Assembly (NCBI GenBank): GCA_016195985.1
Contig: JACPYP010000012.1
Location: 62,001 to 126,000, forward strand
Length of the DNA stretch: 64,000 nucleotides
From: Acidobacteriota bacterium
Lineage (GTDB): Bacteria; Acidobacteriota; Holophagae; Holophagales; Holophagaceae
Reading direction: 5' to 3'
Part shown: positions 1 to 64,000 of the stretch, piece by piece
How the letters are laid out: the number at the start of each line of letters is the position of its first letter
Position numbering within the stretch: position 1 is the stretch's first letter
Program-made: the position numbers and the translations under genes
The notes under the pieces: generated by a model
Told to the model about the DNA's origin: nothing
What the model saw: only the letters and a program-made list of their open reading frames with translations
The model's database searches: none

Positions 1-1
1 C

Positions 2-265
2 GCCCCCACCCTCAAACCCTTCGACCGCGACACGCTGATCGCCCAGGCCAAGCGGCACAAGGCCGTGGTCACCTGCGAGGAACACCAGATCCACGGTGGG
101 CTAGGCGGCATCGTGGCCGAGATCCTCGGCGAAGCCCATCCCATGCCCGTGCGTCGCGTGGGTGTGAACGATCAGTTCGGCCAGAGCGGCAAGCCGGAGA
201 AGCTGCTGGCGGCCTACGGCGTCACGCCCGAGGCGGTGGCCGCCGCCGCGAAGGCCGCCCTTTAG
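2..265 (+). CDS. Transketolase, C-terminal fragment (gene enters from the left edge)
   Basis: The first complete codon is at position 2 and the frame is open to TAG at 263-265, giving 87 residues of a protein whose start lies outside the window. The segment carries the C-terminal transketolase fold: a TCEEHQIHGGLGG stretch, then NDQFGQSGKPEKLL and a final alanine-rich helix, as in transketolase/DXS-type C-terminal domains and the split transketolase beta half. Thiamine-diphosphate-dependent pentose-phosphate metabolism is the expected role; whether the full protein is fused or the separate beta subunit cannot be told from here. The stop codon is formed at the junction with a MITE-like insertion: TA is host sequence and G is the first base of the element. 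Confidence 0.88.
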   Translation, partial: APTLKPFDRDTLIAQAKRHKAVVTCEEHQIHGGLGGIVAEILGEAHPMPVRRVGVNDQFGQSGKPEKLLAAYGVTPEAVAAAAKAAL

Positions 266-446
266 GGCCTGCCATCAGAATGGGGTGTGGCCGCGCAAGG
301 GGCGCCGCCAAAGCGAGACAAGGAGAACGACGATGGCGATAGCGGCACTATCGATGAGGAGCTCGACGCAGTATCGCGCAGGGCGCCGCCCTTTGCCCTT
401 CGGGACGGCCTCAGCCGCGGCTCGCATCCATTTTGAAGGCAGGCCC
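265..446. mobile_element. MITE-like element, 182 bp, with 19-bp terminal inverted repeats and TA target duplication
   Basis: The left end (265-283, GGGCCTGCCATCAGAATGG) and the right end (428-446) are inverted repeats matching at 17 of 19 positions. Both ends are flanked by TA (263-264 and 447-448), the target duplication made by IS630/Tc1-mariner-type transposases. The interior has no plausible ORF but contains a hairpin CGATAG/CTATCG around 334-350 and further GC-rich complementarity. Removing the element and one TA restores CTT-TAATG, in which the transketolase stop TAA overlaps the ATG of the next gene. Non-autonomous status is inferred from its size; no cognate transposase is in the window. 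Confidence 0.75.
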
Positions 447-448
447 TA

Positions 449-751
449 ATGACCACTGAGATCTTCAAGGCCAGCCGTTGGACCAAAGGCAACCACCTGT
501 TCACCACCGTCATCGAGGTGACAGAGGCCGCGGTGCTGCGCCGCAAGCGCTCCTGGTTTACGGTGAACGAAATCAGCATCCACCTTTCCAAGGTGGCCAG
601 CGTCCGCATTGACACAGGCCTTTTCTGGTCGGACATCCTCATCGAAAGCACCGGCGGCAGCGACCCGCTGGCCAGCCACGGCCACTCGAAGGCGGATGCC
701 CGCCGCATCAAGGAACTCATCGAGGCAGCCCAGAGCCGGCAGATGAAATGA
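449..751 (+). CDS. Small PH-like domain protein
   Basis: A 100-residue protein beginning MTTEIFKASRW, without signal peptide or membrane segment. Alternating hydrophobic strands, the central pattern SVRIDTGLFWSDILIES and a C-terminal helix (DARRIKELIEAA) resemble bacterial pleckstrin-homology-like (bPH/YdbS-type) domains; this is fold-level inference and no function is known. The ATG follows directly on the right end of the MITE-like element, so the ribosome-binding region (GAAGGCAGG) is now supplied by the element. Before insertion the gene would have been translationally coupled to transketolase through TAATG. Confidence 0.7.
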   Translation: MTTEIFKASRWTKGNHLFTTVIEVTEAAVLRRKRSWFTVNEISIHLSKVASVRIDTGLFWSDILIESTGGSDPLASHGHSKADARRIKELIEAAQSRQMK

Positions 752-833
752 GCCGGGCGGGAGAAGGCGGCCATTCTTTACTTCCGGCGGGAGCTGCCGA
801 TCCGTTGGAGGTCCACCCCCTTTCCGGTTTGGC

Positions 834-3599
834 ATGACCATGCAGCCCTCATCGGCAGGCCCAGCAGGTGTTGAACCACCGGAAGGCTCCGGCGAGGAGA
901 CGCTGGCGCCAGGCACCGAGATCGGCCGCTTCCAGGTGCGCGGGCTGTTGGGCCAGGGTGGCATGGGTGCGGTGTACCTGGCCTGGGATCCGGTCCTCGA
1001 ACGCAAGGTGGCGCTGAAGGCCGTCCATCTGGGCGAACACGAGCCGGCCTCCACCACGGGCCGTTTCCGCCGGGAGGCCATGGCCCTGGCCCAGCTCAAC
1101 CACCCCCATGTTTGCCAGGTCCACGACTGGGTGGAGGCGAGGGGAAGCGCCTTCATCGCCATGGAATTCGTGGAAGGGGCCACGCTGTCGGCCCTGGCCC
1201 TGGAGCTGGATTTCCATGCCAAGCTGCAAGCCCTCCACGCCATCGCGCTCGCCTTGCAGGCGGCCCACGCCAAGGGCATCGTCCACCGCGACCTGAAGCC
1301 CAGCAATGTGATGCTGGATCATCAAGGGCAAGTGAAGGTGCTGGATTTCGGCTTGGCCCGGCTGCTGGATTCGGCCGCCATCCAGGCCGACGCGCCCACG
1401 GGGCAGGTGCCGAACTTGTCGAGCCTGGCCGCGTGGGAGGGGGGCGGCCCATGTGAAGCGGATGGCGCCCGGACGCGGGTGGCCTCTTCCTCCAGCTGGG
1501 GCGAGCTGACCGAGGCGGGCCACTTCATGGGCAGCCCCCTCTACGCCTCTCCGGAACAGATGTGCGGCAAGCGCGTGGGCCCTCCGAGCGACGTGTTCTC
1601 CCTGGGAGTCGTGGCCTGGGAACTGCTGGTGGGTGAAGCGCCTTTTCCGGGCGAAGGGCACGAGCGCATGGAGGCCACCATCGATGGGGACCTCAGGCCC
1701 CTGAAAGGGCTGGGGCTGCCCCGGCGCCTGGAGGCCTTGCTGCGGGCCATGCTCCGCCAGGATGCGGACCTTCGGCCCACCGCCCGGGAGGCGGCGGAGG
1801 CCTTGGCCCTGCAGTTGAATCGCAAGCCCAGGACTCGCCGGGCCCTGAGCGCCCTGGCCGCTTCGGCCCTGGTGGCAGGGGGGGCCTATCTCCTGTTCGG
1901 CCGCAGCATCATCGCCGATCTGGGGAAAGAACAGCCGCCACGGCTGGCGGTCATGCCCATCCGCAACGCCACGGGAGATCCCAACCTCGAAGCTTTGGTG
2001 GGAGTGGGCATGGCCGAACTCCTGGCCACCTCCCTGCACGGTTCTCCAAGCCTTTCCGTGGTGGAGCCCGAAGCCGTGAGCCGGATCATCACGAACCTTC
2101 GGATGAATGCCTCTGAAGCCCAGGAACCCGCAGGCCAGATCCGCATTGCGAAGGCTCTGGGAGCCCGCCTTTTCCTGCGGGGGACCCTGAGCCGCGAACT
2201 CGAAGACCAGGTCCACCTGCTGGGTTACGATCTAGTGGATGCCTCCGGGCGGGTCCGCTTCTCCGGGGTGGTCCGGGCCCCGCGGGAGGAATCCTTCACG
2301 CCCTACACATTGGTGGATCCCGCGGCCCATGACCTGCTCCGGAAGGTCGACCCCCTGCGCTCCAACGCCACCCTGCACCAGCCTGTTCCGCCTGAGGTGT
2401 TTGCGACCTACGCCAATGGGAAGGCTCTTTTCCTCAAGGGTGATTTCAAGGGCAGCGAGCCCCAGCTTCGGCAGGCGGCCATGAAGGCGCCGGCCTTCTC
2501 CAGCGCTGTGTCGGCCTACGCGGCCTGCTTGCGGCGCCTGGGCCGGGATCAGGCCCCGGCCACTGCCAATTGGGCCCTCATGGCCGCCCGGGCCACCGGG
2601 GACCGCTGGGCCGAAGGGCGCGTGCTGGGATTGAAGGCCTATCTGGCCAAGGACCTGGGCCAGCTGGACGAAGCCCAGCATTTGCGTGAAGCCTCCCTGG
2701 CGTTGGCGCAGGCGGTGGGTGACCGCGATGGCGAGACCATCGCGATGAACCACCTCGGCCTCATCGCAGCCGAACGCGGCCACTACGGCGAAGCCGGGCA
2801 GTTCTACGAACGGTCGCTCCGGTTGAGCCAGCAGACGGGCGACCAGGTGTATTTGTCCCTGGCCCAGAACAACCTGGCCAACCTTGCGCTGAAGCGCGGC
2901 GATCTGGGAGCCGCCGAGGCCTACTATCGGAGCAATCTGAAGCTGCAGCAGGACCTGGGCAACCGGTGGGGGGAGGCCCTGGCCCTCAACAACCTCGGTG
3001 TGGTGGCCCTCACCGCCCGCGACCTGCCCGCCGCGGAAACGCTTTTGAGCCGAGCTCTGGCGGCCCGCGAATCCGTGGGCGACAAGGGCGGCCAGGTCAC
3101 CTGCCTCCGCAACCTGGGCATTCTGGCCTCCATGAAGGACCAGCTTCCCGAGGCCGGCGAACTCCATGCGAGGGCCCTGGGGTTGGCCCAGGCCCTGGGC
3201 CTGCGCACCGTCGAAGCGGAGTGCCAGTTCTATGTCGCCGAACTCGACCGCCTGGAGGGCCATGCGGCCAAGGCCCAAGAGGGCTACCAGCGTGTGGTCG
3301 AATTGCTGCCCGAAGGCGTGACGCCCGAGGTCCGCATCAATGCCCAAGCCGGGATCGCGGAATGCTTTCTGCGCAAACCCAGGCCTGATGCGGGCGAGGC
3401 GGAACGGCGCCTGGCGGCCCTTCCGCTCGGGGCGGCGGATTCCCCCTATGTGCACCGGGCCCGGGCCTGGCTGGCCATGCGCCAGGGGCAGGCGGACCTG
3501 GCCCTGAAGGAACTGGATCAGGCTGCCGCCGATCCCCGCCGCCAGGCCCCGGAAATCCGCCGGGAGCTGGAAGCGGTTCGAGCGCAGATGCGTCCGTAG
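834..3599 (+). CDS. Membrane-anchored Ser/Thr protein kinase with C-terminal TPR repeats
   Basis: A 921-residue Hanks-type kinase. The glycine loop GQGGMG lies near residues 40-45, the ATP-binding Lys (VALKAV) near 62, the catalytic HRDLKPSN near 150 and DFG near 170; the activation-segment end reads ASPEQ. A single hydrophobic segment around 337-357 would anchor the kinase, leaving roughly 560 residues outside. That half begins with a domain like the adenylate-cyclase-associated/TolB-type regions of PknB-like proteins and continues with many TPR units (from about 510), many containing GDxxGEA or LNNLG patterns. This architecture is typical of Acidobacteriota and Myxococcota signalling kinases. 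No good Shine-Dalgarno precedes either ATG at 834 or 840, so the exact start is uncertain. Confidence 0.9.
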   Translation: MTMQPSSAGPAGVEPPEGSGEETLAPGTEIGRFQVRGLLGQGGMGAVYLAWDPVLERKVALKAVHLGEHEPASTTGRFRREAMALAQLNHPHVCQVHDWVEARGSAFIAMEFVEGATLSALALELDFHAKLQALHAIALALQAAHAKGIVHRDLKPSNVMLDHQGQVKVLDFGLARLLDSAAIQADAPTGQVPNLSSLAAWEGGGPCEADGARTRVASSSSWGELTEAGHFMGSPLYASPEQMCGKRVGPPSDVFSLGVVAWELLVGEAPFPGEGHERMEATIDGDLRPLKGLGLPRRLEALLRAMLRQDADLRPTAREAAEALALQLNRKPRTRRALSALAASALVAGGAYLLFGRSIIADLGKEQPPRLAVMPIRNATGDPNLEALVGVGMAELLATSLHGSPSLSVVEPEAVSRIITNLRMNASEAQEPAGQIRIAKALGARLFLRGTLSRELEDQVHLLGYDLVDASGRVRFSGVVRAPREESFTPYTLVDPAAHDLLRKVDPLRSNATLHQPVPPEVFATYANGKALFLKGDFKGSEPQLRQAAMKAPAFSSAVSAYAACLRRLGRDQAPATANWALMAARATGDRWAEGRVLGLKAYLAKDLGQLDEAQHLREASLALAQAVGDRDGETIAMNHLGLIAAERGHYGEAGQFYERSLRLSQQTGDQVYLSLAQNNLANLALKRGDLGAAEAYYRSNLKLQQDLGNRWGEALALNNLGVVALTARDLPAAETLLSRALAARESVGDKGGQVTCLRNLGILASMKDQLPEAGELHARALGLAQALGLRTVEAECQFYVAELDRLEGHAAKAQEGYQRVVELLPEGVTPEVRINAQAGIAECFLRKPRPDAGEAERRLAALPLGAADSPYVHRARAWLAMRQGQADLALKELDQAAADPRRQAPEIRRELEAVRAQMRP

Positions 3600-3924
3600 G
3601 GGCCCGAGTTCCCGGCCGCCGCGATGGCGACCGCGTGAAATGAGATGGCTTCTCCGGCGTGGAAAAACGGGATGGCGAGGCAAGGATCGGGTCCGCCCCC
3701 CCATGAGTCCTTCATTCAGTGGGTCGCCTTGTTCCCGGCTTCGATGAGGCCGATGGCGGAGAGGGGTTGGCTGGCAAAGATGTTGTTTCGGCAGGTATCG
3801 GCAGAGCCTGAACTCCCCCTGCCGGCTGGAAGACCAGACCCCTCTGAAGGGCCCGAGGGCCCGATGCGAAGGCGGGACAGGCCAGGTGGGAATACCAACT
3901 CAAGCTCCAGGGCGGCCCCTGGAC
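3600..3924. other. Intergenic stretch without a recognisable gene
   Basis: Neither strand shows an ORF with family-like sequence; the short open frames here are shadows. It adjoins a region holding a gene remnant, so it may be decayed coding DNA, but no homology could be recognised by eye. Confidence 0.4.
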
Positions 3925-4224
3925 TCATCGGAGGGGATCGCGCTTTCCGGAGCCCGCCAGCTTGGCCGCCACGGCCTTCAAATCATCTTCCGGGGACAGA
4001 TGGTGGCGGATCTCCCGCTCTCCCTGTCTCAGGGCCACGCAGATCTTTCCCATCGGGCAGTTTTGGAGGCAACTTTCCTTGATGACCTCCAGGCTCTGGA
4101 GGCGCTTCCGGGAAAGGAGCAGCTTGGTGAGGCAGGCAAGGGCCTCGGTCATGGCCTTGCCGTGCTTGGGACGCCGAAGCGCATGGCGTTCACAGTCCGA
4201 GCAGATTGTCAGGGTGGCTGGCAT
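3925..4224 (-). CDS. Small Cys-rich protein, DUF1636-like (predicted metal-binding)
   Basis: A 99-residue protein starting MPATLTICSDCERH. Cysteines occur as CSDC near the N-terminus and as C-x3-CPMGKIC in the middle, followed by a conserved-looking LSPEDDLKAVAAKL helix. The order (CxxC, helix, Cys cluster, short strand, SPED helix) is that of the small DUF1636/thioredoxin-like ferredoxin-type proteins thought to bind metal; the match is by pattern only. No strong Shine-Dalgarno sits before the ATG and the gene stands alone beside a pseudogene remnant, so expression is uncertain. Confidence 0.55.
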   Translation of the reverse strand: MPATLTICSDCERHALRRPKHGKAMTEALACLTKLLLSRKRLQSLEVIKESCLQNCPMGKICVALRQGEREIRHHLSPEDDLKAVAAKLAGSGKRDPLR

Positions 4225-4288
4225 AGATGTCAGAATCGCACATCTTTGATGGTTTTTTCAAAATGCGCGGAGCTGTCGAGGTCCGGGT

Positions 4289-4435
4289 TCAGAGGAATGA
4301 CGGAGCCCTCTTTTCCAGGAAGGCGGCCAAGCCTTCCCGGGCATGGGGGTGCCGCATGGCCGCCTTCATCTGGGCCCCCTCGGCTTCGAGTTGATCCGGG
4401 GACACCACCTGATTCACCTGCCAAGAGAACGATGC
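4289..4435 (-). pseudogene. Remnant of an enoyl-CoA hydratase/isomerase gene (C-terminal end only)
   Basis: Reading the minus strand from about 4420 down to TGA at 4289-4291 gives VNQVVSPDQLEAEGAQ, then MKAAMRHPHAREGLAAFLEK and RAPSFL. VNxVVxPxxL followed by a terminal EGLAAFLEKRxPxF is the signature C-terminus of crotonase-fold enoyl-CoA hydratases. The open frame extends only a short way upstream before a stop, and no oxyanion-hole or N-terminal part of the fold is found nearby. It is therefore a truncated fossil rather than a working gene. The upstream limit given is approximate. Confidence 0.6.
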
Positions 4436-4488
4436 AATCACCTCAATTCGGGTGCAGGTCAATGTTCATGAAGACCATGCTGAAATGA

Positions 4489-4513
4489 AGAAGGGGGCGA
4501 TCCGCCCCCTTCT
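4489..4513 (-). terminator. Hairpin terminator after the TonB-dependent receptor gene
   Basis: An 11-bp perfect stem (AGAAGGGGGCG / CGCCCCCTTCT) closes a 3-nt loop 20 bp beyond the receptor stop codon. The tract after it on the minus strand is only moderately T-rich (TTCATTTCA). Confidence 0.65.
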
Positions 4514-4533
4514 GAAGCGACAAAAACTCAAGA

Positions 4534-7500
4534 CTAGAACTGGAATTTTAAACCCAGGCGAATGCGTCGTGACTGCTGATAGGTAAGGACATTGCCATAG
4601 TTGCCATTGGCCACGTTATAGGACCTATCCAAGTTCTGGTCCATGCTGACGGGCTTGTGAACATTGAAGAGGTTGAACACATCGGCCCGGAAGCTGATGC
4701 TCTTCGTGCCACCAAGCTTCATCAGGTACTGGCCGCTGTAGTCAAAAGCGATGGTGTTCGGAGTGCGGCCTTCGGCACCACGGCCGCCGGCAGGCAGCTC
4801 GCCTGAGTTGTCATAATCTTGCAGACCGTAGAAGGCGCTGAGTGGGGTTCCGGTCTGGAATTTGGCAAGCAGTGAACTGCTGAAGCCGCTGTCCCAGTTG
4901 TAGGTCAGACCGGCGTTCATGATGACAGCGCGATCGTTGGGCAAGGGGCCACGGGCGTACTGCTCCTTGCCGGTAAGGCCGCGGGTGTCTCTGTGTTCCT
5001 GCATGGCCAAGTATTCAAGGGAGAAATCGTAGAGCGAGGTGATGTTGGGGTCGCTCTGGCCGTTGTCGTTGCGGTATAGGCCTTCATAATTGCCTTCGAG
5101 ACGGGAAAGGCGAAGGTTGAAGAAGGCAGCCAGCCGCTTTGTGCTGTAGCTGGCGTCCACTTCGTAGGCCCAGTAGTCCCGCACGGGTTTTGGCCATGTC
5201 GCTGTATTGCCGCTGCCCTTGAGCGTCGGGTCGATCGCGGCGGAAGCCGCCGCGATTCCTGCGGAATTTTCCCCGGGGTTGGCGATGAAGTAAGGAAGGT
5301 CGTTGCCGCCTTCGATGCTTACGTCTTCCAGGACGCGGCCCAGGGAGCGGTAGATTAGGCGGTTGCTCACGGTCAGGCCTTCCCGGAGCTGAGAATCCCA
5401 ACCCAGCACGTACTCGTTCGTATAGGGGAGTTTGGTGCCAGGCATGACGGGGGTGGGAAGGCCCGCGCTACCGGTGTAATGCACGTAAGAAGAGGAGGTG
5501 GTCGCGCGGCGATCGCTGATGACACCCGTGGCCGGGTTGGCCTGAACAAGGAACGTCCCGCTCTGGATGGGATTCAGGAGCCGGCTTCCGTCGGCAGATA
5601 TGTTCATCCAGTCAGAGCGCGAGACGCCAACCTCGGTGGAGAGAGAGCGGACAGCCAGATCCATGGGTACTTTTTCGAAATACTTCCCATAGAAAGCGTA
5701 AATTTTGTTCTGGCCGTCTCCGTTCGGGTCCCAGGTGATGCTGAGGCGAGGAGCCGTGGCATCGGCTGCTTTGAACTTATAGGTGCTTGTCCGCCCCTTC
5801 ATGTCTTGTTCATCCCAACGGAAACCCGCCTTGATGAACAAGCGGTTGTTCCAGGAATACTTCCCCTGGATGAAGTAGGCATGCCAAGGAGAATTGGTGT
5901 TGATGAGGGGGGCGCTGTAGCGGGCCCGGCTTACTCGGTAGAAATAGCCGATGTTGCTGAGTGGAGTGGTGCCTCCGTCGCCGCTCGGGTTCGGTACGAT
6001 GAGGGCGGGGTTGATGACATAGCCCAACCTGGAGACAAGGGCCCCCGTCGTATAAGCCTGGCCGTTGGCGCCGGCATTGGTCGTAGGTGTTGCATCGCCA
6101 GGCACCGTCCAGGACTGGGCCGTGTGTCCGTCCACCTGTCCAGGCAGGCCCTGGTAGACGAACCCGCTGTTGAAGTCAGCATTCTGGGATTCATAGCCGG
6201 CTTTGAATTCAAAATCACCGAAGGTCTTGGTTATTTTTAGATTGATCTGCTGGTTCTTCTCTTCGGTGGTTTCCATGGAGCCGGGTCCGCCAAACACCAA
6301 GGCGTTGGTGGCGGTGTCAATGATCTGGTAGTGGCTGTTCGTGGAACCCGCAATCTTGGCCTTGAACTTGGACTTGAACTGAGAGATCTGGGCCTCGACA
6401 AGGAGATCCGTGAGGAACACGCCGTTGTATTTGAGGCTGGCATTGGTGCCACCGTATTCCAGTTCAACCCAATTGCTGGGGTCCGTCTGATAGTCGGTGT
6501 ACCAGGCTGTGCCGGGGCGGGGCTGGGGGCCCTTGGGATTCTTGCCCGGATCACCAAAGAGGCTGAATTCGAGTCCCTGCGTGGAATTGATGGCCCAGTT
6601 CAATTTCGCATAGTAGGTGTCGCTCTGGGATTTGGCGATCGACTGCTGTCCATAACGGGCACGGCTCGGATCGATCTGCGTGCGTTTTGTTTCGTTGCGG
6701 ATGGGGTTGTAGCCCACGAAGTAGAAGAGCTTGTCGGGGATGATGGGGCCAGAAACCGTGAAGCCGAATTCCTGCCGGCTGGAGCCATCGAACTGCGGAG
6801 CGATGGTCAAGGTGGGATCAATGATTGGGGGAACCTTGTCGCGCGCGTTGAGGGCGTCGATATCTAAATAGCTAAAAATAGATCCCTTGAATGTGTTGTC
6901 GCCGGATTTGGTCACGGCATTGACGCGGCCGCCGGTGGATCCGCCGAATTCCGCATCCATGCCAAATGTTTTCACCTGGGTCTCTGAAATGAAGTCTGTG
7001 GTGATGCCGGTGCCCAGTGAACGGTAGGTTCGGGAATAAGCACCGTTGGCGCCGAACCCTGTGCCTGTGGTGTTCACCCCATCAATGACATAGGCATTCT
7101 CAAGACCAGAGGAACCTCCCACGGAGGGATTGTTCGCATCGATGCCGCTGGTGGAAACGCCGGGAGCCAGGTTCATTACTGAGGCAAAAGACCGGCCGAG
7201 GGGTAAGGAAGACACGGTTTCAGAGCTGAAGGTTGTTCCTGAGGTCTGTGTGGTCGCATCAATGGTCTGGGAGGTGGCAAGGACCTCAACAACCGCGGTC
7301 GCAAGCTTGGACATCGTTACCCGCACGGGGGACAGGGTGTTGATGGAGGCGGTGGCCGTGAGCTTGGTGGCGGATTCAAACCCGGGGGCCGTCACCGTGA
7401 TTCGGTACAGACCTGGGATGAGGCCGGATGCTTTAAAAGCTCCGCTCGCGTCAGTGACCCGTACCACTTGACCGCGACCGCCATCCAGAATGACCTTGGC

Positions 7501-7641
7501 CCCAGCAATGGGCGTTGAGTCAGATCCGAATACCGTTCCGCCAATGGCGCCAGTGGTCGAATCCTGGGCATAGCCCACAACACCACTTCCTGCCACCAGC
7601 GCTAAGGCCATGAGGCCAAGCCGACTGGACGTAAAATGCAT
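4534..7641 (-). CDS. Oar-like TonB-dependent outer-membrane receptor with carboxypeptidase-regulatory-like N-terminal domain
   Basis: The protein has 1035 residues when started at the ATG at 7639-7641, which has a strong AAGGAG five bases upstream; the longer open frame upstream is the untranslated leader. Residues 1-25 are a signal peptide ending VVGYAQ. Residues about 28-110 form a carboxypeptidase-regulatory-like beta domain (GAIGGTVFGSDSTPIAGAKV, then SGAFKASGLIPGLY). A plug domain follows (LPLGRSFASVMNLAPGVS; ENAYVIDGVNTTG), then a large beta barrel ending in KFQF with the terminal Phe of outer-membrane proteins. This family is expanded in Acidobacteriota and is linked to uptake of large substrates such as saccharides or peptides; the substrate is unknown. 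It is monocistronic with a terminator at its end; the TonB-ExbD pair near 40 kb could energise it. Confidence 0.92.
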   Translation of the reverse strand: MHFTSSRLGLMALALVAGSGVVGYAQDSTTGAIGGTVFGSDSTPIAGAKVILDGGRGQVVRVTDASGAFKASGLIPGLYRITVTAPGFESATKLTATASINTLSPVRVTMSKLATAVVEVLATSQTIDATTQTSGTTFSSETVSSLPLGRSFASVMNLAPGVSTSGIDANNPSVGGSSGLENAYVIDGVNTTGTGFGANGAYSRTYRSLGTGITTDFISETQVKTFGMDAEFGGSTGGRVNAVTKSGDNTFKGSIFSYLDIDALNARDKVPPIIDPTLTIAPQFDGSSRQEFGFTVSGPIIPDKLFYFVGYNPIRNETKRTQIDPSRARYGQQSIAKSQSDTYYAKLNWAINSTQGLEFSLFGDPGKNPKGPQPRPGTAWYTDYQTDPSNWVELEYGGTNASLKYNGVFLTDLLVEAQISQFKSKFKAKIAGSTNSHYQIIDTATNALVFGGPGSMETTEEKNQQINLKITKTFGDFEFKAGYESQNADFNSGFVYQGLPGQVDGHTAQSWTVPGDATPTTNAGANGQAYTTGALVSRLGYVINPALIVPNPSGDGGTTPLSNIGYFYRVSRARYSAPLINTNSPWHAYFIQGKYSWNNRLFIKAGFRWDEQDMKGRTSTYKFKAADATAPRLSITWDPNGDGQNKIYAFYGKYFEKVPMDLAVRSLSTEVGVSRSDWMNISADGSRLLNPIQSGTFLVQANPATGVISDRRATTSSSYVHYTGSAGLPTPVMPGTKLPYTNEYVLGWDSQLREGLTVSNRLIYRSLGRVLEDVSIEGGNDLPYFIANPGENSAGIAAASAAIDPTLKGSGNTATWPKPVRDYWAYEVDASYSTKRLAAFFNLRLSRLEGNYEGLYRNDNGQSDPNITSLYDFSLEYLAMQEHRDTRGLTGKEQYARGPLPNDRAVIMNAGLTYNWDSGFSSSLLAKFQTGTPLSAFYGLQDYDNSGELPAGGRGAEGRTPNTIAFDYSGQYLMKLGGTKSISFRADVFNLFNVHKPVSMDQNLDRSYNVANGNYGNVLTYQQSRRIRLGLKFQF

Positions 7642-7870
7642 AAGAACTCCTTGCGTGATCAGGGGTGGGCGAAGCCACCCCCGGGGGGTGGGGGAGGGGG
7701 TAGGCCTTACGGAATCGCAAGGACGCTCCGCAGAACCTGCCGGAGGAACTTGCATCCGTGGGATAGGGCCAAAAGAACGGGAAGAGTGGCGACAGCATAA
7801 ATCAGGTTCCGAAGTTTGGTGGAGAATTTCTCTTCTTGGCATTAAACAAAAAGGCGAATGGCTTGCTGTT
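7642..7870 (-). promoter_or_regulatory. Long 5' leader of the receptor gene
   Basis: About 230 bases separate the predicted promoter from the start codon. Within it an 8-bp loopless GC hairpin (CCACCCCC paired with GGGGGTGG, 7675-7691) lies 34 bases above the start codon, the remainder being GC-rich near the gene and AT-rich near the promoter. A leader this long can carry post-transcriptional control, but no known riboswitch was recognised. Confidence 0.35.
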
Positions 7871-7875
7871 TTTTG

Positions 7876-7905
7876 ATTTTATGTGTATAAATTTTTTATT
7901 TTCAA
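7876..7905 (-). promoter_or_regulatory. Candidate sigma-70 promoter for the TonB-dependent receptor
   Basis: On the minus strand TTGAAA (7905-7900) and TAAAAT (7881-7876) are separated by 18 bp inside an AT-rich tract (about 7835-7920) that contrasts sharply with the GC-rich surroundings. No functional proof; other AT-rich hexamers nearby could serve instead. The rest of this gap (7906-8076) holds nothing recognisable. Confidence 0.4.
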
Positions 7906-8076
7906 TAATTAAATGATGACCTATTTGGCGTCATTGTCTGCACAAGGGACCGATAGATAGAGTTTGGCCCACGGCTGGGAAGGCTCCGCTTCGGACTCGC
8001 TTTGGCTGCAGCTAACGCCTGAGTTTTATCTTCAAATGAGATTGGCTCACTCCGCCATCGTTGCGTCTTGATGGGC

Positions 8077-8808
8077 TCACTGCCCTATTACGAACGCCCG
8101 GAACAAATCCCTTGCCGCGTCGCCCGCGGGGCCCTTCAGGGCCACCAGATTTTCGGGGTGCCACTGGACGCCGAACACCCAGCGGCGGGGATCGGCGGCC
8201 TCCAGGGCTTCGATGAGAGGACCGGTTTCCGGGTGGGTGGTGTCGAGGTGCCAGCCCACGGCCACAAGGGGTGCTGCCACGCGCTTGACGGCTTGATGGT
8301 GGCGGCTGTTCACGAGGAAGACATCTTCGCCGAGGAGGGTTCGCAGACGGGAACCTGGTGCCAGCTGCACGCGATGGTGCATGTCAGGCACATCGGCGGT
8401 GCCATGCTGGTGGCGCGTGTTTTCACAGCCGTAGTGGTCAGGCACATCCTGGATCATGCTGCCGCCCAGAGCCACGTTGAGCACCTGTTCACCCCGGCAA
8501 ATGCCGAGGATGGGCAGGTTCTCCTCCCAGGCCGAGCGGATGAGGGGGATCTCAAAGGCGTCGCGCTCGGCATCCACTTCGGCCGCCGGGTGAACGGGTT
8601 CCGAGGCGTCCCAGTGGCAGGGATGGATGTCGTAACCGCCGGTGAGGAGCAAGCCCGAGATCTCTCCGAGATCGGGAAGAGCTTCCCCGGGGGCGACCAG
8701 TTGGACGGGGCCCATCCAGCCGGCGGAACGGAGGGCCGGAATGTAATGCTTCTCTGCACCAGACTTGTTTTTGCAGCTGACGAGGAGCTTTGAGTTGCCG
8801 CTTGACAT
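8077..8808 (-). CDS. Gamma-glutamyl-gamma-aminobutyrate hydrolase-like class I glutamine amidotransferase (peptidase C26)
   Basis: A 243-residue cytoplasmic enzyme. The nucleophile elbow GICRGEQ near residue 100 and the distal VQWHPE motif near 217 provide the Cys-His-Glu triad; LLLTGGYDIHP near 54 matches the PuuD/C26 family oxyanion region. Family members hydrolyse gamma-glutamyl amides such as gamma-Glu-GABA in putrescine breakdown. No other putrescine genes are adjacent, so the substrate is open. AGGG precedes the ATG. It diverges from ssb. Confidence 0.85.
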   Translation of the reverse strand: MSSGNSKLLVSCKNKSGAEKHYIPALRSAGWMGPVQLVAPGEALPDLGEISGLLLTGGYDIHPCHWDASEPVHPAAEVDAERDAFEIPLIRSAWEENLPILGICRGEQVLNVALGGSMIQDVPDHYGCENTRHQHGTADVPDMHHRVQLAPGSRLRTLLGEDVFLVNSRHHQAVKRVAAPLVAVGWHLDTTHPETGPLIEALEAADPRRWVFGVQWHPENLVALKGPAGDAARDLFRAFVIGQ

Positions 8809-8850
8809 GGATTTCCCTCGGCGGAATGCTCAACACCCTACCACCCCCCT

Positions 8851-8890
8851 CAGATGGTCTGAGTCGACGGTGAGGCGGAGAGCTCCGCCT
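8851..8890 (+). promoter_or_regulatory. Two small hairpins in the ssb leader
   Basis: TCAGA-TGG-TCTGA (8851-8863) is followed by AGGCGGA-GAGC-TCCGCCT (8873-8890), the second ending in TTT twenty bases before the ssb start codon. Since the upstream gene is divergent, these are not its terminator; an attenuator-like or autoregulatory role in the ssb leader is possible but unproven. Confidence 0.35.
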
Positions 8891-8910
8891 TTACAGAACA
8901 GGAGGACGCC

Positions 8911-9387
8911 ATGTCCGGATCCTTGAACAAAGTCATGCTCATCGGCAACCTGGGCCGCGATCCCGAGTTGAAGGCCACGCCTTCCGGCCAGTCCGTCGCC
9001 CGCTTCTCTGTGGCTACCACGGAGACCTGGAAGAACCAGAGCGGTGAAAAACAGAGCAAGACGGAGTGGCACAACATCGTGGTGTGGGGCAAGCAGGCCG
9101 AGATCGCAGAGAAGTACCTGCGCAAGGGCAAGCAGGTGATGATCGAGGGCCGCATCCAGTACCGCGAATACACGGATCAGGCCGGCGTGAAGAAGACCGC
9201 CTGCGACATCCGCTGCGACAACTTCGTCATGCTGGGTCGCATGGATGAGGGCGGCGGTGGCCGCGACAGCGGTGGCTACGGCGGCCGCGCTTCCGGCGGC
9301 GGTTCCCAGGACTTCGAGGATCATGGCGCCCCCAGCCCGGCTGGCAGCGGTGGTGGCAGCTTCCCGGATGACGACATTCCGTTCTGA
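8911..9387 (+). CDS. ssb: Single-stranded DNA-binding protein SSB
   Basis: A 158-residue protein. Residues 1-110 are the OB-fold (LNKVMLIGNLGRDPEL; SVATTETWKN; TEWHNIVVWGKQAEI; GKQVMIEGRIQYREY). A Gly/Ser-rich linker follows, and the acidic tail ends DDDIPF, the tip that docks SSB partner proteins. It protects single-stranded DNA in replication, repair and recombination. GGAGG precedes the start by six bases and a strong terminator follows, so it is probably a single-gene transcript. Confidence 0.97.
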   Translation: MSGSLNKVMLIGNLGRDPELKATPSGQSVARFSVATTETWKNQSGEKQSKTEWHNIVVWGKQAEIAEKYLRKGKQVMIEGRIQYREYTDQAGVKKTACDIRCDNFVMLGRMDEGGGGRDSGGYGGRASGGGSQDFEDHGAPSPAGSGGGSFPDDDIPF

Positions 9388-9420
9388 TCGGGCAGGTCCG
9401 CCGGCGCGTCCGGCAAGGCA

Positions 9421-9453
9421 GCAGAACGGCGCCTTTGGCGCCGTTCTGCTTTT
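9421..9453 (+). terminator. Rho-independent terminator of ssb
   Basis: A 13-bp perfect stem (GCAGAACGGCGCC / GGCGCCGTTCTGC) with a TTT loop, followed by TTTT. Confidence 0.9.
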
Positions 9454-9554
9454 GGGAAACGAATTCCCGCCGCGAAGCGCGCCTGGAGCCCGGCAGGGAT
9501 CGTCCCTCGGCGTTTCCGCGCCCTTGCGCTACAATGGCCGGTTCGGGAGTCTCC

Positions 9555-11180
9555 ATGCTTGCAGTGCAGAACATCACCATGCGCTACGGATCGAAGATCC
9601 TCTTCGAGGACGTCACCACGACGTTCAATCCAGGCCGCCGCTACGGCCTGACGGGCCCCAATGGCGCGGGCAAGTCCACCTTCATGAAGATCCTGGCGGG
9701 CGAACTTGAGCAGCAGATGGGGAATGTGATCCGTCCGCGGAAAATGGGCATCCTGCGCCAGGACCAGTTCGCTTTCGACGCCTTTCGCGTTGTCGACACG
9801 GTGATCATGGGGAACGGTGGCCTCTGGAAGGCGCTCCAGGAGCGAGATGCCATCTACGAGAAGGCGGAGATGACCGACGAGGACGGCATGCGCGTGGCCG
9901 AACTCGAGGGGATCGTGGCTGACGAGGACGGCTACACGGCCGAGAGCGATGCGGCCGTGCTCTTGGACGGTTTGGGCATCCCCGAGGAATTGCATGACCG
10001 CAGGATGAGCGAGCTGCAAGGCGGCCAGAAGGTGCGCGTGCTGCTGTCCCAGGCTCTTTTCGGCAATCCCGAGGCTCTGCTGCTTGACGAACCCACCAAC
10101 CACCTGGATCTGGACTCCATCCATTGGCTGGAGGAGTTCCTCAGCCGCTACAAGGGCACAGTGGTGGTGATCTCCCACGACCGGCACTTCCTGAACAACG
10201 TCTGCACCCACATCGCCGACATCGACTACCAGACGATCATCCAGTACACGGGCGGCTACGACGACATGGTCATGGCCAAGATCCAGGTGCGCTCGCGCAT
10301 TGAATCCGACAATGCCCAGCGGGAGAAGAAGATCGCCCAGCTGAACGAGTTCATCCAGCGCTTCGCCGCGGGCACCCGCAGCAGCCAGGTGAACAGCCGC
10401 CGCAAGGAAGTGGAGCGCCTCCAACCCAGCGACCTGGCGCGGAGCAACATCCAGCGCCCCTTCATCAAGTTCAACCTCGGCAAGCCAGGCGGCCGCTACG
10501 CCCTGGAATGCGAGGGCGTGAAGAAGGGCTACGACACGGACAAGGAAGGGAAAGGGAGCCGCCACGAGGTCATCAAGGGCTTTTCGGCCATGGTGCAGCG
10601 GGGCGAGAAGGTGGCCCTCATGGGCCGCAACGGCATCGGCAAGACCACGCTCCTGAACGCGCTGCTGGCCAATGCGCCGCAGGTGACCGAGGGCGGCCTG
10701 AAGCTAGACGGCGGCGAGGTGAAGTGGGGGCACGAGGCCAATGTGGGCTACTTCTCCCAGGATTTCGCCGAAAGCATCCCCAAGGGCTACGAGCTGGTGA
10801 CCTGGCTGCACCAGTTCGATCCCGACGCCACCAAGGAGCAGATTCGCGGCGTCATGGGCCAGATGCTCTTCCGTGGCGAAGAGGGCAACAAGATGACCGA
10901 TGTGCTCAGCGGCGGCGAATCCTGCCGCCTGCTTTTCTGCAAGCTGATGCTTCAGAAGCCCAACATCCTGGTGCTGGACGAACCCACCAACCACTTGGAT
11001 CTGGAAGCGGTCATCGCCCTCAACGACGCGCTTCAGCGCTACGAGGGCACCATTCTCTTCGTGACCCACGACGAAGACATCATCGACGAGGTGGCCACCC
11101 GCATCTGGCATCTCACCGATGAAGGCATCGAGGATTTCCAGGGCACCTACGCCGAATACAACGCGCCCACCGGCCGCTGA
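9555..11180 (+). CDS. ybiT: ABC-F family ATPase, YbiT type
   Basis: A 541-residue soluble protein with two ABC domains and no membrane segment. Domain 1 has Walker A GPNGAGKST near 36 and the signature region SELQGGQKVRVLL with LLDEPTNHLDL; domain 2 has GRNGIGKTT, LSGGE and VLDEPTNHLDLEA. The start MLAVQNITMRYGSK and the segment GILRQDQFAFDAF match E. coli YbiT closely, which sets the start at 9555. ABC-F proteins bind the ribosomal E site and adjust translation or relieve stalling. Upstream in-frame sequence is a non-coding extension. Confidence 0.92.
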   Translation: MLAVQNITMRYGSKILFEDVTTTFNPGRRYGLTGPNGAGKSTFMKILAGELEQQMGNVIRPRKMGILRQDQFAFDAFRVVDTVIMGNGGLWKALQERDAIYEKAEMTDEDGMRVAELEGIVADEDGYTAESDAAVLLDGLGIPEELHDRRMSELQGGQKVRVLLSQALFGNPEALLLDEPTNHLDLDSIHWLEEFLSRYKGTVVVISHDRHFLNNVCTHIADIDYQTIIQYTGGYDDMVMAKIQVRSRIESDNAQREKKIAQLNEFIQRFAAGTRSSQVNSRRKEVERLQPSDLARSNIQRPFIKFNLGKPGGRYALECEGVKKGYDTDKEGKGSRHEVIKGFSAMVQRGEKVALMGRNGIGKTTLLNALLANAPQVTEGGLKLDGGEVKWGHEANVGYFSQDFAESIPKGYELVTWLHQFDPDATKEQIRGVMGQMLFRGEEGNKMTDVLSGGESCRLLFCKLMLQKPNILVLDEPTNHLDLEAVIALNDALQRYEGTILFVTHDEDIIDEVATRIWHLTDEGIEDFQGTYAEYNAPTGR

Positions 11181-11443
11181 GACCAGGGCAGGTTCCGCCC
11201 GGCGCCCAGGCGGCGGGCGGAGCTTCGGGCCCTCGGATGCTTCCTGCTAGCAGGACTTGGGTTGCAACCTCCCTCGGGGGAATGGCTTGCCAAGGAAGGA
11301 AATGGGAGCATATTGAGTCCGACTCGCAAAAATACATGCGTCTGTATGAAAGAGAGCGACTCGTGGCACTCCGTCAGCCCATCAAGGATGTTCCCCGCGG
11401 GAACAGGGCCGTTCCGGGCGGGCCCGGAAAGGATGGCGCACGG

Positions 11444-12973
<1,530 letters not shown>

Positions 12974-12983
12974 GTCCGGGCCA

Positions 12984-13733
12984 TCAGGTTTGAGACCAGG
13001 TCGTCGCGGAGAGAAGCAGGCGCAGAGCCTCCTCCGCCACCATCATCCCCACGATGGCGGGCATGTACGAAATGGTTCCCACCGGGCGGCGCGCCCTTCC
13101 GGGGCCACGGTGCGGTTCGATGTCCAGGGGGTTGGCAGGCCGCTTGTTATCTGCCGGTTCCAGCGAGTAGACGCAACGGATGCCCCTGCTGATGCCGTGC
13201 TTCCGCAACTCTTTGCGGACGCGGGCGGCCAGCGGACAGAGGCGGGTGTGGCTGAGGTCGCCCACCCGGAGCTGGCTGCTGTCCGTGCGCCCCCCGGCCC
13301 CCATGGCGGAGATGATGGGAAGGCCGGATTCGTGGGCGGTGCGCATGAGGGCCACCTTGCACGTCATGGAGTCGATGGCGTCGATCACCACATCGGGGCG
13401 CGGCTCCAGGAGATTCGGCAGCGTGTCGGTGTGAATGAACGTCACTCGAGGATCCACGTCGCAGCCGGGGTTGATGTCCCGCACGCGGGCGGCGGCCACC
13501 TCGGCCTTGGGCTGGCCGAGGGTCGAGCGCAGGGCGAAGAGCTGGCGGTTGAGGTTGCTGGGCCCCACCACGTCGTGGTCCACCAGGCGCAGGTGGCCCA
13601 CGCCCGCCCGGGCCAAAGCCTCCACAGCGAAGGAGCCCACGCCGCCCAGACCGAAGACCGTCACGCGCGCGCCACGCAAACGATCCAGGGCCGCCTCGCC
13701 CAGCAGCAGCTCACTCCGGGAATACCACCTCAT
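12984..13733 (-). CDS. tcdA: tRNA threonylcarbamoyladenosine dehydratase (ThiF/E1-like)
   Basis: A 249-residue E1-like enzyme: ATP-binding GLGGVGS near 28, Asp/Arg-containing LVDHDVVGPSNLNRQL, and VIDAIDSMTCKVAL. The segment RLCPLAARVRKELRKHGI typifies TcdA (CsdL/YgdL), which converts t6A37 in tRNAs to cyclic ct6A. The start chosen (13733) forms an ATGA overlap with the stop of tatD, with AAGGAG inside the end of tatD, so translation is coupled. It converges with the histidine kinase gene 10 bp away. Confidence 0.88.
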   Translation of the reverse strand: MRWYSRSELLLGEAALDRLRGARVTVFGLGGVGSFAVEALARAGVGHLRLVDHDVVGPSNLNRQLFALRSTLGQPKAEVAAARVRDINPGCDVDPRVTFIHTDTLPNLLEPRPDVVIDAIDSMTCKVALMRTAHESGLPIISAMGAGGRTDSSQLRVGDLSHTRLCPLAARVRKELRKHGISRGIRCVYSLEPADNKRPANPLDIEPHRGPGRARRPVGTISYMPAIVGMMVAEEALRLLLSATTWSQT

Positions 13734-14467
13734 GCCATCAGCTCCTTGAAACACCGCTTGCCATTCTCACAGGTCCGCGCGGCCAGTTCCTCCGCAGGCA
13801 CGCCGCGGAGCCGGGCGGCTTCCACGATGACGGCGGCCAGATCCGCCGCGCCATCGGTTTCCAGCAGCAGCCGGTTCTCCTCCACCACCGCCAGCGCGGC
13901 CCGGAGCCGGTCCCGGCCCGGCTTCAGCAGGCTGGCGGAAAAGGACAGGTAGAGGCCCATGTCCTGGAGGGTCCGGGCGGTTTCGGGGCTTCCGCCAAAG
14001 GCGTGGACCATGGCCCCGGCGGCGGGCACCCCTTCCTCCCGCAACAGGTCGATGAGACGGCCCCAGGCCCGCACCGCATGGATGGCCACCGGGCGGTGGA
14101 GGGTCTGGGCCCATCGCAGCTGAAGCCGGAAGGCGGCCTCCTGGGCGGCCCGGTCCGCGTCTTCATGAGCGAAGTCCAGGCCGCATTCCCCGAGACCCGC
14201 CTGGTGCGAGCGCAGCAGGGATTCCAGCTGCTCCGCCCATCGGCTTGAAGCGGCCGGAACCTGCCAGGGATGCAATCCCAGCATGGGCAGAATCTGGCCG
14301 GGCTCCGCGCCTGTTTGAGAGGCGGCGCGCTGTAGGACGGCGCCCCAGTCCGCCTCGGAGGTCCCGCAGAGCACCTGCCAGCCGACGCTCGCCGCAGGCT
14401 GCCCGAGGTGGCAGTGGGCATCGAAGAACCCGGCGGCGGACGGATCAGATGGGGGCAATCGCAACAC
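13730..14467 (-). CDS. TatD-family metal-dependent hydrolase
   Basis: A 245-residue protein starting at GTG. FFDAHCHLG near residues 14-22 supplies the His-x-His metal ligands; GECGLDF, IHAVRA, VHAFGG and LLLETDG supply the remaining ligands of the TIM-barrel amidohydrolase. TatD proteins are 3'-5' exonucleases or D-aminoacyl-tRNA deacylase-like enzymes; the precise substrate cannot be read from sequence. It is shorter than E. coli TatD and heads a two-gene unit with tcdA. Confidence 0.82.
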   Translation of the reverse strand: MLRLPPSDPSAAGFFDAHCHLGQPAASVGWQVLCGTSEADWGAVLQRAASQTGAEPGQILPMLGLHPWQVPAASSRWAEQLESLLRSHQAGLGECGLDFAHEDADRAAQEAAFRLQLRWAQTLHRPVAIHAVRAWGRLIDLLREEGVPAAGAMVHAFGGSPETARTLQDMGLYLSFSASLLKPGRDRLRAALAVVEENRLLLETDGAADLAAVIVEAARLRGVPAEELAARTCENGKRCFKELMA

Positions 14468-14539
14468 TCCTGGAGGAAGGATTGTGGCATCACCCGACCT
14501 TGTCCGAGCGTGACCGCGCCACCCAGGAGGCCTTCAGGC

Positions 14540-14615
14540 TGGTGGTCCCGGCGGGAATTGAACCCACGACCTACCGCTTAGGAGGCGGTCGCTCTATCCG
14601 CTGAGCTACGGGACC
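14540..14615 (-). tRNA. tRNA-Arg (anticodon CCU), CCA encoded
   Basis: On the minus strand the acceptor stem GGTCCCG pairs with CGGGACC, the D-arm is GCTC/GAGC, the anticodon stem ACCGC/GCGGT encloses CTCCTAA with anticodon CCT at 34-36, and the T-arm GTGGG-TTCAATT-CCCGC is perfect. Discriminator A is followed by genomic CCA. It decodes the rare AGG codon. Confidence 0.97.
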
Positions 14616-14747
14616 ACTGGCAGCCGATTCCATTCTAGCCTCAACCCGGGCCAGGAGCGGGCTCTGGCAGCGCTGGCGCGGGCTCCGAGAGAATGTGGGC
14701 CCGGAACCGCCGGGCTTTGCCATCATGGAAGTCCATCTTGAGGCCCT

Positions 14748-15179
14748 ATGTCCCGCGCGCAATTGAAGGATGAAGTCTTCATGAACATGGCGCTCGAATT
14801 GAGCCGCCTGGGCACCTGCTGCAGGCTGAAAGTAGGCGCGGTGCTGCTTCGTGCGGACGGCGGCATCGCCGCAGCGGGGTTCAACGGAGCGCTGCCCGGC
14901 ATGGCCCACTGCACGCCGGATACCTGCAAGCCGGGCCAGCGCTGCCTTCACACCAGCCATGCGGAAGAGAACGCTCTGGGCTTCTGCGATGGTCCCGTGG
15001 CCACGGCCTATGTCACCCACGAGCCCTGCCTCACCTGCTGCCGCGCCCTGGTGCGGCGGGGGGTGCGGCGGGTGGTGTTCCAGCATCCCTACGCGAGCAT
15101 CGCCGATCAGGAGCGGGCCGAGCGCCAGGGCATCCTCGATCATTTCGCGGTGAAGTGGGAACAGCTCGGCCGGGACTGA
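14748..15179 (+). CDS. Deoxycytidylate (dCMP) deaminase-like zinc enzyme
   Basis: A 143-residue cytidine/deoxycytidylate deaminase-fold protein. The zinc site is TSHAEENAL (His and catalytic Glu) plus PCLTCC; an extra Cys/His pair (HCTPDTCKPGQRC, with CC near the N-terminus) resembles the ComEB/dCMP deaminase branch. It would convert dCMP to dUMP for thymidylate synthesis. It lies 10 bp from the convergent ligase-like gene. Specificity for dCMP over other cytosines is family-based inference. Confidence 0.82.
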   Translation: MSRAQLKDEVFMNMALELSRLGTCCRLKVGAVLLRADGGIAAAGFNGALPGMAHCTPDTCKPGQRCLHTSHAEENALGFCDGPVATAYVTHEPCLTCCRALVRRGVRRVVFQHPYASIADQERAERQGILDHFAVKWEQLGRD

Positions 15180-15188
15180 TGCGGCGCG

Positions 15189-16130
15189 TCAGATGCCCCC
15201 ATGCTCCCAGACGGGCACCGGGTCGGGAGAGAGCGCGACTTCAGTGCCGTCATCGAGAATGAGCATGGGCTGATCGCCGGTCCGCACTTCCACGATGGTT
15301 CGGCCCACCAGGCCTTCCCGGCGGCCGTGGTGCCACGAGATGCCCACGGGGTAGGTGCGGCGATAGGCGTCCAGGGGCGCTTCCATCCAGTGGCAGAGGC
15401 AGTCCAGGGCGCTTTGGAGAGCGGCCTCGAAGCCTTTGGGCGGCTCCGGGTCCAGCCCGGCGGCGGCGAGATAGGAGGCGGCATTCTGGCGGCCGTGGAC
15501 ATCCTCCACCAGCCAGCGGCGGGAGGAGGGGGCGGGCGATAACCCTTCGATGACGACGGGGCGGTCGCGGTGGATGCCCAACATCAGCGAGACCCGGCCG
15601 GAGGGGCCCGTGCCATCGAAATCCAGGGGGAGCTGGGCGTCGTCATGGAAGATCACGGCGCGCAGAGGCAGCCACTCGAAGGTCTCGGCCACCTTGGCGC
15701 CCACGGGGCCCATCTGGGCCCGCCGGAGCCCCGCCACGGCCTCCGCGAAGGCCTGCCTAAGCCCGGCGAGGGTCAGGATGCCTTCGGGAAGGCCCTGGTC
15801 GTTCAGGGCCAGGGGCGGCTCATGCCAATCCGCGGCCAGGGCCGGAATCACCTGGTGGAAGAGGATGAGCGCGGGATCCCAGTCCCAGTGGCGGGCGGGT
15901 TCGTAACCCAGCTCCCGGCAAAGTTCAAACCAGGCCGTGGCCGGGGCCGGCGATCCCGGGCGGAAGATGGAGTGGCCGTCGAGGAAGATCTCGCCTCCGC
16001 CGCCGGTCTTCCGGCGGCACAGGCCCAGTTCGTGGCGCCCCAGGGTGGCCAGAGTGGTCTCGGGGTACGGATGGTCCTCTTGCCGCAGCACTTTCAGTGG
16101 CGCGCGGAGGATCCAAGCGTCCATGGCCAT
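15189..16130 (-). CDS. Uncharacterised protein with a lipoate/biotin-ligase-like RRKTGGG motif
   Basis: About 313 residues from the ATG at 16130, which follows GGAG by six bases; the frame stays open to a TTG at 16184. Near residue 40, CRRKTGGGGEIFLDG resembles the RRxSGGGAVxHDxG substrate loop of lipoate-protein ligase A. The C-terminal 70 residues (EGLVGRTIVEVRTGDQ; LILDDGTEVALSPDPV) look like the small SH3-like C-terminal domain of biotin protein ligase. The middle lacks a clear catalytic Lys motif, so it is either a diverged BPL/LplA-superfamily member or a chance resemblance. It lies 84 bp after the SpoIID gene on the same strand and may belong to that operon. Confidence 0.55.
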   Translation of the reverse strand: MAMDAWILRAPLKVLRQEDHPYPETTLATLGRHELGLCRRKTGGGGEIFLDGHSIFRPGSPAPATAWFELCRELGYEPARHWDWDPALILFHQVIPALAADWHEPPLALNDQGLPEGILTLAGLRQAFAEAVAGLRRAQMGPVGAKVAETFEWLPLRAVIFHDDAQLPLDFDGTGPSGRVSLMLGIHRDRPVVIEGLSPAPSSRRWLVEDVHGRQNAASYLAAAGLDPEPPKGFEAALQSALDCLCHWMEAPLDAYRRTYPVGISWHHGRREGLVGRTIVEVRTGDQPMLILDDGTEVALSPDPVPVWEHGGI

Positions 16131-16213
16131 GCCCATCTCCGTGAGGTGAATGGGAAGCCTGGGTCGTCTATCCTCTTCCGTCAATGGGCGACTGAGAAAT
16201 AAACGTCACAAAA

Positions 16214-18319
16214 TCAGTCGACCCTCTGGAGGCTTGTGCCGGGATAGTAGTGCTGCAGGATCTGCTGGAAAGTGGCGCCTTCCAAAGCCATACCGTAGGC
16301 GCCGGTCTGGCACATGCCCAGGCCGTGGCCCCAGCCCCGGCCGTAGAAGACCCAGCGGCGGCTGGCGCCGTGCCCCAGCGTGAGCCAGCGGAAGACGTTG
16401 TCCTTGAGGCCCAGCAGCCCGCGGATGTGCATGCCATGCACCTTGTGGGCGGCGCCCTTGGAATCGATCAGCGTGAGTTCCTCGACGCGTCCCTGATCGT
16501 TGTAGTCCGCCCGCAGATCGCGGATGCCGGGCACCTTGATGCGCTTGCCCACCGTGGCGAGCAATTCCGATTCGGTGTATTCCACCCGCCAGTGGGCGGT
16601 GGGGTTGTAACGGTCCCAGGCGGCGCCGTCGGGATCCAGCCGCCGCACCAGCACCTGGGCAGGGCCGCCTTCGCCGGGAATCCACTTGAGGCGGTCGCCC
16701 ACCTGGATGTCGGTCTTGGGCAGCAGCCGCAGGCTGCCGTCGGGGCCCTCCTCGGCCAGCAGCAGCCCCGCCGCCAAGGGGAGGGGTTCCGGCCCGCCCC
16801 GTTTGCGGCGCACCTGGCGGTCCAGCAGCAGGGACCCCTCGCCTGGAGCGAAGGCTTCCAGCTCCTGCCACAGGCGGCCCAGCACCTGCAGAGCCTGGCG
16901 CAGGGAGATGGGTTCGGCGGCGGCCCAGGCCGAGGCCGGCACCACGCCGCGGCGGGTGAGGAAGGCTGCCAGCAGCCGGTCTTCGGTGGCCAGATCGGGC
17001 AGGAAGTAGGCGGCGTCCTGGGGGCGCTCCTGGCCCTCCACCACGCGCTGGAAGCCGAAGGCCTTGGCCAGGCTGAGGTAGAGGTTCCCCTCCCGGTCCA
17101 GGGGGCGGGCTTCCAGCGCCAGCCTCTGTTGCAGGGCGCGCACGGGCTGGGCCAAATCCCCGATGGCGGCCGGTCTCGCCAGGCGCTCGCCCGACAGGCA
17201 GTCCGCGGGAATGACGGCCGAGGCGAGCCGCAGCAATTCCCAGGTCAGCCAGGGCTGGGCGCTTTCCAGGGGGACGGCCACACCGGAGGCGTAGGGCAGG
17301 GTTACGGGCTTGGGCGCGTAGCAGGAGACGGCCCTCAGGTAGGGCGCCTGGCCTCCGAACACCTGGCCGACGTCGGTGGTGTGGCCGCCGCAGTTGGCCA
17401 TGAAGAGGGCCTGGATGGGCTTGCCGCCGTAGGTGGCGAAGAGGCCTTCGGTCTCCTGGACGGCCCGGTCTGTAAGGGACTGTTCGCCGTCCCGGCCGCC
17501 ATAGACCTGGTCGGCCACGGTGTCGCCCATGTCGAAACCATCGGCGGCGCGTTTGCCGCGGTTGGCCACGGCGTAGGTGCGGGCGGCCACGGCCTGGGCC
17601 TTGAGGGCCTCCAGCGACGGGAATTCCCAGGCGCCCATCTCCTTGGGCACCACGCCGCGCAGGTAGGTCTCCAGATCGAGCGTGTTCACCACGGTGAGGC
17701 GGCCCTGGGCATTGGGGAAGATCTCCACCTTGCCCCGGTAGCGGCCCTTGCCCTGGAGGGACGTAAGGTCACCGGCCGGCTTCAGCCACACGCCACCCAG
17801 GGGCAGAGGACGCCGCTCGTAGCGGTCGGTGACCGCGTACAGGGCCCGGCCTTTGCGAGGCGCGCTGGCCCTCGGCTCGGAGGCCACCCACAGTTCCTCG
17901 AAGCCCAGATCCTGAAGTTTCTGGAGAACCGGTTCGGCCTCGGAGGCCTCTTTGAAATGGCCCGTCAGCACCCGCCAGGTTTCCGCGTCAGGTATCTTCA
18001 CGCGCTCGGGATTCTCGCCCAGGTCCTTCAAGCGCTTCATGAGCGCGGCGGCTTCGGCCGCCGTGTGGGGCTTGCCGACCTGCACCCGGTATTCGCTGGT
18101 GGGATCCGACACGCCGCGGCTGTCCCACCAGATGCGCAGCTTCTCGTCCGGCGCCAGCCGCATCAGGGGCTTGCCGCTGCGGTCGCAGATCTGGCCGCCG
18201 CCCTCGAGAGAAACGGTCCACTCCGTGGCCTGGGTGTCGATGCCGATCTTGAGCGGCGGCTGGGCCGCGAAGGCCGAAGCGAGGGTGAATACCAGGGCGG
18301 AGAGGGAACGGGGCTTCAT
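16214..18319 (-). CDS. SpoIID/LytB-type protein with SPOR-like repeats
   Basis: A 701-residue exported protein: signal peptide at 1-19 (ending AFA-AQ). Two SPOR-like segments at about 60-145 (YRVQVGKPHTAAEAAALMKRL; WRVLTGHFKEASEAEPVLQKL) could bind denuded glycan. The SpoIID domain starts near 185 (NTLDLETYLRGVVPKEMG; QAVAARTYA; FMANCGGHTTDVG), is interrupted by a long lower-similarity insert, and resumes at the end with HGMHIRG and FYGRGWGHGLGMCQTG. SpoIID homologues are lytic transglycosylases of peptidoglycan; in non-sporulating bacteria they act in wall turnover. The ATG at 18319 overlaps the preceding stop as ATGA, fixing the start. Confidence 0.85.
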   Translation of the reverse strand: MKPRSLSALVFTLASAFAAQPPLKIGIDTQATEWTVSLEGGGQICDRSGKPLMRLAPDEKLRIWWDSRGVSDPTSEYRVQVGKPHTAAEAAALMKRLKDLGENPERVKIPDAETWRVLTGHFKEASEAEPVLQKLQDLGFEELWVASEPRASAPRKGRALYAVTDRYERRPLPLGGVWLKPAGDLTSLQGKGRYRGKVEIFPNAQGRLTVVNTLDLETYLRGVVPKEMGAWEFPSLEALKAQAVAARTYAVANRGKRAADGFDMGDTVADQVYGGRDGEQSLTDRAVQETEGLFATYGGKPIQALFMANCGGHTTDVGQVFGGQAPYLRAVSCYAPKPVTLPYASGVAVPLESAQPWLTWELLRLASAVIPADCLSGERLARPAAIGDLAQPVRALQQRLALEARPLDREGNLYLSLAKAFGFQRVVEGQERPQDAAYFLPDLATEDRLLAAFLTRRGVVPASAWAAAEPISLRQALQVLGRLWQELEAFAPGEGSLLLDRQVRRKRGGPEPLPLAAGLLLAEEGPDGSLRLLPKTDIQVGDRLKWIPGEGGPAQVLVRRLDPDGAAWDRYNPTAHWRVEYTESELLATVGKRIKVPGIRDLRADYNDQGRVEELTLIDSKGAAHKVHGMHIRGLLGLKDNVFRWLTLGHGASRRWVFYGRGWGHGLGMCQTGAYGMALEGATFQQILQHYYPGTSLQRVD

Positions 18320-19272
18320 CCGGCCCATTGTTCCACGAATCGGGCCAGGGTTGCCCAGCGGCGGGCCCGCAGGGTCTCCACGTCCAGCAACTCGCCCTGG
18401 GGCCCGCGCCGATGAAGGAGAACTGCGATGGCGCACTGGTCGGCGGGGCGGTAGAACAGGGCGGGGCCTGTGTAGCCCGTGTGGCACCACCAGCCGGTGG
18501 CCGGGCCCGGGTCCGGATGAAGGATGGGCGCGGGGAGCGGGGCTTCGCTGGTGGCGTCCTCCAGGACGTGGATGCCCGCGCCCGGGGGAATTCTGGACAA
18601 CAGTTGTCCGAAGCGTCCTCCACCCGCGAAGACTGCCTGGAGGCCCAGGCCCCAGAGGGCGCCGCCTTCGCCGGGCGTGGCGCCCGTCGCCATGCGATTC
18701 GGCCATCCCTCGGAGACCCAATGCTTCAGGGTGGCGAAGAACTGGGGGGCCGTGGTGCCGAAGCCGGCGTGGCCCGCCATGCCGGCCCGGGCATTGGCAT
18801 CATGGGGCAGGTGGGGATCCCTTGCTGGCAGGGGTTGGTCCGTGGCCAGGGCCCAGGCCTCCGCATCGGGCGCATCCGGCAGCAGGACGGGAGCCAGGGG
18901 CCAGGGGGCGGGGCTCAGTCCCGAAGCGGCTCCAAGCTTGGCGAAGGGCACGCCGGCTTCCATCTCCAGCAGCTGGGCCAGCAGGCGGAAATTCAGATCC
19001 GAGTACGTGGCGAGGCCCGGTGTGGCAGGCCGGAGCAAAGGGTGCTCCGGCACCGCGCGCTTCAGTTGCGCGGCGAGGGGCTCGCCTGTGTAGGGGCGCC
19101 AGGGCGGCAGTCCGGAACTGTGGGACAGCATCTGCCGCACCGTGAGCGGGGTTTCGCGGTCGGTGAAGCCCAGGGACCAGCGCCGGTCCGCGTCCAGATC
19201 GAGGAAAGCCAGGGCCAGGGGCGCCGTCACCAGGGGTTTGGTGAGCGAGGCGAGGTCGTAGAACGCGGGCAT
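18316..19272 (-). CDS. Serine hydrolase, beta-lactamase class C/penicillin-binding-protein-like, minimal N-terminus
   Basis: A 318-residue protein. The catalytic SxxK (SLTK) is at residues 9-12, directly after the start, followed by LTVRQMLSHSSGLPPW, YSDLNF (the Tyr-x-Asn-type second motif) and HTGYTG (the KTG equivalent). Most relatives have 40-60 residues before SxxK forming the first strands; those are missing here, and the upstream frame carries no such sequence because it lies inside the Gfo/Idh gene. It could be a truncated but active esterase/DD-peptidase, or partly impaired. It lies four bases after the oxidoreductase and overlaps spoIID by four. Confidence 0.8.
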   Translation of the reverse strand: MPAFYDLASLTKPLVTAPLALAFLDLDADRRWSLGFTDRETPLTVRQMLSHSSGLPPWRPYTGEPLAAQLKRAVPEHPLLRPATPGLATYSDLNFRLLAQLLEMEAGVPFAKLGAASGLSPAPWPLAPVLLPDAPDAEAWALATDQPLPARDPHLPHDANARAGMAGHAGFGTTAPQFFATLKHWVSEGWPNRMATGATPGEGGALWGLGLQAVFAGGGRFGQLLSRIPPGAGIHVLEDATSEAPLPAPILHPDPGPATGWWCHTGYTGPALFYRPADQCAIAVLLHRRGPQGELLDVETLRARRWATLARFVEQWAG

Positions 19273-19276
19273 CGCG

Positions 19277-20242
19277 TCAGGCCCGGTGGATCTCCGCCAG
19301 GCTCTTGGCCACGGCTTTCTGCACCAGATCAGCCACGCGCATGGCCTCCTGGCCCTCCTCCCAGGTGACGCCTTCCCGGCCGAGGCCCAGGCAGGCGGCG
19401 TGGAAGGCTTCGATCTCCAGGCGAAGGGGTTCGCCCTCGACGATGTCAGCGGTTTCCGGTTGCACCTGGGGGCCCTCAGGGCCCATGACGAGGCGCAGCA
19501 GTTCCAGCTTCTGCGTGGCGAAGTCGAGGCTGGCGTATTCCTTGTCGCCGAAAGCGCGCAGGGTGCGTTCCTTCTTGCGGGCCACCCGGCTGGCGGTGAC
19601 GGTGGCGAAGGCTCCGCCTTCGAACTTCAGCCGGGCGTTCACCAGGTCCGCGTAGGGGGTCAGCACGGGAATGCCCACCGCTTCCACGTCGACGACGGGG
19701 CGGCCCACGAGCGCGCGCAGGAGGTCCAGGTCGTGGATCATCACGTCCATCACCACGTCGACTTCCAGGCTGCGGGCCGGGAAGGGGGACACGCGCACGG
19801 CTTCCAGGAAGCGGGGCTTGAAGCCGCGTTCACGGAGGGCGGCCACGGCGGGGTTGAAGCGTTCGAGGTGCCCCACCTGGGCGACGAGGCCGGGCTTCGA
19901 CGCACGGGCCTTAGAAAGGGCCTCCAGCAAGGCCTGGCCCTCTTCCAGGGTGGCGGCCAGGGGCTTTTCCATCAGGACGTGCTTGCCGGCCTTCAGCGCC
20001 TGGAGGCCCAGGGCGTGGTGAAAGCCCGTAGGGGCGGCGATCTGCACGGCGTCCACGTCGCCCAATACCTGATCCAGCGAAGCCGCCCAGGAGGTGCCGG
20101 ACTTGGCGGCGATTTCCGGGCCGCGCGCCGGATCGGGATCGACCACGGCGGTCAGGACTGCGTTTGGCGCGGAGCCGGCGATCCGGGCGTGGTGTTGCCC
20201 AAGGTGGCCCACACCCACCACGGCGACTCGGAGCTTGGACAT
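19277..20242 (-). CDS. Gfo/Idh/MocA-family NAD(P)-dependent oxidoreductase
   Basis: A 321-residue protein. The Rossmann start RVAVVGVGHLGQHHARI has the dinucleotide-binding glycines; VQIAAPTGFHH and MEKPLAATLEE are the family's EKP region; the middle segment MDVMIHDLDLLRAL supplies the Asp/His substrate-site motif. These enzymes oxidise or epimerise sugars and related polyols. GGAGG precedes the ATG. It begins a coupled operon with the serine hydrolase and SpoIID/LytB protein, so a role in cell-wall or LPS sugar metabolism is a reasonable inference. Confidence 0.88.
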   Translation of the reverse strand: MSKLRVAVVGVGHLGQHHARIAGSAPNAVLTAVVDPDPARGPEIAAKSGTSWAASLDQVLGDVDAVQIAAPTGFHHALGLQALKAGKHVLMEKPLAATLEEGQALLEALSKARASKPGLVAQVGHLERFNPAVAALRERGFKPRFLEAVRVSPFPARSLEVDVVMDVMIHDLDLLRALVGRPVVDVEAVGIPVLTPYADLVNARLKFEGGAFATVTASRVARKKERTLRAFGDKEYASLDFATQKLELLRLVMGPEGPQVQPETADIVEGEPLRLEIEAFHAACLGLGREGVTWEEGQEAMRVADLVQKAVAKSLAEIHRA

Positions 20243-20307
20243 GACTTCCTCCTGACGGATCCAGCCTATCAGGGCTGCTACCCTGGAGCCTTCTCCGCGA
20301 GGCGACC

Positions 20308-20778
20308 ATGAATCTCAAGCTCGAAGCCATCAACTTGGTTCGGTGGCTGCACTTTGTCGCACTTTCCGTCGGCGGCGGCGCCGCGGTGGTGACCCTGCTC
20401 CTGTCTGGCTTCGAAGAAGGTCGGGAGGATCTGAGGGGCTTGGCCGCCACCGTGTGGTCCAAGGTGGTGGCCTGGTCCTTCCGCCTGGCCCTGGTTGCGG
20501 GCATCGCGCTGCTGGTGCTGATGCTCCAGGCTGGGGGCAATCCTCTGAAGGACGGCCACTACTTCCACATCAAGCTGCTACTGGTGTTGGTGATGCTGGG
20601 CCTGTCGGAAACGGCGCCCAAGGCCCTGGCCACCGGCAAGCGCGGCTCCGCTCTGATCGTGCTGGTGCTTTTCCTGGCCGCGAGTTTCACGGTCTACAAC
20701 AAGGGGCTCTTCGGAACCCGTCCGAAGGCCAGCCTGGACATTCCCGTCACAGCCACTGTCTCCGCCCAGCCGCGCTGA
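20308..20778 (+). CDS. Four-TM membrane protein, HemJ/CopD-like
   Basis: A 156-residue integral membrane protein with hydrophobic spans at about 14-32, 55-73, 86-102 and 118-135. Histidines in WLHFVAL (span 1) and YFHIKLLLVLVM (span 3) recall the haem-associated His residues of the HemJ/CopD superfamily, and the length fits, but typical HemJ motifs (YLPRLF) are absent. A redox or metal-related role is therefore only suggestive. It is four bases ahead of the carboxypeptidase gene, so probably cotranscribed. Confidence 0.6.
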   Translation: MNLKLEAINLVRWLHFVALSVGGGAAVVTLLLSGFEEGREDLRGLAATVWSKVVAWSFRLALVAGIALLVLMLQAGGNPLKDGHYFHIKLLLVLVMLGLSETAPKALATGKRGSALIVLVLFLAASFTVYNKGLFGTRPKASLDIPVTATVSAQPR

Positions 20779-20782
20779 ACCG

Positions 20783-22444
20783 ATGCGGAGTGCCCTGCGC
20801 AGTCTCGCCCTGATCCTCACGGGGGCCTCGCTCTTCGCGGGCTGGCCCCAGACCACGCCTGAGCGCACGGAGCTTCGCCGAACCTCCACGGTGGCCGAGG
20901 TGCGGGCCTTCATGGAGGCCCTGCGCAAGCAGGCGCCGGGTCTCGAACCCTACCAGCCCAAGGGCGCCCCCCGCGCCACGGAAACCGGCAAGCCCCTGCT
21001 GGCCTGGCGCCTCAAGGGCGCCGGCAAGGACCCCCTGCGGGTCTACGTGAATGCCAACATCCACGCGGGCGAGGTGGAGGGCAAGGAGGCCATTCAGCAG
21101 GTGCTGCGGGAGCTGCTGCAGGGCAAGCATCCCGAACTGCGCCGCAACCTCGACCTGGTGGTCATGCCCGCCTACAACGCGGACGGCACGGACGCCCAGG
21201 ATCCCGCCATCCGCTCCTACCAGCCCAATCCCACCGAAAGCGGCGTGGGCCGCCGGGAGAACGCCCAGGGGCTGGATCTCAACCGCGACCTGATGAAGGT
21301 GGCGGCACCCAACACGCGCTGGTTGCTGGCCATGCTCAACGAGTTCGATCCCGCCGCCGTGCTGGATCTGCACACCACCAACGGCAGCACCCACGGTTTC
21401 CACCTGACCCATGGCCCCGCCTGCACCATGGGCGCAGACGAGGGTCTGCTCGCCTTCAACCGGAAGATGCTGGTGGAAGTCCGGGAGCGGTTGAAAACGG
21501 AGGGCATGCCCACCTACGACTACGGCAACTTCGTGCCCTATCGCCCCACGGCGGAAAAGCCGCCTACGGCCTGGGAGACCTACGATGCCCACCCGCGCCT
21601 GCTGACCAACTACCCGGCCCTGCGCAACCGCCTGGCGGTGCTGTCGGAGAGCTACGTGTACCGAAGCTGGCCGGATCGCATTTCCGATACGCGCAAGTTC
21701 GTTCTGGCCTGCCTCGGATGGATGGTGGAGCACAGGAACGACGTGCGCAGCCAGGTCCGGGAAGCCCAGGACCGCTGGACGGCCGCCTGGGCCAAGGGGC
21801 CGGTGTCCTTGCCGCTTTCGGCGAAGCTGAAGGAGGTGGAACGCTACGCCTTCGAGTGGGTGGATCCCATCCGTGACGACAAGGGACATCTCACGGGCGA
21901 AAAGGGCCGCACGCGCCTGGAGCTTCCCAGTTTCGTAGGCTTCGAGGGACAGGATTTCGTCGACGTGCCTGCGGGCTACCTCGTCGATCCGGCCTTCGTT
22001 CCGAGGGTGCTGCCTGTTCTGCAAGCTCACGGCCTCAGGGTGCAGCTCGGAACTTCGCGGCCGAAGAGCCTTGCTGTCCTCCACTTCCAGGAATCGGGCC
22101 GCAAGCTTGCGCCGGGCGCCTACCAGGGGGTGTTCACGCTGGAACTGCAGGGTGCCTGGAAGGCCGAGGCGCCCCCGAAGAAGCAGCAGGCGGCGTGGAC
22201 CCCCGCCGACCTGGACCGCGCCCTCTACATCCCCCTGGACCAGCCTCTCGGCCGCTTGGCCTTTTATCTGCTGGACCCCCGCAGCAGCGACAGCCTGGTC
22301 TACTGGGGAGCCTTCCACAGCGCCCTGGTGCGGGGCGATGGCATGTGGGGCGAACCGCCGCGGTTCCCGATCCTTGCCGTGGGGCGGGGTGAGGTGAATG
22401 CGGTATCAGCCACGCCCATGTCGGCGCCAAGGACTCAGGAATAA
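20783..22444 (+). CDS. M14-family zinc carboxypeptidase, exported
   Basis: A 553-residue protein with an N-terminal signal peptide (1-19). Zinc ligands are visible as NIHAGEVEGKE (His-x-x-Glu, near 92) and DLHTTNGSTHG (second His, near 195); GLDLNRD lies between, as in M14 enzymes that bind the substrate carboxylate with Asn-Arg. The C-terminal 200 residues form an additional beta-rich region. It would trim C-terminal residues from peptides in the periplasm or outside. The stop codon lies inside a short tandem duplication and a terminator follows. Confidence 0.85.
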   Translation: MRSALRSLALILTGASLFAGWPQTTPERTELRRTSTVAEVRAFMEALRKQAPGLEPYQPKGAPRATETGKPLLAWRLKGAGKDPLRVYVNANIHAGEVEGKEAIQQVLRELLQGKHPELRRNLDLVVMPAYNADGTDAQDPAIRSYQPNPTESGVGRRENAQGLDLNRDLMKVAAPNTRWLLAMLNEFDPAAVLDLHTTNGSTHGFHLTHGPACTMGADEGLLAFNRKMLVEVRERLKTEGMPTYDYGNFVPYRPTAEKPPTAWETYDAHPRLLTNYPALRNRLAVLSESYVYRSWPDRISDTRKFVLACLGWMVEHRNDVRSQVREAQDRWTAAWAKGPVSLPLSAKLKEVERYAFEWVDPIRDDKGHLTGEKGRTRLELPSFVGFEGQDFVDVPAGYLVDPAFVPRVLPVLQAHGLRVQLGTSRPKSLAVLHFQESGRKLAPGAYQGVFTLELQGAWKAEAPPKKQQAAWTPADLDRALYIPLDQPLGRLAFYLLDPRSSDSLVYWGAFHSALVRGDGMWGEPPRFPILAVGRGEVNAVSATPMSAPRTQE

Positions 22445-22465
22445 CGTCAGGGGACTCAGGAATAA
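22431..22465 (+). repeat. Tandem duplication spanning the carboxypeptidase stop codon
   Basis: GGACTCAGGAATAA occurs at 22431-22444 and again at 22452-22465, a 21-bp period. The first copy contains the real stop TAA; the second is intergenic. It looks like a recent slippage duplication that left the reading frame intact. Confidence 0.6.
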
Positions 22466-22467
22466 TT

Positions 22468-22489
22468 CAGGGCGCCGGATGGCGCCCTG
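22468..22489. terminator. Bidirectional hairpin between the carboxypeptidase and yebC genes
   Basis: Stem CAGGGCGCC / GGCGCCCTG (9 bp) with loop GGAT lies between two convergent genes; the T-tract is weak on both sides. Confidence 0.6.
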
Positions 22490-22513
22490 AGTCTGTTTGG
22501 GTGGGTTGGGGCC

Positions 22514-23245
22514 TCAGTCTTCCGGTTCCTCGTAATCGCCGTTGTGCCACACGTTCTGCACGTCGTCGTTGTCTTCCAGCAGGTCCACGAGCTTGAGGAA
22601 GCTGGTGAGCTTGGAGCCTTCCAGCGCGGTGCTGGTGCTGGGGTCCATGATGAGCTTGGCTTCGATGACCGGCAGCTTGGCGGCATCCACAGCGTCCTTC
22701 ACGGCCTGGTAGGACTCGGGGCTGGTCTTGATGACCCAGGCCTCCCCCTCGTTGACCACATCGTCGGCGCCGGCTTCCAGGGCCACTTCCATGATCTTGT
22801 CTTCCGGCACGTCCGGCTCGACGACGATCTGCCCCTGCTTGCTGAAGAGGTAGGCCACGGAGCCCTGGGCGCCGAGGTCGCCGCCGAACTTGGCGAAATA
22901 ACTCCGCACTTCAGGGGTGGTGCGGTTCTTGTTGTCGGTCATGGCCTCGATGAGGATGGCGGCGCCGCCGGGACCGTAGCCCTCGTAGACCACTTCCTCG
23001 TAGGTGACGCCTTCCAGCTCCCCCGTGCCCTTCTTGATGGCGCGCTCCCAGTTGTCCTTGGGCATGTTGCTGCCCTTGGCCTGGTCCACGGCCAGGCGCA
23101 GGCGAGGGTTGCTGGCCACGTCGCCGCCGCCGAGTCGGGCGGCCACGGTGATCTCCTTGAGGATCTTCGTGAAGACCTTGCCGCGCTTGGCATCGGCGGC
23201 GCCCTTTTTATGCTTGATGGTGGACCATTTGCTGTGACCTGACAT
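22514..23245 (-). CDS. yebC: YebC/PmpR-family translation or DNA-binding regulator
   Basis: A 243-residue protein with the invariant start [20 protein letters not shown], then [39 protein letters not shown] and a C-terminal [13 protein letters not shown], covering all three YebC domains. Members were described as transcriptional regulators and more recently as helpers of translation at proline stretches. The protein is of normal length with no anomalies. It follows the TPR membrane protein on the same strand (44 bp). Confidence 0.95.
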
Positions 23246-23288
23246 GGTGTGCTCCAGGAAGAACGGGGGAATTCAGGGAAAGGACTGA

Positions 23289-24008
23289 TCAGCCGCGCAA
23301 GGCCCGGCGGGACACGCGGGCGAAGGGCGGGGCCTCCTGGCGGATCATGGGGCGCTCCAGGAGGAACTGATACCACTGCTCGCCGTAGACCTTCATCTTG
23401 AGGGGCTTGCCGTTCTGCAGCAGGTTGCGGTTGGTGATGAGACGCTCGTCCCCCTTGCAGATGCCCAGGCCCTGGTTGAGGACTTCGATGGCCTTGTCCC
23501 GCTCGCCCATTTCCATAAGCACGTAAGCGTAGACAGCGTAGAGGAGGCTCTCCTTCTTTCCGGTCTTCAGGGCGAGATTGAAGGTCTCCTTGGCGAGCTT
23601 CTTCTCGCCGCGCTTCCACTGGAGGATTCCCAGCATGGCCTTGGCGATGAAATGCTGCATGGAGGCGGATTTCAGAAGGGGCTCAGCCTCGTCGTTCTTC
23701 TTGCGGAGATACTGCACGACGCCGATCTGCCCATCGATGCTGCCTTTCACAAGGAATTGCCGGGAGGAGAACCGGTAGCCTTCCTTCATGATGTCGATGG
23801 CTTTGTCGAACTGCTGCTTCTTCAACAGCTCGCCGGCGCGCGTGAAGATCCGCTCAAGCTCCTGCTGGACTTTCCGCCCCTGCCAGATGAACAGGCCGGC
23901 CCCGGCAAGGATGCCCAAAGGCAGGCTGATCCAGAGCTTGATGCTCAGCAGGCTGGATAGCACGATCACGGCGAGGGCGGCGCCCAGGCCGAGCAGGAGA
24001 TTGATCAC
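23289..24008 (-). CDS. Membrane-anchored TPR-like protein
   Basis: About 239 residues from the GTG at 24008, which follows GGAG by six bases; the frame is open to a TTG at 24044 without a ribosome site. Two hydrophobic spans lie at the N-terminus (about 2-20 and 24-42, with WISLPLGILAGAGLFIWQG), then TPR-like helices (FDKAIDIMKEGYRFSS; AKETFNLALKTGKKES; AIEVLNQGLGICKGDERL). It probably presents a cytoplasmic or periplasmic protein-interaction scaffold at the inner membrane. No specific function recognised. It sits between ybeY and yebC. Confidence 0.7.
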   Translation of the reverse strand: MINLLLGLGAALAVIVLSSLLSIKLWISLPLGILAGAGLFIWQGRKVQQELERIFTRAGELLKKQQFDKAIDIMKEGYRFSSRQFLVKGSIDGQIGVVQYLRKKNDEAEPLLKSASMQHFIAKAMLGILQWKRGEKKLAKETFNLALKTGKKESLLYAVYAYVLMEMGERDKAIEVLNQGLGICKGDERLITNRNLLQNGKPLKMKVYGEQWYQFLLERPMIRQEAPPFARVSRRALRG

Positions 24009-24097
24009 GGAAACTCCGTATGGCACGGCCCGAAGCCGGGCCAAAGGGCCATTTTATCGGCCTTCGGGCTGATTTGCCATGCAGGGTTTGGAAAGGG

Positions 24098-24832
24098 CTA
24101 ACCGATGACGCCGCTGCGGGAGGGGCCCGGGCGGCGGCGGCGGACGGCGCGCTTGGCCGGTGGGGGCGCAGCGGCTTCTTTCCTCGGACGGCCGGGGCCG
24201 CGCTTGGGAAGAAGGGCCTCCTTCGGCTTGACCGTCTTCTTGGTTTTGCCTTTCTTGTCTTTCTTCACGCGTTCGCGGCGCACCAGGGCCGCGGCCGCAC
24301 GGCCTGTCACGACCACGCGGGAGCCGTCCTTCAGTTTCTTCACCTTGCTCCCGGGCTTCCGGCCCCGCTTCAGGCTCATGGCCAGCGGTTCCTCATCGAG
24401 CAGTTCCCGCTCCAGCTGGGCCTGCAATTCCATCATCTCTCCACGATCCATTTCGTGGTCATGACCGCAAAGGTGAAGGAATGCGTGGATGACCAGCGTC
24501 TCCACTTCGCGGCGGCGGCTCACGCCGAATTTCTTGGCCATTTTTTCCGCAGTAGGCAGGCTGATGACGATGTCGCCCAAATGGGGGAAGGCGCCCTTTT
24601 CTGCACTGGAGGGGAAGCTCAGGACATCGGTGGTGATATTTTTTCCGCGATGTTCGCGGTTGAGTTTTCTCATGCCTCGATCATCGACATAGGTGAGAGA
24701 TATGCCTTGAGCTTCTGGGGCCAATCGATCCCTGAGGTCGTGCAGCAGTTTCCCTAGAGACTGTTCGCCCGGCCCCCGCATTTTGCTGCGGCTGGACCAA
24801 TCGATCGTGAAAGGGGGGCGGGATTCAGTCAT
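24098..24832 (-). CDS. ybeY: Endoribonuclease YbeY with a basic AT-hook-like C-terminal tail
   Basis: A 244-residue protein. Residues 1-150 are YbeY: NREHRGKNITTDVLSFP, GDIVIS and the zinc motif HAFLHLCGHDH. YbeY matures the 16S rRNA 3' end and takes part in ribosome quality control. Usual family length is about 150-160; here about 90 more residues follow, rich in Lys, Arg, Pro and Ala, with two AT-hook-like cores (KRGRKPGSK and KRGPGRPRKE). The tail is probably disordered and nucleic-acid binding. AAAGGA precedes the ATG, which overlaps a possible upstream small ORF. Confidence 0.88.
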   Translation of the reverse strand: MTESRPPFTIDWSSRSKMRGPGEQSLGKLLHDLRDRLAPEAQGISLTYVDDRGMRKLNREHRGKNITTDVLSFPSSAEKGAFPHLGDIVISLPTAEKMAKKFGVSRRREVETLVIHAFLHLCGHDHEMDRGEMMELQAQLERELLDEEPLAMSLKRGRKPGSKVKKLKDGSRVVVTGRAAAALVRRERVKKDKKGKTKKTVKPKEALLPKRGPGRPRKEAAAPPPAKRAVRRRRPGPSRSGVIG

Positions 24833-25058
24833 GGCCGTTTTCCTTTCGTAAGATCAATAATAGGATGCTCATCATTATCCAATATGAAGTATTTGTCAAT
24901 ACGGTAATTCTAGAAGCAATAATTGGATCGATGTACTGTCTCTGGTCTTCAAATAGGAGATGAATTCGCCCGGTTGCAATCATGCTTTGAATTGCTGAAT
25001 TAATAAGATAAAGGGTGATTGAACTGGAGATTAAATGCTTGTATTGCTTCCCTGGCAT
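24825..25058 (-). CDS. Possible small membrane protein in an AT-rich island
   Basis: From an ATG at 25058 an open frame of 77 codons runs through an AT-rich tract (about 24845-25035) and stops eight bases inside ybeY (ATGACTGA). The predicted protein has two hydrophobic stretches (LISSSITLYLINSAI; SYWIMMSILLLILRK) and a charged end. Length without stops in AT-rich DNA and the tight overlap with ybeY favour a real gene. Against it, the region also lies between divergent genes and should contain promoters, the start overlaps rsmG, and no ribosome site is obvious. No family recognised. Confidence 0.3.
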   Translation of the reverse strand: MPGKQYKHLISSSITLYLINSAIQSMIATGRIHLLFEDQRQYIDPIIASRITVLTNTSYWIMMSILLLILRKENGHD

Positions 25059-25658
25059 GCTGGAAGCATGGAACCTCGCCTGCCCATCGATATCCAACCG
25101 GCCCTGGGCCGCTACCTGGTGCTTCTGGACAAGTGGAACCGCACCCATGCGCTCACGGCCCTGCCGCCGGGAGAGCGGCGCGAGGAATTGCTGCAGGATG
25201 CCGCGGCGCTGCTGCCCTTCCTGGCTGGACTGCCCACTGGAGCAAGGGTGGTCGACTTCGGAACGGGCATGGGGTCCCCGGCGGTGGTGCTGGCCCTCGC
25301 CCGGCCTGATCTGGAGGTCCTAGGCGTCGATGCTTCGAGCAAGAAAATGGCCTTCCTCCGGCAGGTGGCCATGGAACTTCCCGTTCCCAACCTTCAGGTG
25401 GTTCAGGGCCGTTTGGAAGCATTGGAACCCATGCAGGCCCATTGGGGCACCGCCAAGGCCCTGGCCCCGTTGGATGCGTTGCTTGGATGGTGGGGCCGGC
25501 ATGGAAGGCCCGAGGCTCCGTTCTTTGCCCTGAAGGGCCAGGATTGGGGAGATGAACTTCTGCCCGGTGGATGGGCGGCCAAACCCCACCCCTACGCTCT
25601 TCCGACCCGTGGGAGCCGTGTGGTGGTGGAGTTGAGGCCCTCGCCTGGAAAGACCTGA
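25035..25658 (+). CDS. rsmG: 16S rRNA (guanine527-N7)-methyltransferase, diverged
   Basis: A 207-residue Rossmann methyltransferase. KWNRTHALTALPP matches the RsmG N-terminal KWNxxxNLT pattern, VVDFGTGMGSPAVVLALARP is the SAM motif and VLGVDASSKKMAFLRQVA the acidic-ribose motif. The typical RsmG GSGAGFPG reads GTGMGSPA, and the protein is somewhat short, so it is a diverged member. GGAG five bases before the ATG at 25035 supports that start; an alternative ATG lies at 25068. Confidence 0.72.
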   Translation: MLVLLPWHAGSMEPRLPIDIQPALGRYLVLLDKWNRTHALTALPPGERREELLQDAAALLPFLAGLPTGARVVDFGTGMGSPAVVLALARPDLEVLGVDASSKKMAFLRQVAMELPVPNLQVVQGRLEALEPMQAHWGTAKALAPLDALLGWWGRHGRPEAPFFALKGQDWGDELLPGGWAAKPHPYALPTRGSRVVVELRPSPGKT

Positions 25659-25666
25659 GCCATAAC

Positions 25667-25696
25667 GAGAAGGCCCCCGGAAGCGGGGGCCTTCTC
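25667..25696. terminator. Strong bidirectional terminator between rsmG and the LysM gene
   Basis: A 13-bp perfect stem GAGAAGGCCCCCG / CGGGGGCCTTCTC with loop GAAG separates two convergent genes. Confidence 0.8.
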
Positions 25697-25713
25697 GTGC
25701 GGGGCAGTGAAAC

Positions 25714-26886
25714 TCAGGGGGTGATGGTATCTCCACCCAGGATTTCTTCCACGGAGCGCAGCACGCGGCAGGTGGCCGACTGGGCATCCGCGCGGACCAC
25801 GAGAACCTGGCCGAGGTAATGGGTCATGGTCTCCGTGGGGGGATGCTTCTCCTGTCCGGATCCGACAGGGTAGGTCCGGGTCCGCACCGCCATGAGCACA
25901 TCTCCGACTTTGCACCCGTCATTGGCGCCCTTGTCGATGATGATCATGTCGCCGCTGCCCGAATGCAGCTTGGCGTCACGCGAGAAGACCACCATGCCGG
26001 CGTTGACGGCGACCTTGATGGGTTCAGATGTGTCAGTCCGGAGCTGGGCGGGAATATTGGCGGGTTCCACGAATTTCACCAGGCGGCTCCCGATCTCCAC
26101 GCCATCCAGCGAACGTTCGATAACAGCGATGGATCCCTTGGATTGCGCCGTGATGATACGCACCACGCCCACTTGCTGGATCACATCCCCCAGTTTCTTC
26201 TTGGCGATGCGGGGGTGGACGAGGCGCTTGGCCACGGTTTTCAGAACCAGGAAGCGGTCACCGGCCTTCAGGCCCTGATCCACGCCGCCATTGAGGTAGA
26301 TCTGCTCGCCTTCGGTCAGGTACCTCCGGTCTTCGCGCTTGTTCGCGGTGATGGTGAAGGCGCCCTGCTCTTTGTAATAGGCCTCGGCGCCTTGAGGGGC
26401 CAGGAAGGGCAGCTGGATGAAGTCCTGGAAGGAGAAGCCAAGTTCCGGGCGTCGCATGGCGTTCGGATCCGCCCGGCGGAGGTCAGGCTGAAGGTTGGCG
26501 ACAGCATCCGGGACGGAGCCCGCCGTGGCCACGGCGCGGGCCATGTCGATGACCAGGGGGTCGCCGGGGTAGATCCAGTGGGGATCCTTGATCCACTGGT
26601 TCAGTTCCCAGATCTGGGGCCAGGCATAGGGGTTGCCCAGATACTTCCCGGCCAGATCCCAAAGGGTGTCCCCCTTTTGGACGATGTGGGTCTTGGATCC
26701 TTCGGGAACGCTCAATTCCTTGGGGTAGTCCCACTTGGAGCTATGGGCTTCCACCTTGACCGGGCCGGCAGGATTGGTTTCCTGAGCGAAGAGACCGGGC
26801 GCCCCAAGGGCGAGCGCCAGGATCAGCCCATGCGACGCGACACGCGAACGCATCCGGCCGGCATTCAGGCGAGTGGGCTGATGCAT
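25714..26886 (-). CDS. Exported LysM-domain protein
   Basis: A 390-residue protein. A signal peptide spans about 12-35 (SHGLILALALGAPGLFAQ). One LysM domain lies at about 66-115 (THIVQKGDTLWDLAGKYLG; WPQIWELNQWI; IYPGDPLVI), followed by a beta-rich region with repeated GDRFLVLKT/GDVLMAVRT-type strands. LysM binds peptidoglycan or chitin-like glycans, so the protein is probably a periplasmic wall-associated factor. This LysM-plus-beta architecture is frequent in Acidobacteriota and Deltaproteobacteria, without known function. A gap of 33 bp separates it from the PfkB kinase gene upstream. Confidence 0.8.
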   Translation of the reverse strand: MHQPTRLNAGRMRSRVASHGLILALALGAPGLFAQETNPAGPVKVEAHSSKWDYPKELSVPEGSKTHIVQKGDTLWDLAGKYLGNPYAWPQIWELNQWIKDPHWIYPGDPLVIDMARAVATAGSVPDAVANLQPDLRRADPNAMRRPELGFSFQDFIQLPFLAPQGAEAYYKEQGAFTITANKREDRRYLTEGEQIYLNGGVDQGLKAGDRFLVLKTVAKRLVHPRIAKKKLGDVIQQVGVVRIITAQSKGSIAVIERSLDGVEIGSRLVKFVEPANIPAQLRTDTSEPIKVAVNAGMVVFSRDAKLHSGSGDMIIIDKGANDGCKVGDVLMAVRTRTYPVGSGQEKHPPTETMTHYLGQVLVVRADAQSATCRVLRSVEEILGGDTITP

Positions 26887-26919
26887 CGGGAACCCCCAGA
26901 TAGGATGGAATAGCGGTGA

Positions 26920-27831
26920 TTATAGGTCTTCGACACGGATCATATCTGAAAATAATGCCAATCGGTTGCGGACTTCGTCCTGGTCGATCTGCTCCAGCCG
27001 TTCCGTAGAGAACTGTTCCACGGTGAAACTGGCCATGACCGAGCCCATCAGGGCCGCGTGTTTCAGGGCGGTCACATCGGTCCGCCCCATGTTCGCGAGG
27101 TAGCCCAGGAACCCCCCTGCGAAGGTGTCTCCAGCCCCGGTGGGGTCGAAAACATTCTCCAGGGGGTAGGCGGGTGCCGCGAAATGGCCCTCGGGGGTGA
27201 AGAGGGCCACGCCGTACTCGCCGCGCTTGACCACCAGGATGCGGGGGCCGAGGGCCCGCACCTTCCTGTAGGCCTTGACGAGGCTGTGTTCCTGGGTGAG
27301 TTCACGCACTTCTGCGTCGTTCACCAGGAGGATGTCCACTTCCCTGAGAACCGCTTCCAGGGCCGGCCGGGCTCCGGCGATCCAGTAGTTCATGGTGTCC
27401 AGGGCGATCCAGCGGGGCCGATGGGCCATCTGGCGGACCACGTCGAGTTGCAGCACGGGATCGATGTTGCCTAGAAACAGAAAGGGAGATTCCCGGTAAT
27501 CCGCCGGGAGATTCGGCTGGAAATCCGCGAACACGTTGAGATCGGTGGCCAGGGTCTTGGCTTCGTTGAGATCGAAACCGTAGGCGCCCTTCCAGTGGAA
27601 GCTCAGTCCCTTCACCCGGGAGAGCCCGGCCAGATCGATGGGCCGGTCCTCGAAGACCCGCATCTGCTCGGGACCGAAATCCTCGCCGACCACGGCCACG
27701 ATGCGCACAGGGTGGAAGCGGCTGGCACTCAGGGAAAAATAGGTAGCGGAGCCCCCCAGGGCATGCTCCCGCTTCCCGAAGGGCGTCTCCAAATCATCAA
27801 AGGCGACACTTCCGACGACCAACAAGCTCAT
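26920..27831 (-). CDS. PfkB-family carbohydrate/nucleoside kinase
   Basis: A 303-residue cytoplasmic kinase. The N-terminal GGSATYFSLSASRF replaces the usual GG-x-N-x-A motif, and the C-terminal VFDPTGAGDTFAGGFLGYL provides the anion hole and catalytic Asp. Family members phosphorylate ribose, fructose, adenosine and related substrates; the specificity here cannot be read. The start codon lies three bases after the stop of the Smr-like gene, so the two are probably coupled. Confidence 0.86.
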   Translation of the reverse strand: MSLLVVGSVAFDDLETPFGKREHALGGSATYFSLSASRFHPVRIVAVVGEDFGPEQMRVFEDRPIDLAGLSRVKGLSFHWKGAYGFDLNEAKTLATDLNVFADFQPNLPADYRESPFLFLGNIDPVLQLDVVRQMAHRPRWIALDTMNYWIAGARPALEAVLREVDILLVNDAEVRELTQEHSLVKAYRKVRALGPRILVVKRGEYGVALFTPEGHFAAPAYPLENVFDPTGAGDTFAGGFLGYLANMGRTDVTALKHAALMGSVMASFTVEQFSTERLEQIDQDEVRNRLALFSDMIRVEDL

Positions 27832-27834
27832 GGT

Positions 27835-28635
27835 TCAGGGCTCCCTGCGTGGGGTGGTTGCGGGGTGGGCCGATGAGGACCCGAAATACAGCAGCCAGGC
27901 CTGGGTTCCACCCATGGGGACCGGAGCCTGGGCATAGCGAGCCACCATGGGCGCTTCGCCCGAAGCCAGCAGGGCCAAAAGCCCCTCATGCAGCGCGGGG
28001 TCTGTGCCCAGGTTCACCTGGAGGCTTCGCCAGCCGAGGACCATGCCATCACCCAGGCGGTCTTTCAGACGATCCAGGGCGTCCACCAGGGAGTGGCCGC
28101 GGAGATCCAGGGATCCGTCCACTTCAATGGCCATGCCTGCGGCCAGTTGAAAGCGCACCGGGGCCGGAGCGGGGCTGGGTTCGGCGGGGGCTGCCTCCTT
28201 GAGGGCAGGGATCTCCGGAGGGGCGGCAGGGATCTCCGGGCCAGCCTTGGGCGAGGGGGATTCGGGCTCAGGGGAAGGGGGAGCGGCCTTGGAGGCGGGC
28301 GCGGACAATTCCGGCTTCTTTTGCAAGGGTTTAATTCCTTTGAGGTCCATCAAGGCGGCCTCGAAGGATTCGGGAACAGACGCTTCCGCAGGGGCCTCCG
28401 CGCCAGGGGCCTTGCTTTCCGGCTTGGCCGCTCCGGATTCGGCCACGCTGGGCTGGACGGGTTTGGACGCTGAAGGTTTCAGCCCCATGGCGGAAAGAAA
28501 GACGGCGTCTTCCTCGGCCAAGGGGGCCGGGCCGCCGGGTTTGGGCGGCGGTTTGGGCAGGGGTTTTGCGGCAGGCGCAGGCTCCTCCGGGCGGAGCTGT
28601 TGTTTCAGTTTTGCCAAATCCTGCTTCCAGGCCAT
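27835..28635 (-). CDS. Degenerate Smr-domain-like protein with a long Pro/Ala-rich linker
   Basis: A 266-residue protein from ATG 28635 (AAGGA six bases upstream); the frame upstream is not coding. The N-terminus MAWKQDLAKLKQQL and LMDLKGIKPLQKK resemble the lead segments of stand-alone Smr proteins (FxxAMxGVKPL). A Pro/Ala/Glu-rich linker follows, and the last 85 residues run LDLRGHSLVDALDRLKDRL ... GGTQAWLLYFG, the Smr beta-alpha-beta pattern. The usual HGxG between them reads VNLGTDPALHEG, so the nuclease core appears lost. Role unknown. Confidence 0.6.
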   Translation of the reverse strand: MAWKQDLAKLKQQLRPEEPAPAAKPLPKPPPKPGGPAPLAEEDAVFLSAMGLKPSASKPVQPSVAESGAAKPESKAPGAEAPAEASVPESFEAALMDLKGIKPLQKKPELSAPASKAAPPSPEPESPSPKAGPEIPAAPPEIPALKEAAPAEPSPAPAPVRFQLAAGMAIEVDGSLDLRGHSLVDALDRLKDRLGDGMVLGWRSLQVNLGTDPALHEGLLALLASGEAPMVARYAQAPVPMGGTQAWLLYFGSSSAHPATTPRREP

Positions 28636-28794
28636 GAACCATCCTTGTGTGTCCAGAGTAGGGCATCCTGGTCCCCACCCAAAGCCTGCCGTTGCAATCC
28701 GACACTTATCCGAGGCAAAACGCCGCGGAGGAGGAACCTCTTCAACCCTGGTTTTCATCCAAGGATCCAAGGCTTGACGGGCCTCGCCGTAACC

Positions 28795-28809
28795 TGGCAC
28801 ACCTTTCGC
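28795..28809 (+). promoter_or_regulatory. Candidate sigma-54 promoter for the outer-membrane protein gene
   Basis: TGGCAC-ACCTT-TCGC has a perfect -24 element, the required ten bases between GG (28796-28797) and GC (28808-28809), and one deviation in the -12 element (TCGC for TTGC). The inferred transcription start is about 20 bases before the ATG at 28842. A CATAAT nearby could also act as a sigma-70 -10. Confidence 0.38.
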
Positions 28810-28841
28810 CCGTAGCATAATTATCCTTCCTGGAGGCCCCC

Positions 28842-29495
28842 ATGCGCTTCGCCGCATCCCTGCTCGCGCTCCCCCTCGTCCTTGCATCCGGACCGGCCCT
28901 CAAAGCCCAGAGTCCGCACATGGGCTTCAGCCTGAACCTTCTGGCCCCCACCGGGGATTTCGCCAGCAAGACCTATCCCGCCTACTACAGCAGCAAGGTC
29001 GACCGGGTGATCCCGCCTCAGAAGGAAACCTATGACGTGGGTATCGGCGGCAGCTTCACGGTGAGCTTCCCCATGGACCGCAACCTGGCGATCCGGTTGA
29101 ACCTCAGCGGCTCCGCCGAGAACGGCACCAACCGCGCGCCCGGCGAAGACACCATCAACCTCCGCCACTCCCAGTTCAACCTGGGCGGAGATCTGCAGAT
29201 CTTCCCCCAGGGCACGGCCTTCCGCCACCGGGGCCTCTACTTCGTGGCGGGGCTTTCCGCGGATTTCGAGCAGTTCGACCGCAGCTTCGGCGATCCGCTC
29301 TACGACTACACCGACACCACCCGGAAAAGCCGGCTCGGCGCCTCGGGAGGCATCGGCCACAGCTTCGGCTACGACTCGGGCATGCGGTTCACGCTGGAGG
29401 CCAGTTTCCACAAGACCCTCACAGGGAACGACACCGCCGCCGGCGATCCGCCCAGCACAGATTTCATGAAATTCAGCTTCGGCGTTGTGTTCTAA
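28842..29495 (+). CDS. Outer-membrane beta-barrel protein, uncharacterised
   Basis: A 217-residue protein with a signal peptide ending ALKAQ (about residue 23). The remainder alternates amphipathic strands (FSLNLLAPTGDF; LAIRLNLSGS; GLYFVAGLSADFEQF; GMRFTLEASFHKTL) and ends SFGVVF, with a C-terminal Phe as recognised by the BAM complex. About eight strands are predicted, as in small OmpA/OmpW-type barrels; no closer family was recognised. TGGAGG precedes the ATG. A strong terminator follows, so it is monocistronic. Confidence 0.75.
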   Translation: MRFAASLLALPLVLASGPALKAQSPHMGFSLNLLAPTGDFASKTYPAYYSSKVDRVIPPQKETYDVGIGGSFTVSFPMDRNLAIRLNLSGSAENGTNRAPGEDTINLRHSQFNLGGDLQIFPQGTAFRHRGLYFVAGLSADFEQFDRSFGDPLYDYTDTTRKSRLGASGGIGHSFGYDSGMRFTLEASFHKTLTGNDTAAGDPPSTDFMKFSFGVVF

Positions 29496-29511
29496 CCTGG
29501 CCTTCGCGCCC

Positions 29512-29544
29512 AAGAAAACGGCCCCGGAATGGGGCCGTTTTCTT
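29512..29544. terminator. Bidirectional terminator after the outer-membrane protein gene
   Basis: A 14-bp perfect stem AAGAAAACGGCCCC / GGGGCCGTTTTCTT with a five-base loop; the A/T-rich base of the stem supplies T-tracts on both strands. Confidence 0.85.
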
Positions 29545-29558
29545 GGAGTGCTTCAACC

Positions 29559-30416
29559 TCAGCCTTTTTTGGCGGGGGCCTTCTTTTTGGGCTTCGGTTT
29601 CGCGGGCTCGGCTTCTTCCTCCTTGCCCAGCAGTCCGTTCACCAGGCGGGTGACGTCCTTGCTGGAGGGGTCGAGCTTCTGTAGTCGGCGGGCATAGGTG
29701 AGCCGTTCCTGGCGGGGGCGCGCGTCATCCGCCTTCACCTGATCGAGCTTGCCGGCGACGAAGGGAACGGTTCCCCCCGCTTCTGCCATTTCGGCCTTCT
29801 CGGTGGCGAGGAAGGCCTGCCAGTCGGCCGTGGTCTTCGCCGTGGTTTCCTTGGCCTGCCGGAGCCGCGCCAGGATGCCCTCGATGTCCTTCAGCGCGCG
29901 CTCGCTGTGGGCGATGGCCGCCTGCTGTTCCTCCATGAAGATCTTCAGCTGCTGGCGCAGCTTGATCTGCTCCTGGGACAGTCCGGGAGCTTCTTCCAGT
30001 TCCCTGAGGCGCGGTGTCTGCTTGGCGATGGCTTCCCTGTATTCCTTGAGCTTCAGTTCATGCTCGGCGCGGGTTTTGGCGAGGAATGGTTCCGCCGTGG
30101 CGAGGTTTTCTTCCGCAGCCGACTGGGCCTTCGACATGTGTGCGACGGCCTCCTCCCAGCTGCCTTCGGCCAGGCAGGCCCGGGCGGCGAGGCCGCGGAG
30201 TGCCACCAGCGCGTGCATGTCGTTGTAGTCGGAGGGATTGATGGAGAGCCCCTCCCGGCCCAGCAGGGCTTCCACGCCCTTGCGGACGGTGCTGGCTTCA
30301 CCCCGTTCCAACTGGAGCTCCCAGGGGCCGCGGACTTCTTTGAATCGGTCGGTCAGGCTTTGAGCGCCGAGGCTGGTGGCCAGGGCGCATGCAAGCAGGA
30401 ATCCGAAGCGGGTCAT
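29559..30416 (-). CDS. Exported coiled-coil protein with Lys-rich tail (paralogue 1)
   Basis: A 285-residue protein with a signal peptide (1-18, ending SLGAQ). Most of the mature part is helical with heptad-like charge patterns (RAEHELKLKEYREAIAKQ; LKIFMEEQQAAIAHSERAL), and the C-terminus is a short Lys/Pro tail (KPKPKKKAPAKKG). It shares order and composition with the next gene on the same strand (signal peptide, helical coiled coil, LxxLDPxxxDVTRLVNGLL-type segment, Lys tail). A periplasmic structural or envelope-linking role is inferred; no family recognised. Confidence 0.65.
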   Translation of the reverse strand: MTRFGFLLACALATSLGAQSLTDRFKEVRGPWELQLERGEASTVRKGVEALLGREGLSINPSDYNDMHALVALRGLAARACLAEGSWEEAVAHMSKAQSAAEENLATAEPFLAKTRAEHELKLKEYREAIAKQTPRLRELEEAPGLSQEQIKLRQQLKIFMEEQQAAIAHSERALKDIEGILARLRQAKETTAKTTADWQAFLATEKAEMAEAGGTVPFVAGKLDQVKADDARPRQERLTYARRLQKLDPSSKDVTRLVNGLLGKEEEAEPAKPKPKKKAPAKKG

Positions 30417-30449
30417 GAGCGCTCCAATCGGGGTGCTGGCGGGGACGGA

Positions 30450-31457
30450 CTACTTCTTCTTGGTGCCGGCTTTTTTGGAAGCCTTGGCCTCCTTGGCAAA
30501 AGCATCCTTGCCGGCGACCAGATTGTCGAGGGCCTTCTTGGCAGATGCGTTGCCGGGATCCAGCACCAGGAGCCGGTTCAGGAAGGCGGCCTGGGCCTGG
30601 GGAGTGCCCAGCTTGGTGACGTTTTCCGGGGCCCGCAGCACGGCGTCCACCCAGTTCTTCTTGCCGACGATCTTCACCTTCTTGATGGTCTGCTGGGTGT
30701 TGAACTGGGTGATTTCATCGTTCTGGTTCGCCACCGCCTGCTTGGCCTTGGCGACGGCCTCGTCCGCGGCCTTGATCATGCCTTCGACTTCCTTGCGGTT
30801 GTCGGCGAGGAGCTTGGCCACCTTGGGAGCATTGGCCAGGTTCTGCTTGTGGACGGGCAGGGCATTGGCGATCTGCATGAGTTCCGTTTCGTCCTGCTGC
30901 ACCTGGGCGCCCCGGGCGTTGAAGTCGTCCGCTTCCTTTTTGCTCAGCTTCTTCTTGCTGGCCTTGAGTTCTTCGTACTCGGCCTTGAAGGCGGTGACCT
31001 TCGCCTCCAGCTCCTTCTGGCGGGGCTCGTTCTTGGCCACGAATTCACTGGAGCTCTTGGCCACGTCGTTCCACTGGGTGGCGAGGGGGGCCTGGGCCTT
31101 CTCAAGGTCCGTCAGGGTGGCCCGGGCGGCCAGGGCGCGTTTTTCCTGGATTTCCAGCGCTTTTTCCCACTGGCCCGATTCCGATGTGACGTTGGCGTAG
31201 AGGCGATACAGGGACATGAGGCCCTGGGCGTTGTCCAGACTCTGTCCAATGTCCTTCGGCGTAGCGGCGTTGAAGGGGGGGCGCTGGGCCGGGATCAGAG
31301 CCTGCACCTTGGCCAGGGCCTCCTGGGGCTTCAGCTCTTTCAGCAGCTGGTTGATGCCGGGCAGTTCGGTGTTGAACCGCTGGGCGAGGTTCTGGTCTGC
31401 GGGGGCCTGGGCGACCAGGGTGACGGCTGGGACGAGCAGGAAGGTCAGTGGGCGCAT
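30450..31457 (-). CDS. Exported coiled-coil protein with Lys-rich tail (paralogue 2)
   Basis: A 335-residue protein from the ATG at 31457 (GGAG six bases upstream); sequence before it in frame is leader. Signal peptide MRPLTFLLVPAVTLVAQA. Long helices with coiled-coil character occupy the centre (KNEPRQKELEAKVTAFKAEY; ELKASKKKLSKKEADDF). Near the end RLLVLDPGNASAKKALDNLVAG matches the RLQKLDPSSKDVTRLVNGLL segment of the adjacent gene, and the tail is KKAGTKKK. The two genes are 33 bp apart and probably form a duplicated operon pair. Confidence 0.65.
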   Translation of the reverse strand: MRPLTFLLVPAVTLVAQAPADQNLAQRFNTELPGINQLLKELKPQEALAKVQALIPAQRPPFNAATPKDIGQSLDNAQGLMSLYRLYANVTSESGQWEKALEIQEKRALAARATLTDLEKAQAPLATQWNDVAKSSSEFVAKNEPRQKELEAKVTAFKAEYEELKASKKKLSKKEADDFNARGAQVQQDETELMQIANALPVHKQNLANAPKVAKLLADNRKEVEGMIKAADEAVAKAKQAVANQNDEITQFNTQQTIKKVKIVGKKNWVDAVLRAPENVTKLGTPQAQAAFLNRLLVLDPGNASAKKALDNLVAGKDAFAKEAKASKKAGTKKK

Positions 31458-31537
31458 GGGCACTCCAGAAAGGTTCAGCCTCCAGGGTAGCGAAAAGGCC
31501 CGGATCGGGTGTTTTTCCCCGCCAGTTTGTGACGGGA

Positions 31538-33466
31538 TCAGTCCCCGCTCCGTTTTTCTTCCAGTTCCAGCCATTCGGTTTCCAACGGCTCCAGCTCGCT
31601 TTGGGCGCTGTCCCTGTCCTTCAGGGCCTGGTGCCCGGGGCTGTCGGGGCGCAGAAAGGCGGTGGGAGCCGCCAGGGTGGCATCGAGTTCCTCCAGCCGC
31701 CCATGGAGGGCGGCCAGCGCCTGTTCAACCTCGGCCAGGCGCCGCTGCTCCTTTTGCGAGAGCCCCGGTTTTTTGGGCTTGTCAGGGGCCGGGCGGGCGG
31801 AGGCCCGGGGTCCCTCTGCCTTGGGCGGGGCCTGTTCCGCCGCCCGGGCCTCGCGCAGGCTCCGCACGGTGGTGGGCGGGCCCTCGTACAACTCCCACCG
31901 GGGGCTGCCTGCGGCATTCCAGGCCAGGGTGTGGGTGGCCACCTGGTCGAGGAAGAAGCGGTCGTGGCTCACCAGCACCAGGGTGCCGCCGAAGCCCGAA
32001 AGGGCCTCTTCCAGGTTCTGGAGGGTGGGGATGTCCAGATCGTTGGTGGGCTCATCCAGGACCAGGAGGTCCGAAGGGTTCAGCATGGCCTTGGCCATGA
32101 GGAGGCGGTTCCGTTCCCCGCCGCTCAGAGTGGAGGCAGGGCGGGCCTGCTGATCCACCGGAAAACCGAAACGGGTGAGGTAGACGTGGGCAAGCACGGT
32201 GCCGTTGCCCGTGTCCACGATGGCGGCCCGGTCCGCCAGATTGTCAAGAACGCTGCGCCGGCCATCCAGCTCCCCGCGGCCTTGCGAAATGGCGGTCACG
32301 GCGAGTTTCGGGTGGCGCGCCACTGATCCAGCCGTGGGCTCCAGCTCTCCCAGCAGCACCTTCAGGAGCGTGGATTTGCCGCAGCCGTTCGGCCCCAGCA
32401 GGGCGATGCGCATGCCTCTCTGCAGGCCGAGATCCAGGGTGCCCAGCAATTCCGGGCCATTTTGATAGGCGAAGCGGATGCCCTCCGCGCGGACGAGGGC
32501 GTCGCTGCGGTTGTCGCCCTTCGCAAAGGCAAGCCCTTGGCGGATCTCCTGCCGCGTGCGTTCGGCGACGTTGTCCTTGAGGTCGAGGACTTCCTGAATG
32601 CGGAGCTTCGATTTCCGGGTGCGGGCCTTGGCGCCGCGCCGCAGCCAAGCCATCTCCCGGCGCAGGCGGTTCTGCATGTGTTCAGTAAGCCGCGCCTCGC
32701 GGAATTCGCGATCTGATTTCTCCAGCAAGTAGTCGCTGTAGCCGCCTTCATAGCTGCGGAGAGCGCCGTCCTCCAACTCCAGCATCCGGGAAACGACCGC
32801 GTCCAGCAGATGGCGGTCGTGCGTGATGAGAAGAAGGGCGCCTTCAAAACCCGCCAGCCAAGCCTCCAGGCGCTCCACCTGTTCGGGATCGAGATGGTTG
32901 GTGGGCTCGTCGAGCACCAGCACATCGGGCTCCTTGAGCCAGGCCTGGGCGAGAGCCACGCGCTTCCGCCAACCGCCGGAGAGGGATTCCACTTCGGCGT
33001 CAAGATCGGCCAGGCCCCACATGGTGGCCGCAGCCTTGAGCCGGGGAGTGAGGTCCCAGCCCCAGTGATGCAGGAGGTGTTCCACGTTTTGCAATTCGTC
33101 AAAAAGCCGTGCTTCCGCGTCCCCGGCGGATCCATGGAGGATGTCGTGGATCTCTTGATGGCGGGCCAGGAGCGCGGCGTGGTCCGAGAGGGCCGCCTCC
33201 AAAGCCTGGCGGATGCTGGCGCCGGGCGCGAAATGGGGCTCTTGGCTGAGGCGCGCGACGCGCAGGCCCTGGGTGATCACCACCTCGCCTGAATCGGGAA
33301 TCTCATCGCCGGTGAGCAGGCGGAAGAGCGTGCTTTTTCCAGCGCCGTTGCGGCCGATGAGGCCCACTTTCTCGCCCTGGAAGAGCCCGAAACTCAGTCC
33401 GTCCAGGATGGCTGTTGAGCCATAGCGTTTCGTGACATTGATCAAACTCAGTGCGATGGACGGCAA
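31538..33466 (-). CDS. uup: ABC-F family ATPase, Uup type
   Basis: A 642-residue soluble twin-ATPase. Domain 1: GRNGAGKST near 38, LSGGWRKRV and LVLDEPTNHLD; domain 2: GPNGCGKST, LSGGERNRLLMA and LVLDEPTNDLD. After the second ATPase a Lys/Pro linker (APDKPKKPGLSQKEQRRL) leads to a C-terminal coiled coil (about 565-640), the DNA-binding feature distinguishing Uup from other ABC-F proteins. Uup limits precise transposon excision and helps ribosome function. It is the second ABC-F protein in the window besides the YbiT type at 9.5 kb. Confidence 0.9.
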   Translation of the reverse strand: MPSIALSLINVTKRYGSTAILDGLSFGLFQGEKVGLIGRNGAGKSTLFRLLTGDEIPDSGEVVITQGLRVARLSQEPHFAPGASIRQALEAALSDHAALLARHQEIHDILHGSAGDAEARLFDELQNVEHLLHHWGWDLTPRLKAAATMWGLADLDAEVESLSGGWRKRVALAQAWLKEPDVLVLDEPTNHLDPEQVERLEAWLAGFEGALLLITHDRHLLDAVVSRMLELEDGALRSYEGGYSDYLLEKSDREFREARLTEHMQNRLRREMAWLRRGAKARTRKSKLRIQEVLDLKDNVAERTRQEIRQGLAFAKGDNRSDALVRAEGIRFAYQNGPELLGTLDLGLQRGMRIALLGPNGCGKSTLLKVLLGELEPTAGSVARHPKLAVTAISQGRGELDGRRSVLDNLADRAAIVDTGNGTVLAHVYLTRFGFPVDQQARPASTLSGGERNRLLMAKAMLNPSDLLVLDEPTNDLDIPTLQNLEEALSGFGGTLVLVSHDRFFLDQVATHTLAWNAAGSPRWELYEGPPTTVRSLREARAAEQAPPKAEGPRASARPAPDKPKKPGLSQKEQRRLAEVEQALAALHGRLEELDATLAAPTAFLRPDSPGHQALKDRDSAQSELEPLETEWLELEEKRSGD

Positions 33467-33538
33467 GAATGGCTCCTCGGACCTTCCAGATTCCCATGAA
33501 TGGGTTGATCCTTGGCCCGAAAGTCTTACGAGGCACCC

Positions 33539-34042
33539 ATGTCACTTCAAGATGAACTCCAGATGTCCATCCTCCCGCCGCCGGGAGTCCAGCTCATGCT
33601 TCAGCTGATGCTGACGCGGGAAGCGGTCATCCGCGTCCAGGAGCGGCTCTTCGAGGCCCACGGCTTGACCATCCAGCAGTACAACGTCCTGCGCATCGTC
33701 CGCGGAGGCCCTGCCAAGGGCCACCCGATCTACGAGATCGAACGCCGCATGATCTACCGTTTCGCCAACGTGACGCGTCTGGTGGACCGCCTGGAGTTGC
33801 AGGGGCTCCTGAAGCGGGTGGCCGATCCCAAGGACCGCCGTGTGAGCCGCGTGGTCATCACCCCCAAGGGCCGGCGGCTCATGGAGCGCCTGGACGTGCC
33901 GGTGCAGCAGATGGCCACGCGCCTCACCAGCTGCTGCGACGAGGAGGAATGCCTGGCCATGTCCGGCCAGCTGGAGCGCCTGCGCGAGCACTGCGTCCAG
34001 CAGGAATCGGTTCAGGAGGAGCTGGTCGGCGCCATCAACTGA
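33539..34042 (+). CDS. MarR-family transcriptional regulator
   Basis: A 167-residue winged-helix regulator from ATG 33539 (GAGG five bases upstream). The helices run LTIQQYNVLRIVRGG, YEIERRMIYRFANVTRLVDRLE (recognition helix) and the wing reads VADPKDRRVSRVVITPKG, the DxRxxRxxLT pattern of MarR proteins. Two adjacent Cys (TSCCDEEEC) near the C-terminus could sense oxidants, although this is speculation. Its 3' end overlaps the convergent transglutaminase-like gene by 31 bp. Confidence 0.88.
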   Translation: MSLQDELQMSILPPPGVQLMLQLMLTREAVIRVQERLFEAHGLTIQQYNVLRIVRGGPAKGHPIYEIERRMIYRFANVTRLVDRLELQGLLKRVADPKDRRVSRVVITPKGRRLMERLDVPVQQMATRLTSCCDEEECLAMSGQLERLREHCVQQESVQEELVGAIN

Positions 34043-35766
34043 TCCAGCAGGCCGAAGGCCTCCGCTTCGGAGAGGCCTTCGGCCTGCAGCCAGCGGCCTC
34101 CGCCCAGATCCATCACCAGCCGGTGGGTGGACGCCTGCCACCAGCCTGATCGGAGGGTGCGCGGGCCCGCCAGCCGGATGCTCGTTTTGAGCTGGGCTTC
34201 GCTGGGCCGTGGCACTGCCTGGATCCGCCAGGGCCCGCCGCCGGCGCCGCGGAGCTGGAGCTGTCCATCCGAGAGGTTCCAGCGGCCTCCGGGAAAGCGC
34301 AGCCGCACCCCGCCGGGGGCCGAGACTTGATCCCCCTGGATGGCCGGAGAAACCGTTTTTTCGGGCGCCCACCGGAGGCCCGAAAAAGCCGTGGCGGCGG
34401 TATCCCAACCCACACTTCCGAGATCTGAAAGATCCGTGTCGCCCAATTTGATGCGCAGGGCCGAGGCGGGCGCCTGGTCGAAGGTGGGGTCGATGGGAAC
34501 CCAGCGCTGGTCCAGCCGGACCTCCACCCAGAAATGGAGGCCGAGCATCTCTCCCAGCCCCACCCAACCGGTGACGCCCCGGGCGGGGACTCCCAGGCGA
34601 CGCAGCAGGGCCACGGCCAGGACGCCGTGCTCGGTGCAGTCGCCCCGGGGGGTGTGGCAGACCTCCAGCGCCGAAGCGAAGCCCACCGTGAAATCCTTCT
34701 CCGCGATCCATTCGAAGACGAAGGCGTTGACTCGCCGGGCAAGCTCCCAGCGGGACAATCCTGCCGGGAGGGCCATGCGGCGCAGCAGCCCGTCGAAGGC
34801 GGGATCCTGGAAGGGAACCAGGGGGCTGGGCGCCAGGTACCTCGCTTCCTCGGACTTGGGCGAACCCTTGACGGGCCCCTGGGCGGCCTCGGCCGTGGAG
34901 GGAGGCTCGGCCTGCCGCAGCCGCCAGCGGTTGCCGGGCAGCGGTGTCTGCTGGGCATCCTCCGGCAAGTCGGGCCTGGGGCCTTCGGCGCGCAGAACCC
35001 ATTCCGGCATCCAGGGTTGGAAGGGGTTCGGAGGGAGTTTCTGGAGGGTTTGCTCAAAGAATCCTTCCGGGGCCGCCACGGAAGCCGGGGCCGGAAGCTC
35101 TGACCGCTGGCTGAGCACCTCCAGGCCTCCAAGCTCCGTGCGGTGGCGCAGTTCCCCGGCGCTGGGCGACACCCACAGCTCCACTTTCGCGGTGCTTCCG
35201 CCTTCGCTTTCCTGGCCCGTGAAACGGACCGCGTCGGGAAACCCGGGCAGGGGCGCCGGTCCCTGGGGCTCCAGTTGCAGGCTGCTCCACTGCTGCACGG
35301 GGAAGGAGAAGGTCACGGCTTTCAAGGGGCGGCGCGCCTGGGCGGCCTCTTTCAGTTTCGCTTCAAGGTCCTCGGGCCAGAGCAGGGCCCCGTCGGGCAC
35401 TTCCTTGCGCTGCGGAACTCCATGGGCGGGGTGGACGGCGAGGATCCCAGGTTCCTTGGGCGACCACTCCGCCCGTCCTTCGAAGGGCTCCGTGGAGAGT
35501 TGCAACCGCCAGGTGAAGGCGAGGCGTCCATCAGACGCCCTGGTGGCCCTTTGATCGATCTCCTGTTTGATCTCTTGGCCCAGGCGGGACAGGACCATCC
35601 ATTCGCGGGAGCGGATTTCCCGGGTCTGGCCCGACTGTTTGATCTCGATGGATGCCCCGCCCACTTCCTGGCCTCCCAGCCACTGGCGGAAGGTCCGGAT
35701 GGGAAGGTTCTGGCCCAGAAGGGACAGGCCGCCGAAAACCAGCACGAAAAGGGGGGATGCACGCAT
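34012..35766 (-). CDS. Exported transglutaminase-like protease-fold protein
   Basis: A 584-residue protein with a signal peptide (1-19). The C-terminal third carries the transglutaminase-like core: Cys in GDCTEHGVLAVALLRRLG (about 376), His in LHFWVEV (about 411) and Asp in IDPTFDQ (about 425). The N-terminal half is a beta-rich domain (about 25-230) often seen before this core in bacterial proteins of unknown role. Such proteins may cleave or crosslink peptides in the periplasm. It overlaps marR tail to tail. Confidence 0.82.
   Translation of the reverse strand: MRASPLFVLVFGGLSLLGQNLPIRTFRQWLGGQEVGGASIEIKQSGQTREIRSREWMVLSRLGQEIKQEIDQRATRASDGRLAFTWRLQLSTEPFEGRAEWSPKEPGILAVHPAHGVPQRKEVPDGALLWPEDLEAKLKEAAQARRPLKAVTFSFPVQQWSSLQLEPQGPAPLPGFPDAVRFTGQESEGGSTAKVELWVSPSAGELRHRTELGGLEVLSQRSELPAPASVAAPEGFFEQTLQKLPPNPFQPWMPEWVLRAEGPRPDLPEDAQQTPLPGNRWRLRQAEPPSTAEAAQGPVKGSPKSEEARYLAPSPLVPFQDPAFDGLLRRMALPAGLSRWELARRVNAFVFEWIAEKDFTVGFASALEVCHTPRGDCTEHGVLAVALLRRLGVPARGVTGWVGLGEMLGLHFWVEVRLDQRWVPIDPTFDQAPASALRIKLGDTDLSDLGSVGWDTAATAFSGLRWAPEKTVSPAIQGDQVSAPGGVRLRFPGGRWNLSDGQLQLRGAGGGPWRIQAVPRPSEAQLKTSIRLAGPRTLRSGWWQASTHRLVMDLGGGRWLQAEGLSEAEAFGLLDQLMAPTSSS
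34047..34087 (+). promoter_or_regulatory. Long hairpin just after marR, inside the 3' end of the transglutaminase-like gene
   Basis: GCAGGCCGAAGGCCT (34047-34061) pairs perfectly with 34073-34087 and the loop can pair further (CCG/CGG). It starts five bases past the marR stop and lacks a T-tract, but could limit read-through or protect the mRNA end of marR while encoding residues of the opposite gene. Confidence 0.45.
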
Positions 35767-35795
35767 CCCCCCAGTCTATCGGCGCCCCTGCCGTT

Positions 35796-36245
35796 TCATC
35801 CGGGCAACCCGGCAGCCATCCGCAGATGCCGCATGCGCTCCTGCCGCTTCACCCGGGCCAGAGCGTGCATCTCGGCGGCCTTGGCGCGCTGCTCCGGAGT
35901 CAGAACAGCCTGCACCTCCTGGCGCAGGGAACGCTGGGCCAGGATCAGGTCGAACCGGGCCGCGGAAGCCTTGTCGTGCAGGGCGCGCAGGTGGGTTTCG
36001 GAGGACGCCGGATCCTGCAGGGCCGCCTGTAGCGCTGCCTGCGCTTGCTTGGCCGCATCGCGGCGGAGCGCCAAGCCGGGGCGGTGTTTGTCCCGGATGT
36101 CTTTGATGCTGGTTTTCTGGGCTTCGCTGAGGTTCATCGCCCGGCCGGCCTTTTCGGCGCGGGGACTGTGATCCGGCCCGGCCTGGGCTGTCAGGGGCAG
36201 GGCGGCCATGGCGAAGCAGAGGGCGGTGTGGTGCATGAAGGTCAT
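35796..36245 (-). CDS. Spy/CpxP-like periplasmic protein
   Basis: A 149-residue protein from the ATG at 36245 (GGGAG upstream). Signal peptide MTFMHHTALCFAMAALPLTAQA. The mature part is all helical with MNLSEAQKTSIKDI and VLTPEQRAKAAEMHAL, two LTxxQ-type motifs that define the Spy/CpxP fold, and is rich in Arg and Ala. Spy-like proteins are ATP-independent chaperones or metal-stress sensors in the periplasm. No two-component partner is adjacent. Confidence 0.75.
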   Translation of the reverse strand: MTFMHHTALCFAMAALPLTAQAGPDHSPRAEKAGRAMNLSEAQKTSIKDIRDKHRPGLALRRDAAKQAQAALQAALQDPASSETHLRALHDKASAARFDLILAQRSLRQEVQAVLTPEQRAKAAEMHALARVKRQERMRHLRMAAGLPG

Positions 36246-36559
36246 CGGGGCTCCCTTGGCTGAGGCCATTCCTGCCTCATCTCTTGAGACCCGGATCCTC
36301 CGAACGGGTTGAATGCGGCAGCCGGCTTATCGGCTTGGCTCAGCTTGAAAAGCCTCCCGCGAAGGGGCACGTTCCATCCCACCCGCAAAGCCGGCCGCGC
36401 ATAAGCGCGTCCGGGGGCCGCGGGCCCGGGCGACTCCCAGCCGCATGGTGGGGCCGCCTTCGTGTCCTTGCCTTTCTTGTTCGCGTCCTTCGTGAGGGGG
36501 CTTGAAATCCCTGCATCAGGCTGAGACTCGCCGATAACGAGGTACGGCAGACTGGAGGG
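36246..36559. other. Intergenic stretch with a degenerate KDTK-type dispersed repeat
   Basis: No gene is recognisable. At 36457-36495 the minus strand reads as near-tandem AAGGACACGAAGG-like units (would encode LTKDANKKGKDTK), resembling the TKDTK repeats common in many Gram-negative genomes. Elsewhere are small hairpins (ACCCG/CGGGT around 36291-36311; CGCGC-ATAA-GCGCG around 36395). Confidence 0.35.
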
Positions 36560-37297
36560 GTGATCCGTACCCATGCCGCCATCGTGCTCAAAGCCGTGCC
36601 CTATGCCGAGGGCGGGGCGGTGGTGTCGTTTCTTTCTGAGTTGGGCGAGCGTCTGTCTGGGGTGGCCAAGGGCGTGAAGAAGCCCACAGCCAAATGGGTG
36701 GCGGCCTTCGAGCCGCTGAGCATGGTGCGCGTAAGCTTCTTCGGGAAGGAGCATACCGAGCTGAAGCGGGTCACCCGCTGCGAGCTGAACTTCAGCCCCC
36801 TCACGCTCGGCCACCTGGAATCGAGCCTGGTCATGGCCTGCCTGGCCGATCTCTTCGACCGCGTGGCCCGCGAGGGCGTGGAGGATGACCGCCTCTACCG
36901 CCTGCTCAGCGCCTGCGGAAGGGCCTTGAAGGCCGATCCGGACAATGCCATGGGCATCCTGGCCTACGCCGAACACTGGCTGCTTCATTGCATGGGCCTG
37001 CTGCCCCACCCCAGGGTCTGCGGGCGCTGCGGCAACGACACCGCCCCCCTGGTGCTGTTCAGCCCAGAGGACGGCTGGTGCTGCGCATCCTGCACCGCCG
37101 TGGACCCCGTGGAGGCCCTCCCGCCGGGTACCCGCGAGCATCTGCGGAACCTTCGCACCGGGGGCGCGGAAGTGGCCCCCAGGGTGAACCTCGGGGACGA
37201 GGCCCAGGTCGCGGTCACGGCGCTCCTCCGGACCAGGCTGCTTCAGGAATTCGGCGGGGCGCTGAAAAGCTACGAGGTGCTCTGGCGGACGATGTGA
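36560..37297 (+). CDS. recO: DNA repair protein RecO
   Basis: A 245-residue protein from GTG. The OB-fold start reads IRTHAAIVLKAVPYAEGGAVVSFLSE, then LSGVAKGVKKP; a helical middle is followed by a zinc module CGRCGND ... CCASC (residues about 155-180), as in many RecO proteins. RecO anneals SSB-coated DNA and loads RecA in the RecFOR pathway; ssb is at 8.9 kb. The Shine-Dalgarno GGAG is very close to the GTG. Confidence 0.9.
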   Translation: MIRTHAAIVLKAVPYAEGGAVVSFLSELGERLSGVAKGVKKPTAKWVAAFEPLSMVRVSFFGKEHTELKRVTRCELNFSPLTLGHLESSLVMACLADLFDRVAREGVEDDRLYRLLSACGRALKADPDNAMGILAYAEHWLLHCMGLLPHPRVCGRCGNDTAPLVLFSPEDGWCCASCTAVDPVEALPPGTREHLRNLRTGGAEVAPRVNLGDEAQVAVTALLRTRLLQEFGGALKSYEVLWRTM

Positions 37298-37354
37298 GGC
37301 TTTCCCCCACACGCTAATTCTTGCCTTGTGGCGTGGACTGGCCGATGGGTCCCC

Positions 37355-39964
37355 ATGGTCGAGGGAAAGGTCGGGGAAAAGCTTATGGGGCTGGGCAGGT
37401 CCATCTGGACACAGGTGTCGGGCGCGAAGGCCTCCGTAAGCGTGTTGGGACTTCCTCTGCTCTGGGTCTTGCTCTGGCTGGTGGCCTACGTCTTGTTCCG
37501 TTACGCCGACGCTCTACAGCCCGCCGAAGGAGCCTTCCTGATCGTGGCGGCGGCTGGGTTGCTGCGGGGGGGCCTGCACTGGCTGGATTGGCACCGGGGA
37601 CTGGCCAGTGACGGCACCCTCATGGACGGCGTGCAGCGGATCCTCCAGGGGGACCGCCACCCCATGACTGTGCCCGAAGGCTTGCGGCCGCGGGACGCCC
37701 AGGTGGCGACCGCCCTGAACGCGTTGATCGAGGATGTGCGGCGGGAGCGTTCGGGGGACCGGGCTTTGCGCCGGGCCGTGGCCCGGGAGTGGGTGGAACT
37801 GGATGGACTCTTTGAATCCATCCAACGCCATCGCGCGAGTGAAGAAGACGTGCGGCAGCAGGGCAGTTTCAGACTAGAGGTGCTGGGGCGGGATCTGAAG
37901 GCCGCCTTCGAGGGCACCCTGAAGCTGGATCAGATCGAATTGAACCACCGCCTGCGAGCCGATCAATTCCGCCTTCAGGGCCAGGCTTTCCAGAGCACAT
38001 TAGGGCGGCTGCGGGACGATCTGGAACAGTTCGAGAACCTCCTTGAGGAACTCCACGATTCCTTTCCTCGGATCCGGCGCGAAGAGGATGCCCTCGGGCG
38101 TCTGGCGGACGCTGGACTCCGCCAAGGGTCGCGCCTGTCCCTGACCGTCAAGAGCCTGGTGGCGCACACGCCGCGGCTCATGGATGAAACCCAATCCCGC
38201 ATGGAGCAACTGGGGCGGTTCCGCCAATCCGCGGACGGCGTGCGGGACAAGACCGAGGCCCTGGCACGCCGCCTGGAAGGTTTCCGCGAGGAGGCCCAAT
38301 CCCGCATCCGTTCCTTTGGGGGCGCACAGACCCACCTGAAAGAGCTGGATCATGTGGCCCAGCAGACCAGCCTCCTGGCGGTGAACGCGGCGATCCTCGC
38401 GCAGCAGGACGGCGGCAGTGCGGGCATGGCGGCCATCGGCGGCCGGCTTCGCTTCCTGGCGGACCAGACGGGAGAGAGCACGTCTGGGCTGGAACGGATG
38501 CTCGATGTCCACCAGCGGGGTCTGGAGCGTGAGACCGCCGGGCTCTGGGACCTTCAGGAGGTGACCCAAAGCCTGTTGTCAGATGTGCACGAACTGTTGC
38601 GGACCGCGGGGAATCTGGATCACCAGGGACACGGGCTGGAGCGCGCGCTGGAAACCCATTTGAACCTGGTGGACCAGGTGCGCCAGTCTTCGGAGCGGGC
38701 GGAGCTGTCCCTGCACGAAGTGCGGGAGCGCGCCGTGGGGCTGGAATCCGCCCATGTGCGGCAGTGGGGCGTCGAGGCCAAGATCGCGCCGGAACGGGCG
38801 CGGCTCACCCGGGAAGGGGCCCGCCTGCTGGAAGTGGGCGCCGAGCTGGCGAGGATCAGCCAGCAGAACATCGACGAGATCTGGGACATTCTGTCGCGGC
38901 ACCAGGAAATCCGGCGGACCGAAGCTTATCGCCAGGTGGTCTCAGAGGGGCTGCCCCATCTCATGGACAGCTCCTTGACCGCGGAGGCCACCTGGAACAG
39001 CGTCGCCTGGGTGCGCGCTCAGCACCGCCTGCGGCTGGTCGAGGCCGGCCGGGCGCAGCTGCCTCCCATGGGCCGCCGCGAATCCAATGGAAGCCTGCAC
39101 CTGCTGTTGATCGCGGAAGATGCCCTCCGCCGCCCTGAACCCTCCGCGCTGGAATCCTGGTCCTGCGATGCCAGCGGGCGTTTCTGGGAGCTCCGCTTGC
39201 TGGCTTCCCTGAAGACCGAAAGCCACCGGCTTGCGCTGTTGGCGCTGCTGAGGGGAAGCGCATTGGCCGCCTGTTTCCAGGGGGTGGAGATCCACATCGC
39301 TCCGGCGGGCGCGCACGTCCGCCTCCCCCATCCCTACCCGGGCTTTCCCGGATTCCTGATGGGCCTGCGCCTGGAGCTGCCGGTGGATCCCGACATGTGG
39401 GAGCATCCTTCCCGGGAGGTGGAACTTCCTCCCATGGGCACCCAGACGCTGCTGTGGCTGGGGCCGGAGCTGGGCGGCGGCGTGCAGAACCCTTGGATGA
39501 GGCTTGTGCATGCCTGGGTGCGCGACATGGATCGTCATGACGCATGTCTGACCTGGCTGCCCTATCCGGGACACCGGCCGCCTTGTCCTTGGCTTGGAGA
39601 CGGTGAGATGGAAGAGGAGCTGGGGTTGCCCCTTCTGCTGCGCTGCGTGGGGCTGGGAGCCGATCCCTCGCATCTGCACCCGATGAGGGACCGGCTGTTG
39701 CAGGCTGGCGCCACGGAGGGGCCAGGAGGCGCCGCGCTCTGCTCGGTGGGGATCGGCCACGCCCACCCGGAGGCGCTCCTGCTTCGCTTGTTTGAACCCG
39801 AAGCCAACCTTGCCGGCGCCTTCCATCCCGACCTGGTTCCCTACCAGATTCGCTTGCGTGACGAGGTGTTGGGGGGCTGCACGGGCGACCCCTACCGGGC
39901 GGGTTGGTCGATCCTGGAGGACCTGCAGCGCGCGGGTTGGTTGATGCCTTTGCCTTATCGCTGA
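37355..39964 (+). CDS. Large membrane protein with a chemoreceptor-like coiled-coil hairpin and a novel C-terminal domain
   Basis: About 869 residues from ATG 37355; a GTG at 37328 and an ATG at 37385 are alternatives. Two hydrophobic spans lie near 30-50 and 60-75. Residues about 90-560 are predicted long helices; within them ELDHVAQQTSLLAVNAAILA and GRLRFLADQTGESTSGLERM correspond to the signalling tip of methyl-accepting proteins (IAxQTNLLALNAAIEAA ... VRxLAExT), but the conserved Glu-Ala and Phe-Ala parts are altered. The last 300 residues form a globular region of no recognised family (LHLLLIAEDAL; FWELRLLASL; LRLELPVDPD). Function unknown; no che genes nearby. Confidence 0.7.
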   Translation: MVEGKVGEKLMGLGRSIWTQVSGAKASVSVLGLPLLWVLLWLVAYVLFRYADALQPAEGAFLIVAAAGLLRGGLHWLDWHRGLASDGTLMDGVQRILQGDRHPMTVPEGLRPRDAQVATALNALIEDVRRERSGDRALRRAVAREWVELDGLFESIQRHRASEEDVRQQGSFRLEVLGRDLKAAFEGTLKLDQIELNHRLRADQFRLQGQAFQSTLGRLRDDLEQFENLLEELHDSFPRIRREEDALGRLADAGLRQGSRLSLTVKSLVAHTPRLMDETQSRMEQLGRFRQSADGVRDKTEALARRLEGFREEAQSRIRSFGGAQTHLKELDHVAQQTSLLAVNAAILAQQDGGSAGMAAIGGRLRFLADQTGESTSGLERMLDVHQRGLERETAGLWDLQEVTQSLLSDVHELLRTAGNLDHQGHGLERALETHLNLVDQVRQSSERAELSLHEVRERAVGLESAHVRQWGVEAKIAPERARLTREGARLLEVGAELARISQQNIDEIWDILSRHQEIRRTEAYRQVVSEGLPHLMDSSLTAEATWNSVAWVRAQHRLRLVEAGRAQLPPMGRRESNGSLHLLLIAEDALRRPEPSALESWSCDASGRFWELRLLASLKTESHRLALLALLRGSALAACFQGVEIHIAPAGAHVRLPHPYPGFPGFLMGLRLELPVDPDMWEHPSREVELPPMGTQTLLWLGPELGGGVQNPWMRLVHAWVRDMDRHDACLTWLPYPGHRPPCPWLGDGEMEEELGLPLLLRCVGLGADPSHLHPMRDRLLQAGATEGPGGAALCSVGIGHAHPEALLLRLFEPEANLAGAFHPDLVPYQIRLRDEVLGGCTGDPYRAGWSILEDLQRAGWLMPLPYR

Positions 39965-40017
39965 ACGATTGTGATGTATCTGTGACATATATCTGGATTT
40001 AAATTTACCGAGCGGGG

Positions 40018-40047
40018 TTGACAGCCTCCGGAGCGCGCCGATACCTG
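40018..40047 (+). promoter_or_regulatory. Candidate sigma-70 promoter of tonB-exbD
   Basis: A consensus TTGACA (40018-40023) is followed after about 16 bp by GATACC. The spacer is GC-rich and the -10 weak, which would suit activator-dependent expression. The transcript would have a leader of about 120 bases. Confidence 0.35.
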
Positions 40048-40171
40048 TTGCAAGCGATCTTTGGACCTCCTCAGACGGTGTGCGATCCAGGGCCCGGGAT
40101 TGCCATCAACCAGCCCCACCTCAGTGGGAGCTGGTCCTGCGGAGGCCGAGGCGCCCCTCACAGGAGATCCC

Positions 40172-40933
40172 ATGTTCCGTGTCGCGTTTCCGCGCGGCCA
40201 GGGGCCCGCCTATGCGGACCTGCCGCCCACCCTCCAGCCCTTCGCCATCGCGGCCTCGATGCCGCCTACGGACCGCCTCCGCGCGGCCACCTTCTCGGGC
40301 CTGATCTACCTGCTCCTCGGAGCTGGAGTTCTCGCCGTCTCCTCGCAGGCGCCCCGCATCCTCCCGAAACCGGCGCCGCCCCGGGATCCGGGCCGGACAG
40401 TGGTGTTTGAAGCCGCTCCGCCCCGGCCCATCGAGACTGTTCCTTTCGCCTCCGGAGGGACGAACGGCCGCATGTCCGAGTTCACGCAGGCAGTGCCGGT
40501 GTCGATGCCGGCGCCGCTCGCGGATCCCACCGAGGCGGCGCCTGGATTGCCGACGGTGGACCGCTCCCACGACTTCATGCCAAGCGGACCCCAGCGGTCC
40601 ACGGGCCTCGCCCAGGGGGGAACCGGGCTCTCCGGAGCGCCTTCGACACCCGTTGTCCATGACATCACTTCGGCGGGGCTCGCCATCCTCCACCGGGTGG
40701 ATCCCATCTACCCGGACTTCGCCAAGAGGGCACACATCCAGGGGCCCGTGGTGCTAAGGATGACCGTGGACGAGTCTGGCCGCCCGATTCAGGTGCAGGT
40801 GCTGGAAGGGCATCCGGTCTTCCACGAGGCGGCCATGCAGGCGGCGCGGCAGTGGCGCTTCGAGCCGGCCCGCATGGACGGCCAACCCGTGCAGGCAGCC
40901 TTCCAGCTCACCATCAAATTCGCGCTGAGGTAG
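40172..40933 (+). CDS. tonB: TonB-family energy transducer
   Basis: A 253-residue protein from ATG 40172 (CAGGAG five to six bases upstream). One membrane span near 40-58 (FSGLIYLLLGAGVLAV), a Pro-rich linker (PKPAPPRDPG; APPRPIETVP), and a C-terminal TonB domain (about 175-253): RVDPIYPDFAKRAHIQGPVV, VLEGHPVFHEAAMQAARQW, PVQAAFQLTIKF. TonB carries the proton-motive force to outer-membrane receptors such as the one at 4.5-7.6 kb. exbD follows five bases later. Confidence 0.9.
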   Translation: MFRVAFPRGQGPAYADLPPTLQPFAIAASMPPTDRLRAATFSGLIYLLLGAGVLAVSSQAPRILPKPAPPRDPGRTVVFEAAPPRPIETVPFASGGTNGRMSEFTQAVPVSMPAPLADPTEAAPGLPTVDRSHDFMPSGPQRSTGLAQGGTGLSGAPSTPVVHDITSAGLAILHRVDPIYPDFAKRAHIQGPVVLRMTVDESGRPIQVQVLEGHPVFHEAAMQAARQWRFEPARMDGQPVQAAFQLTIKFALR

Positions 40934-40937
40934 CGCC

Positions 40938-41300
40938 ATGTCCTCCTCCCTCCGCAGCGACATCAACGTCACGCCCCTCGTGGACATCGTCCTCGTGCTG
41001 CTCATCGTTTTCATGACCCTGGTTCCGGCCTTGCCGAAGGCGTTGTCGACCGTGCTGCCGGGGCAGGGGGAAGGCGCCTCGACCGTAACGCGCCTCACCC
41101 TGGCCCTGGGCCGGGAAGGGGGCGTGACGGTGGTGGGCCGGCCAGCGGAGGCCTGGGCCGCGGCGGTCCTGGCCCATCGAGGCCCCATCGTGCTCAGGGT
41201 GCCCCCGGACCTGCCCCTGAGCGCGCCCGCCCGCGTGCTGGATCAGGTGGAAGGACTGCGCCCTGGCGCCAAGGTGGCCTTGGTGGCATGGACGGGCTGA
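40938..41300 (+). CDS. exbD: ExbD/TolR-family biopolymer transport protein
   Basis: A 120-residue protein starting MSSSLRSDINVTPLVDIVLVLLIVFM, the ExbD/TolR transmembrane segment with its proton-carrying Asp (LVDIVL). A short periplasmic domain follows. It forms a complex with ExbB and TonB. Here tonB and exbD are adjacent but no exbB is found in the window, so the proton-channel partner must be encoded elsewhere. Immediately downstream is rnpB. Confidence 0.88.
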   Translation: MSSSLRSDINVTPLVDIVLVLLIVFMTLVPALPKALSTVLPGQGEGASTVTRLTLALGREGGVTVVGRPAEAWAAAVLAHRGPIVLRVPPDLPLSAPARVLDQVEGLRPGAKVALVAWTG

Positions 41301-41317
41301 GCCCGTGCTAGGCTGGC

Positions 41318-41675
41318 CTCGTGGATCAGGGCGTCGCTGGCCGCAAGGCCAGAGGAAAGTCCGGGCTCCATAGGGTGCTGGGCCTGGTAACACCAGGGCG
41401 GGGCGACCCGACGGAAAGTGCAACAGAGAACAAACCGCCGATGGCCACGCAAGTGGATCAGGCAAGGGTGAAACGGTGGGGTAAGAGCCCACCGCCGGAC
41501 TGGCAACAGGACGGGCACGGCAAACCCCCCAGGGAGCAAGACCAAATAGGCTGGCGCACCGCGCAAGCGGCGAGGGCTGACCCGGCCGAGCCAGCGGGTA
41601 GGTCGCACGAGGTGGGTGGCGACATCCATCCCAGAGGAATGACGTCCCACGACAGAACCCGGCTTACCGATCCAC
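41318..41675 (+). ncRNA. rnpB: RNase P RNA, bacterial class A
   Basis: The catalytic RNA that removes 5' leaders from tRNA precursors. Conserved cores are visible in order: GAGGAAAGTCCGGGCTCC, ACAGAGAACAAACCGCC, AAGGGTGAAACGGTGGGGTA-AGAGCCCACCG, GGCAAACCCC, AGAGGAATGACG and CAGAACCCGGCTTA. GTGGATC (41321-41327) pairs with GATCCAC (41669-41675) as helix P1. Ends are approximate by a few bases. A long ORF on the opposite strand across this region is a shadow. Confidence 0.95.
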
Positions 41676-41706
41676 CACGGCCTCCGCGAGGGGGCCGTGT
41701 TTGTTG
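41676..41706 (+). terminator. Terminator of rnpB
   Basis: CACGGCC pairs with GGCCGTG across a ten-base loop (41676-41699) and is followed by TTTGTT. Confidence 0.75.
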
Positions 41707-41797
41707 ATGTTCTCCGGGGGGTTCCGCGCTCGACGCGGCGGAGCCGCGTCTCGCTGGGACCTCCTTTCTTTTGGCCGTCCCCTCCGATGGGCGGTGC
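41705..41797 (+). repeat. GC-rich dispersed repeat, copy A
   Basis: Begins TGATGTTCTCCGGGGG, contains the hairpin CGCGGC-GGA-GCCGCG and CTCGCTG, then CTCCTTTCTT and ends GGGCGGTGC. It is matched over most of its length by the segment at 44873-44993, in the same orientation. It directly follows the rnpB terminator and leads to the MFS gene. Untranslated; the origin is unknown. Confidence 0.7.
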
Positions 41798-41812
41798 ATG
41801 GTTCCATGGATC

Positions 41813-42994
41813 ATGCGCCGCCCTTCGCCTCAGACCGCCGCCCTGCTCGTGACGGCCCTCGCCTTCCACGTGGACATGCTCCTCTACTACCTGTTGGTGC
41901 CGCTGCTGCCGCGGTACGCGCGGGAGTTGAACCTGAACCCCATGCAGGTCGGCATCCTCTTCGGCAGTTACGCTGTGGCGCTGCTGCTGGCGACCTTCCC
42001 TGTGGCGATCCTCACCGATCGCTATGGAAGGAAGGCGCCCATGCTGTGGGGGCTGGCGGGTTTGGGGCTCACCACCCTCGTTTTCGCCATGTCGAAGCAG
42101 TACTGGCTGCTGGTGGTGGCGCGCTCCTTCCAGGGGGCGGCAGGCGCCGCCACTTGGCTTCCGGGCATGGCTCTCCTGGCGGACCACTTTCCGTCGGAAT
42201 CGAGAGGCAAGGCCATGGGCACCGCCTTCGCCGCGGCGAACCTGGGCGTTCTCGTCGGGCCGCCCCTGTCGGGCTTTCTGGCCCAGCACGCGGGTCCGGC
42301 CGCGCCCTTTTTGCTTGGGGCCGGCCTGGTCGCGCTGGATGCGGCGGGACGGGCCTTTCTGCTGCCGGAGGTAGAGCCAGAGCGGGGGCCCAGGTTGCCC
42401 TTCCGACAATTGCTGTCCAACCCGACCATACGGCTGTTCGCGGGCGCCATGGCGTTGGGATCCGGCCTCTGGGCCCTGCTGGAATCCACCTTGCCTTTGG
42501 ATATGGATCATCGCTTGGGGTTGAGCGCCTCCCAGATCGGTCTTTGCTTCGCGGCCTCCGCCGTGGCCCACACCTTCACCTCGCCTCTCATGGGCCGGCT
42601 GTCGGACCGCATTGGCCGGGTGAAGGTGCTCCGTATCGGCCTGGTGCTGGCGGTATTCCTGTTGCCCCTGCCGGTGTTGCTGCCCAAGGCATGGATGGTG
42701 GTGCTGGCCATGATGGGGCTCGGCAGCACCGCGAGCTTCATCATGAGTCCCTGCAGTCCGGCTGTGGCGGATCAGGTGGAGCGGCAGGGCAGCCAAAGCT
42801 TCGCCTCGGCTTTTTCGATCTTGAACCTCGCCTACTCCGTGGGGCTGATGATTGGCCCCGTGGCAGGCGGGGCGCTGGTCCAAGGTGTGGGGCTGCCTTT
42901 GGCCCTGGGGCTCTGCGGCCTTTGTTTCGGTGTTTACCTGCTGGCGGCGCGCCGCTTCTCACAGCTTGATGGCGCGGTAGATCCAGCGATCTGA
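41813..42994 (+). CDS. Major facilitator superfamily transporter
   Basis: About 393 residues from ATG 41813; the frame is open upstream through the repeat copy (TTG 41771), but the transporter fold begins RPSPQTAALLVTALAFHVDM. Twelve hydrophobic spans; the MFS loop 2-3 motif reads TDRYGRKAP and its second-half counterpart GRLSDRIGRVK. It resembles multidrug or tetracycline-type (DHA) exporters, with substrate unknown. Its 3' end overlaps the convergent methyltransferase gene by 36 bp. Confidence 0.85.
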   Translation: MRRPSPQTAALLVTALAFHVDMLLYYLLVPLLPRYARELNLNPMQVGILFGSYAVALLLATFPVAILTDRYGRKAPMLWGLAGLGLTTLVFAMSKQYWLLVVARSFQGAAGAATWLPGMALLADHFPSESRGKAMGTAFAAANLGVLVGPPLSGFLAQHAGPAAPFLLGAGLVALDAAGRAFLLPEVEPERGPRLPFRQLLSNPTIRLFAGAMALGSGLWALLESTLPLDMDHRLGLSASQIGLCFAASAVAHTFTSPLMGRLSDRIGRVKVLRIGLVLAVFLLPLPVLLPKAWMVVLAMMGLGSTASFIMSPCSPAVADQVERQGSQSFASAFSILNLAYSVGLMIGPVAGGALVQGVGLPLALGLCGLCFGVYLLAARRFSQLDGAVDPAI

Positions 42995-43720
42995 AGTTTG
43001 GTCCCAGCGGCGGCCGTCCAAGCCGCCGTAGGCCTGGGCCACGCTGAAGCCGGCCTGACGCAGGAAGGCCCTTACCTCAGCATCGTCCGGAATCCAGATG
43101 TCATGGCAGAACGCCTCACCCTGGCACAGGCGCTCCGTGAGGATGCGGCGGCCGTCGGGGCTCCAGCGGACGCGCTCCTGGTAGCCCTCTTCTTCGAAAT
43201 CCAGCCAGCCGTCTCCGGCCTCTTCCAGCGAGGTCTGCAGGAAGTCGCGGCCCGCGAGATCAAGAAGCAGGATGCCCCCGGCGCGGAGCACCCGGGCGTA
43301 CTCCTCCAGTTGGCGAAGGTTCTCGGCTTCAGTGGCGAAGTAGCCCCAGCTCGTGAAGGCGCAGAACACGCCATCGGCCACGCCCTCCCGGAAGGGCAGG
43401 GCGCGGAAATCGAGCCGCACGAGCGGCACTGGATGGCCCACCCGGTGTTTGGCGAGGTTGAGGGGGCTGAGGTCCCCTCCGATCACCTTTAAGCCACGCT
43501 GGCGGAGATGGGGACTGAGCCGGCCCCAGCCGCAGGGAAGGTCCAGCACGCAGCTTCCGCTTGGGAGATCCAGCAGTGCCGCGAGAGCCGGGCCCTCGTG
43601 GGCCGCATCTTTGGCCTTGTCCGCGTAGATGGCGAAGTAGGCCGGATGGTTGAAATCCTTGATGAACCAGTCCATGGCTGAGTGTGGCAGAGCCACGAGC
43701 CCAGGGTCTGGGCGCATCAT
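42959..43720 (-). CDS. SAM-dependent methyltransferase (class I)
   Basis: A 253-residue protein. SAM motif I is VLDLPCGWGRLSPHL and motif II VIGGDLSP; FRALPFREGVADGVFC and LRAGGILLLDL complete the fold of methyltransferase family 11/25. The start at 43720 overlaps the upstream stop as ATGA; an internal ATG at 43675 (MDWFIKDF) is the other candidate. The substrate is unknown. Cotranscribed with the tautomerase-like/winged-helix gene. Confidence 0.82.
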   Translation of the reverse strand: MMRPDPGLVALPHSAMDWFIKDFNHPAYFAIYADKAKDAAHEGPALAALLDLPSGSCVLDLPCGWGRLSPHLRQRGLKVIGGDLSPLNLAKHRVGHPVPLVRLDFRALPFREGVADGVFCAFTSWGYFATEAENLRQLEEYARVLRAGGILLLDLAGRDFLQTSLEEAGDGWLDFEEEGYQERVRWSPDGRRILTERLCQGEAFCHDIWIPDDAEVRAFLRQAGFSVAQAYGGLDGRRWDQTSDRWIYRAIKL

Positions 43721-44271
43721 CCCTCTTCGTTCTCGGCCTTCACCAGCTTCACGGTCGGAGCGGTCTGAGGGGAGTTGGCGATGCCCTTCCAGACGTAACG
43801 GGTGCCCCGTTTCTGGCCGCTCTTGGCGATGAGCTTCGCTTCTTCCAGCTCGGTGAACAGGCGGCGGAGCGTGGCCGGGGCCCAATCGCACTCCTTGAGA
43901 TCGAGCGCCACCTGGGCCTCGAAGCTGCTCAGGGAGCCCCGCGTCTGTAGCGCGGAGATCAGGGACTGCTTCATGTCTTCCAGTTCGGGCTTGGAGCGCC
44001 GGGCCTTGGTCTTGAAGGCAGGGGCCGGCTCAGGGATGGGTTCCAGCACGAGGGCCTTGGGGGCCGCCGGCGCGGGGGCCGTGGCCGGGGCTGTGGACTG
44101 CGCCTGGATCAGCAGGCCATCCAGATAGATGTCCCCCCGCTCCGGCTGGAAGAGAACCACCACGGAACCCGGGGCCATGCCTTCATGCTGCAAGGCTGTA
44201 ATGACACGCTCTCCGATTCTGGCTTTCTGATCCGAACTTAAGGCCGGAGACTCGATAATGACGACTGCCAT
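43717..44271 (-). CDS. Tautomerase-like N-domain fused to a winged-helix domain
   Basis: A 184-residue protein from ATG 44271 (GAGG five bases upstream). Residues 1-60 (MAVVIIESPALSSDQKARIG; VVVLFQPERGDIYLDG) look like a 4-oxalocrotonate tautomerase/MIF-type strand-helix-strand, although the usual Pro1 is replaced by Ala after Met. A Pro/Ala linker follows (APATAPAPAAPKA). The C-terminal 75 residues read as a winged helix (LISALQTRGSLSSFEAQ; ATLRRLFTELEEAKLI; GTRYVWKG). A ligand- or metabolite-responsive regulator is a guess. Its own near-consensus promoter lies 30 bp upstream, divergent from fur. Confidence 0.6.
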   Translation of the reverse strand: MAVVIIESPALSSDQKARIGERVITALQHEGMAPGSVVVLFQPERGDIYLDGLLIQAQSTAPATAPAPAAPKALVLEPIPEPAPAFKTKARRSKPELEDMKQSLISALQTRGSLSSFEAQVALDLKECDWAPATLRRLFTELEEAKLIAKSGQKRGTRYVWKGIANSPQTAPTVKLVKAENEEG

Positions 44272-44299
44272 GATTGCCTCATATAATAACAGGAAGCAC

Positions 44300-44328
44300 A
44301 TAATAGCCTTGAATTTAGCTTTTGTAAA
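44300..44328 (-). promoter_or_regulatory. Near-consensus sigma-70 promoter of the winged-helix/methyltransferase operon
   Basis: On the minus strand TTTACA (44328-44323) and TATTAT (44305-44300) are separated by exactly 17 bp, each matching the consensus at five of six positions, in an AT-rich tract. The transcript would start near 44293, about 20 bases before the start codon. Confidence 0.6.
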
Positions 44329-44374
44329 ATGGGTTTTCCCCCTTGGATCGTGTAAACTTCCCGCCGAGGATTCC

Positions 44375-44875
44375 ATGCGCAAGCCTAAGATCGAACGGCC
44401 AGAAGAACAGCAGCGTTTCGAGACCTTTCTCCGTTCGCGGCAGCTGAAGCTGACGGGTGAGCGGCTGGAGTTGGTAGAGGAGGTTTTCGGCCAGCCCCAC
44501 CACTTCGATGCCGACCAGCTGCACATGGCGCTGAAGCAGAAGGGGAAGGCCATCAGCCGGGCCACAGTGTACCGAACCCTCGATCTGCTGGTGCAGTGCG
44601 GGCTGGTGCGCAAGAGCAGCTTCGGCGATCAGTTCGCGCACTACGAGGCGGTGCGCAGCAACGAGCACCATGACCATCTCATCTGCCTGAACTGCGATGC
44701 CATCATCGAGTTCTTCCGCCCGGACCTGGAGGCCTTGCAGGAACAGATCTGCCGGGAATTCAGCTTCAAGCCCATGCACCACAGCCATCAGATCTTCGGC
44801 CTTTGCAAGGCCTGCCAGGGCCAGGCCACCGATGATTCCGCGCTCGCCCACCGGTTGAGCCAGCTGAATACTTGA
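44375..44875 (+). CDS. fur: Fur-family metalloregulator
   Basis: A 166-residue protein from ATG 44375 (GAGG upstream). The winged helix includes FHDADQLHMALKQ-like DADQLHMALKQKGKAISRAT, VYRTLDLLVQCGLV; the metal/dimer part has HHDHLICLNCDAIIEF and the second Cys pair CKACQ, matching the structural zinc site of Fur, with the HHDH motif of the regulatory site. It probably represses iron-uptake genes such as feoAB at 50 kb; the subfamily (Fur, Zur or PerR) is not certain. Its stop TGA is the first three bases of the repeat copy B. Confidence 0.85.
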   Translation: MRKPKIERPEEQQRFETFLRSRQLKLTGERLELVEEVFGQPHHFDADQLHMALKQKGKAISRATVYRTLDLLVQCGLVRKSSFGDQFAHYEAVRSNEHHDHLICLNCDAIIEFFRPDLEALQEQICREFSFKPMHHSHQIFGLCKACQGQATDDSALAHRLSQLNT

Positions 44876-44993
44876 TGTTCTCCGGGGGTTCCGCGCTGCG
44901 CGCATACCCCCGGACCCCCGCGCTCGACGCGGCGGAGCCGCGCCTCGCTGAGCTCTCCTTTCTTCGTCGTTCCCTCTTCTGGGGGGCGGTGCG
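44873..44993 (+). repeat. GC-rich dispersed repeat, copy B
   Basis: Same sequence as 41705-41797 (TGATGTTCTCCGGGGG, CGCGGC-GGA-GCCGCG, CTCGCTG, CTCTCCTTTCTT, GGGCGGTGC) but with an extra 27 bases (44899-44925 approximately, including ACCCCCGGACCCCCG) after GTTCCGCGCT. Its first bases coincide with the fur stop codon, so the element abuts the end of that gene. Confidence 0.7.
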
Positions 44994-45036
44994 CCGCTCC
45001 CATAGCCGATGAAGAGGTAAGGCGCTAATCTGGACC

Positions 45037-46104
45037 ATGGCCAAACTCACGATCCAAGACCTCCAGCGCCTTCCCAAGACGGATCTGCATGTCCACCTGG
45101 ATGGCAGCCTCCGCATCCCGACCATTCTCGAGCTGGCCGAGCAGCAGAAGGTGAAGCTGCCTGCGGAATCCGTGGAGGGGTTGCGCCCCTTCGTCGAAGT
45201 GGGAGACGACTGCAAATCCCTGGTGGAGTACCTGCGCGCCTTCGACGTCACGCTGTCGGTGATGCAGACCTACGACAGTTTGGTGCGCACAGCCTTCGAG
45301 CTGGCCGAAGATGCCGCCAAGGAGAACGTGCGCTACATGGAGGTGCGCTACAGCCCCATCCTCCATCAGCAGAAGGGGCTCACGCTGCACGCCATCGTCC
45401 AGGCCGTGCTTGAGGGCCTGGCCCAGGCGGAGCGGCAGTACAACATCAAGACCGGCGTCATCCTCTGCGGCATGCGCCACATCTCGCCCGATATCTCGCT
45501 GAGACTGGCGGATCTCACGGTGGCCTTCAAGAACAAGGGCGTGGTGGGCTTCGACCTGGCGGGAGCCGAGGAGAATTTCCCCGCCAAGCGCCACAAGGAC
45601 GCCTTCGGCCGGGTGCTGCAGAACAACATCAATTGCACGCTCCACGCCGGGGAAGCCTACGGCCCCGAGAGCATCCACCAGGCGATCCACCTCTGCGGCG
45701 CCCATCGCATCGGCCATGGGGTGCGGCTCATCGAAGACGGCGATCTGCTGAACTACGTGAACGACCACCGCATCCCCCTGGAGTGCTGCCCTTCGAGCAA
45801 TGTGCAGACCAAGGCCGTGAAGAAGATGGCAGACCATCCCATCCGGCTGTTCTACGACCTGGGCCTGCGCGTCACGGTGAACACGGACAACCGCATGGTG
45901 ACGGGCACCACCGTCAGCCGGGAATTCCAGGTCATCCACGAGGAACTGGCCTTCAACCTCGAAGAAATCAAGGAACTCATCATCATGGGCTTCAAGAGCG
46001 CCTTCCTGCCCTACGCGCTCAAGCGGGCCATGCTGGCGGAAGTGGTCCACGAGCTGAAGGCCTTCAAGCCCGGCAGCCTGGAAAGCAAAAAGGAGCAGCT
46101 CTGA
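45037..46104 (+). CDS. add: Adenosine deaminase
   Basis: A 355-residue TIM-barrel enzyme. Zinc ligands: KTDLHVHLDGS (His-x-His, near 18-20), LHAGE (His, with catalytic Glu), HRIGHGVRL and VNTDNRMVTG (Asp). It converts adenosine to inosine in purine salvage. The full family length is present. A hairpin overlapping the next gene's ribosome site starts two bases after its stop, so add and nrnA are probably cotranscribed. Confidence 0.93.
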   Translation: MAKLTIQDLQRLPKTDLHVHLDGSLRIPTILELAEQQKVKLPAESVEGLRPFVEVGDDCKSLVEYLRAFDVTLSVMQTYDSLVRTAFELAEDAAKENVRYMEVRYSPILHQQKGLTLHAIVQAVLEGLAQAERQYNIKTGVILCGMRHISPDISLRLADLTVAFKNKGVVGFDLAGAEENFPAKRHKDAFGRVLQNNINCTLHAGEAYGPESIHQAIHLCGAHRIGHGVRLIEDGDLLNYVNDHRIPLECCPSSNVQTKAVKKMADHPIRLFYDLGLRVTVNTDNRMVTGTTVSREFQVIHEELAFNLEEIKELIIMGFKSAFLPYALKRAMLAEVVHELKAFKPGSLESKKEQL

Positions 46105-46105
46105 T

Positions 46106-46128
46106 ATCCTGACTTGTGAGGTCAGGAT
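46106..46128 (+). promoter_or_regulatory. Hairpin sequestering the nrnA ribosome-binding site
   Basis: ATCCTGAC (46106-46113) pairs perfectly with GTCAGGAT (46121-46128) around a seven-base loop. The right arm contains AGGA, the only Shine-Dalgarno for the ATG at 46133. Folding should restrict nrnA translation unless ribosomes finishing add disturb the stem. The T-tract is too short for an effective terminator. Confidence 0.5.
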
Positions 46129-46132
46129 TTCC

Positions 46133-47128
46133 ATGCTGGATCGCTTCGCCCACTTTCTCGATCGCCACGCGCGCGTGCTGCTCACCACCCATGAGAACCC
46201 GGATGGGGACGGCGTCGGTGCCGCCGTTGCCCTGGCCGCCTTCCTGAAGGCTGGGGGCAAACAGGCGCGGATCGTGGTGACACCTTCCCTGCCTGAAAAC
46301 CTGAGGTTCCTGGATCCAGAAGGCTGGATCGAAGCCTATTCCCCAGCCGGCGCGCATGCGGATCTCGCCGCATGGCCCGACGCCTGGCTGCTCATCGACG
46401 CCTCGGAGCCCCACCGCCTGGGCGTGCTGTACGGCGCTTTCGAAGCCACCAAGGCCGATCGGGCCTGCCTCGATCACCACCTGAAGGATGCTCCGAAGGG
46501 CTTCGATGCCGAGTTCACGGATCCCAGCGCCAGCGCCAGCGCGGAGCTGGTCTACGATCTCGTCCGTCCCCGCAGCGCCGGCGCCTTCCCGCCCATCATG
46601 GCCCAGGCCCTTTACGCGGGGCTGGTGAGCGACACGGGCAATTTCCGGCATTCCAACAGCACCCCCAAGGTGCACCAGGCCGCGGCGGACCTGTTGGCCC
46701 AGGGCGTCCATCCCGCGCGCACCTTCAACGCCCTCTACCAGACGGCCACGCCTGCCAAGATCAGGCTTTTCGGCCGGGCCATGGGCGGTTTGCAACTGCG
46801 GGAGGAGGGCCGCTTCGCCTACGTCACCGTGACCAGGGCGGATCTCGATGCGGTAGGAGCCACCCACGAGGATCTCGACGATCTGGTGGAGGAGCCGCGC
46901 AAGCTGAAAGGCGTGGAGGTGGCGGCTCTCTTCTCCGAGACGTCCGACGGCCGCTCCAAGGTCAGCCTCCGTTCCCGGGAGCGGGTGGATGTGAACGCGG
47001 TCTGTCGTTTGTTCGGCGGAGGGGGCCACCGCCTGGCCTCCGGCGCGAAGGTCGGCGAGCCCCTGGCCTCCTTTATCTCCCAGGTGGAAGCGGCCTTGCA
47101 CGCCCAGATGGAACGGGATTTTGTCTAA
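46133..47128 (+). CDS. nrnA: DHH/DHHA1 phosphoesterase (NrnA-type nanoRNase/pAp phosphatase)
   Basis: A 331-residue protein. DHH domain: THENPDGDGVGAAVAL (metal-binding Asp pair), LIDASEPHRLG, LDHHLKD, and GLVSDTGNFRHSN. DHHA1 domain ends with FGGGGHRLASGAKV, the GGGH substrate motif. NrnA degrades 2-5-mer RNA and pGpG and dephosphorylates pAp. The length and motifs are complete. Confidence 0.9.
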   Translation: MLDRFAHFLDRHARVLLTTHENPDGDGVGAAVALAAFLKAGGKQARIVVTPSLPENLRFLDPEGWIEAYSPAGAHADLAAWPDAWLLIDASEPHRLGVLYGAFEATKADRACLDHHLKDAPKGFDAEFTDPSASASAELVYDLVRPRSAGAFPPIMAQALYAGLVSDTGNFRHSNSTPKVHQAAADLLAQGVHPARTFNALYQTATPAKIRLFGRAMGGLQLREEGRFAYVTVTRADLDAVGATHEDLDDLVEEPRKLKGVEVAALFSETSDGRSKVSLRSRERVDVNAVCRLFGGGGHRLASGAKVGEPLASFISQVEAALHAQMERDFV

Positions 47129-47235
47129 TTTATAAACTGGACCCCAAGGGGTTGCTGAGAAAAGCCCCTGGTCTCAGACTTCAAGTTCGACCGAGCGGCA
47201 TCCCATGAGTTGACCGCTTTTGACACTGGACTCCC

Positions 47236-47895
47236 ATGTCACCCAAAGAACCCAGCAGCGCCCCGAAGCTTGAACTGTTCTGCAAGCTGCAAGCGGAGAA
47301 GGTCCCCTTCATCGCCAAAGCCAATGTGCCCTCCATCTTCGGCAAGTTCACGGTCTATGGCTTTCTGGAGCACGCCACGGGGAAAGAGCATCTGGCCATC
47401 GTGGCGGGAGAGATCGACGCGCGGCGACGCATTCCGGTGCGGATCCACTCCGAATGTTGGACCGGCGACGTGCTGGGCAGCCTCAAATGCGACTGCCGCC
47501 AGCAGCTGGAAGAAGCCCTGCGGCATATCGGCGAGCATGGCGGCATGGTGCTCTACCTCCGCCAGGAAGGACGCGGTATCGGCCTGCTGAACAAGCTCAA
47601 GGCCTACGCGCTGCAGGAGCAGGGACTCGACACCGTGGAGGCCAACCACTCCCTGGGTTTCCCGGATGACCTGCGCACCTACGACTGCGCCGTGGAAATG
47701 CTGAAGTTCTTCGGAATCACCCAGGTGAAGCTGCTCACCAACAACCCCCGGAAGATCGGCGCGCTGGAATCCGCAGGCATCGAGGTCGAACGGGAGCGGC
47801 ATCAGCTGGCGTCGAATCCGCACAATCTGCGCTACCTCAAGACCAAGGCCCGCAAGAGCGGCCACATGCTGGATTTCGAGGAAGAAGCGCTCTAG
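47236..47895 (+). CDS. ribA: GTP cyclohydrolase II
   Basis: A 219-residue enzyme. Core motifs: VRIHSECWTGDVLGSLKCDC (zinc Cys residues), VLYLRQEGRGIGLLNKLKAY, DTVEANHSLGF and LLTNNPRKIGAL. It opens the imidazole ring of GTP in the first step of riboflavin synthesis. It is a stand-alone RibA without the RibB (DHBP synthase) fusion; no other rib genes are near. A 107-base gap precedes it with no FMN riboswitch seen. Confidence 0.93.
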   Translation: MSPKEPSSAPKLELFCKLQAEKVPFIAKANVPSIFGKFTVYGFLEHATGKEHLAIVAGEIDARRRIPVRIHSECWTGDVLGSLKCDCRQQLEEALRHIGEHGGMVLYLRQEGRGIGLLNKLKAYALQEQGLDTVEANHSLGFPDDLRTYDCAVEMLKFFGITQVKLLTNNPRKIGALESAGIEVERERHQLASNPHNLRYLKTKARKSGHMLDFEEEAL

Positions 47896-47948
47896 CCATT
47901 CACCTTCATTCTTTGACACCCGGCCTCTGAGGCCGATAGCGAAGGCAT

Positions 47949-48392
47949 ATGGACACTCCCGTTTCGTACCAGGCCGTTTACGACATCTCGCATGTCATCC
48001 AGCTTTCCGTCGCGCCGGTCTTCCTGCTGACCTCCATCGGCACCATCCTGGGGGTGCTTTCCACGCGGCTGGCCCGGATCATCGACCGGGCCCGGGCCCT
48101 CAACGACAAGCTGGAGAGCGCCGCGGAGACGAAGGCCCGCCTGATCCACGAGGAGATGCACATCCTCGCCCAGCGGAGGCATCTGGTGAACCTGGCCATC
48201 ACCGGAGGAACCACCTCGGCCCTGCTGGTGTGCGTGAGCATCGCCACGGTGTTTCTGGGGGCCATGCTCAAGGTCAACGTGGCCATGGCCGTGGCGCTGC
48301 TGTTCATCCTATCCATGGCCGCCTTCGTGGCCGCGCTGGTGTTCTTCCTGCGGGAGATTCTGCTCGCGGTGCGAAGCCTGGATCTGGTTTGA
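47949..48392 (+). CDS. DUF2721-family membrane protein
   Basis: A 147-residue protein with three hydrophobic spans (about 14-36, 80-100, 106-130). The N-terminal HVIQLSVAPVFLLTSIGTILGVLSTRLARIIDRAR is the DUF2721 signature, followed by a charged cytosolic helix. Function unknown. It ends 9 bp from the convergent rluB gene. Confidence 0.8.
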   Translation: MDTPVSYQAVYDISHVIQLSVAPVFLLTSIGTILGVLSTRLARIIDRARALNDKLESAAETKARLIHEEMHILAQRRHLVNLAITGGTTSALLVCVSIATVFLGAMLKVNVAMAVALLFILSMAAFVAALVFFLREILLAVRSLDLV

Positions 48393-48401
48393 GTCTGGAC
48401 G

Positions 48402-49289
48402 CTACAGACTCTTAATGGCCGCGATCTCCTGGGGGCTGAGGAAGCGCCATGCGCCGGGCTTCAGCATGGGGTCGGCCAGGGGACCGAACTGCACGCGGCG
48501 CAGCTTGCTGACGGGATGGCCCACGGCTGCGAACATGCGGCGGATCTGCTGGTTCTTGCCCTCGGTGAGGGTCACCTTCAGCCAAGGGTTGTCGCCCTTC
48601 TCGGCCACCTCGATATGGCAGGGCTTCAGGCGGCGTCCGCTGAGAAGGAAGCCCTCCTGGAATTCCTTCAGCAGCTCGGGCCGAGGATTGCGATGGACCT
48701 TCACCAGGTAGACCTTGGGGATCTCGTGCTCCGGCCCCATGAGCACCTGGGCGAGGGCTCCGTCATTGGTCATGAGCAGGAGGCCCTCGGAATTGAAATC
48801 GAGGCGGCCCACGGGATAGAGGCGGCCGGGCACGTCGCGGATCAGGGCCATGACCGTGGGGCGGCCCTGGTCGTCCTTCACGGTGGTGACATAGCCCTTG
48901 GGCTTGTTCATGAGGATGTAGACCGGCGCCTCTTTTTCGATGGGAATCAGGTCCACGGTAATCTCATCGCGCTTGGGATTGGCGCAGGTCCCCAGTTCGG
49001 TGATGGTGACGCCGTTCACCTGCACCCGGCCATCGAGGATGATCTCCTCGCAGGCCCGGCGGCTGGCGATGCCTGCCGCCGCGAGGATCTTCTGCAAACG
49101 CTCCTGCCCGGGGCCGCCGGGCCGGGGGCCGGTCTTCCGGGGTTTCGCGGGCGCGGGCTTGGCCGTGGTTTTGGTTTTAGGAGAAGCCGCCGGGCTCGCG
49201 GACCGGTTCGAGGGCCGTCCAGTTGGACGTGCGGTGGCTTTCCTGGCGGCGGGCGCGGTTCCAGCCCTCTTGAGGGCGAACTTTCTCAT
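48402..49289 (-). CDS. rluB: Pseudouridine synthase, RluB/RsuA family
   Basis: A 295-residue protein. An N-terminal Lys/Arg/Pro/Ala tail (1-60) is followed by an S4 RNA-binding domain (ERLQKILAAAGIASRRACEE) and the catalytic domain with GRLDFNSEGLLLMTND (catalytic Asp) and GKNQQIRRMFAAVGHPV. It isomerises a uridine in 23S or 16S rRNA; S4 plus the motif set fits RluB (U2605) best, but RluE/F or RsuA cannot be excluded. The basic tail resembles that of E. coli RluB, at the other end. Confidence 0.87.
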   Translation of the reverse strand: MRKFALKRAGTAPAARKATARPTGRPSNRSASPAASPKTKTTAKPAPAKPRKTGPRPGGPGQERLQKILAAAGIASRRACEEIILDGRVQVNGVTITELGTCANPKRDEITVDLIPIEKEAPVYILMNKPKGYVTTVKDDQGRPTVMALIRDVPGRLYPVGRLDFNSEGLLLMTNDGALAQVLMGPEHEIPKVYLVKVHRNPRPELLKEFQEGFLLSGRRLKPCHIEVAEKGDNPWLKVTLTEGKNQQIRRMFAAVGHPVSKLRRVQFGPLADPMLKPGAWRFLSPQEIAAIKSL

Positions 49290-49332
49290 GGCAGCTCCTT
49301 CGGCGTCTCCCGACGCGGAATGAATCAGTGTA

Positions 49333-49902
49333 TCAGGCCGGATGGGTCGCGGTGGCGCGCAGGAAGTAGTGGATGCCCGAAGCCAGCACCAGGGCGGCGA
49401 CGACGTAATACATCTCCGGCAGCAGAGGATCCATCCAGGGCCGGTAGCCCATGGCGTTGAAGAGCAGCCCCAGGGCCACGGCGATCAGCTGCATGGCCGT
49501 GCTGAGCTTTCCGAGAAAGCTGGGGTGGAACTTGCTGTCGCTGAGCCGATCCACCGAGGCGAAGGCGTAGAAGGAGATGACCAGGTCCCGCATGATGGCC
49601 AGGATGGCCACCCAGACGGGGATTGGAGCTGTCATGCCCTGGGTTCGCCAGGCCATGAGGATGAAGGCCGTGGTCATCAGCAACTTGTCCGCGGCGGGAT
49701 CGAGAATCGCGCCCAGATCGGAACGCTGATTGAAGGTCCGGGCGATGAGGCCATCCAGCAGGTCGGTAAACCCTGCCGCGGCAAACAGGATGCAAGCCTG
49801 CCAGTAGTGTCCGTACCAGACCGCGATGGCGAAAAAGGGGATCGCCAGGATCCGCAGCAGGGTCAGCGCATTGGGGAGGGTGATGGGGCTGGAGGCGTTC
49901 AT
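49333..49902 (-). CDS. pgsA: CDP-diacylglycerol-glycerol-3-phosphate 3-phosphatidyltransferase
   Basis: A 189-residue membrane enzyme with the CDP-alcohol phosphotransferase signature DLLDGLIARTFNQ ... GAILDPAADK (D-x2-D-G-x2-A-R ... G-x3-D-x3-D) at about 46-72. Five to six hydrophobic spans follow, and the start LPNALTLLRILAIPFF is typical of PgsA. It makes phosphatidylglycerol phosphate at the inner membrane. It diverges from feoA. Confidence 0.9.
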   Translation of the reverse strand: MNASSPITLPNALTLLRILAIPFFAIAVWYGHYWQACILFAAAGFTDLLDGLIARTFNQRSDLGAILDPAADKLLMTTAFILMAWRTQGMTAPIPVWVAILAIMRDLVISFYAFASVDRLSDSKFHPSFLGKLSTAMQLIAVALGLLFNAMGYRPWMDPLLPEMYYVVAALVLASGIHYFLRATATHPA

Positions 49903-49991
49903 TGGCTTCAGTTTAGACGGAGATCACATCCCTTCGTCTCTTCCTTGTTCCATGCTGGTCATGAGCTACACTGGTTGACGGAGTTGAGACT

Positions 49992-50237
49992 ATGACTCAA
50001 AATCTACCGATTCCCCTAAGTCAACTCCACCCTGGAGATCAAGGAGAAGTCGTCCAGGTGCAGGCCCAGGGACAGGTGCGCCAGCGCCTGCTTGAGATGG
50101 GCTTCATCCGCGGCGCGCTCCTTAGGGTCGAGAAGCTCGCGCCCTTGGGCGATCCCATGGAACTGGTGATCAAGGGCTACCACCTGTCTCTGCGGCGCGA
50201 GGAAAGCGCCTGCATCCTCGTCCAGCCGGTGGCCTGA
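49992..50237 (+). CDS. feoA: Ferrous iron transport protein FeoA
   Basis: An 81-residue SH3-like protein: PLSQLHPGDQGEVVQV, RQRLLEMGFIRGALLRVEKL and GDPMELVIKGYHLSLRREE. FeoA partners FeoB, probably by contacting its G domain. The TGA overlaps the feoB ATG (TGATG). A weak sigma-70-like pair TTGTTC/TACACT (49945-49972) precedes it; no obvious Fur box was seen. Confidence 0.93.
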   Translation: MTQNLPIPLSQLHPGDQGEVVQVQAQGQVRQRLLEMGFIRGALLRVEKLAPLGDPMELVIKGYHLSLRREESACILVQPVA

Positions 50238-52408
50238 TGACGCTTACCATCGCCCTTGCAGGCAACCCCAATTGCGGCAAGACCACGTTGTTCAATGCCC
50301 TCACTGGGGCGCGTCACCACGTGGGCAACTGGCCCGGCGTCACCGTGGAACGGCGCAGCGGAACCTTCGAGGATGGGGGGACCACCCTGGAGGTGGTGGA
50401 TCTTCCCGGCACCTATTCGCTGTCCGCCCGCAGCGAGGATGAGAAAGTGGCCTCGCAGTTCCTGGCCTCGCCCGAAGTGGATCTCGTCTTGAACGTGCTG
50501 GACGCTTCCAACCTCGAGCGAAACCTCTACCTCAGCACGCAGCTGCTGGAGCTGGGCAAGCCCGTGGCCTTCGTGTTGAACATGGTGGACGACGCGGAGA
50601 ACCGCGGCGTCCGCATCGACGTGCATGCCCTGGAGCAGCTGCTGGGCGGCCCGGTGATTCCCACCGTGGGCAACCGGGAACTGGGCATCACCGAACTGAA
50701 GACGCTGCTCTCGGCCATGGCCCGCGGCGAGTCCAACCGGTGCCGCCGCATCACGGTGGACTACGGCCATGACATCGAGGGCGAGCTCACGAAGCTGCAG
50801 ACGGAAATCCGCCGGGACGAGCAGCTGGAAGCCGCCATGCCTCCCCGCTGGCTGGCCCTTCAGCTGCTGGAAAACAATGCTGAGGCCAAGCGCGTGGTGG
50901 CCGAAAGCCACGCCGCCGAGGCCATCAAGCAGCAGCTTGCCAGGAGCTTCGCCTTCCTGGAGCCCCACCTCGGAGCCGACGGCGCCACCCTGGTGGCCGA
51001 ACGCCGCTACGGTTTTGCCCACGGCCTTGTGAAGGAAGTGGCCACCGCGCCCGACGACAAGCAGACTCCCACCTCGAAGCTGGATGCGGTGCTCACCCAC
51101 CGGGTGATCGGCATCCCCATCTTCCTGGGCGTTCTGGCTCTCATGTACTCGCTGTCCTTCATCCTGGGGAAAATCCCTCAGGACTGGATCGCTGACGGCT
51201 TCAAAGCCTTGTCAGGCTTCGCCGCATCGCGCCTGCCCGCGGGCGAGCTCACCAGCCTGCTGGTGGACGGCATCATTCCCGGCCTCAGCGCGGTCATCGT
51301 GTTCGTGCCCGTGATCATGATTCTCATGGGCTGCATCGCCTTCCTGGAAGACACGGGCTACATGGCCCGGGCGGCCTTCATCATGGACCGACTCATGCAC
51401 GTCATGGGCCTGCACGGGAAGAGCTTCATCCCCCTCATCATGGGCAGCGGCTGCAACGTGCCGGCCATCCAGGCTGCGCGCACCATCGAAAGCCCTCAGG
51501 ACCGCCTCATCACCATGCTGGTGACGCCGCTGGTGAGCTGCTCGGCACGGCTGCAGGTCTACATCGTCATCGCGGGCACCTTCTTCACGCCCTTCAAGGC
51601 GGCGATCGCCATTATCGCCATGCACTTCCTGGGCCTGGCCCTGGCCGTGCTCATGGGCCGGCTGCTGCGAAGCGCCCTGTTCAGCGGCCCCAGCTCTCCC
51701 TTTGTCATGGAGCTGCCGCCCTACCGCCTGCCCACCCTGAAGGCCACGGTCATCCACATGTGGGAGAAGGGTTCCATCTTCCTCACACGCGCGGGCACCA
51801 CCATCTTCGCGGGCGCCACCCTGGTGTGGTTCCTGTCGCGTTACCCCGGCATCGCCAACCGCGAGTGGACCCTGGAGTACCAGCAGCAGTGCCAGGCCGT
51901 CGCGGCCCTCAATCTGCCCAAGGCCGAAGCCGAGGACCGGCTCAAGGATTTGCAGCTGGCCCACGAGAGCCGCATCGTCAACAGCAGCCTGGCGGCCCGC
52001 CTGGGCCAGAAGGTGGAGCCGGTGCTGCGGCCCATCCTGGATCCCGACCACAAGAGGGCCGAGGCCTGGAAAGATGTCATCGCCCTCACCGCCGGATTCG
52101 TGGCCAAGGAAATCGTGGTGTCCACCATGGCGGTCATCCATCAAGCCAGCGAAGAGCCCAAGGAGGGCGAACGTCTCAGCCCCCTGCAGGTCGCCTTGCG
52201 GGACGGTTCGGGCCTGTCGCCGCTCACGGCCCTGGCCTTCATGGTCTTTACCCTCATCTACACGCCTTGCCTGGGCACCATCGCCATGATCCGCCGCGAA
52301 GCGGGCAGCTGGGGCTGGGCGGCCTTCACCGTGGGGTATGGGCTGGCCCTGGGCTGGGGATTGGCCTGGATCACCGTGGCCGCCGGCCGCGCCCTTGGAT
52401 TCGCCTGA
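50237..52408 (+). CDS. feoB: Ferrous iron permease FeoB
   Basis: A 723-residue protein. The N-terminal G domain has GNPNCGKTTLFNALTG (G1), DLPGTYSLSARS (G3) and LNMVDD (G4); a GDI helical region follows, then the permease with two Gate motifs (GCIAFLEDTGYMAR; CSARLQVYIVIAGTFF) and about ten spans, including MGSGCNVPAI with its conserved Cys. It imports Fe(II) under anoxic conditions, fitting an iron-cycling lifestyle. The length is normal. Confidence 0.95.
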   Translation: MTLTIALAGNPNCGKTTLFNALTGARHHVGNWPGVTVERRSGTFEDGGTTLEVVDLPGTYSLSARSEDEKVASQFLASPEVDLVLNVLDASNLERNLYLSTQLLELGKPVAFVLNMVDDAENRGVRIDVHALEQLLGGPVIPTVGNRELGITELKTLLSAMARGESNRCRRITVDYGHDIEGELTKLQTEIRRDEQLEAAMPPRWLALQLLENNAEAKRVVAESHAAEAIKQQLARSFAFLEPHLGADGATLVAERRYGFAHGLVKEVATAPDDKQTPTSKLDAVLTHRVIGIPIFLGVLALMYSLSFILGKIPQDWIADGFKALSGFAASRLPAGELTSLLVDGIIPGLSAVIVFVPVIMILMGCIAFLEDTGYMARAAFIMDRLMHVMGLHGKSFIPLIMGSGCNVPAIQAARTIESPQDRLITMLVTPLVSCSARLQVYIVIAGTFFTPFKAAIAIIAMHFLGLALAVLMGRLLRSALFSGPSSPFVMELPPYRLPTLKATVIHMWEKGSIFLTRAGTTIFAGATLVWFLSRYPGIANREWTLEYQQQCQAVAALNLPKAEAEDRLKDLQLAHESRIVNSSLAARLGQKVEPVLRPILDPDHKRAEAWKDVIALTAGFVAKEIVVSTMAVIHQASEEPKEGERLSPLQVALRDGSGLSPLTALAFMVFTLIYTPCLGTIAMIRREAGSWGWAAFTVGYGLALGWGLAWITVAAGRALGFA

Positions 52409-52415
52409 GGTAGCC

Positions 52416-52565
52416 ATGAGCGTACAGAGCATCCTCGCCTTTTCCGCCGTCGGCTTCGCGGCCCTCTACTTCATCCGGGGGGCCGTCCAGGATCTGAGCG
52501 CCCCCAAGGGCGCCGCCTGCGGCAAATGCAGCTCGGGCGGCTGCCCCGCGGCCCGGAAAGGCTGA
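52416..52565 (+). CDS. FeoB-associated Cys-rich membrane protein
   Basis: A 49-residue protein seven bases after feoB: one N-terminal membrane span (SILAFSAVGFAALYFI) and a short Cys-rich tail CGKCSSGGCPAA. This matches the small FeoB-associated proteins (sometimes annotated FeoC-like or P12-like) thought to assist ferrous iron handling. TGAGG precedes the ATG. Confidence 0.8.
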   Translation: MSVQSILAFSAVGFAALYFIRGAVQDLSAPKGAACGKCSSGGCPAARKG

Positions 52566-52580
52566 GGCGCGGGAGGCCCC

Positions 52581-53234
52581 ATGCGCTTCATCTTCGAGCA
52601 GATCCGGGTGGGAGGAGACCGCAACTTCGGCTACCTGTTGGGTGACCGGGAGGCGGGCGCGGGCCTGCTTATCGACCCCTCCTACTCGCCTGAAGCCATG
52701 GTGGAGCGGGCCCAGGCGCAGGGCTTGAAGGTGACCCACATCCTCAACACCCATGGCCACCCGGACCACACCAACGGCAACGAGGTGGCGAAGGCCCTCA
52801 CGGGGGCCCCCATTGCAGGGGGGCCGAAGCATCCCGGCCCCGTGGACCTCACGCTGCGCGATGGCGACGTGGTGCCATTCGGGCAGTACATCCTGCGCGT
52901 GTGGCATGTTCCCGGCCATCATCCGGATCACCTGGCTTTTTTGGTCGAGGGCCTGGATGCCGCGTTCACGGGCGACCTGCTTTTTGTGGGCAAGGTGGGA
53001 GGCACCCAGACCGAGGCCGATGGCCGCACTGAGTGGGCCAGCCTCCAGCGCCTGCTGAAGGCTTGGCCCGACACCACGACCCTCTGGCCGGGCCACGACT
53101 ACGGCGCCCGGCCCAGTTCCACGGTGGCCTGGGAGAAGCGCAACAATCCCTTCCTGCTCTGCGCCGACGTGGAGGCCTTCCTGAAGGCGAAGCAGGCATG
53201 GCCGGCCTTCAAAGCCAGGCACGGACTGCGCTGA
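52581..53234 (+). CDS. Metallo-beta-lactamase-fold hydrolase (glyoxalase II-like)
   Basis: A 217-residue protein. The di-metal motif NTHGHPDHTNGN (His-x-His-x-Asp-His, near 57-62), HVPGHHPDH, FTGDLLF and WPGHDYG supply all ligands. Length and pattern fit the short glyoxalase II/YcbL group rather than persulfide dioxygenases. It ends three bases before the convergent GH92 gene. The substrate is probably a thioester, by family. Confidence 0.85.
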   Translation: MRFIFEQIRVGGDRNFGYLLGDREAGAGLLIDPSYSPEAMVERAQAQGLKVTHILNTHGHPDHTNGNEVAKALTGAPIAGGPKHPGPVDLTLRDGDVVPFGQYILRVWHVPGHHPDHLAFLVEGLDAAFTGDLLFVGKVGGTQTEADGRTEWASLQRLLKAWPDTTTLWPGHDYGARPSSTVAWEKRNNPFLLCADVEAFLKAKQAWPAFKARHGLR

Positions 53235-53237
53235 GGT

Positions 53238-56108
53238 TTACTCCACCACCAGTTCATCCGCGAAGATGAAGCTCCGGTTGGGGTGGCCTTTGTGCCAGGG
53301 CGGGCAGGTAATGGGCGCCTTGGCGCGGGCGCGAACATAGCGCGCCCGCCCAGCGAAGGGCACCGCGTAATCCCGGCGGACCACGCCTTCGGCCCTGGGA
53401 TCCACCTCGTTCCTGACCGTGCCTGCCGCGTGCCATGCGGTGCCGTCTTCGCTGGTGTCGAAGCTCACTTCAAGGGGCATGAAGATCCAGCTGTTCTGGT
53501 CCTGCAGGCAGCCCAGGGCGAGGCGGCGCAGGGCCTTCACCTCCCCCAGATCCAGCTCCGCGTCCAGATCGGTGCCGTAGAAGCCCTGCCAGGCTCCCAG
53601 CCGGAAATCGTCGCCGCCGCGCAGACCGTCAATCAGGGCCTGGTCTCCGCCCGCGCGGAACTGGGCATGGGGCGGAGTCCGCAGGGTCAGCTTGCGGCTG
53701 GGGTCGAGGCGGACGAAGGTGGCCTGCACCTGAGCGCTTCGCCGCGGGCCGTCCACGGCCACCAGGTTCACCGTGGCGCTCTGGGACAGGGCCAGGGGGC
53801 CCGTGTAGGGATGGGTGGGCGCATCCGTGCCGAAGCTGTACTGGATGGATCCTGCGCCCTCCAATGTCCAGGCGACCTCCGAAGTGGCCTGGGCGGGTCC
53901 CGCCACCCGGGGCGCCGGAAGGAGGGTGGGCGCCTTCATCTGGGTGCGGGGGCGGTCCGCTTCGGAGCGTCCCCAGGCGCTGGGCGAAAGGCCCATCTGG
54001 AACCGCAGGGTCCCACCCCGCAGAATCTCCTCTGCGGTGAGGAAGGCCTTGGGATGGGGCTTTCCGTTCAGCGTGAGGTCCTGCACGTAGGGCCCCTGGC
54101 CCGGGGCCAGGATCACCAGCCGGCGGCCGTTCTCGAAGCGCAGGGTGGCCTTCGGGAACCGCGGCGCGCCGATCACGTAGTCGGCGGTGCCTGGCGTGAC
54201 GGCGTAGAAGCCGAGGGCGCTGAGCAGGTACCAGGCGCTCATCTGGCCGCAGTCCTCGTTGCCGATGAGGCCGTCGGGGGCGTTCTTGTACATCTCGTCA
54301 CAGAGCCGCCGGACCATGGCCTGGGTTTTCTGGGGGGCGCCGGTGAAGGCGTAGAGGTAGGCCATGTGGTGGCTGGGTTCGTTGCCGTGGGCGTACTGGC
54401 CGACCAGGCCCGTGATGTCCGCCTGCTCGCGGCCTTTGGTGCGGCTTTCGGCGCTGAAGAGATCGTCGAGGCGCTTCTCCAGGGCGGCGGATCCGCCCAG
54501 GGCGGCCGCGAAGCCGCTGAGATCCTGAGGCACGAAGAAGCCGTACTGCCATCCGTTGGCTTCGGTGTAGTGGAAGGTGACCTCGCTGGGATCGAAGGGT
54601 TCGAGCCAGCGCCCGGCCAGGCGGGGGCGCAGAAAGCCGGTCTTGGGATCCAGCAGGTGCCGCCAAGCCTGGGCCCGCTGATCGAAGCGCGCCGCCAGGT
54701 TCCGTTCGCCCAGGGATTCCGCGAAGCGGGCGATGCACCAGTCGTCATAGGCGTACTCGAGGGTCTTGGACACGCTTTCGCTGCCCTGGTCCGCAGGGAC
54801 GAATCCGTACTGGCGGTAGGCGCGCAGATCCGGGCGGTCGCCTTCGGCGGAAGCCACCATGGCCTTCAGCACCAGCCGGGCGTCGAAATCCCGGATGCCC
54901 TTGAACCAGGCGTCCACAATGACCGGCACCGCGTGGTAGCCGATCATGCAATCGGTCTCGTTGCCCCACAGTTCCCACACCGGCAGCCGTCCCGCTTCCT
55001 GGAACTGCCCCAGGAAGGTCCGGATGAAATCAAGGGTGCGCTTGCGTTCCACGAGTGCGTACAGGGGATGGGCGGCGCGGAAGGTGTCCCACAGGGAGAA
55101 GACGGTGTGGCGGGTGAAGCCCTTCGCCGCGTGGGGTTTCAGGTCGCGGCCCAGGTAGCGGCCATCCACGTCCTGGAAGGTGTTGGGCTGGAGGCAGGCA
55201 TGATAGAGCGCAGTGGCGAAGATGGCGCGCTGATCCGCGGTGCCTCCTTCCACCGTGGCCTTGGCCAGCTGGCGGTTCCAGGCGGCGCGCGCCGCGCGCT
55301 TGGCCGCATCGAAGGCGCACCGCTCGGCGGCGAGGTTCTTGGCGGCGCCGTCGAGATTCACCGCCGATAGCGCGACCTGGGCCTCCACGGCATCGCCGGG
55401 CTTCAGGGCGAAGTGGAGGGCCATCCTGGGGGAGGCCCCTTCGGCCTTGAAGGGCCGGCTGAAGGTGGCGCGGAAGTAGACGGGTTGGTCCAGGGCCCAG
55501 GCCTTGGAGCGGCGGAAGCCTTCCAGGGTGTGGTCGTCGATCACGCGCAGGGAGGAGGCCAGCAGCTCGTCCCGGTGCGTGAGGTCCACCAGGATGTGGG
55601 CCTGGTCCGCGCGCTGGAACTGGAAGCGGTAGAGCCCCGTCCGCAGGGTGGCGGTGACTTCGGCATGGACGCCGTAGTCCTTCAGGTCCACCGCATAGTG
55701 ACCCGCGGATGCCTTCTCGCTGGCCTTCTCGAAGCGGGAGCCGTATCCCGCAGAATCGAAAGGCAGCGGGGTTTCTCCGCCTTGGCTGCGGTAGCCGGAG
55801 GTCCACTTCACCGGGCCCGTGGCGGGCAGCAGCAGGATGTCGCCGTAGTCGCTGCATCCCACGCCGCTGAGATGCGTCTGGCTGAATCCGTAGATCACGG
55901 TGTCGTCAAAGTGGTAGCCGCTGCAGCCGTCCCAGCCCGTGAGCCGAGTGTCCGGGCCCGGCTGCACCATGCCGAAGGGCAGCGCGGGGCCCGGATAGGT
56001 ATGGCCATGGCCGCCGGTGCCGATGAAAGGGTTGATCCTCGATGCCAGATCCGGCTCGGTTCCGCCCAGGAAAGCTGCCGCGGCCAGGAAGGGAAGAAGG
56101 GCTTTCAT
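53238..56108 (-). CDS. GH92-family glycosidase (alpha-mannosidase-like), exported
   Basis: A 956-residue protein with a signal peptide (1-15). The N-terminal lectin-like domain starts RINPFIGTGGHGHTYPGPAL, the universal GH92 opening; the catalytic (alpha/alpha)6 part has TVFSLWDTFRAAHPL, VWELWGNETDCMIGYH and IGNEDCGQMSAWYLLSALGF. GH92 enzymes are calcium-dependent exo-mannosidases acting on alpha-1,2-/1,3-mannose of glycans. About 200 residues after the catalytic part form a beta-rich region with a discoidin-like end (SFDTSEDGTAWHAAGTV). No SusC/D partner is adjacent. Confidence 0.9.
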   Translation of the reverse strand: MKALLPFLAAAAFLGGTEPDLASRINPFIGTGGHGHTYPGPALPFGMVQPGPDTRLTGWDGCSGYHFDDTVIYGFSQTHLSGVGCSDYGDILLLPATGPVKWTSGYRSQGGETPLPFDSAGYGSRFEKASEKASAGHYAVDLKDYGVHAEVTATLRTGLYRFQFQRADQAHILVDLTHRDELLASSLRVIDDHTLEGFRRSKAWALDQPVYFRATFSRPFKAEGASPRMALHFALKPGDAVEAQVALSAVNLDGAAKNLAAERCAFDAAKRAARAAWNRQLAKATVEGGTADQRAIFATALYHACLQPNTFQDVDGRYLGRDLKPHAAKGFTRHTVFSLWDTFRAAHPLYALVERKRTLDFIRTFLGQFQEAGRLPVWELWGNETDCMIGYHAVPVIVDAWFKGIRDFDARLVLKAMVASAEGDRPDLRAYRQYGFVPADQGSESVSKTLEYAYDDWCIARFAESLGERNLAARFDQRAQAWRHLLDPKTGFLRPRLAGRWLEPFDPSEVTFHYTEANGWQYGFFVPQDLSGFAAALGGSAALEKRLDDLFSAESRTKGREQADITGLVGQYAHGNEPSHHMAYLYAFTGAPQKTQAMVRRLCDEMYKNAPDGLIGNEDCGQMSAWYLLSALGFYAVTPGTADYVIGAPRFPKATLRFENGRRLVILAPGQGPYVQDLTLNGKPHPKAFLTAEEILRGGTLRFQMGLSPSAWGRSEADRPRTQMKAPTLLPAPRVAGPAQATSEVAWTLEGAGSIQYSFGTDAPTHPYTGPLALSQSATVNLVAVDGPRRSAQVQATFVRLDPSRKLTLRTPPHAQFRAGGDQALIDGLRGGDDFRLGAWQGFYGTDLDAELDLGEVKALRRLALGCLQDQNSWIFMPLEVSFDTSEDGTAWHAAGTVRNEVDPRAEGVVRRDYAVPFAGRARYVRARAKAPITCPPWHKGHPNRSFIFADELVVE

Positions 56109-56116
56109 GGGGATAG

Positions 56117-56134
56117 CATCGCACCGGTGCGATG
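56117..56134. promoter_or_regulatory. 18-bp perfect palindrome between the GH92 and nitroreductase genes
   Basis: CATCGCACC/GGTGCGATG reads identically on both strands. It lies nine bases above the GH92 start codon and about 100 bases before the nitroreductase start, the position of a repressor operator or a loopless hairpin in both leaders. The regulator is unknown. Confidence 0.45.
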
Positions 56135-56236
56135 GGGATGGGGAGGGATCCGTCCGGCCGGTTTTGGCAAGCCGATGGGCATGTCATCATTAGCCCTTGG
56201 CCCGGAGGACGGGCGCCCGTTGACAAGGATGGTTTC

Positions 56237-56947
56237 GTGGATTTGTTCGGCCTGCCCACCGCACCTCAGACTGCCGCCGTGGACGCGGCCATCGCCAGCC
56301 GCCGTTCCATGCGGGCTTTCCTGCCGACCCCAGTGCCCCAGGCGCTGCTGGAGGACATCCTCGGTCTGGCCGCCCGGGCCCCCTCCGGCACGAACATCCA
56401 GCCCTGGCAGGTCCACGTGCTCACCGGGGCCGCCAAGGACCGGCTGTGCGACCGCATCTGCGCCATCTACGAAAACCCCGCCGAGCTGGCCCAACACGAG
56501 CGCGAGTACGACTACTACCCCAAAGAGTGGACCTCGCCCTACATCGATCGCCGCCGCAAGGTGGGCTGGGATCTCTACAAGCTTCTGGGCATCGCCAAGG
56601 CCGACAAGGAGGCCATGCACCGCCAGCATGGCCGCAACTACCGTTTCTTCGACGCCCCGGTGGGCCTCCTGTTCAGCATCGACCGCATCCTGGAGCAGGG
56701 CAGCTGGCTGGACTACGGCATGTTCCTACAGAACCTCATGATCGCGGCCAGGGCCAGGGGATTGCACACCTGCCCCCAGGCGGCCTTCACCCAGTTCCAC
56801 CGCGTCATCGCCGAGGAACTGTGCCTGCGCCCCGACCAGGCCATCGTCTGCGGCATGGCCCTGGGCTACGCCGATCCCGAGGCCGTGGAGAACCATCTGG
56901 AAACAGAGCGGGCGGACCTGGGCGAGTTCGTGACCTTCCACGATTGA
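56237..56947 (+). CDS. Nitroreductase-family flavoprotein
   Basis: About 236 residues from GTG 56237, which has AAGGA seven bases upstream; the frame is open to an ATG at 56132 that falls in the palindrome. SRRSMRAFLPTPVP is the FMN phosphate-binding Arg/Ser region, RAPSGTNIQPWQVHVL the central motif, and ARGLHTCPQAAFTQF with VCGMALGYADPE the C-terminal part. Family members reduce nitroaromatics, quinones or similar; physiological substrate unknown. Confidence 0.85.
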   Translation: MDLFGLPTAPQTAAVDAAIASRRSMRAFLPTPVPQALLEDILGLAARAPSGTNIQPWQVHVLTGAAKDRLCDRICAIYENPAELAQHEREYDYYPKEWTSPYIDRRRKVGWDLYKLLGIAKADKEAMHRQHGRNYRFFDAPVGLLFSIDRILEQGSWLDYGMFLQNLMIAARARGLHTCPQAAFTQFHRVIAEELCLRPDQAIVCGMALGYADPEAVENHLETERADLGEFVTFHD

Positions 56948-57036
56948 CGGGTTCTTTCGATTGATCCGGCGCCCGATCGGGCTCATGGTGGGTCCCAACC
57001 CGACCTCATCCGTGAACCTCTCATCGAAGGCGCCCC

Positions 57037-58257
57037 ATGCCCGAACACACGCTGACCATCCTCCTCGCCGGCGGCAGCGGCACGCGGCTGCTGCCCCTCA
57101 CGGCGGACCGCGCGAAACCGGCGGTGCCCTTCGGTGGCAAGTACCGCGTCATCGATTTCACGTTGTCCAACTGTCTGCATTCCGGCCTGCGGCGAGTCCT
57201 GGTACTGACCCAATACAAATCGCATTCCCTGCACAAGCATCTCCGGGACGGCTGGTCCATCTTCAATCCCGAATGCGGCGAATACATCACGGTGGTGCCG
57301 CCCCAGATGCGCACCGGGGCCTCCTGGTACGCGGGGACGGCGGATGCCATCAACCAGAACCTTTTCCTGCTGGAGCGCAGTTCCGCCAGCAAGGTGCTGA
57401 TTCTGGCCGCGGATCACATCTACCGCATGGACTACGCAGCCCTCATCAAGGCCCATGAGGAAACGCAAGCCGATTTGACCATCGCTTGTATGAAGGTGCC
57501 TCTAAAGGAAGCCAGCGCTTTCGGCGTCATGGCCATCGGCCAGGACAGCCGCATCGTCGAATTCCAGGAGAAACCGGAGCGGCCCCGGCCCCTGCCGGGC
57601 GACCCTGAAACAGCCCTGGTGTCCATGGGCATCTACGTCTTCCGCAAGGAGCTTCTGATCGAAGCGCTACGCGACGACAGCCTCCGTGAGGATTCCAGCC
57701 ATGATTTCGGCAAGGATCTGATCCCCCGCATGATCGGCACCCACAAGGTCTGCGCCTATGAATTCGGCGGCACCCGGGGTCGGGTCACCCAGGACCGCTA
57801 TTGGCGGGATGTGGGCAGCCTGGATGCCTACTACGAAGCGAATATGGACCTGCTCAAGCCTGTGCCGCCCCTGGATCTGTACCAGAGAGACTGGGCCATC
57901 CGCACCTACCATGGCCAGAACCCGCCTGCCCGCATGGTGCCGGGCGTCAGTGGCAGGGACGGCATGATGACCAACTCCATCATGGGCGCGGGCACCGTGA
58001 TCATCGGCGGCATCGTGCGGCACTCCGTCCTGGCCTCGCGGGTATACGTCCACGAGGAGGCGCTGGTGGAGGACGCGATTCTGTTCGACCACGTCGTGGT
58101 GGGACCTGGGGCGCGGCTGCGCCGGTGCATCGTGGACAAGCACGTGGCCATCCCGCCGGGGGAGGCCATCGGTTATGACCTGGATAAGGACCGCCAGCGC
58201 TTCGCCAGCTCTGACAAGGGCATCCTCGTGGTGCCGGAGGACTACCGGTTCGGATGA
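57037..58257 (+). CDS. glgC: Glucose-1-phosphate adenylyltransferase
   Basis: A 406-residue enzyme. The nucleotidyl-transferase motif LLAGGSGTRLLPLTADRAKP, then GGKYRVIDFTLSNCLHSG, the VLILAADHIYRMDY active-site Asp region, FQEKP and VSMGIYVF, plus a C-terminal left-handed helix (IMGAGTVIIGGIVRHSVLASR). It makes ADP-glucose for glycogen synthesis. AAGG precedes the ATG. No other glg genes lie in the window. Confidence 0.94.
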   Translation: MPEHTLTILLAGGSGTRLLPLTADRAKPAVPFGGKYRVIDFTLSNCLHSGLRRVLVLTQYKSHSLHKHLRDGWSIFNPECGEYITVVPPQMRTGASWYAGTADAINQNLFLLERSSASKVLILAADHIYRMDYAALIKAHEETQADLTIACMKVPLKEASAFGVMAIGQDSRIVEFQEKPERPRPLPGDPETALVSMGIYVFRKELLIEALRDDSLREDSSHDFGKDLIPRMIGTHKVCAYEFGGTRGRVTQDRYWRDVGSLDAYYEANMDLLKPVPPLDLYQRDWAIRTYHGQNPPARMVPGVSGRDGMMTNSIMGAGTVIIGGIVRHSVLASRVYVHEEALVEDAILFDHVVVGPGARLRRCIVDKHVAIPPGEAIGYDLDKDRQRFASSDKGILVVPEDYRFG

Positions 58258-58303
58258 ATCACATGTCCCTGGCGGAGCAGCGCGGGGGCGGCCCAGGCGA
58301 ACC

Positions 58304-59725
58304 TTAGTGCCCGCCCTCTCCCGCCAGCTTCCGCCCCAGTTCGCCCACCACGGCCTTGGCATCGCCGAAGAGCATGAACGTCTTGTCGAGGAAGTACAGC
58401 TCGTTGTCGATGCCGGCGAAGCCCGGGGCCTTGGAGCGCTTGATGGCGTACACCGTCTTCGCCTTGTCGGCGTCGATGATGGGCATGCCGTAGATGGGGC
58501 TGTTCTTGTCGGAGCGCGCGGCCGGATTCACCACGTCGTTGGCGCCGATGACCAGCACCACGTCCGCCTGGGGCATGTCGCCGTTGATCTCATCCATTTC
58601 CACCAGGTCGTCGTAGGGGATCTCCGCCTCTGCCAGCAGCACGTTCATGTGGCCCGGCATGCGGCCGGCCACGGGGTGGATGGCGAACTTCACGGTGACG
58701 CCCTTCTTCTTCAGCAGATCGTAGACCTCCCGCACCTTGTGCTGGGCCTGGGCCACGGCCATGCCGTAGCCAGGCACGATGACCACGAGATCAGCTTGCT
58801 CCATGACCTGGGCGGCGCTTTCCACGGTGTCGGATTTGTAGGCCTTCTGTTCACCCTCGGCACTGGCGGTGGTGGTCTGGCCGAATGCGCCGAACAGCAC
58901 GTTGAAGAAGGAACGGTTCATGGCCTTGCACATGATCACGGAGAGGATGAGGCCCGAACTGCCATCCAGCGCGCCCGCCGTGATGAGCAGCTTGTTGTTG
59001 AGCACGAAGCCCATGGCCACGGCGGACAGGCCCGCATAGGCGTTGAGGATGGAGATCACGGTGGGCATGTCCGCGCCGCCGATGGGAATGATCAGCAGCA
59101 CGCCGAAAGCCAGCGAGAGCATGATGATGCCGCCGAAGGCCCATGGCGCCCAGGGGGCCAGCGGGTGCAGCACCAGGGCCACGCCCAGAGCCAGGGCCAG
59201 GGCGAAGAGGGCCAGGTTGCTGACATTCTGCAGGGGGTAGGTGACGGGCCGTTGGGGAATCCACTTCACTTCCTGCAGCTTGCCTGCCGCCAGGATCGAT
59301 CCCGTGAAGGTGAGAAAGCCCAGGAGGATCTCCGCCACCAGGGCGATGACGATGAAGGGAGCCAGGGCCGCCTCGTTCTTCTGGCCGTAGTAGAGGAAGA
59401 ATTTGGCCGTGCCCACCAGGCCCGCCGCCAGGCCGCCGAAGGCATGGGAAAGCGCCGTCCGCTGTGGCACCGCCGTGAGGGGCACCTGGGCCAAGGGGTA
59501 GCCGATGGCCGCGCCCAGGGCGAAGGCGCCTAGGATCCACCAGTAGTGGGTGCCGCCCGTGGCGATGACGCCGGTCAGGGTGCCCAGCACGGCCAGGGTC
59601 ATGGCTGCCACGCCGGAAAGCACGCCCTTCCGGCCCGTTTCGGGATCGCTCATCCACCGCAGCGACAGGATGAACAACGCGGTGGAAACGAGATACAGCA
59701 GCTGGACGAGGGTTTCGGCGCTCAT
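58304..59725 (-). CDS. pntB: NAD(P) transhydrogenase subunit beta
   Basis: A 473-residue protein from ATG 59725, which overlaps the pntA2 stop as ATGA. Nine or so membrane spans fill the first 280 residues (GGTHYWWILGAFALGAAIGY; SHAFGGLAAGLVGTAKFF). The NADP-binding domain III at the end reads VVIVPGYGMAVAQAQHKV, HPVAGRMPGHMNVLLAEA, and VLVIGANDVVNPAA, with RSKAPGFAGIDN. It couples hydride transfer to proton flow. Confidence 0.93.
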   Translation of the reverse strand: MSAETLVQLLYLVSTALFILSLRWMSDPETGRKGVLSGVAAMTLAVLGTLTGVIATGGTHYWWILGAFALGAAIGYPLAQVPLTAVPQRTALSHAFGGLAAGLVGTAKFFLYYGQKNEAALAPFIVIALVAEILLGFLTFTGSILAAGKLQEVKWIPQRPVTYPLQNVSNLALFALALALGVALVLHPLAPWAPWAFGGIIMLSLAFGVLLIIPIGGADMPTVISILNAYAGLSAVAMGFVLNNKLLITAGALDGSSGLILSVIMCKAMNRSFFNVLFGAFGQTTTASAEGEQKAYKSDTVESAAQVMEQADLVVIVPGYGMAVAQAQHKVREVYDLLKKKGVTVKFAIHPVAGRMPGHMNVLLAEAEIPYDDLVEMDEINGDMPQADVVLVIGANDVVNPAARSDKNSPIYGMPIIDADKAKTVYAIKRSKAPGFAGIDNELYFLDKTFMLFGDAKAVVGELGRKLAGEGGH

Positions 59726-60072
59726 TTGGCACCCCCTCCCTGCTTCTTGAACATCTTCAGCATCCGGTCGGTGATGAGGAATCCGCTCACGATGTTGGTG
59801 GTGGAGCAGAAGATGGCGATGAGGCCCAAGGCGGTGATGTAGCCGGGGTAATCCTTTCCGGCGGAGACGATGAGGGCGCCCACCACGGCAATGGCTGATA
59901 TCGCGTTGGTGAGGCTCATGAGGGGCGTGTGCAACAGGCGCGACACCCGCTGGATGACCATGAGGCCGATGAAGGTGGCCAGCATGAAGACGAAGATGGC
60001 GCCCATGAAGTCGAGCTGGCCGTGGCCGCCCGCGGCCTGGCCCGGCGTTTCGGCGAGTGCGAGGAGCATCAT
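59722..60072 (-). CDS. pntA2: NAD(P) transhydrogenase subunit alpha, membrane part
   Basis: A 116-residue protein with three to four spans (FMGAIFVFMLATFIGLMVIQ; AISAIAVVGALIVSAG; ITALGLIAIFCSTTNIVSGF). It corresponds to the C-terminal membrane part of E. coli PntA, encoded here by its own gene. Start by TGATG overlap with pntA1. Confidence 0.9.
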   Translation of the reverse strand: MMLLALAETPGQAAGGHGQLDFMGAIFVFMLATFIGLMVIQRVSRLLHTPLMSLTNAISAIAVVGALIVSAGKDYPGYITALGLIAIFCSTTNIVSGFLITDRMLKMFKKQGGGAK

Positions 60073-61241
60073 CACACCTTCCCTCCCTCATTCTGGTTCA
60101 ACGCTTTGAGCGTGGGCCCGTGGACCACCTTCCCCTCGTGGGTGACGGCGCAGCCCTTGAGGATGTCGTCGGCCCAATCCAGGTTGAAGCGCTTGGCCTC
60201 CTTGTCCCAGAAGGCCGTCATGAAGTTCAGCAGGTTCCGGGAGAAGAGCATGCTGGCGTGGGTGGGCACTGTGGCGGGCAGGTTGAGGGGGGCGATGATC
60301 TTGACGCCGTTCACCTCGGTGGTGCCGCCCAGCTTGGACAGGGTGCAGTTCCCGCCCCCGTCGGCGCCCAGATCCACGAGGACGGAGCCGGGTTTCATGG
60401 AGCGGATGATGGTTTCGTCGATGAGCTTGGGCGCGAAGACTCCGCCGATGAGGGCCGTGGTGATGACCACGTCCACCGTGGCGCAATGGTCCGCCAGCAG
60501 CTTCGCCTGCTGCGCCTTGTCCTCCGCGGAGAGTTCACCCGCATAGCCGCCTCCGGCCGAGGCGCCCTGCTTCAGATCGATGCCCACGTACTTGCCGCCC
60601 ACGGATTCGATCTGCTCTTTCACCTCGGGCCGCACGTCGGTGGCGGTGACGCTGGCGCCCAGGCGCTTGGCCGTGGCGATGGCCTGCAGTCCCGCCACGC
60701 CCGCGCCGATGACGAAGACCTTGGCGGGCAGGGTGGTGCCGGCCGCGGTCATGAACATGGGGTAGTACTTGGGCAGTTCGAGGGCGCCCAGCAGCGCCCC
60801 CTTGTAGCCCACGATGTTGGCCTGGCTGGACAGCGTGTCCATGGCCTGGGCCCGGGTGGTGCGGGGGATGCAGTCCGTGGAGAAGGCCGTGATGTTCCGC
60901 TCAGCCAACCGCGTGACGGCCTCGAGGTTCCGGGTGGGGAAGAGCGAGGCGAGCAGCATGGCTCCGGGCTTCAGAAGATCCGCTTCATGGCTGCCGTCGG
61001 GACGAGCCTGGGGGGCGTTCACTTTCAGCATGAAGTCGGCGCTTTCCCACAGCGCCGCCGCATCCGCCACCAGGGAGGCTCCGGCCGATTCGTAGGCGGA
61101 ATCAGGATAATGGGCGGCACCGCCGGCCCCTGCCTGTACGGCCACCTCGACGCCGAGCTGGATGAGCTTCTTGCAGGACTCCGGGTCCAGTGCGACGCGG
61201 GTCTCATCCGCCCTGATCTCTCTGGGAACGGCAATTCTCAT
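60072..61241 (-). CDS. pntA: NAD(P) transhydrogenase subunit alpha, NAD-binding part
   Basis: A 389-residue soluble protein from ATG 61241 (GAGG upstream), starting MRIAVPREIRADETRVAL like alanine dehydrogenase/PntA domain I. The Rossmann motif AKVFVIGAGVAGLQAIATAK lies at about 165-185 with TDVRPEVKEQI after it. It binds NAD(H) and docks on the membrane subunits. The split of alpha in two genes is common outside enterobacteria. Two small hairpins in the leader (CCGCA/TGCGG at 61263-61276; CCATTGG/CCAATGG at 61285-61304) are of unknown role. Confidence 0.93.
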   Translation of the reverse strand: MRIAVPREIRADETRVALDPESCKKLIQLGVEVAVQAGAGGAAHYPDSAYESAGASLVADAAALWESADFMLKVNAPQARPDGSHEADLLKPGAMLLASLFPTRNLEAVTRLAERNITAFSTDCIPRTTRAQAMDTLSSQANIVGYKGALLGALELPKYYPMFMTAAGTTLPAKVFVIGAGVAGLQAIATAKRLGASVTATDVRPEVKEQIESVGGKYVGIDLKQGASAGGGYAGELSAEDKAQQAKLLADHCATVDVVITTALIGGVFAPKLIDETIIRSMKPGSVLVDLGADGGGNCTLSKLGGTTEVNGVKIIAPLNLPATVPTHASMLFSRNLLNFMTAFWDKEAKRFNLDWADDILKGCAVTHEGKVVHGPTLKALNQNEGGKV

Positions 61242-61326
61242 GGGGGGCCTCGGCTTGGTCATCCGCAGTAATGCGGACACCTTACCATTGGTTGCCCCCA
61301 ATGGCTCAATGCGGATTATTTATGGA

Positions 61327-61863
61327 TCAGCCCTGGGACTTGGCTGACATCAGTTCGGTTTTGCGGGCCGACCCGGCGCTGGAGCCGAAATAGTAGGTCA
61401 CCACGCCGATCCAGGCGGAGCCGAGGCTGCCCAGCATGATGTTGAGGATGTCCCGGGAGCCGGTCGGGGGCTCGTGTCTCAGCAGAAAATACAGCAGGCC
61501 GAAAAAGCCGAGGGTGATGGCCATGCCGAGAATCTTGGGGGTCCAGTCCTGGGTCTTGATTTCCCGCTCCCGGGCGTTGGCCCGGTCCCCGGCGGCGATG
61601 GCTTCGAGGGCTTCGATGTTCTCGAAGCCCAGTTTCTGCATCTGCACGGCGAAATCCTGATCGGCCTTCTTGAGGGCGAGCAGTTGGTCCGGACTGGCGC
61701 CCTGGACGGCGGCAGACAGGGTGTTGTCATCCTTCGCAGCATCCTCAGGCATGCCCAGGGCCTTGGTGAGGGCCAGTCCCGCGATGCCGCCCAGGGGGCC
61801 GCCCAGCGCGGTGCCGATGGCGGGGGCGATGCTCTTGACGAGCGCTTTCCAATCAAACGACAT
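61327..61863 (-). CDS. Holin-like protein with three hydrophobic segments
   Basis: A 178-residue protein from ATG 61863 (GGAGG seven bases upstream). Hydrophobic segments: PAIGTALGGPLGGIAGLAL near 14-34, ILGMAITLGFFGLLYFLL near 110-128 and LNIMLGSLGSAWIGVVTYYF near 140-160. The N-terminal Gly/Ala helix with TKALG, a charged central helix (ALKKADQDFAVQMQKLGFE) and the YYFGSSAGSARKTEL end match the Holin_3TMs family (described for gene-transfer-agent release). It overlaps the muramidase gene by 11 bp. It should permeabilise the inner membrane so the muramidase reaches the wall. Confidence 0.78.
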   Translation of the reverse strand: MSFDWKALVKSIAPAIGTALGGPLGGIAGLALTKALGMPEDAAKDDNTLSAAVQGASPDQLLALKKADQDFAVQMQKLGFENIEALEAIAAGDRANAREREIKTQDWTPKILGMAITLGFFGLLYFLLRHEPPTGSRDILNIMLGSLGSAWIGVVTYYFGSSAGSARKTELMSAKSQG

Positions 61864-62392
61864 GGGTGGCCTCCGGAATGCGTTCCGCCCGCCTCAACCA
61901 GCCTTTCAGGAACACGGACTGGGTGGGATTGCGATCGACGATGGACTGGTAGTAGCTCTTTTGCGCCAGGCAAAGGGTTTGCAGGAGCGCTTGGGGCGGT
62001 TGGGCGTTGGCGGCGCCGATGGTCGCGGGCCCGGGGCGCCCGTCCACGGCGATGGGCGGAGTGGCCTGGGCGTTGATGGCTCGCTGGAGAAGCTTCACGG
62101 CCACTTCAAGGCCGCAGTTCACGCCGATGTCGAACAGCTTGATGGCGATGGAGGCATCAGAAAGGCCGTCCCAGCGCCAGTAGTCCGTCCGGTAGATGGT
62201 GCTGGCCTGGTCCTGGGTCAGACCCTTCACATCGCCGGGGAAGCCGAGTTCGGGGTGGGCGCCGTTCCACTTGTCGAGGTTGCGCTGGATGATGCCGAAG
62301 TTGGTGGCGCCGCCCGGGTCGGCGGGATGGTTCACGTAGCCGCCTTCATTGCCGAGGGTGAAGGCGAGGGCATTTTCGAGGGTGCTGTTCAA
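61853..62392 (-). CDS. GH108 muramidase/endolysin (TtsA/ZliS-like)
   Basis: About 179 residues from TTG 62392, which has AGGAG six bases upstream and overlaps the previous stop as TTGA. The catalytic motif NEGGYVNHPADPGGATNFGI places the acid Glu at residue 16. A peptidoglycan-binding PG3-like end has VDGRPGPATIGAAN and SVFLKGWLRRAERI, as in GH108 N-acetylmuramidases, including Salmonella TtsA (typhoid toxin release) and Zymomonas ZliS. There is no signal peptide, so export needs the holin. Confidence 0.85.
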   Translation of the reverse strand: MNSTLENALAFTLGNEGGYVNHPADPGGATNFGIIQRNLDKWNGAHPELGFPGDVKGLTQDQASTIYRTDYWRWDGLSDASIAIKLFDIGVNCGLEVAVKLLQRAINAQATPPIAVDGRPGPATIGAANAQPPQALLQTLCLAQKSYYQSIVDRNPTQSVFLKGWLRRAERIPEATHVV

Positions 62393-62682
62393 TGGGGGCT
62401 CCTGGGAGTAGGGGGGCGCCAAGCCGGATGGGAACCCGAAACCTTGTCAACGCTCTGGTACAAGGTCCGGCCATCCGCGAGGTCGATGCGGGCGATGCGG
62501 TGCTCGGCCACCAGGAGCGCCAGGGCCTCCTGCACGGCTTCGAGGGTGACGGAGTAGGCAGGCGCGGGAAGCCACCAATTGGCGATGCCCTCCAGACTGT
62601 CGGCGGCCTCGGGATGATCCTGGAGGTAGAGCAGGATGCCTTGGCACAGGATGCTCGGGTCGGAGATGGGCGCAGGAGACAT
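62389..62682 (-). CDS. Small winged-helix-like protein, first gene of the lysis cassette
   Basis: A 97-residue protein: ILCQGILLYLQDHPEAADSLEGIANWWL, then SVTLEAVQEALALLVAEHRI and ARIDLADGRTLYQS, the helix-helix-wing order of small winged-helix proteins. Its stop overlaps the muramidase start. It could regulate the cassette or act as a DNA- or protein-binding adaptor; no family was recognised. It begins about 20 bases after the predicted sigma-54 transcription start. Confidence 0.6.
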   Translation of the reverse strand: MSPAPISDPSILCQGILLYLQDHPEAADSLEGIANWWLPAPAYSVTLEAVQEALALLVAEHRIARIDLADGRTLYQSVDKVSGSHPAWRPPTPRSPH

Positions 62683-62713
62683 TCAGCACCAGGGGTCGCT
62701 GCATTGAATGGCA

Positions 62714-62728
62714 GCAAGTGGTGGGCCA
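62714..62728 (-). promoter_or_regulatory. Sigma-54 promoter of the winged-helix/muramidase/holin operon
   Basis: On the minus strand TGGCCC-ACCAC-TTGC: GG at 62727-62726 and GC at 62715-62714 are separated by exactly ten bases, with an intact TTGC -12 element and a -24 differing only at one position (C for A). A sigma-54 activator gene is divergently encoded 360 bp away. Confidence 0.7.
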
Positions 62729-63085
62729 AATGTTTAAGTGTTTGTATAAATTTATTTAATAATTGCTTCGAGGCGAGCCGGGTGGGGAGGGAGGCTCGAT
62801 CGCATCCCGGAATTATATGTAAATATTTTATTTTTTAATATTTACACGAATTGACCCGGAGTGGGTTCTTGTGGACCCAGGCCTTTCGATGGGGCCTTGA
62901 ATCCGCGGGCGACCCTTCGCCATGGTTGATGATGCCCATTCATTTTATGCAAAATTTGACTGTGACTACCTTGATCAAAATGGTTAAAAAAACGCATTAA
63001 ATTAACATTGCGCATTTATATCTTGGCTCTATATTGCCTCAATCAACCTTCCTGGCTATGACGCCGGACTGAAAAGGGGCCCCCC
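62729..63085. other. AT-rich regulatory region between the lysis operon and its likely activator
   Basis: No coding potential is seen. It has strong AT-runs (62731-62765, 62811-62850, 62960-63035) flanked by GC segments. It contains an inverted repeat (62818-62846), a hairpin CGAGCC/GGCTCG (about 62773-62798) and TGGGTTC/GGACCCA (about 62870-62888). AT-rich flexible DNA is what sigma-54 activation by looping or IHF bending would need. Confidence 0.5.
62818..62846. promoter_or_regulatory. Inverted repeat, candidate enhancer (UAS) for a sigma-54 activator
   Basis: TGTAAATATT-N9-AATATTTACA is a perfect 10-bp inverted repeat centred about 105 bp upstream of the -24 element of the sigma-54 promoter, the usual spacing for enhancer-binding protein sites. 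It could equally be a hairpin, but no gene ends near it. Confidence 0.5.
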
Positions 63086-64000
63086 TTGATCGGGCAATCG
63101 CCAGCCTTCCAAGCCACCGTGCGCCTCTTGGCCCGCATGGCTGCCTGTGACGCGCCGGTCCTGATCGAGGGTGAAACAGGCACGGGCAAGGAACTGGCCG
63201 CCCGCGCCATCCACTACCAAAGCGTGCGCCGGGACGGGCCTTTCATCCCGGTGAACTGCGGCGCCATTCCGGATGCCCTCATCGAAAGCGAATTGTTCGG
63301 CCATCGCAAAGGGGCCTTCACGGATGCCAAAGACCATCAGCCCGGGTTGGTGGTCCTGGCGGAGGACGGAACACTCTTCCTGGATGAAGTGGACGCCCTT
63401 TCGCCGAAGGGGCAGGTGACGCTGCTCCGTTTCCTGCAGGATCAGGAATTCCGGCCCCTGGGCGCCCGGCGGGTGGAGCATGGGAATGTCCGCATCCTGG
63501 CCGCCAGCAATTCCAGCCTGCCCCTGCTGGCGGAGAAGGGCGCTTTCCGTTCCGACCTGCTCTACCGTCTGCGGATCCTCTGCCTGGAACTGGCGCCGCT
63601 GCGGCATCGCCACGGGGATGTGGAACTCCTGGCGGGGTGGTTCCTGGAGGCCTGCGACAAGCGTTTCGGCCTCGGCCTGAAGAGCATCCACCCTGATTCC
63701 CTTCGGTGGATGAACGAGTACCACTGGCCGGGCAACATCCGTGAACTCGAGAACCTCCTCTACCGGGAGTACCTGCTGTCCGAAGGCCCGGTGATGCGCA
63801 TCGAGGCGCCCAGGGCCCTGGACGCGGCGCCATCCGGCGGGCGGGGCGCGTCCTCCGGGGAGCTCCAGTTCCACCGCGCCAAAGCCCAGGCGGTGGCGGC
63901 CTTCGAGCGCGACTACCTGGTGGGACTGCTGGGCCGGGCCGGGGGCAATGTGAGCCTGGCGGCCAAGCTGGCGGGCAAGGAACGGCGCAGCCTGGGCAAG
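63086..64000 (+). CDS. Sigma-54-dependent activator, PspF-like without sensor domain (runs off the right edge)
   Basis: From TTG 63086 (AAGGGG six bases upstream; an in-frame stop lies just above) 305 residues are visible. The AAA+ domain begins at once with LIGQSPAFQ; Walker A is GETGTGKE (29-36), the sigma-54 contact loop GAFTDA (76-81) in place of GAFTGA, and Walker B LFLDEVD (98-103). The Fis-type helix-turn-helix is entering at the end (GNVSLAAKLAGKERRSLGK). With no N-terminal receiver, PAS or GAF domain, control must come from a partner protein, as for PspF. Confidence 0.9.
   Translation, partial: MIGQSPAFQATVRLLARMAACDAPVLIEGETGTGKELAARAIHYQSVRRDGPFIPVNCGAIPDALIESELFGHRKGAFTDAKDHQPGLVVLAEDGTLFLDEVDALSPKGQVTLLRFLQDQEFRPLGARRVEHGNVRILAASNSSLPLLAEKGAFRSDLLYRLRILCLELAPLRHRHGDVELLAGWFLEACDKRFGLGLKSIHPDSLRWMNEYHWPGNIRELENLLYREYLLSEGPVMRIEAPRALDAAPSGGRGASSGELQFHRAKAQAVAAFERDYLVGLLGRAGGNVSLAAKLAGKERRSLGK

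Follow-up and report, generated by a model that had tools for sequence, protein, structure and literature searches.

A conserved basic C-terminal tail on YbeY in the Holophagaceae and its possible role as an RNA tether

The YbeY protein of an Acidobacteriota bacterium from the Holophagaceae carries a long, strongly basic C-terminal tail, and within the genomes that we sampled the sequence profile of this tail is confined to that one family. The most conserved part is a block of about 38 residues that includes a predicted hairpin and helix, and which the first-pass annotation of this DNA had not foreseen. Nor had it foreseen this restriction to one family, or that YbeZ, the usual partner of YbeY, would not be found in the genomes of the family that were tested. 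YbeY is a near-universal bacterial ribosome-maturation enzyme, and the reading that we favour, placing it just on the probable side, is that the tail is a lineage-specific, mostly flexible tether that would bind nucleic acid, take rRNA as its ligand and recruit and hold YbeY on the pre-30S particle. The gene lies in a stretch of 64,000 nucleotides that was analysed as a whole (the window), in which the features relevant to this work are as follows.

24832..24098, minus strand: ybeY, whole coding sequence of 244 amino acids, ATG start, open throughout
24413..24718, minus strand: YbeY catalytic domain, residues 39-140, with the HAFLHLCGHDH zinc motif (Pfam PF02130; PDB matches)
24101..24388, minus strand: family-specific basic C-terminal tail, residues 149-244 (profile survey, alignment and charge count)
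24275..24388, minus strand: block 1 of the tail, residues 149-186 (PLAMSLKRGRKPGSKVKKLKDGSRVVVTGRAAAALVRR), 20 of its 38 positions unchanging among 46 proteins, dN/dS 0.055
24251..24346, minus strand: predicted beta-hairpin and helix, residues 163-194 (AlphaFold2, moderate confidence)
24206..24274, minus strand: linker rich in Lys, residues 187-209, whose length and sequence vary, dN/dS 0.230
24173..24205, minus strand: block 2, residues 210-220, KRGPGRPRKEA, with an AT-hook-like PGRP core, dN/dS 0.040
24122..24172, minus strand: variable basic stretch, residues 221-237, dN/dS 0.368
24101..24121, minus strand: conserved C-terminal end, residues 238-244, SRSGVIG, dN/dS 0.161
23289..24044, minus strand: TPR protein gene, directly downstream of ybeY, kept in 52 of 53 family loci
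22514..23245, minus strand: yebC (TACO1/YebC family), next gene after the TPR gene, kept in 51 of 53 family loci
25035..25658, plus strand: rsmG/gidB (16S rRNA methyltransferase G), divergent neighbour, kept in 52 of 53 family loci

The part of the protein that precedes the tail is an ordinary YbeY. Residues 39-140 match Pfam YbeY PF02130 (E 1.5e-29, 102.9 bits against a cut-off of 25), the only match to this family in the 4.26-Mb genome, and the protein matches NCBIfam TIGR00043 'rRNA maturation RNase YbeY' (E 4.9e-30, 104.1 bits against a cut-off of 45). The H-x3-H-x5-H metal motif is present as HAFLHLCGHDH, and its three histidines are invariant in 46 aligned proteins. An AlphaFold2 model of the whole protein has six PDB matches at E <= 0.001, every one of YbeY/UPF0054 type, among them 7y7o and 1xm5 (E 1.2e-11, TM 0.81-0.83 by target). 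With both family models above their cut-offs and the histidine motif intact, the earlier description of a normal ribonuclease domain is borne out. The solved YbeY structures from E. coli (1xm5), S. aureus (7y7o) and A. aeolicus (1oz9) have the catalytic domain, histidine motif and fold in common with it; their chains of 141-152 residues end after the domain, whereas the window YbeY adds about 96 residues. Counted from the end of the histidine motif, 118 residues follow in the window protein, compared with 23-27 in 15 YbeYs from two other families of the same class (f2 and f3). The interval 24098-24400 that the first-pass annotation assigned to the tail corresponds to residues 145-244 plus the stop codon, and the added part is best set at residues 149-244 (24388-24101).

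The tail has a recognisable plan, which we followed in 52 distinct proteins drawn from 72 loci of isolates and metagenome-assembled genomes that were selected by the peptide VVTGRAA. Block 1, PLxMxLKRGRKPGSKVKKLKDGSRVVVTGRAAAAL, is followed by the Lys-rich linker, block 2 (KRGPGRPRK), the variable basic stretch and a terminal RSGVIx. Because the set was selected by VVTGRAA a count of VTGRAA would be circular, and the patterns to consider are RGRKxGS, PGRPxK and the C-terminal R-[STN]-[GP]-[VI]-[IL]-x, each of which is present in 52 of the 52 proteins. The exact peptides KRGRKPG and GPGRPRK, both of which had been picked out earlier and do lie in the window tail, occur in 47/52 and 48/52 family proteins respectively, and the spacing from VTGRAA to PGRP ranges from 29 to 62 residues. 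Residues 149-244 contain 34 Lys and Arg and 5 Asp and Glu, while residues 1-148 contain 22 and 25, so that the earlier statement that the tail doubles the charged surface is a fair one for positive charge. Across the 52 proteins the net charge of the tail is +24 to +39, and that of the rest of the protein is -5 to +5.

Conservation is distributed unevenly along the tail. In the 46 aligned proteins 20 of the 38 positions of block 1 are invariant, as against 50 of the 148 positions of residues 1-148. Pooled pairwise Nei-Gojobori dN/dS over 40 sequences (the pairs are non-independent, and 12 more divergent sequences were excluded) gives residues 2-148 a value of 0.064, block 1 0.055 and block 2 0.040; the values for the linker, residues 221-237 and the last seven residues are 0.230, 0.368 and 0.161, respectively. 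By these substitution rates blocks 1 and 2 are constrained like the catalytic domain, and drift is seen in the linker and in residues 221-237. A tail in which brief motifs, as constrained as an enzyme core, alternate with basic linkers that drift has the look of a functioning tether and not of a read-through in decay.

We built a profile from 19 tails and ran it against 396 genomes of the phylum, the source genome of the window among them, scoring up to 12 candidates per genome. It matched 37 of 39 Holophagaceae genomes (including Geothrix) at E 2.1e-29 or better; outside the family 11 of 357 genomes gave weak matches, the best at E 9.9e-5. The two misses within the family belong to one genus with streamlined genomes of about 1.2 Mb, which is probably UBA12189/Acidiparvus, described in PMC11561045 as the sole genome-streamlined genus of the Holophagaceae. 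A YbeY match was found in two of three genomes of this genus and none in the third (G222), and both YbeYs that were read (L114 of G348 and L240 of G422) end at DPLPMG(RP), where the tail would begin. In a YbeY tree a single clade of the tail-bearing rows has an AU test p of 0.126, and with the long branch of this genus the tree does not separate a loss of the tail there from a split that preceded its gain.

The first-pass annotation had proposed a long basic tail on YbeY and had taken its absence from all relatives as the sign of a local frameshift read-through. The tail is instead genuine and family-wide, and we give practically no probability to a frameshift, read-through or assembly artefact: the 52 distinct sequences, although selected by VVTGRAA, are open through the tail in isolates and metagenome-assembled genomes alike, and in the profile survey, which was unbiased, the tail matches of the 37 family genomes are all free of internal stops.

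In the full-length AlphaFold2 model the YbeY domain is confident, the hairpin and helix at residues 163-194 are of moderate confidence (block means 64-71 for residues 161-190) and the chain beyond residue ~194 is mostly of low confidence and predicted to be disordered. Modelled alone, the tail gives the same elements with block means of 81-86 over tail residues 11-40 and a pTM of 0.32. This moderately confident tail model has no PDB match at E <= 0.001 in Foldseek (best E 0.78) and a best Z of 2.7 in VIA-align. Many eukaryotic and archaeal ribosomal-protein chains appear in the Foldseek output, but at E 0.8 or worse, and we gave them no weight as evidence for a known fold of block 1. Searches by sequence were equally silent: the window tail matches no Pfam family at E <= 10, nothing came up below E 0.9 among PDB sequences (best 0.94 and 1.1), and none of the 19 tails matches NCBIfam (best E 0.065) or PHROGs (best E 0.057) below E 0.05. 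The best PHROGs value belongs to phrog_33018, of unknown function, which weakly matches 7 of the 19 tails. A convincing relative of the tail was thus not found in Pfam, NCBIfam, PHROGs or the PDB. We also considered whether the tail is a mobile module and rejected this, as the block 1 peptide had no plasmid match, none of 45 pattern-matched stretches in viral contigs was confirmed, and the PHROGs search of the 19 tails gave nothing below E 0.05.

The tail had been described as AT-hook-like, and this holds for one of the two peptides named. The AT-hook is defined by a G-R-P core flanked by basic residues (PMC4822317), to which KRGPGRPRK conforms, with PGRPxK present in all 52 proteins; KRGRKPG, the RGRKPG of block 1, has no GRP core. 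The Pfam AT_hook model (PF02178) gave four sub-threshold matches in the genome, none of them at this locus, although this 13-position model is insensitive and not one of 14 control genomes yielded a match that reached the cut-off. By sequence the tail is AT-hook-like in one place only, PGRPRK. A DNA pattern for GRPRK/GSPRK has 34 sites in the source genome against 75 for the reversed control; 30 of the 34 gave loci, whose frames by eye are mostly non-coding-looking. A GRPRK-type pentapeptide by itself is nothing out of the ordinary in so GC-rich a genome, and the weight rests on the conservation of the motif and not on the motif itself. The AT-hooks and extended AT-hooks of HMGA1 and PTOV1, as PMC4822317 presents them, share with the tail a G-R-P core flanked by Lys or Arg, but the tail differs from them in having a single core, unreported by the Pfam model, within a longer conserved tail on an RNase. 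The same source reports that some AT-hooks bind RNA, that extended ones prefer RNA to DNA, and that AT-hook cores and basic tails in other proteins bind structured RNA. By analogy, RNA rather than DNA would be the more economical ligand for an AT-hook-like element on an RNA enzyme.

YbeY is reported to work on rRNA next to uS11 and Era, in the region of the 16S rRNA 3' end (PMC5101352, PMC7515705, PMC10582724), and its RNase activity by itself has been called nonspecific (PMC5101352). In the mechanism that we propose, block 1, with its basic RGRKPGS arm and small hairpin and helix, would contact rRNA of the pre-30S particle, as would block 2 through PGRPRK, an AT-hook-like core with basic residues around it. 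The Lys-rich linker that joins the two blocks would be free to vary in length, the fixed C-terminal RSGVIx end may make a further contact, and the tether would in this way keep the catalytic domain close to the uS11/Era platform and to the 16S rRNA 3' end. We favour RNA as the target because a near-neutral domain with a tail of +24 to +39 should gain affinity for rRNA, and because the conserved motifs suggest specific contacts. The spread of the tail profile through 37 of 39 family genomes, the block-wise purifying selection and the predicted disorder beyond residue ~194 are consistent with this, and the earlier suggestion of a tether is plausible given a long basic tail conserved in relatives on an otherwise normal YbeY. 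Against it, Pfam, NCBIfam and PHROGs recognise no RNA-binding family in the tail, and basic tails can also bind DNA. The tail is evidently not needed for the basic work of YbeY, as both YbeYs read from the streamlined genus and all 15 read from f2 and f3 do without it. A role for the tail as stand-in for a missing ribosomal protein was rejected, as all 14 genomes searched have both uS11 and bS21; their C-terminal ends look ordinary where readable (uS11 in 13/14, bS21 in 12/14).

The genes around ybeY also point towards the ribosome. The counts given above come from 53 family loci, some of them from the same genome, and the exceptions (L070, L105 and L107) are short or end nearby. The neighbours rsmG and yebC are ribosome-related (PMC12234827); by eye, the TPR protein has a hydrophobic N-terminal stretch. 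All three neighbours are also kept around the tail-less YbeY of the streamlined genus (L114, the one locus checked), and none of them was matched at 15 f2 and f3 loci taken with about 1.5 kb of flank.

Elsewhere ybeZ lies with ybeY in an operon that is highly conserved (PMC5101352), and we searched for PhoH proteins in 34 hand-chosen genomes (G000 and 33 others), calling a match of more than 300 bits YbeZ-type. Such a protein was found in 12 of the 34, each time within 2.5 kb of ybeY: in 5/5 genomes of f2 and in 7/7 of four other families, where the family f10 accounts for four of the seven. It was not found in 14/14 tail-bearing genomes of the Holophagaceae, in 3/3 of the streamlined genus or in 5/5 of f3, which makes 17 of 17 tested Holophagaceae genomes without one (loci L245, L246, L248 and L249 belong to this observation). 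The YbeZ-negative genomes gave PhoH matches of at most 177 bits, or no match in the case of G422 (84% completeness), and the three such proteins that were checked (from G000, G038 and G348) have a PIN domain before PhoH and PhoH2 as their best NCBIfam match, under the model cut-off. Because tail-bearing genomes yielded PIN-PhoH2-type proteins only, the tailed YbeY appears, on these sequence searches, to have lost its usual partner YbeZ. The link between tail and YbeZ is a loose one: f3 lacks both, and four f10 genomes (L046, L049, L051, L225) have YbeZ together with a Lys/Arg-rich tail of another kind.

These observations bear on what else the tail might do. It could be a protein-docking module in which block 1 folds on a partner such as Era, uS11, the neighbouring TPR protein or another assembly factor, taking over the recruitment otherwise due to YbeZ. 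The enzyme-like constraint and partly folded prediction of block 1, the C-terminal end fixed in 52 of 52 proteins, the 14 tail-bearing genomes without YbeZ-type PhoH and the protein contacts through which YbeY is known to work (PMC5101352) all speak for docking, but the whole tail is strongly positive, the TPR gene adjoins the tail-less YbeY at L114 as well, and f3 and the four f10 genomes weaken the connection with YbeZ; we rank docking as possible and clearly behind the RNA tether. A bolder reading, which we consider unlikely, is that the Holophagaceae lost YbeZ, that the tail with its hairpin and helix is a new replacement acting in cis, able alone to bring YbeY to the pre-30S particle, and that the streamlined genus dropped the tail too.

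Two further readings share the lowest place among those that we take seriously. A DNA-binding AT-hook arm might anchor YbeY to the nucleoid, perhaps close to rRNA operons under transcription, and the PGRP core with its basic flanks in 52 of 52 proteins fits such an arm. There is, however, one core only, which the insensitive Pfam model does not report, YbeY is an RNA enzyme, and we saw no sign of a genome-wide AT-hook fashion: YbeY is the only match to the tail below E 0.2 in the source genome, and the GRPRK/GSPRK sites are fewer than in the control. We give this arm little credence, and no more to a Lys/Arg-rich tail that is nearly neutral, a decoration or an aid to solubility retained through descent. 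The free drift of the linker and of residues 221-237 would suit decoration, as would the Lys-rich tails found elsewhere in the phylum and in two other open reading frames of the window, but dN/dS in blocks 1 and 2 is as low as in the catalytic domain and over half of block 1 (20/38) is invariant in 46 proteins.

Several known systems resemble the tail in part. The C-terminal extension of uS11 is described as disordered, positive and close to h45, the presumed site of YbeY action (PMC7515705); the likeness to the YbeY tail is one of charge and presumed place only, without shown homology. RNase R and other RNases described with Lys-rich C-terminal tails likewise carry a basic tail on a bacterial RNase, but RNase R is unrelated to YbeY and is compared here by description. 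YbeY-Era fusions are also lineage-specific C-terminal additions that may couple YbeY to the pre-30S particle (PMC10582724), but they add a whole GTPase, whereas the Holophagaceae YbeY adds a short basic tail without a known domain. The first-pass annotation knew of no described case, and in the titles and abstract openings of the open-access literature, with subscription papers mostly outside, we likewise saw no such YbeY tail. How YbeY is placed on the ribosome and what YbeZ contributes are put as open questions in PMC5101352, and a lineage with a conserved basic YbeY tail, and in which YbeZ was not found, is a natural experiment on whether recruitment can be built into YbeY itself.

Outside the family 69 loci were tried and 68 read (all but L050), a non-random set picked for high score or a long open frame. 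VTGRAA, RGRKxGS and PGRP are absent after the histidine motif in all 68. Nine of these 68 loci have at least 10 Lys or Arg past the first 22 residues after the motif, unrelated Lys/Arg-rich tails at the equivalent place that, with the ribosome-related neighbours, lend some support to the RNA tether. Seven of the nine are in f10 (L046, L049, L051, L200, L210, L218 and L225), where the tails are low-complexity and of a different kind in an equivalent position. Since unrelated Lys/Arg-rich tails occur outside the family, basic YbeY tails have arisen more than once, with the conserved block plan seen in one family only. Lys-richness alone means little, as two other open reading frames of the window, 29559-30416 and 30450-31574 on the minus strand, also end in Lys-rich C-termini (KPKPKKKAPAKKG and KASKKAGTKKK), and by eye have signal-peptide-like starts. 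In eight loci (L201, L204, L207, L212, L214, L216, L220 and L221) the open YbeY frame is already 440-918 residues long where the histidine motif ends; these are perhaps N-terminal fusions, or else mere long open frames in GC-rich DNA.
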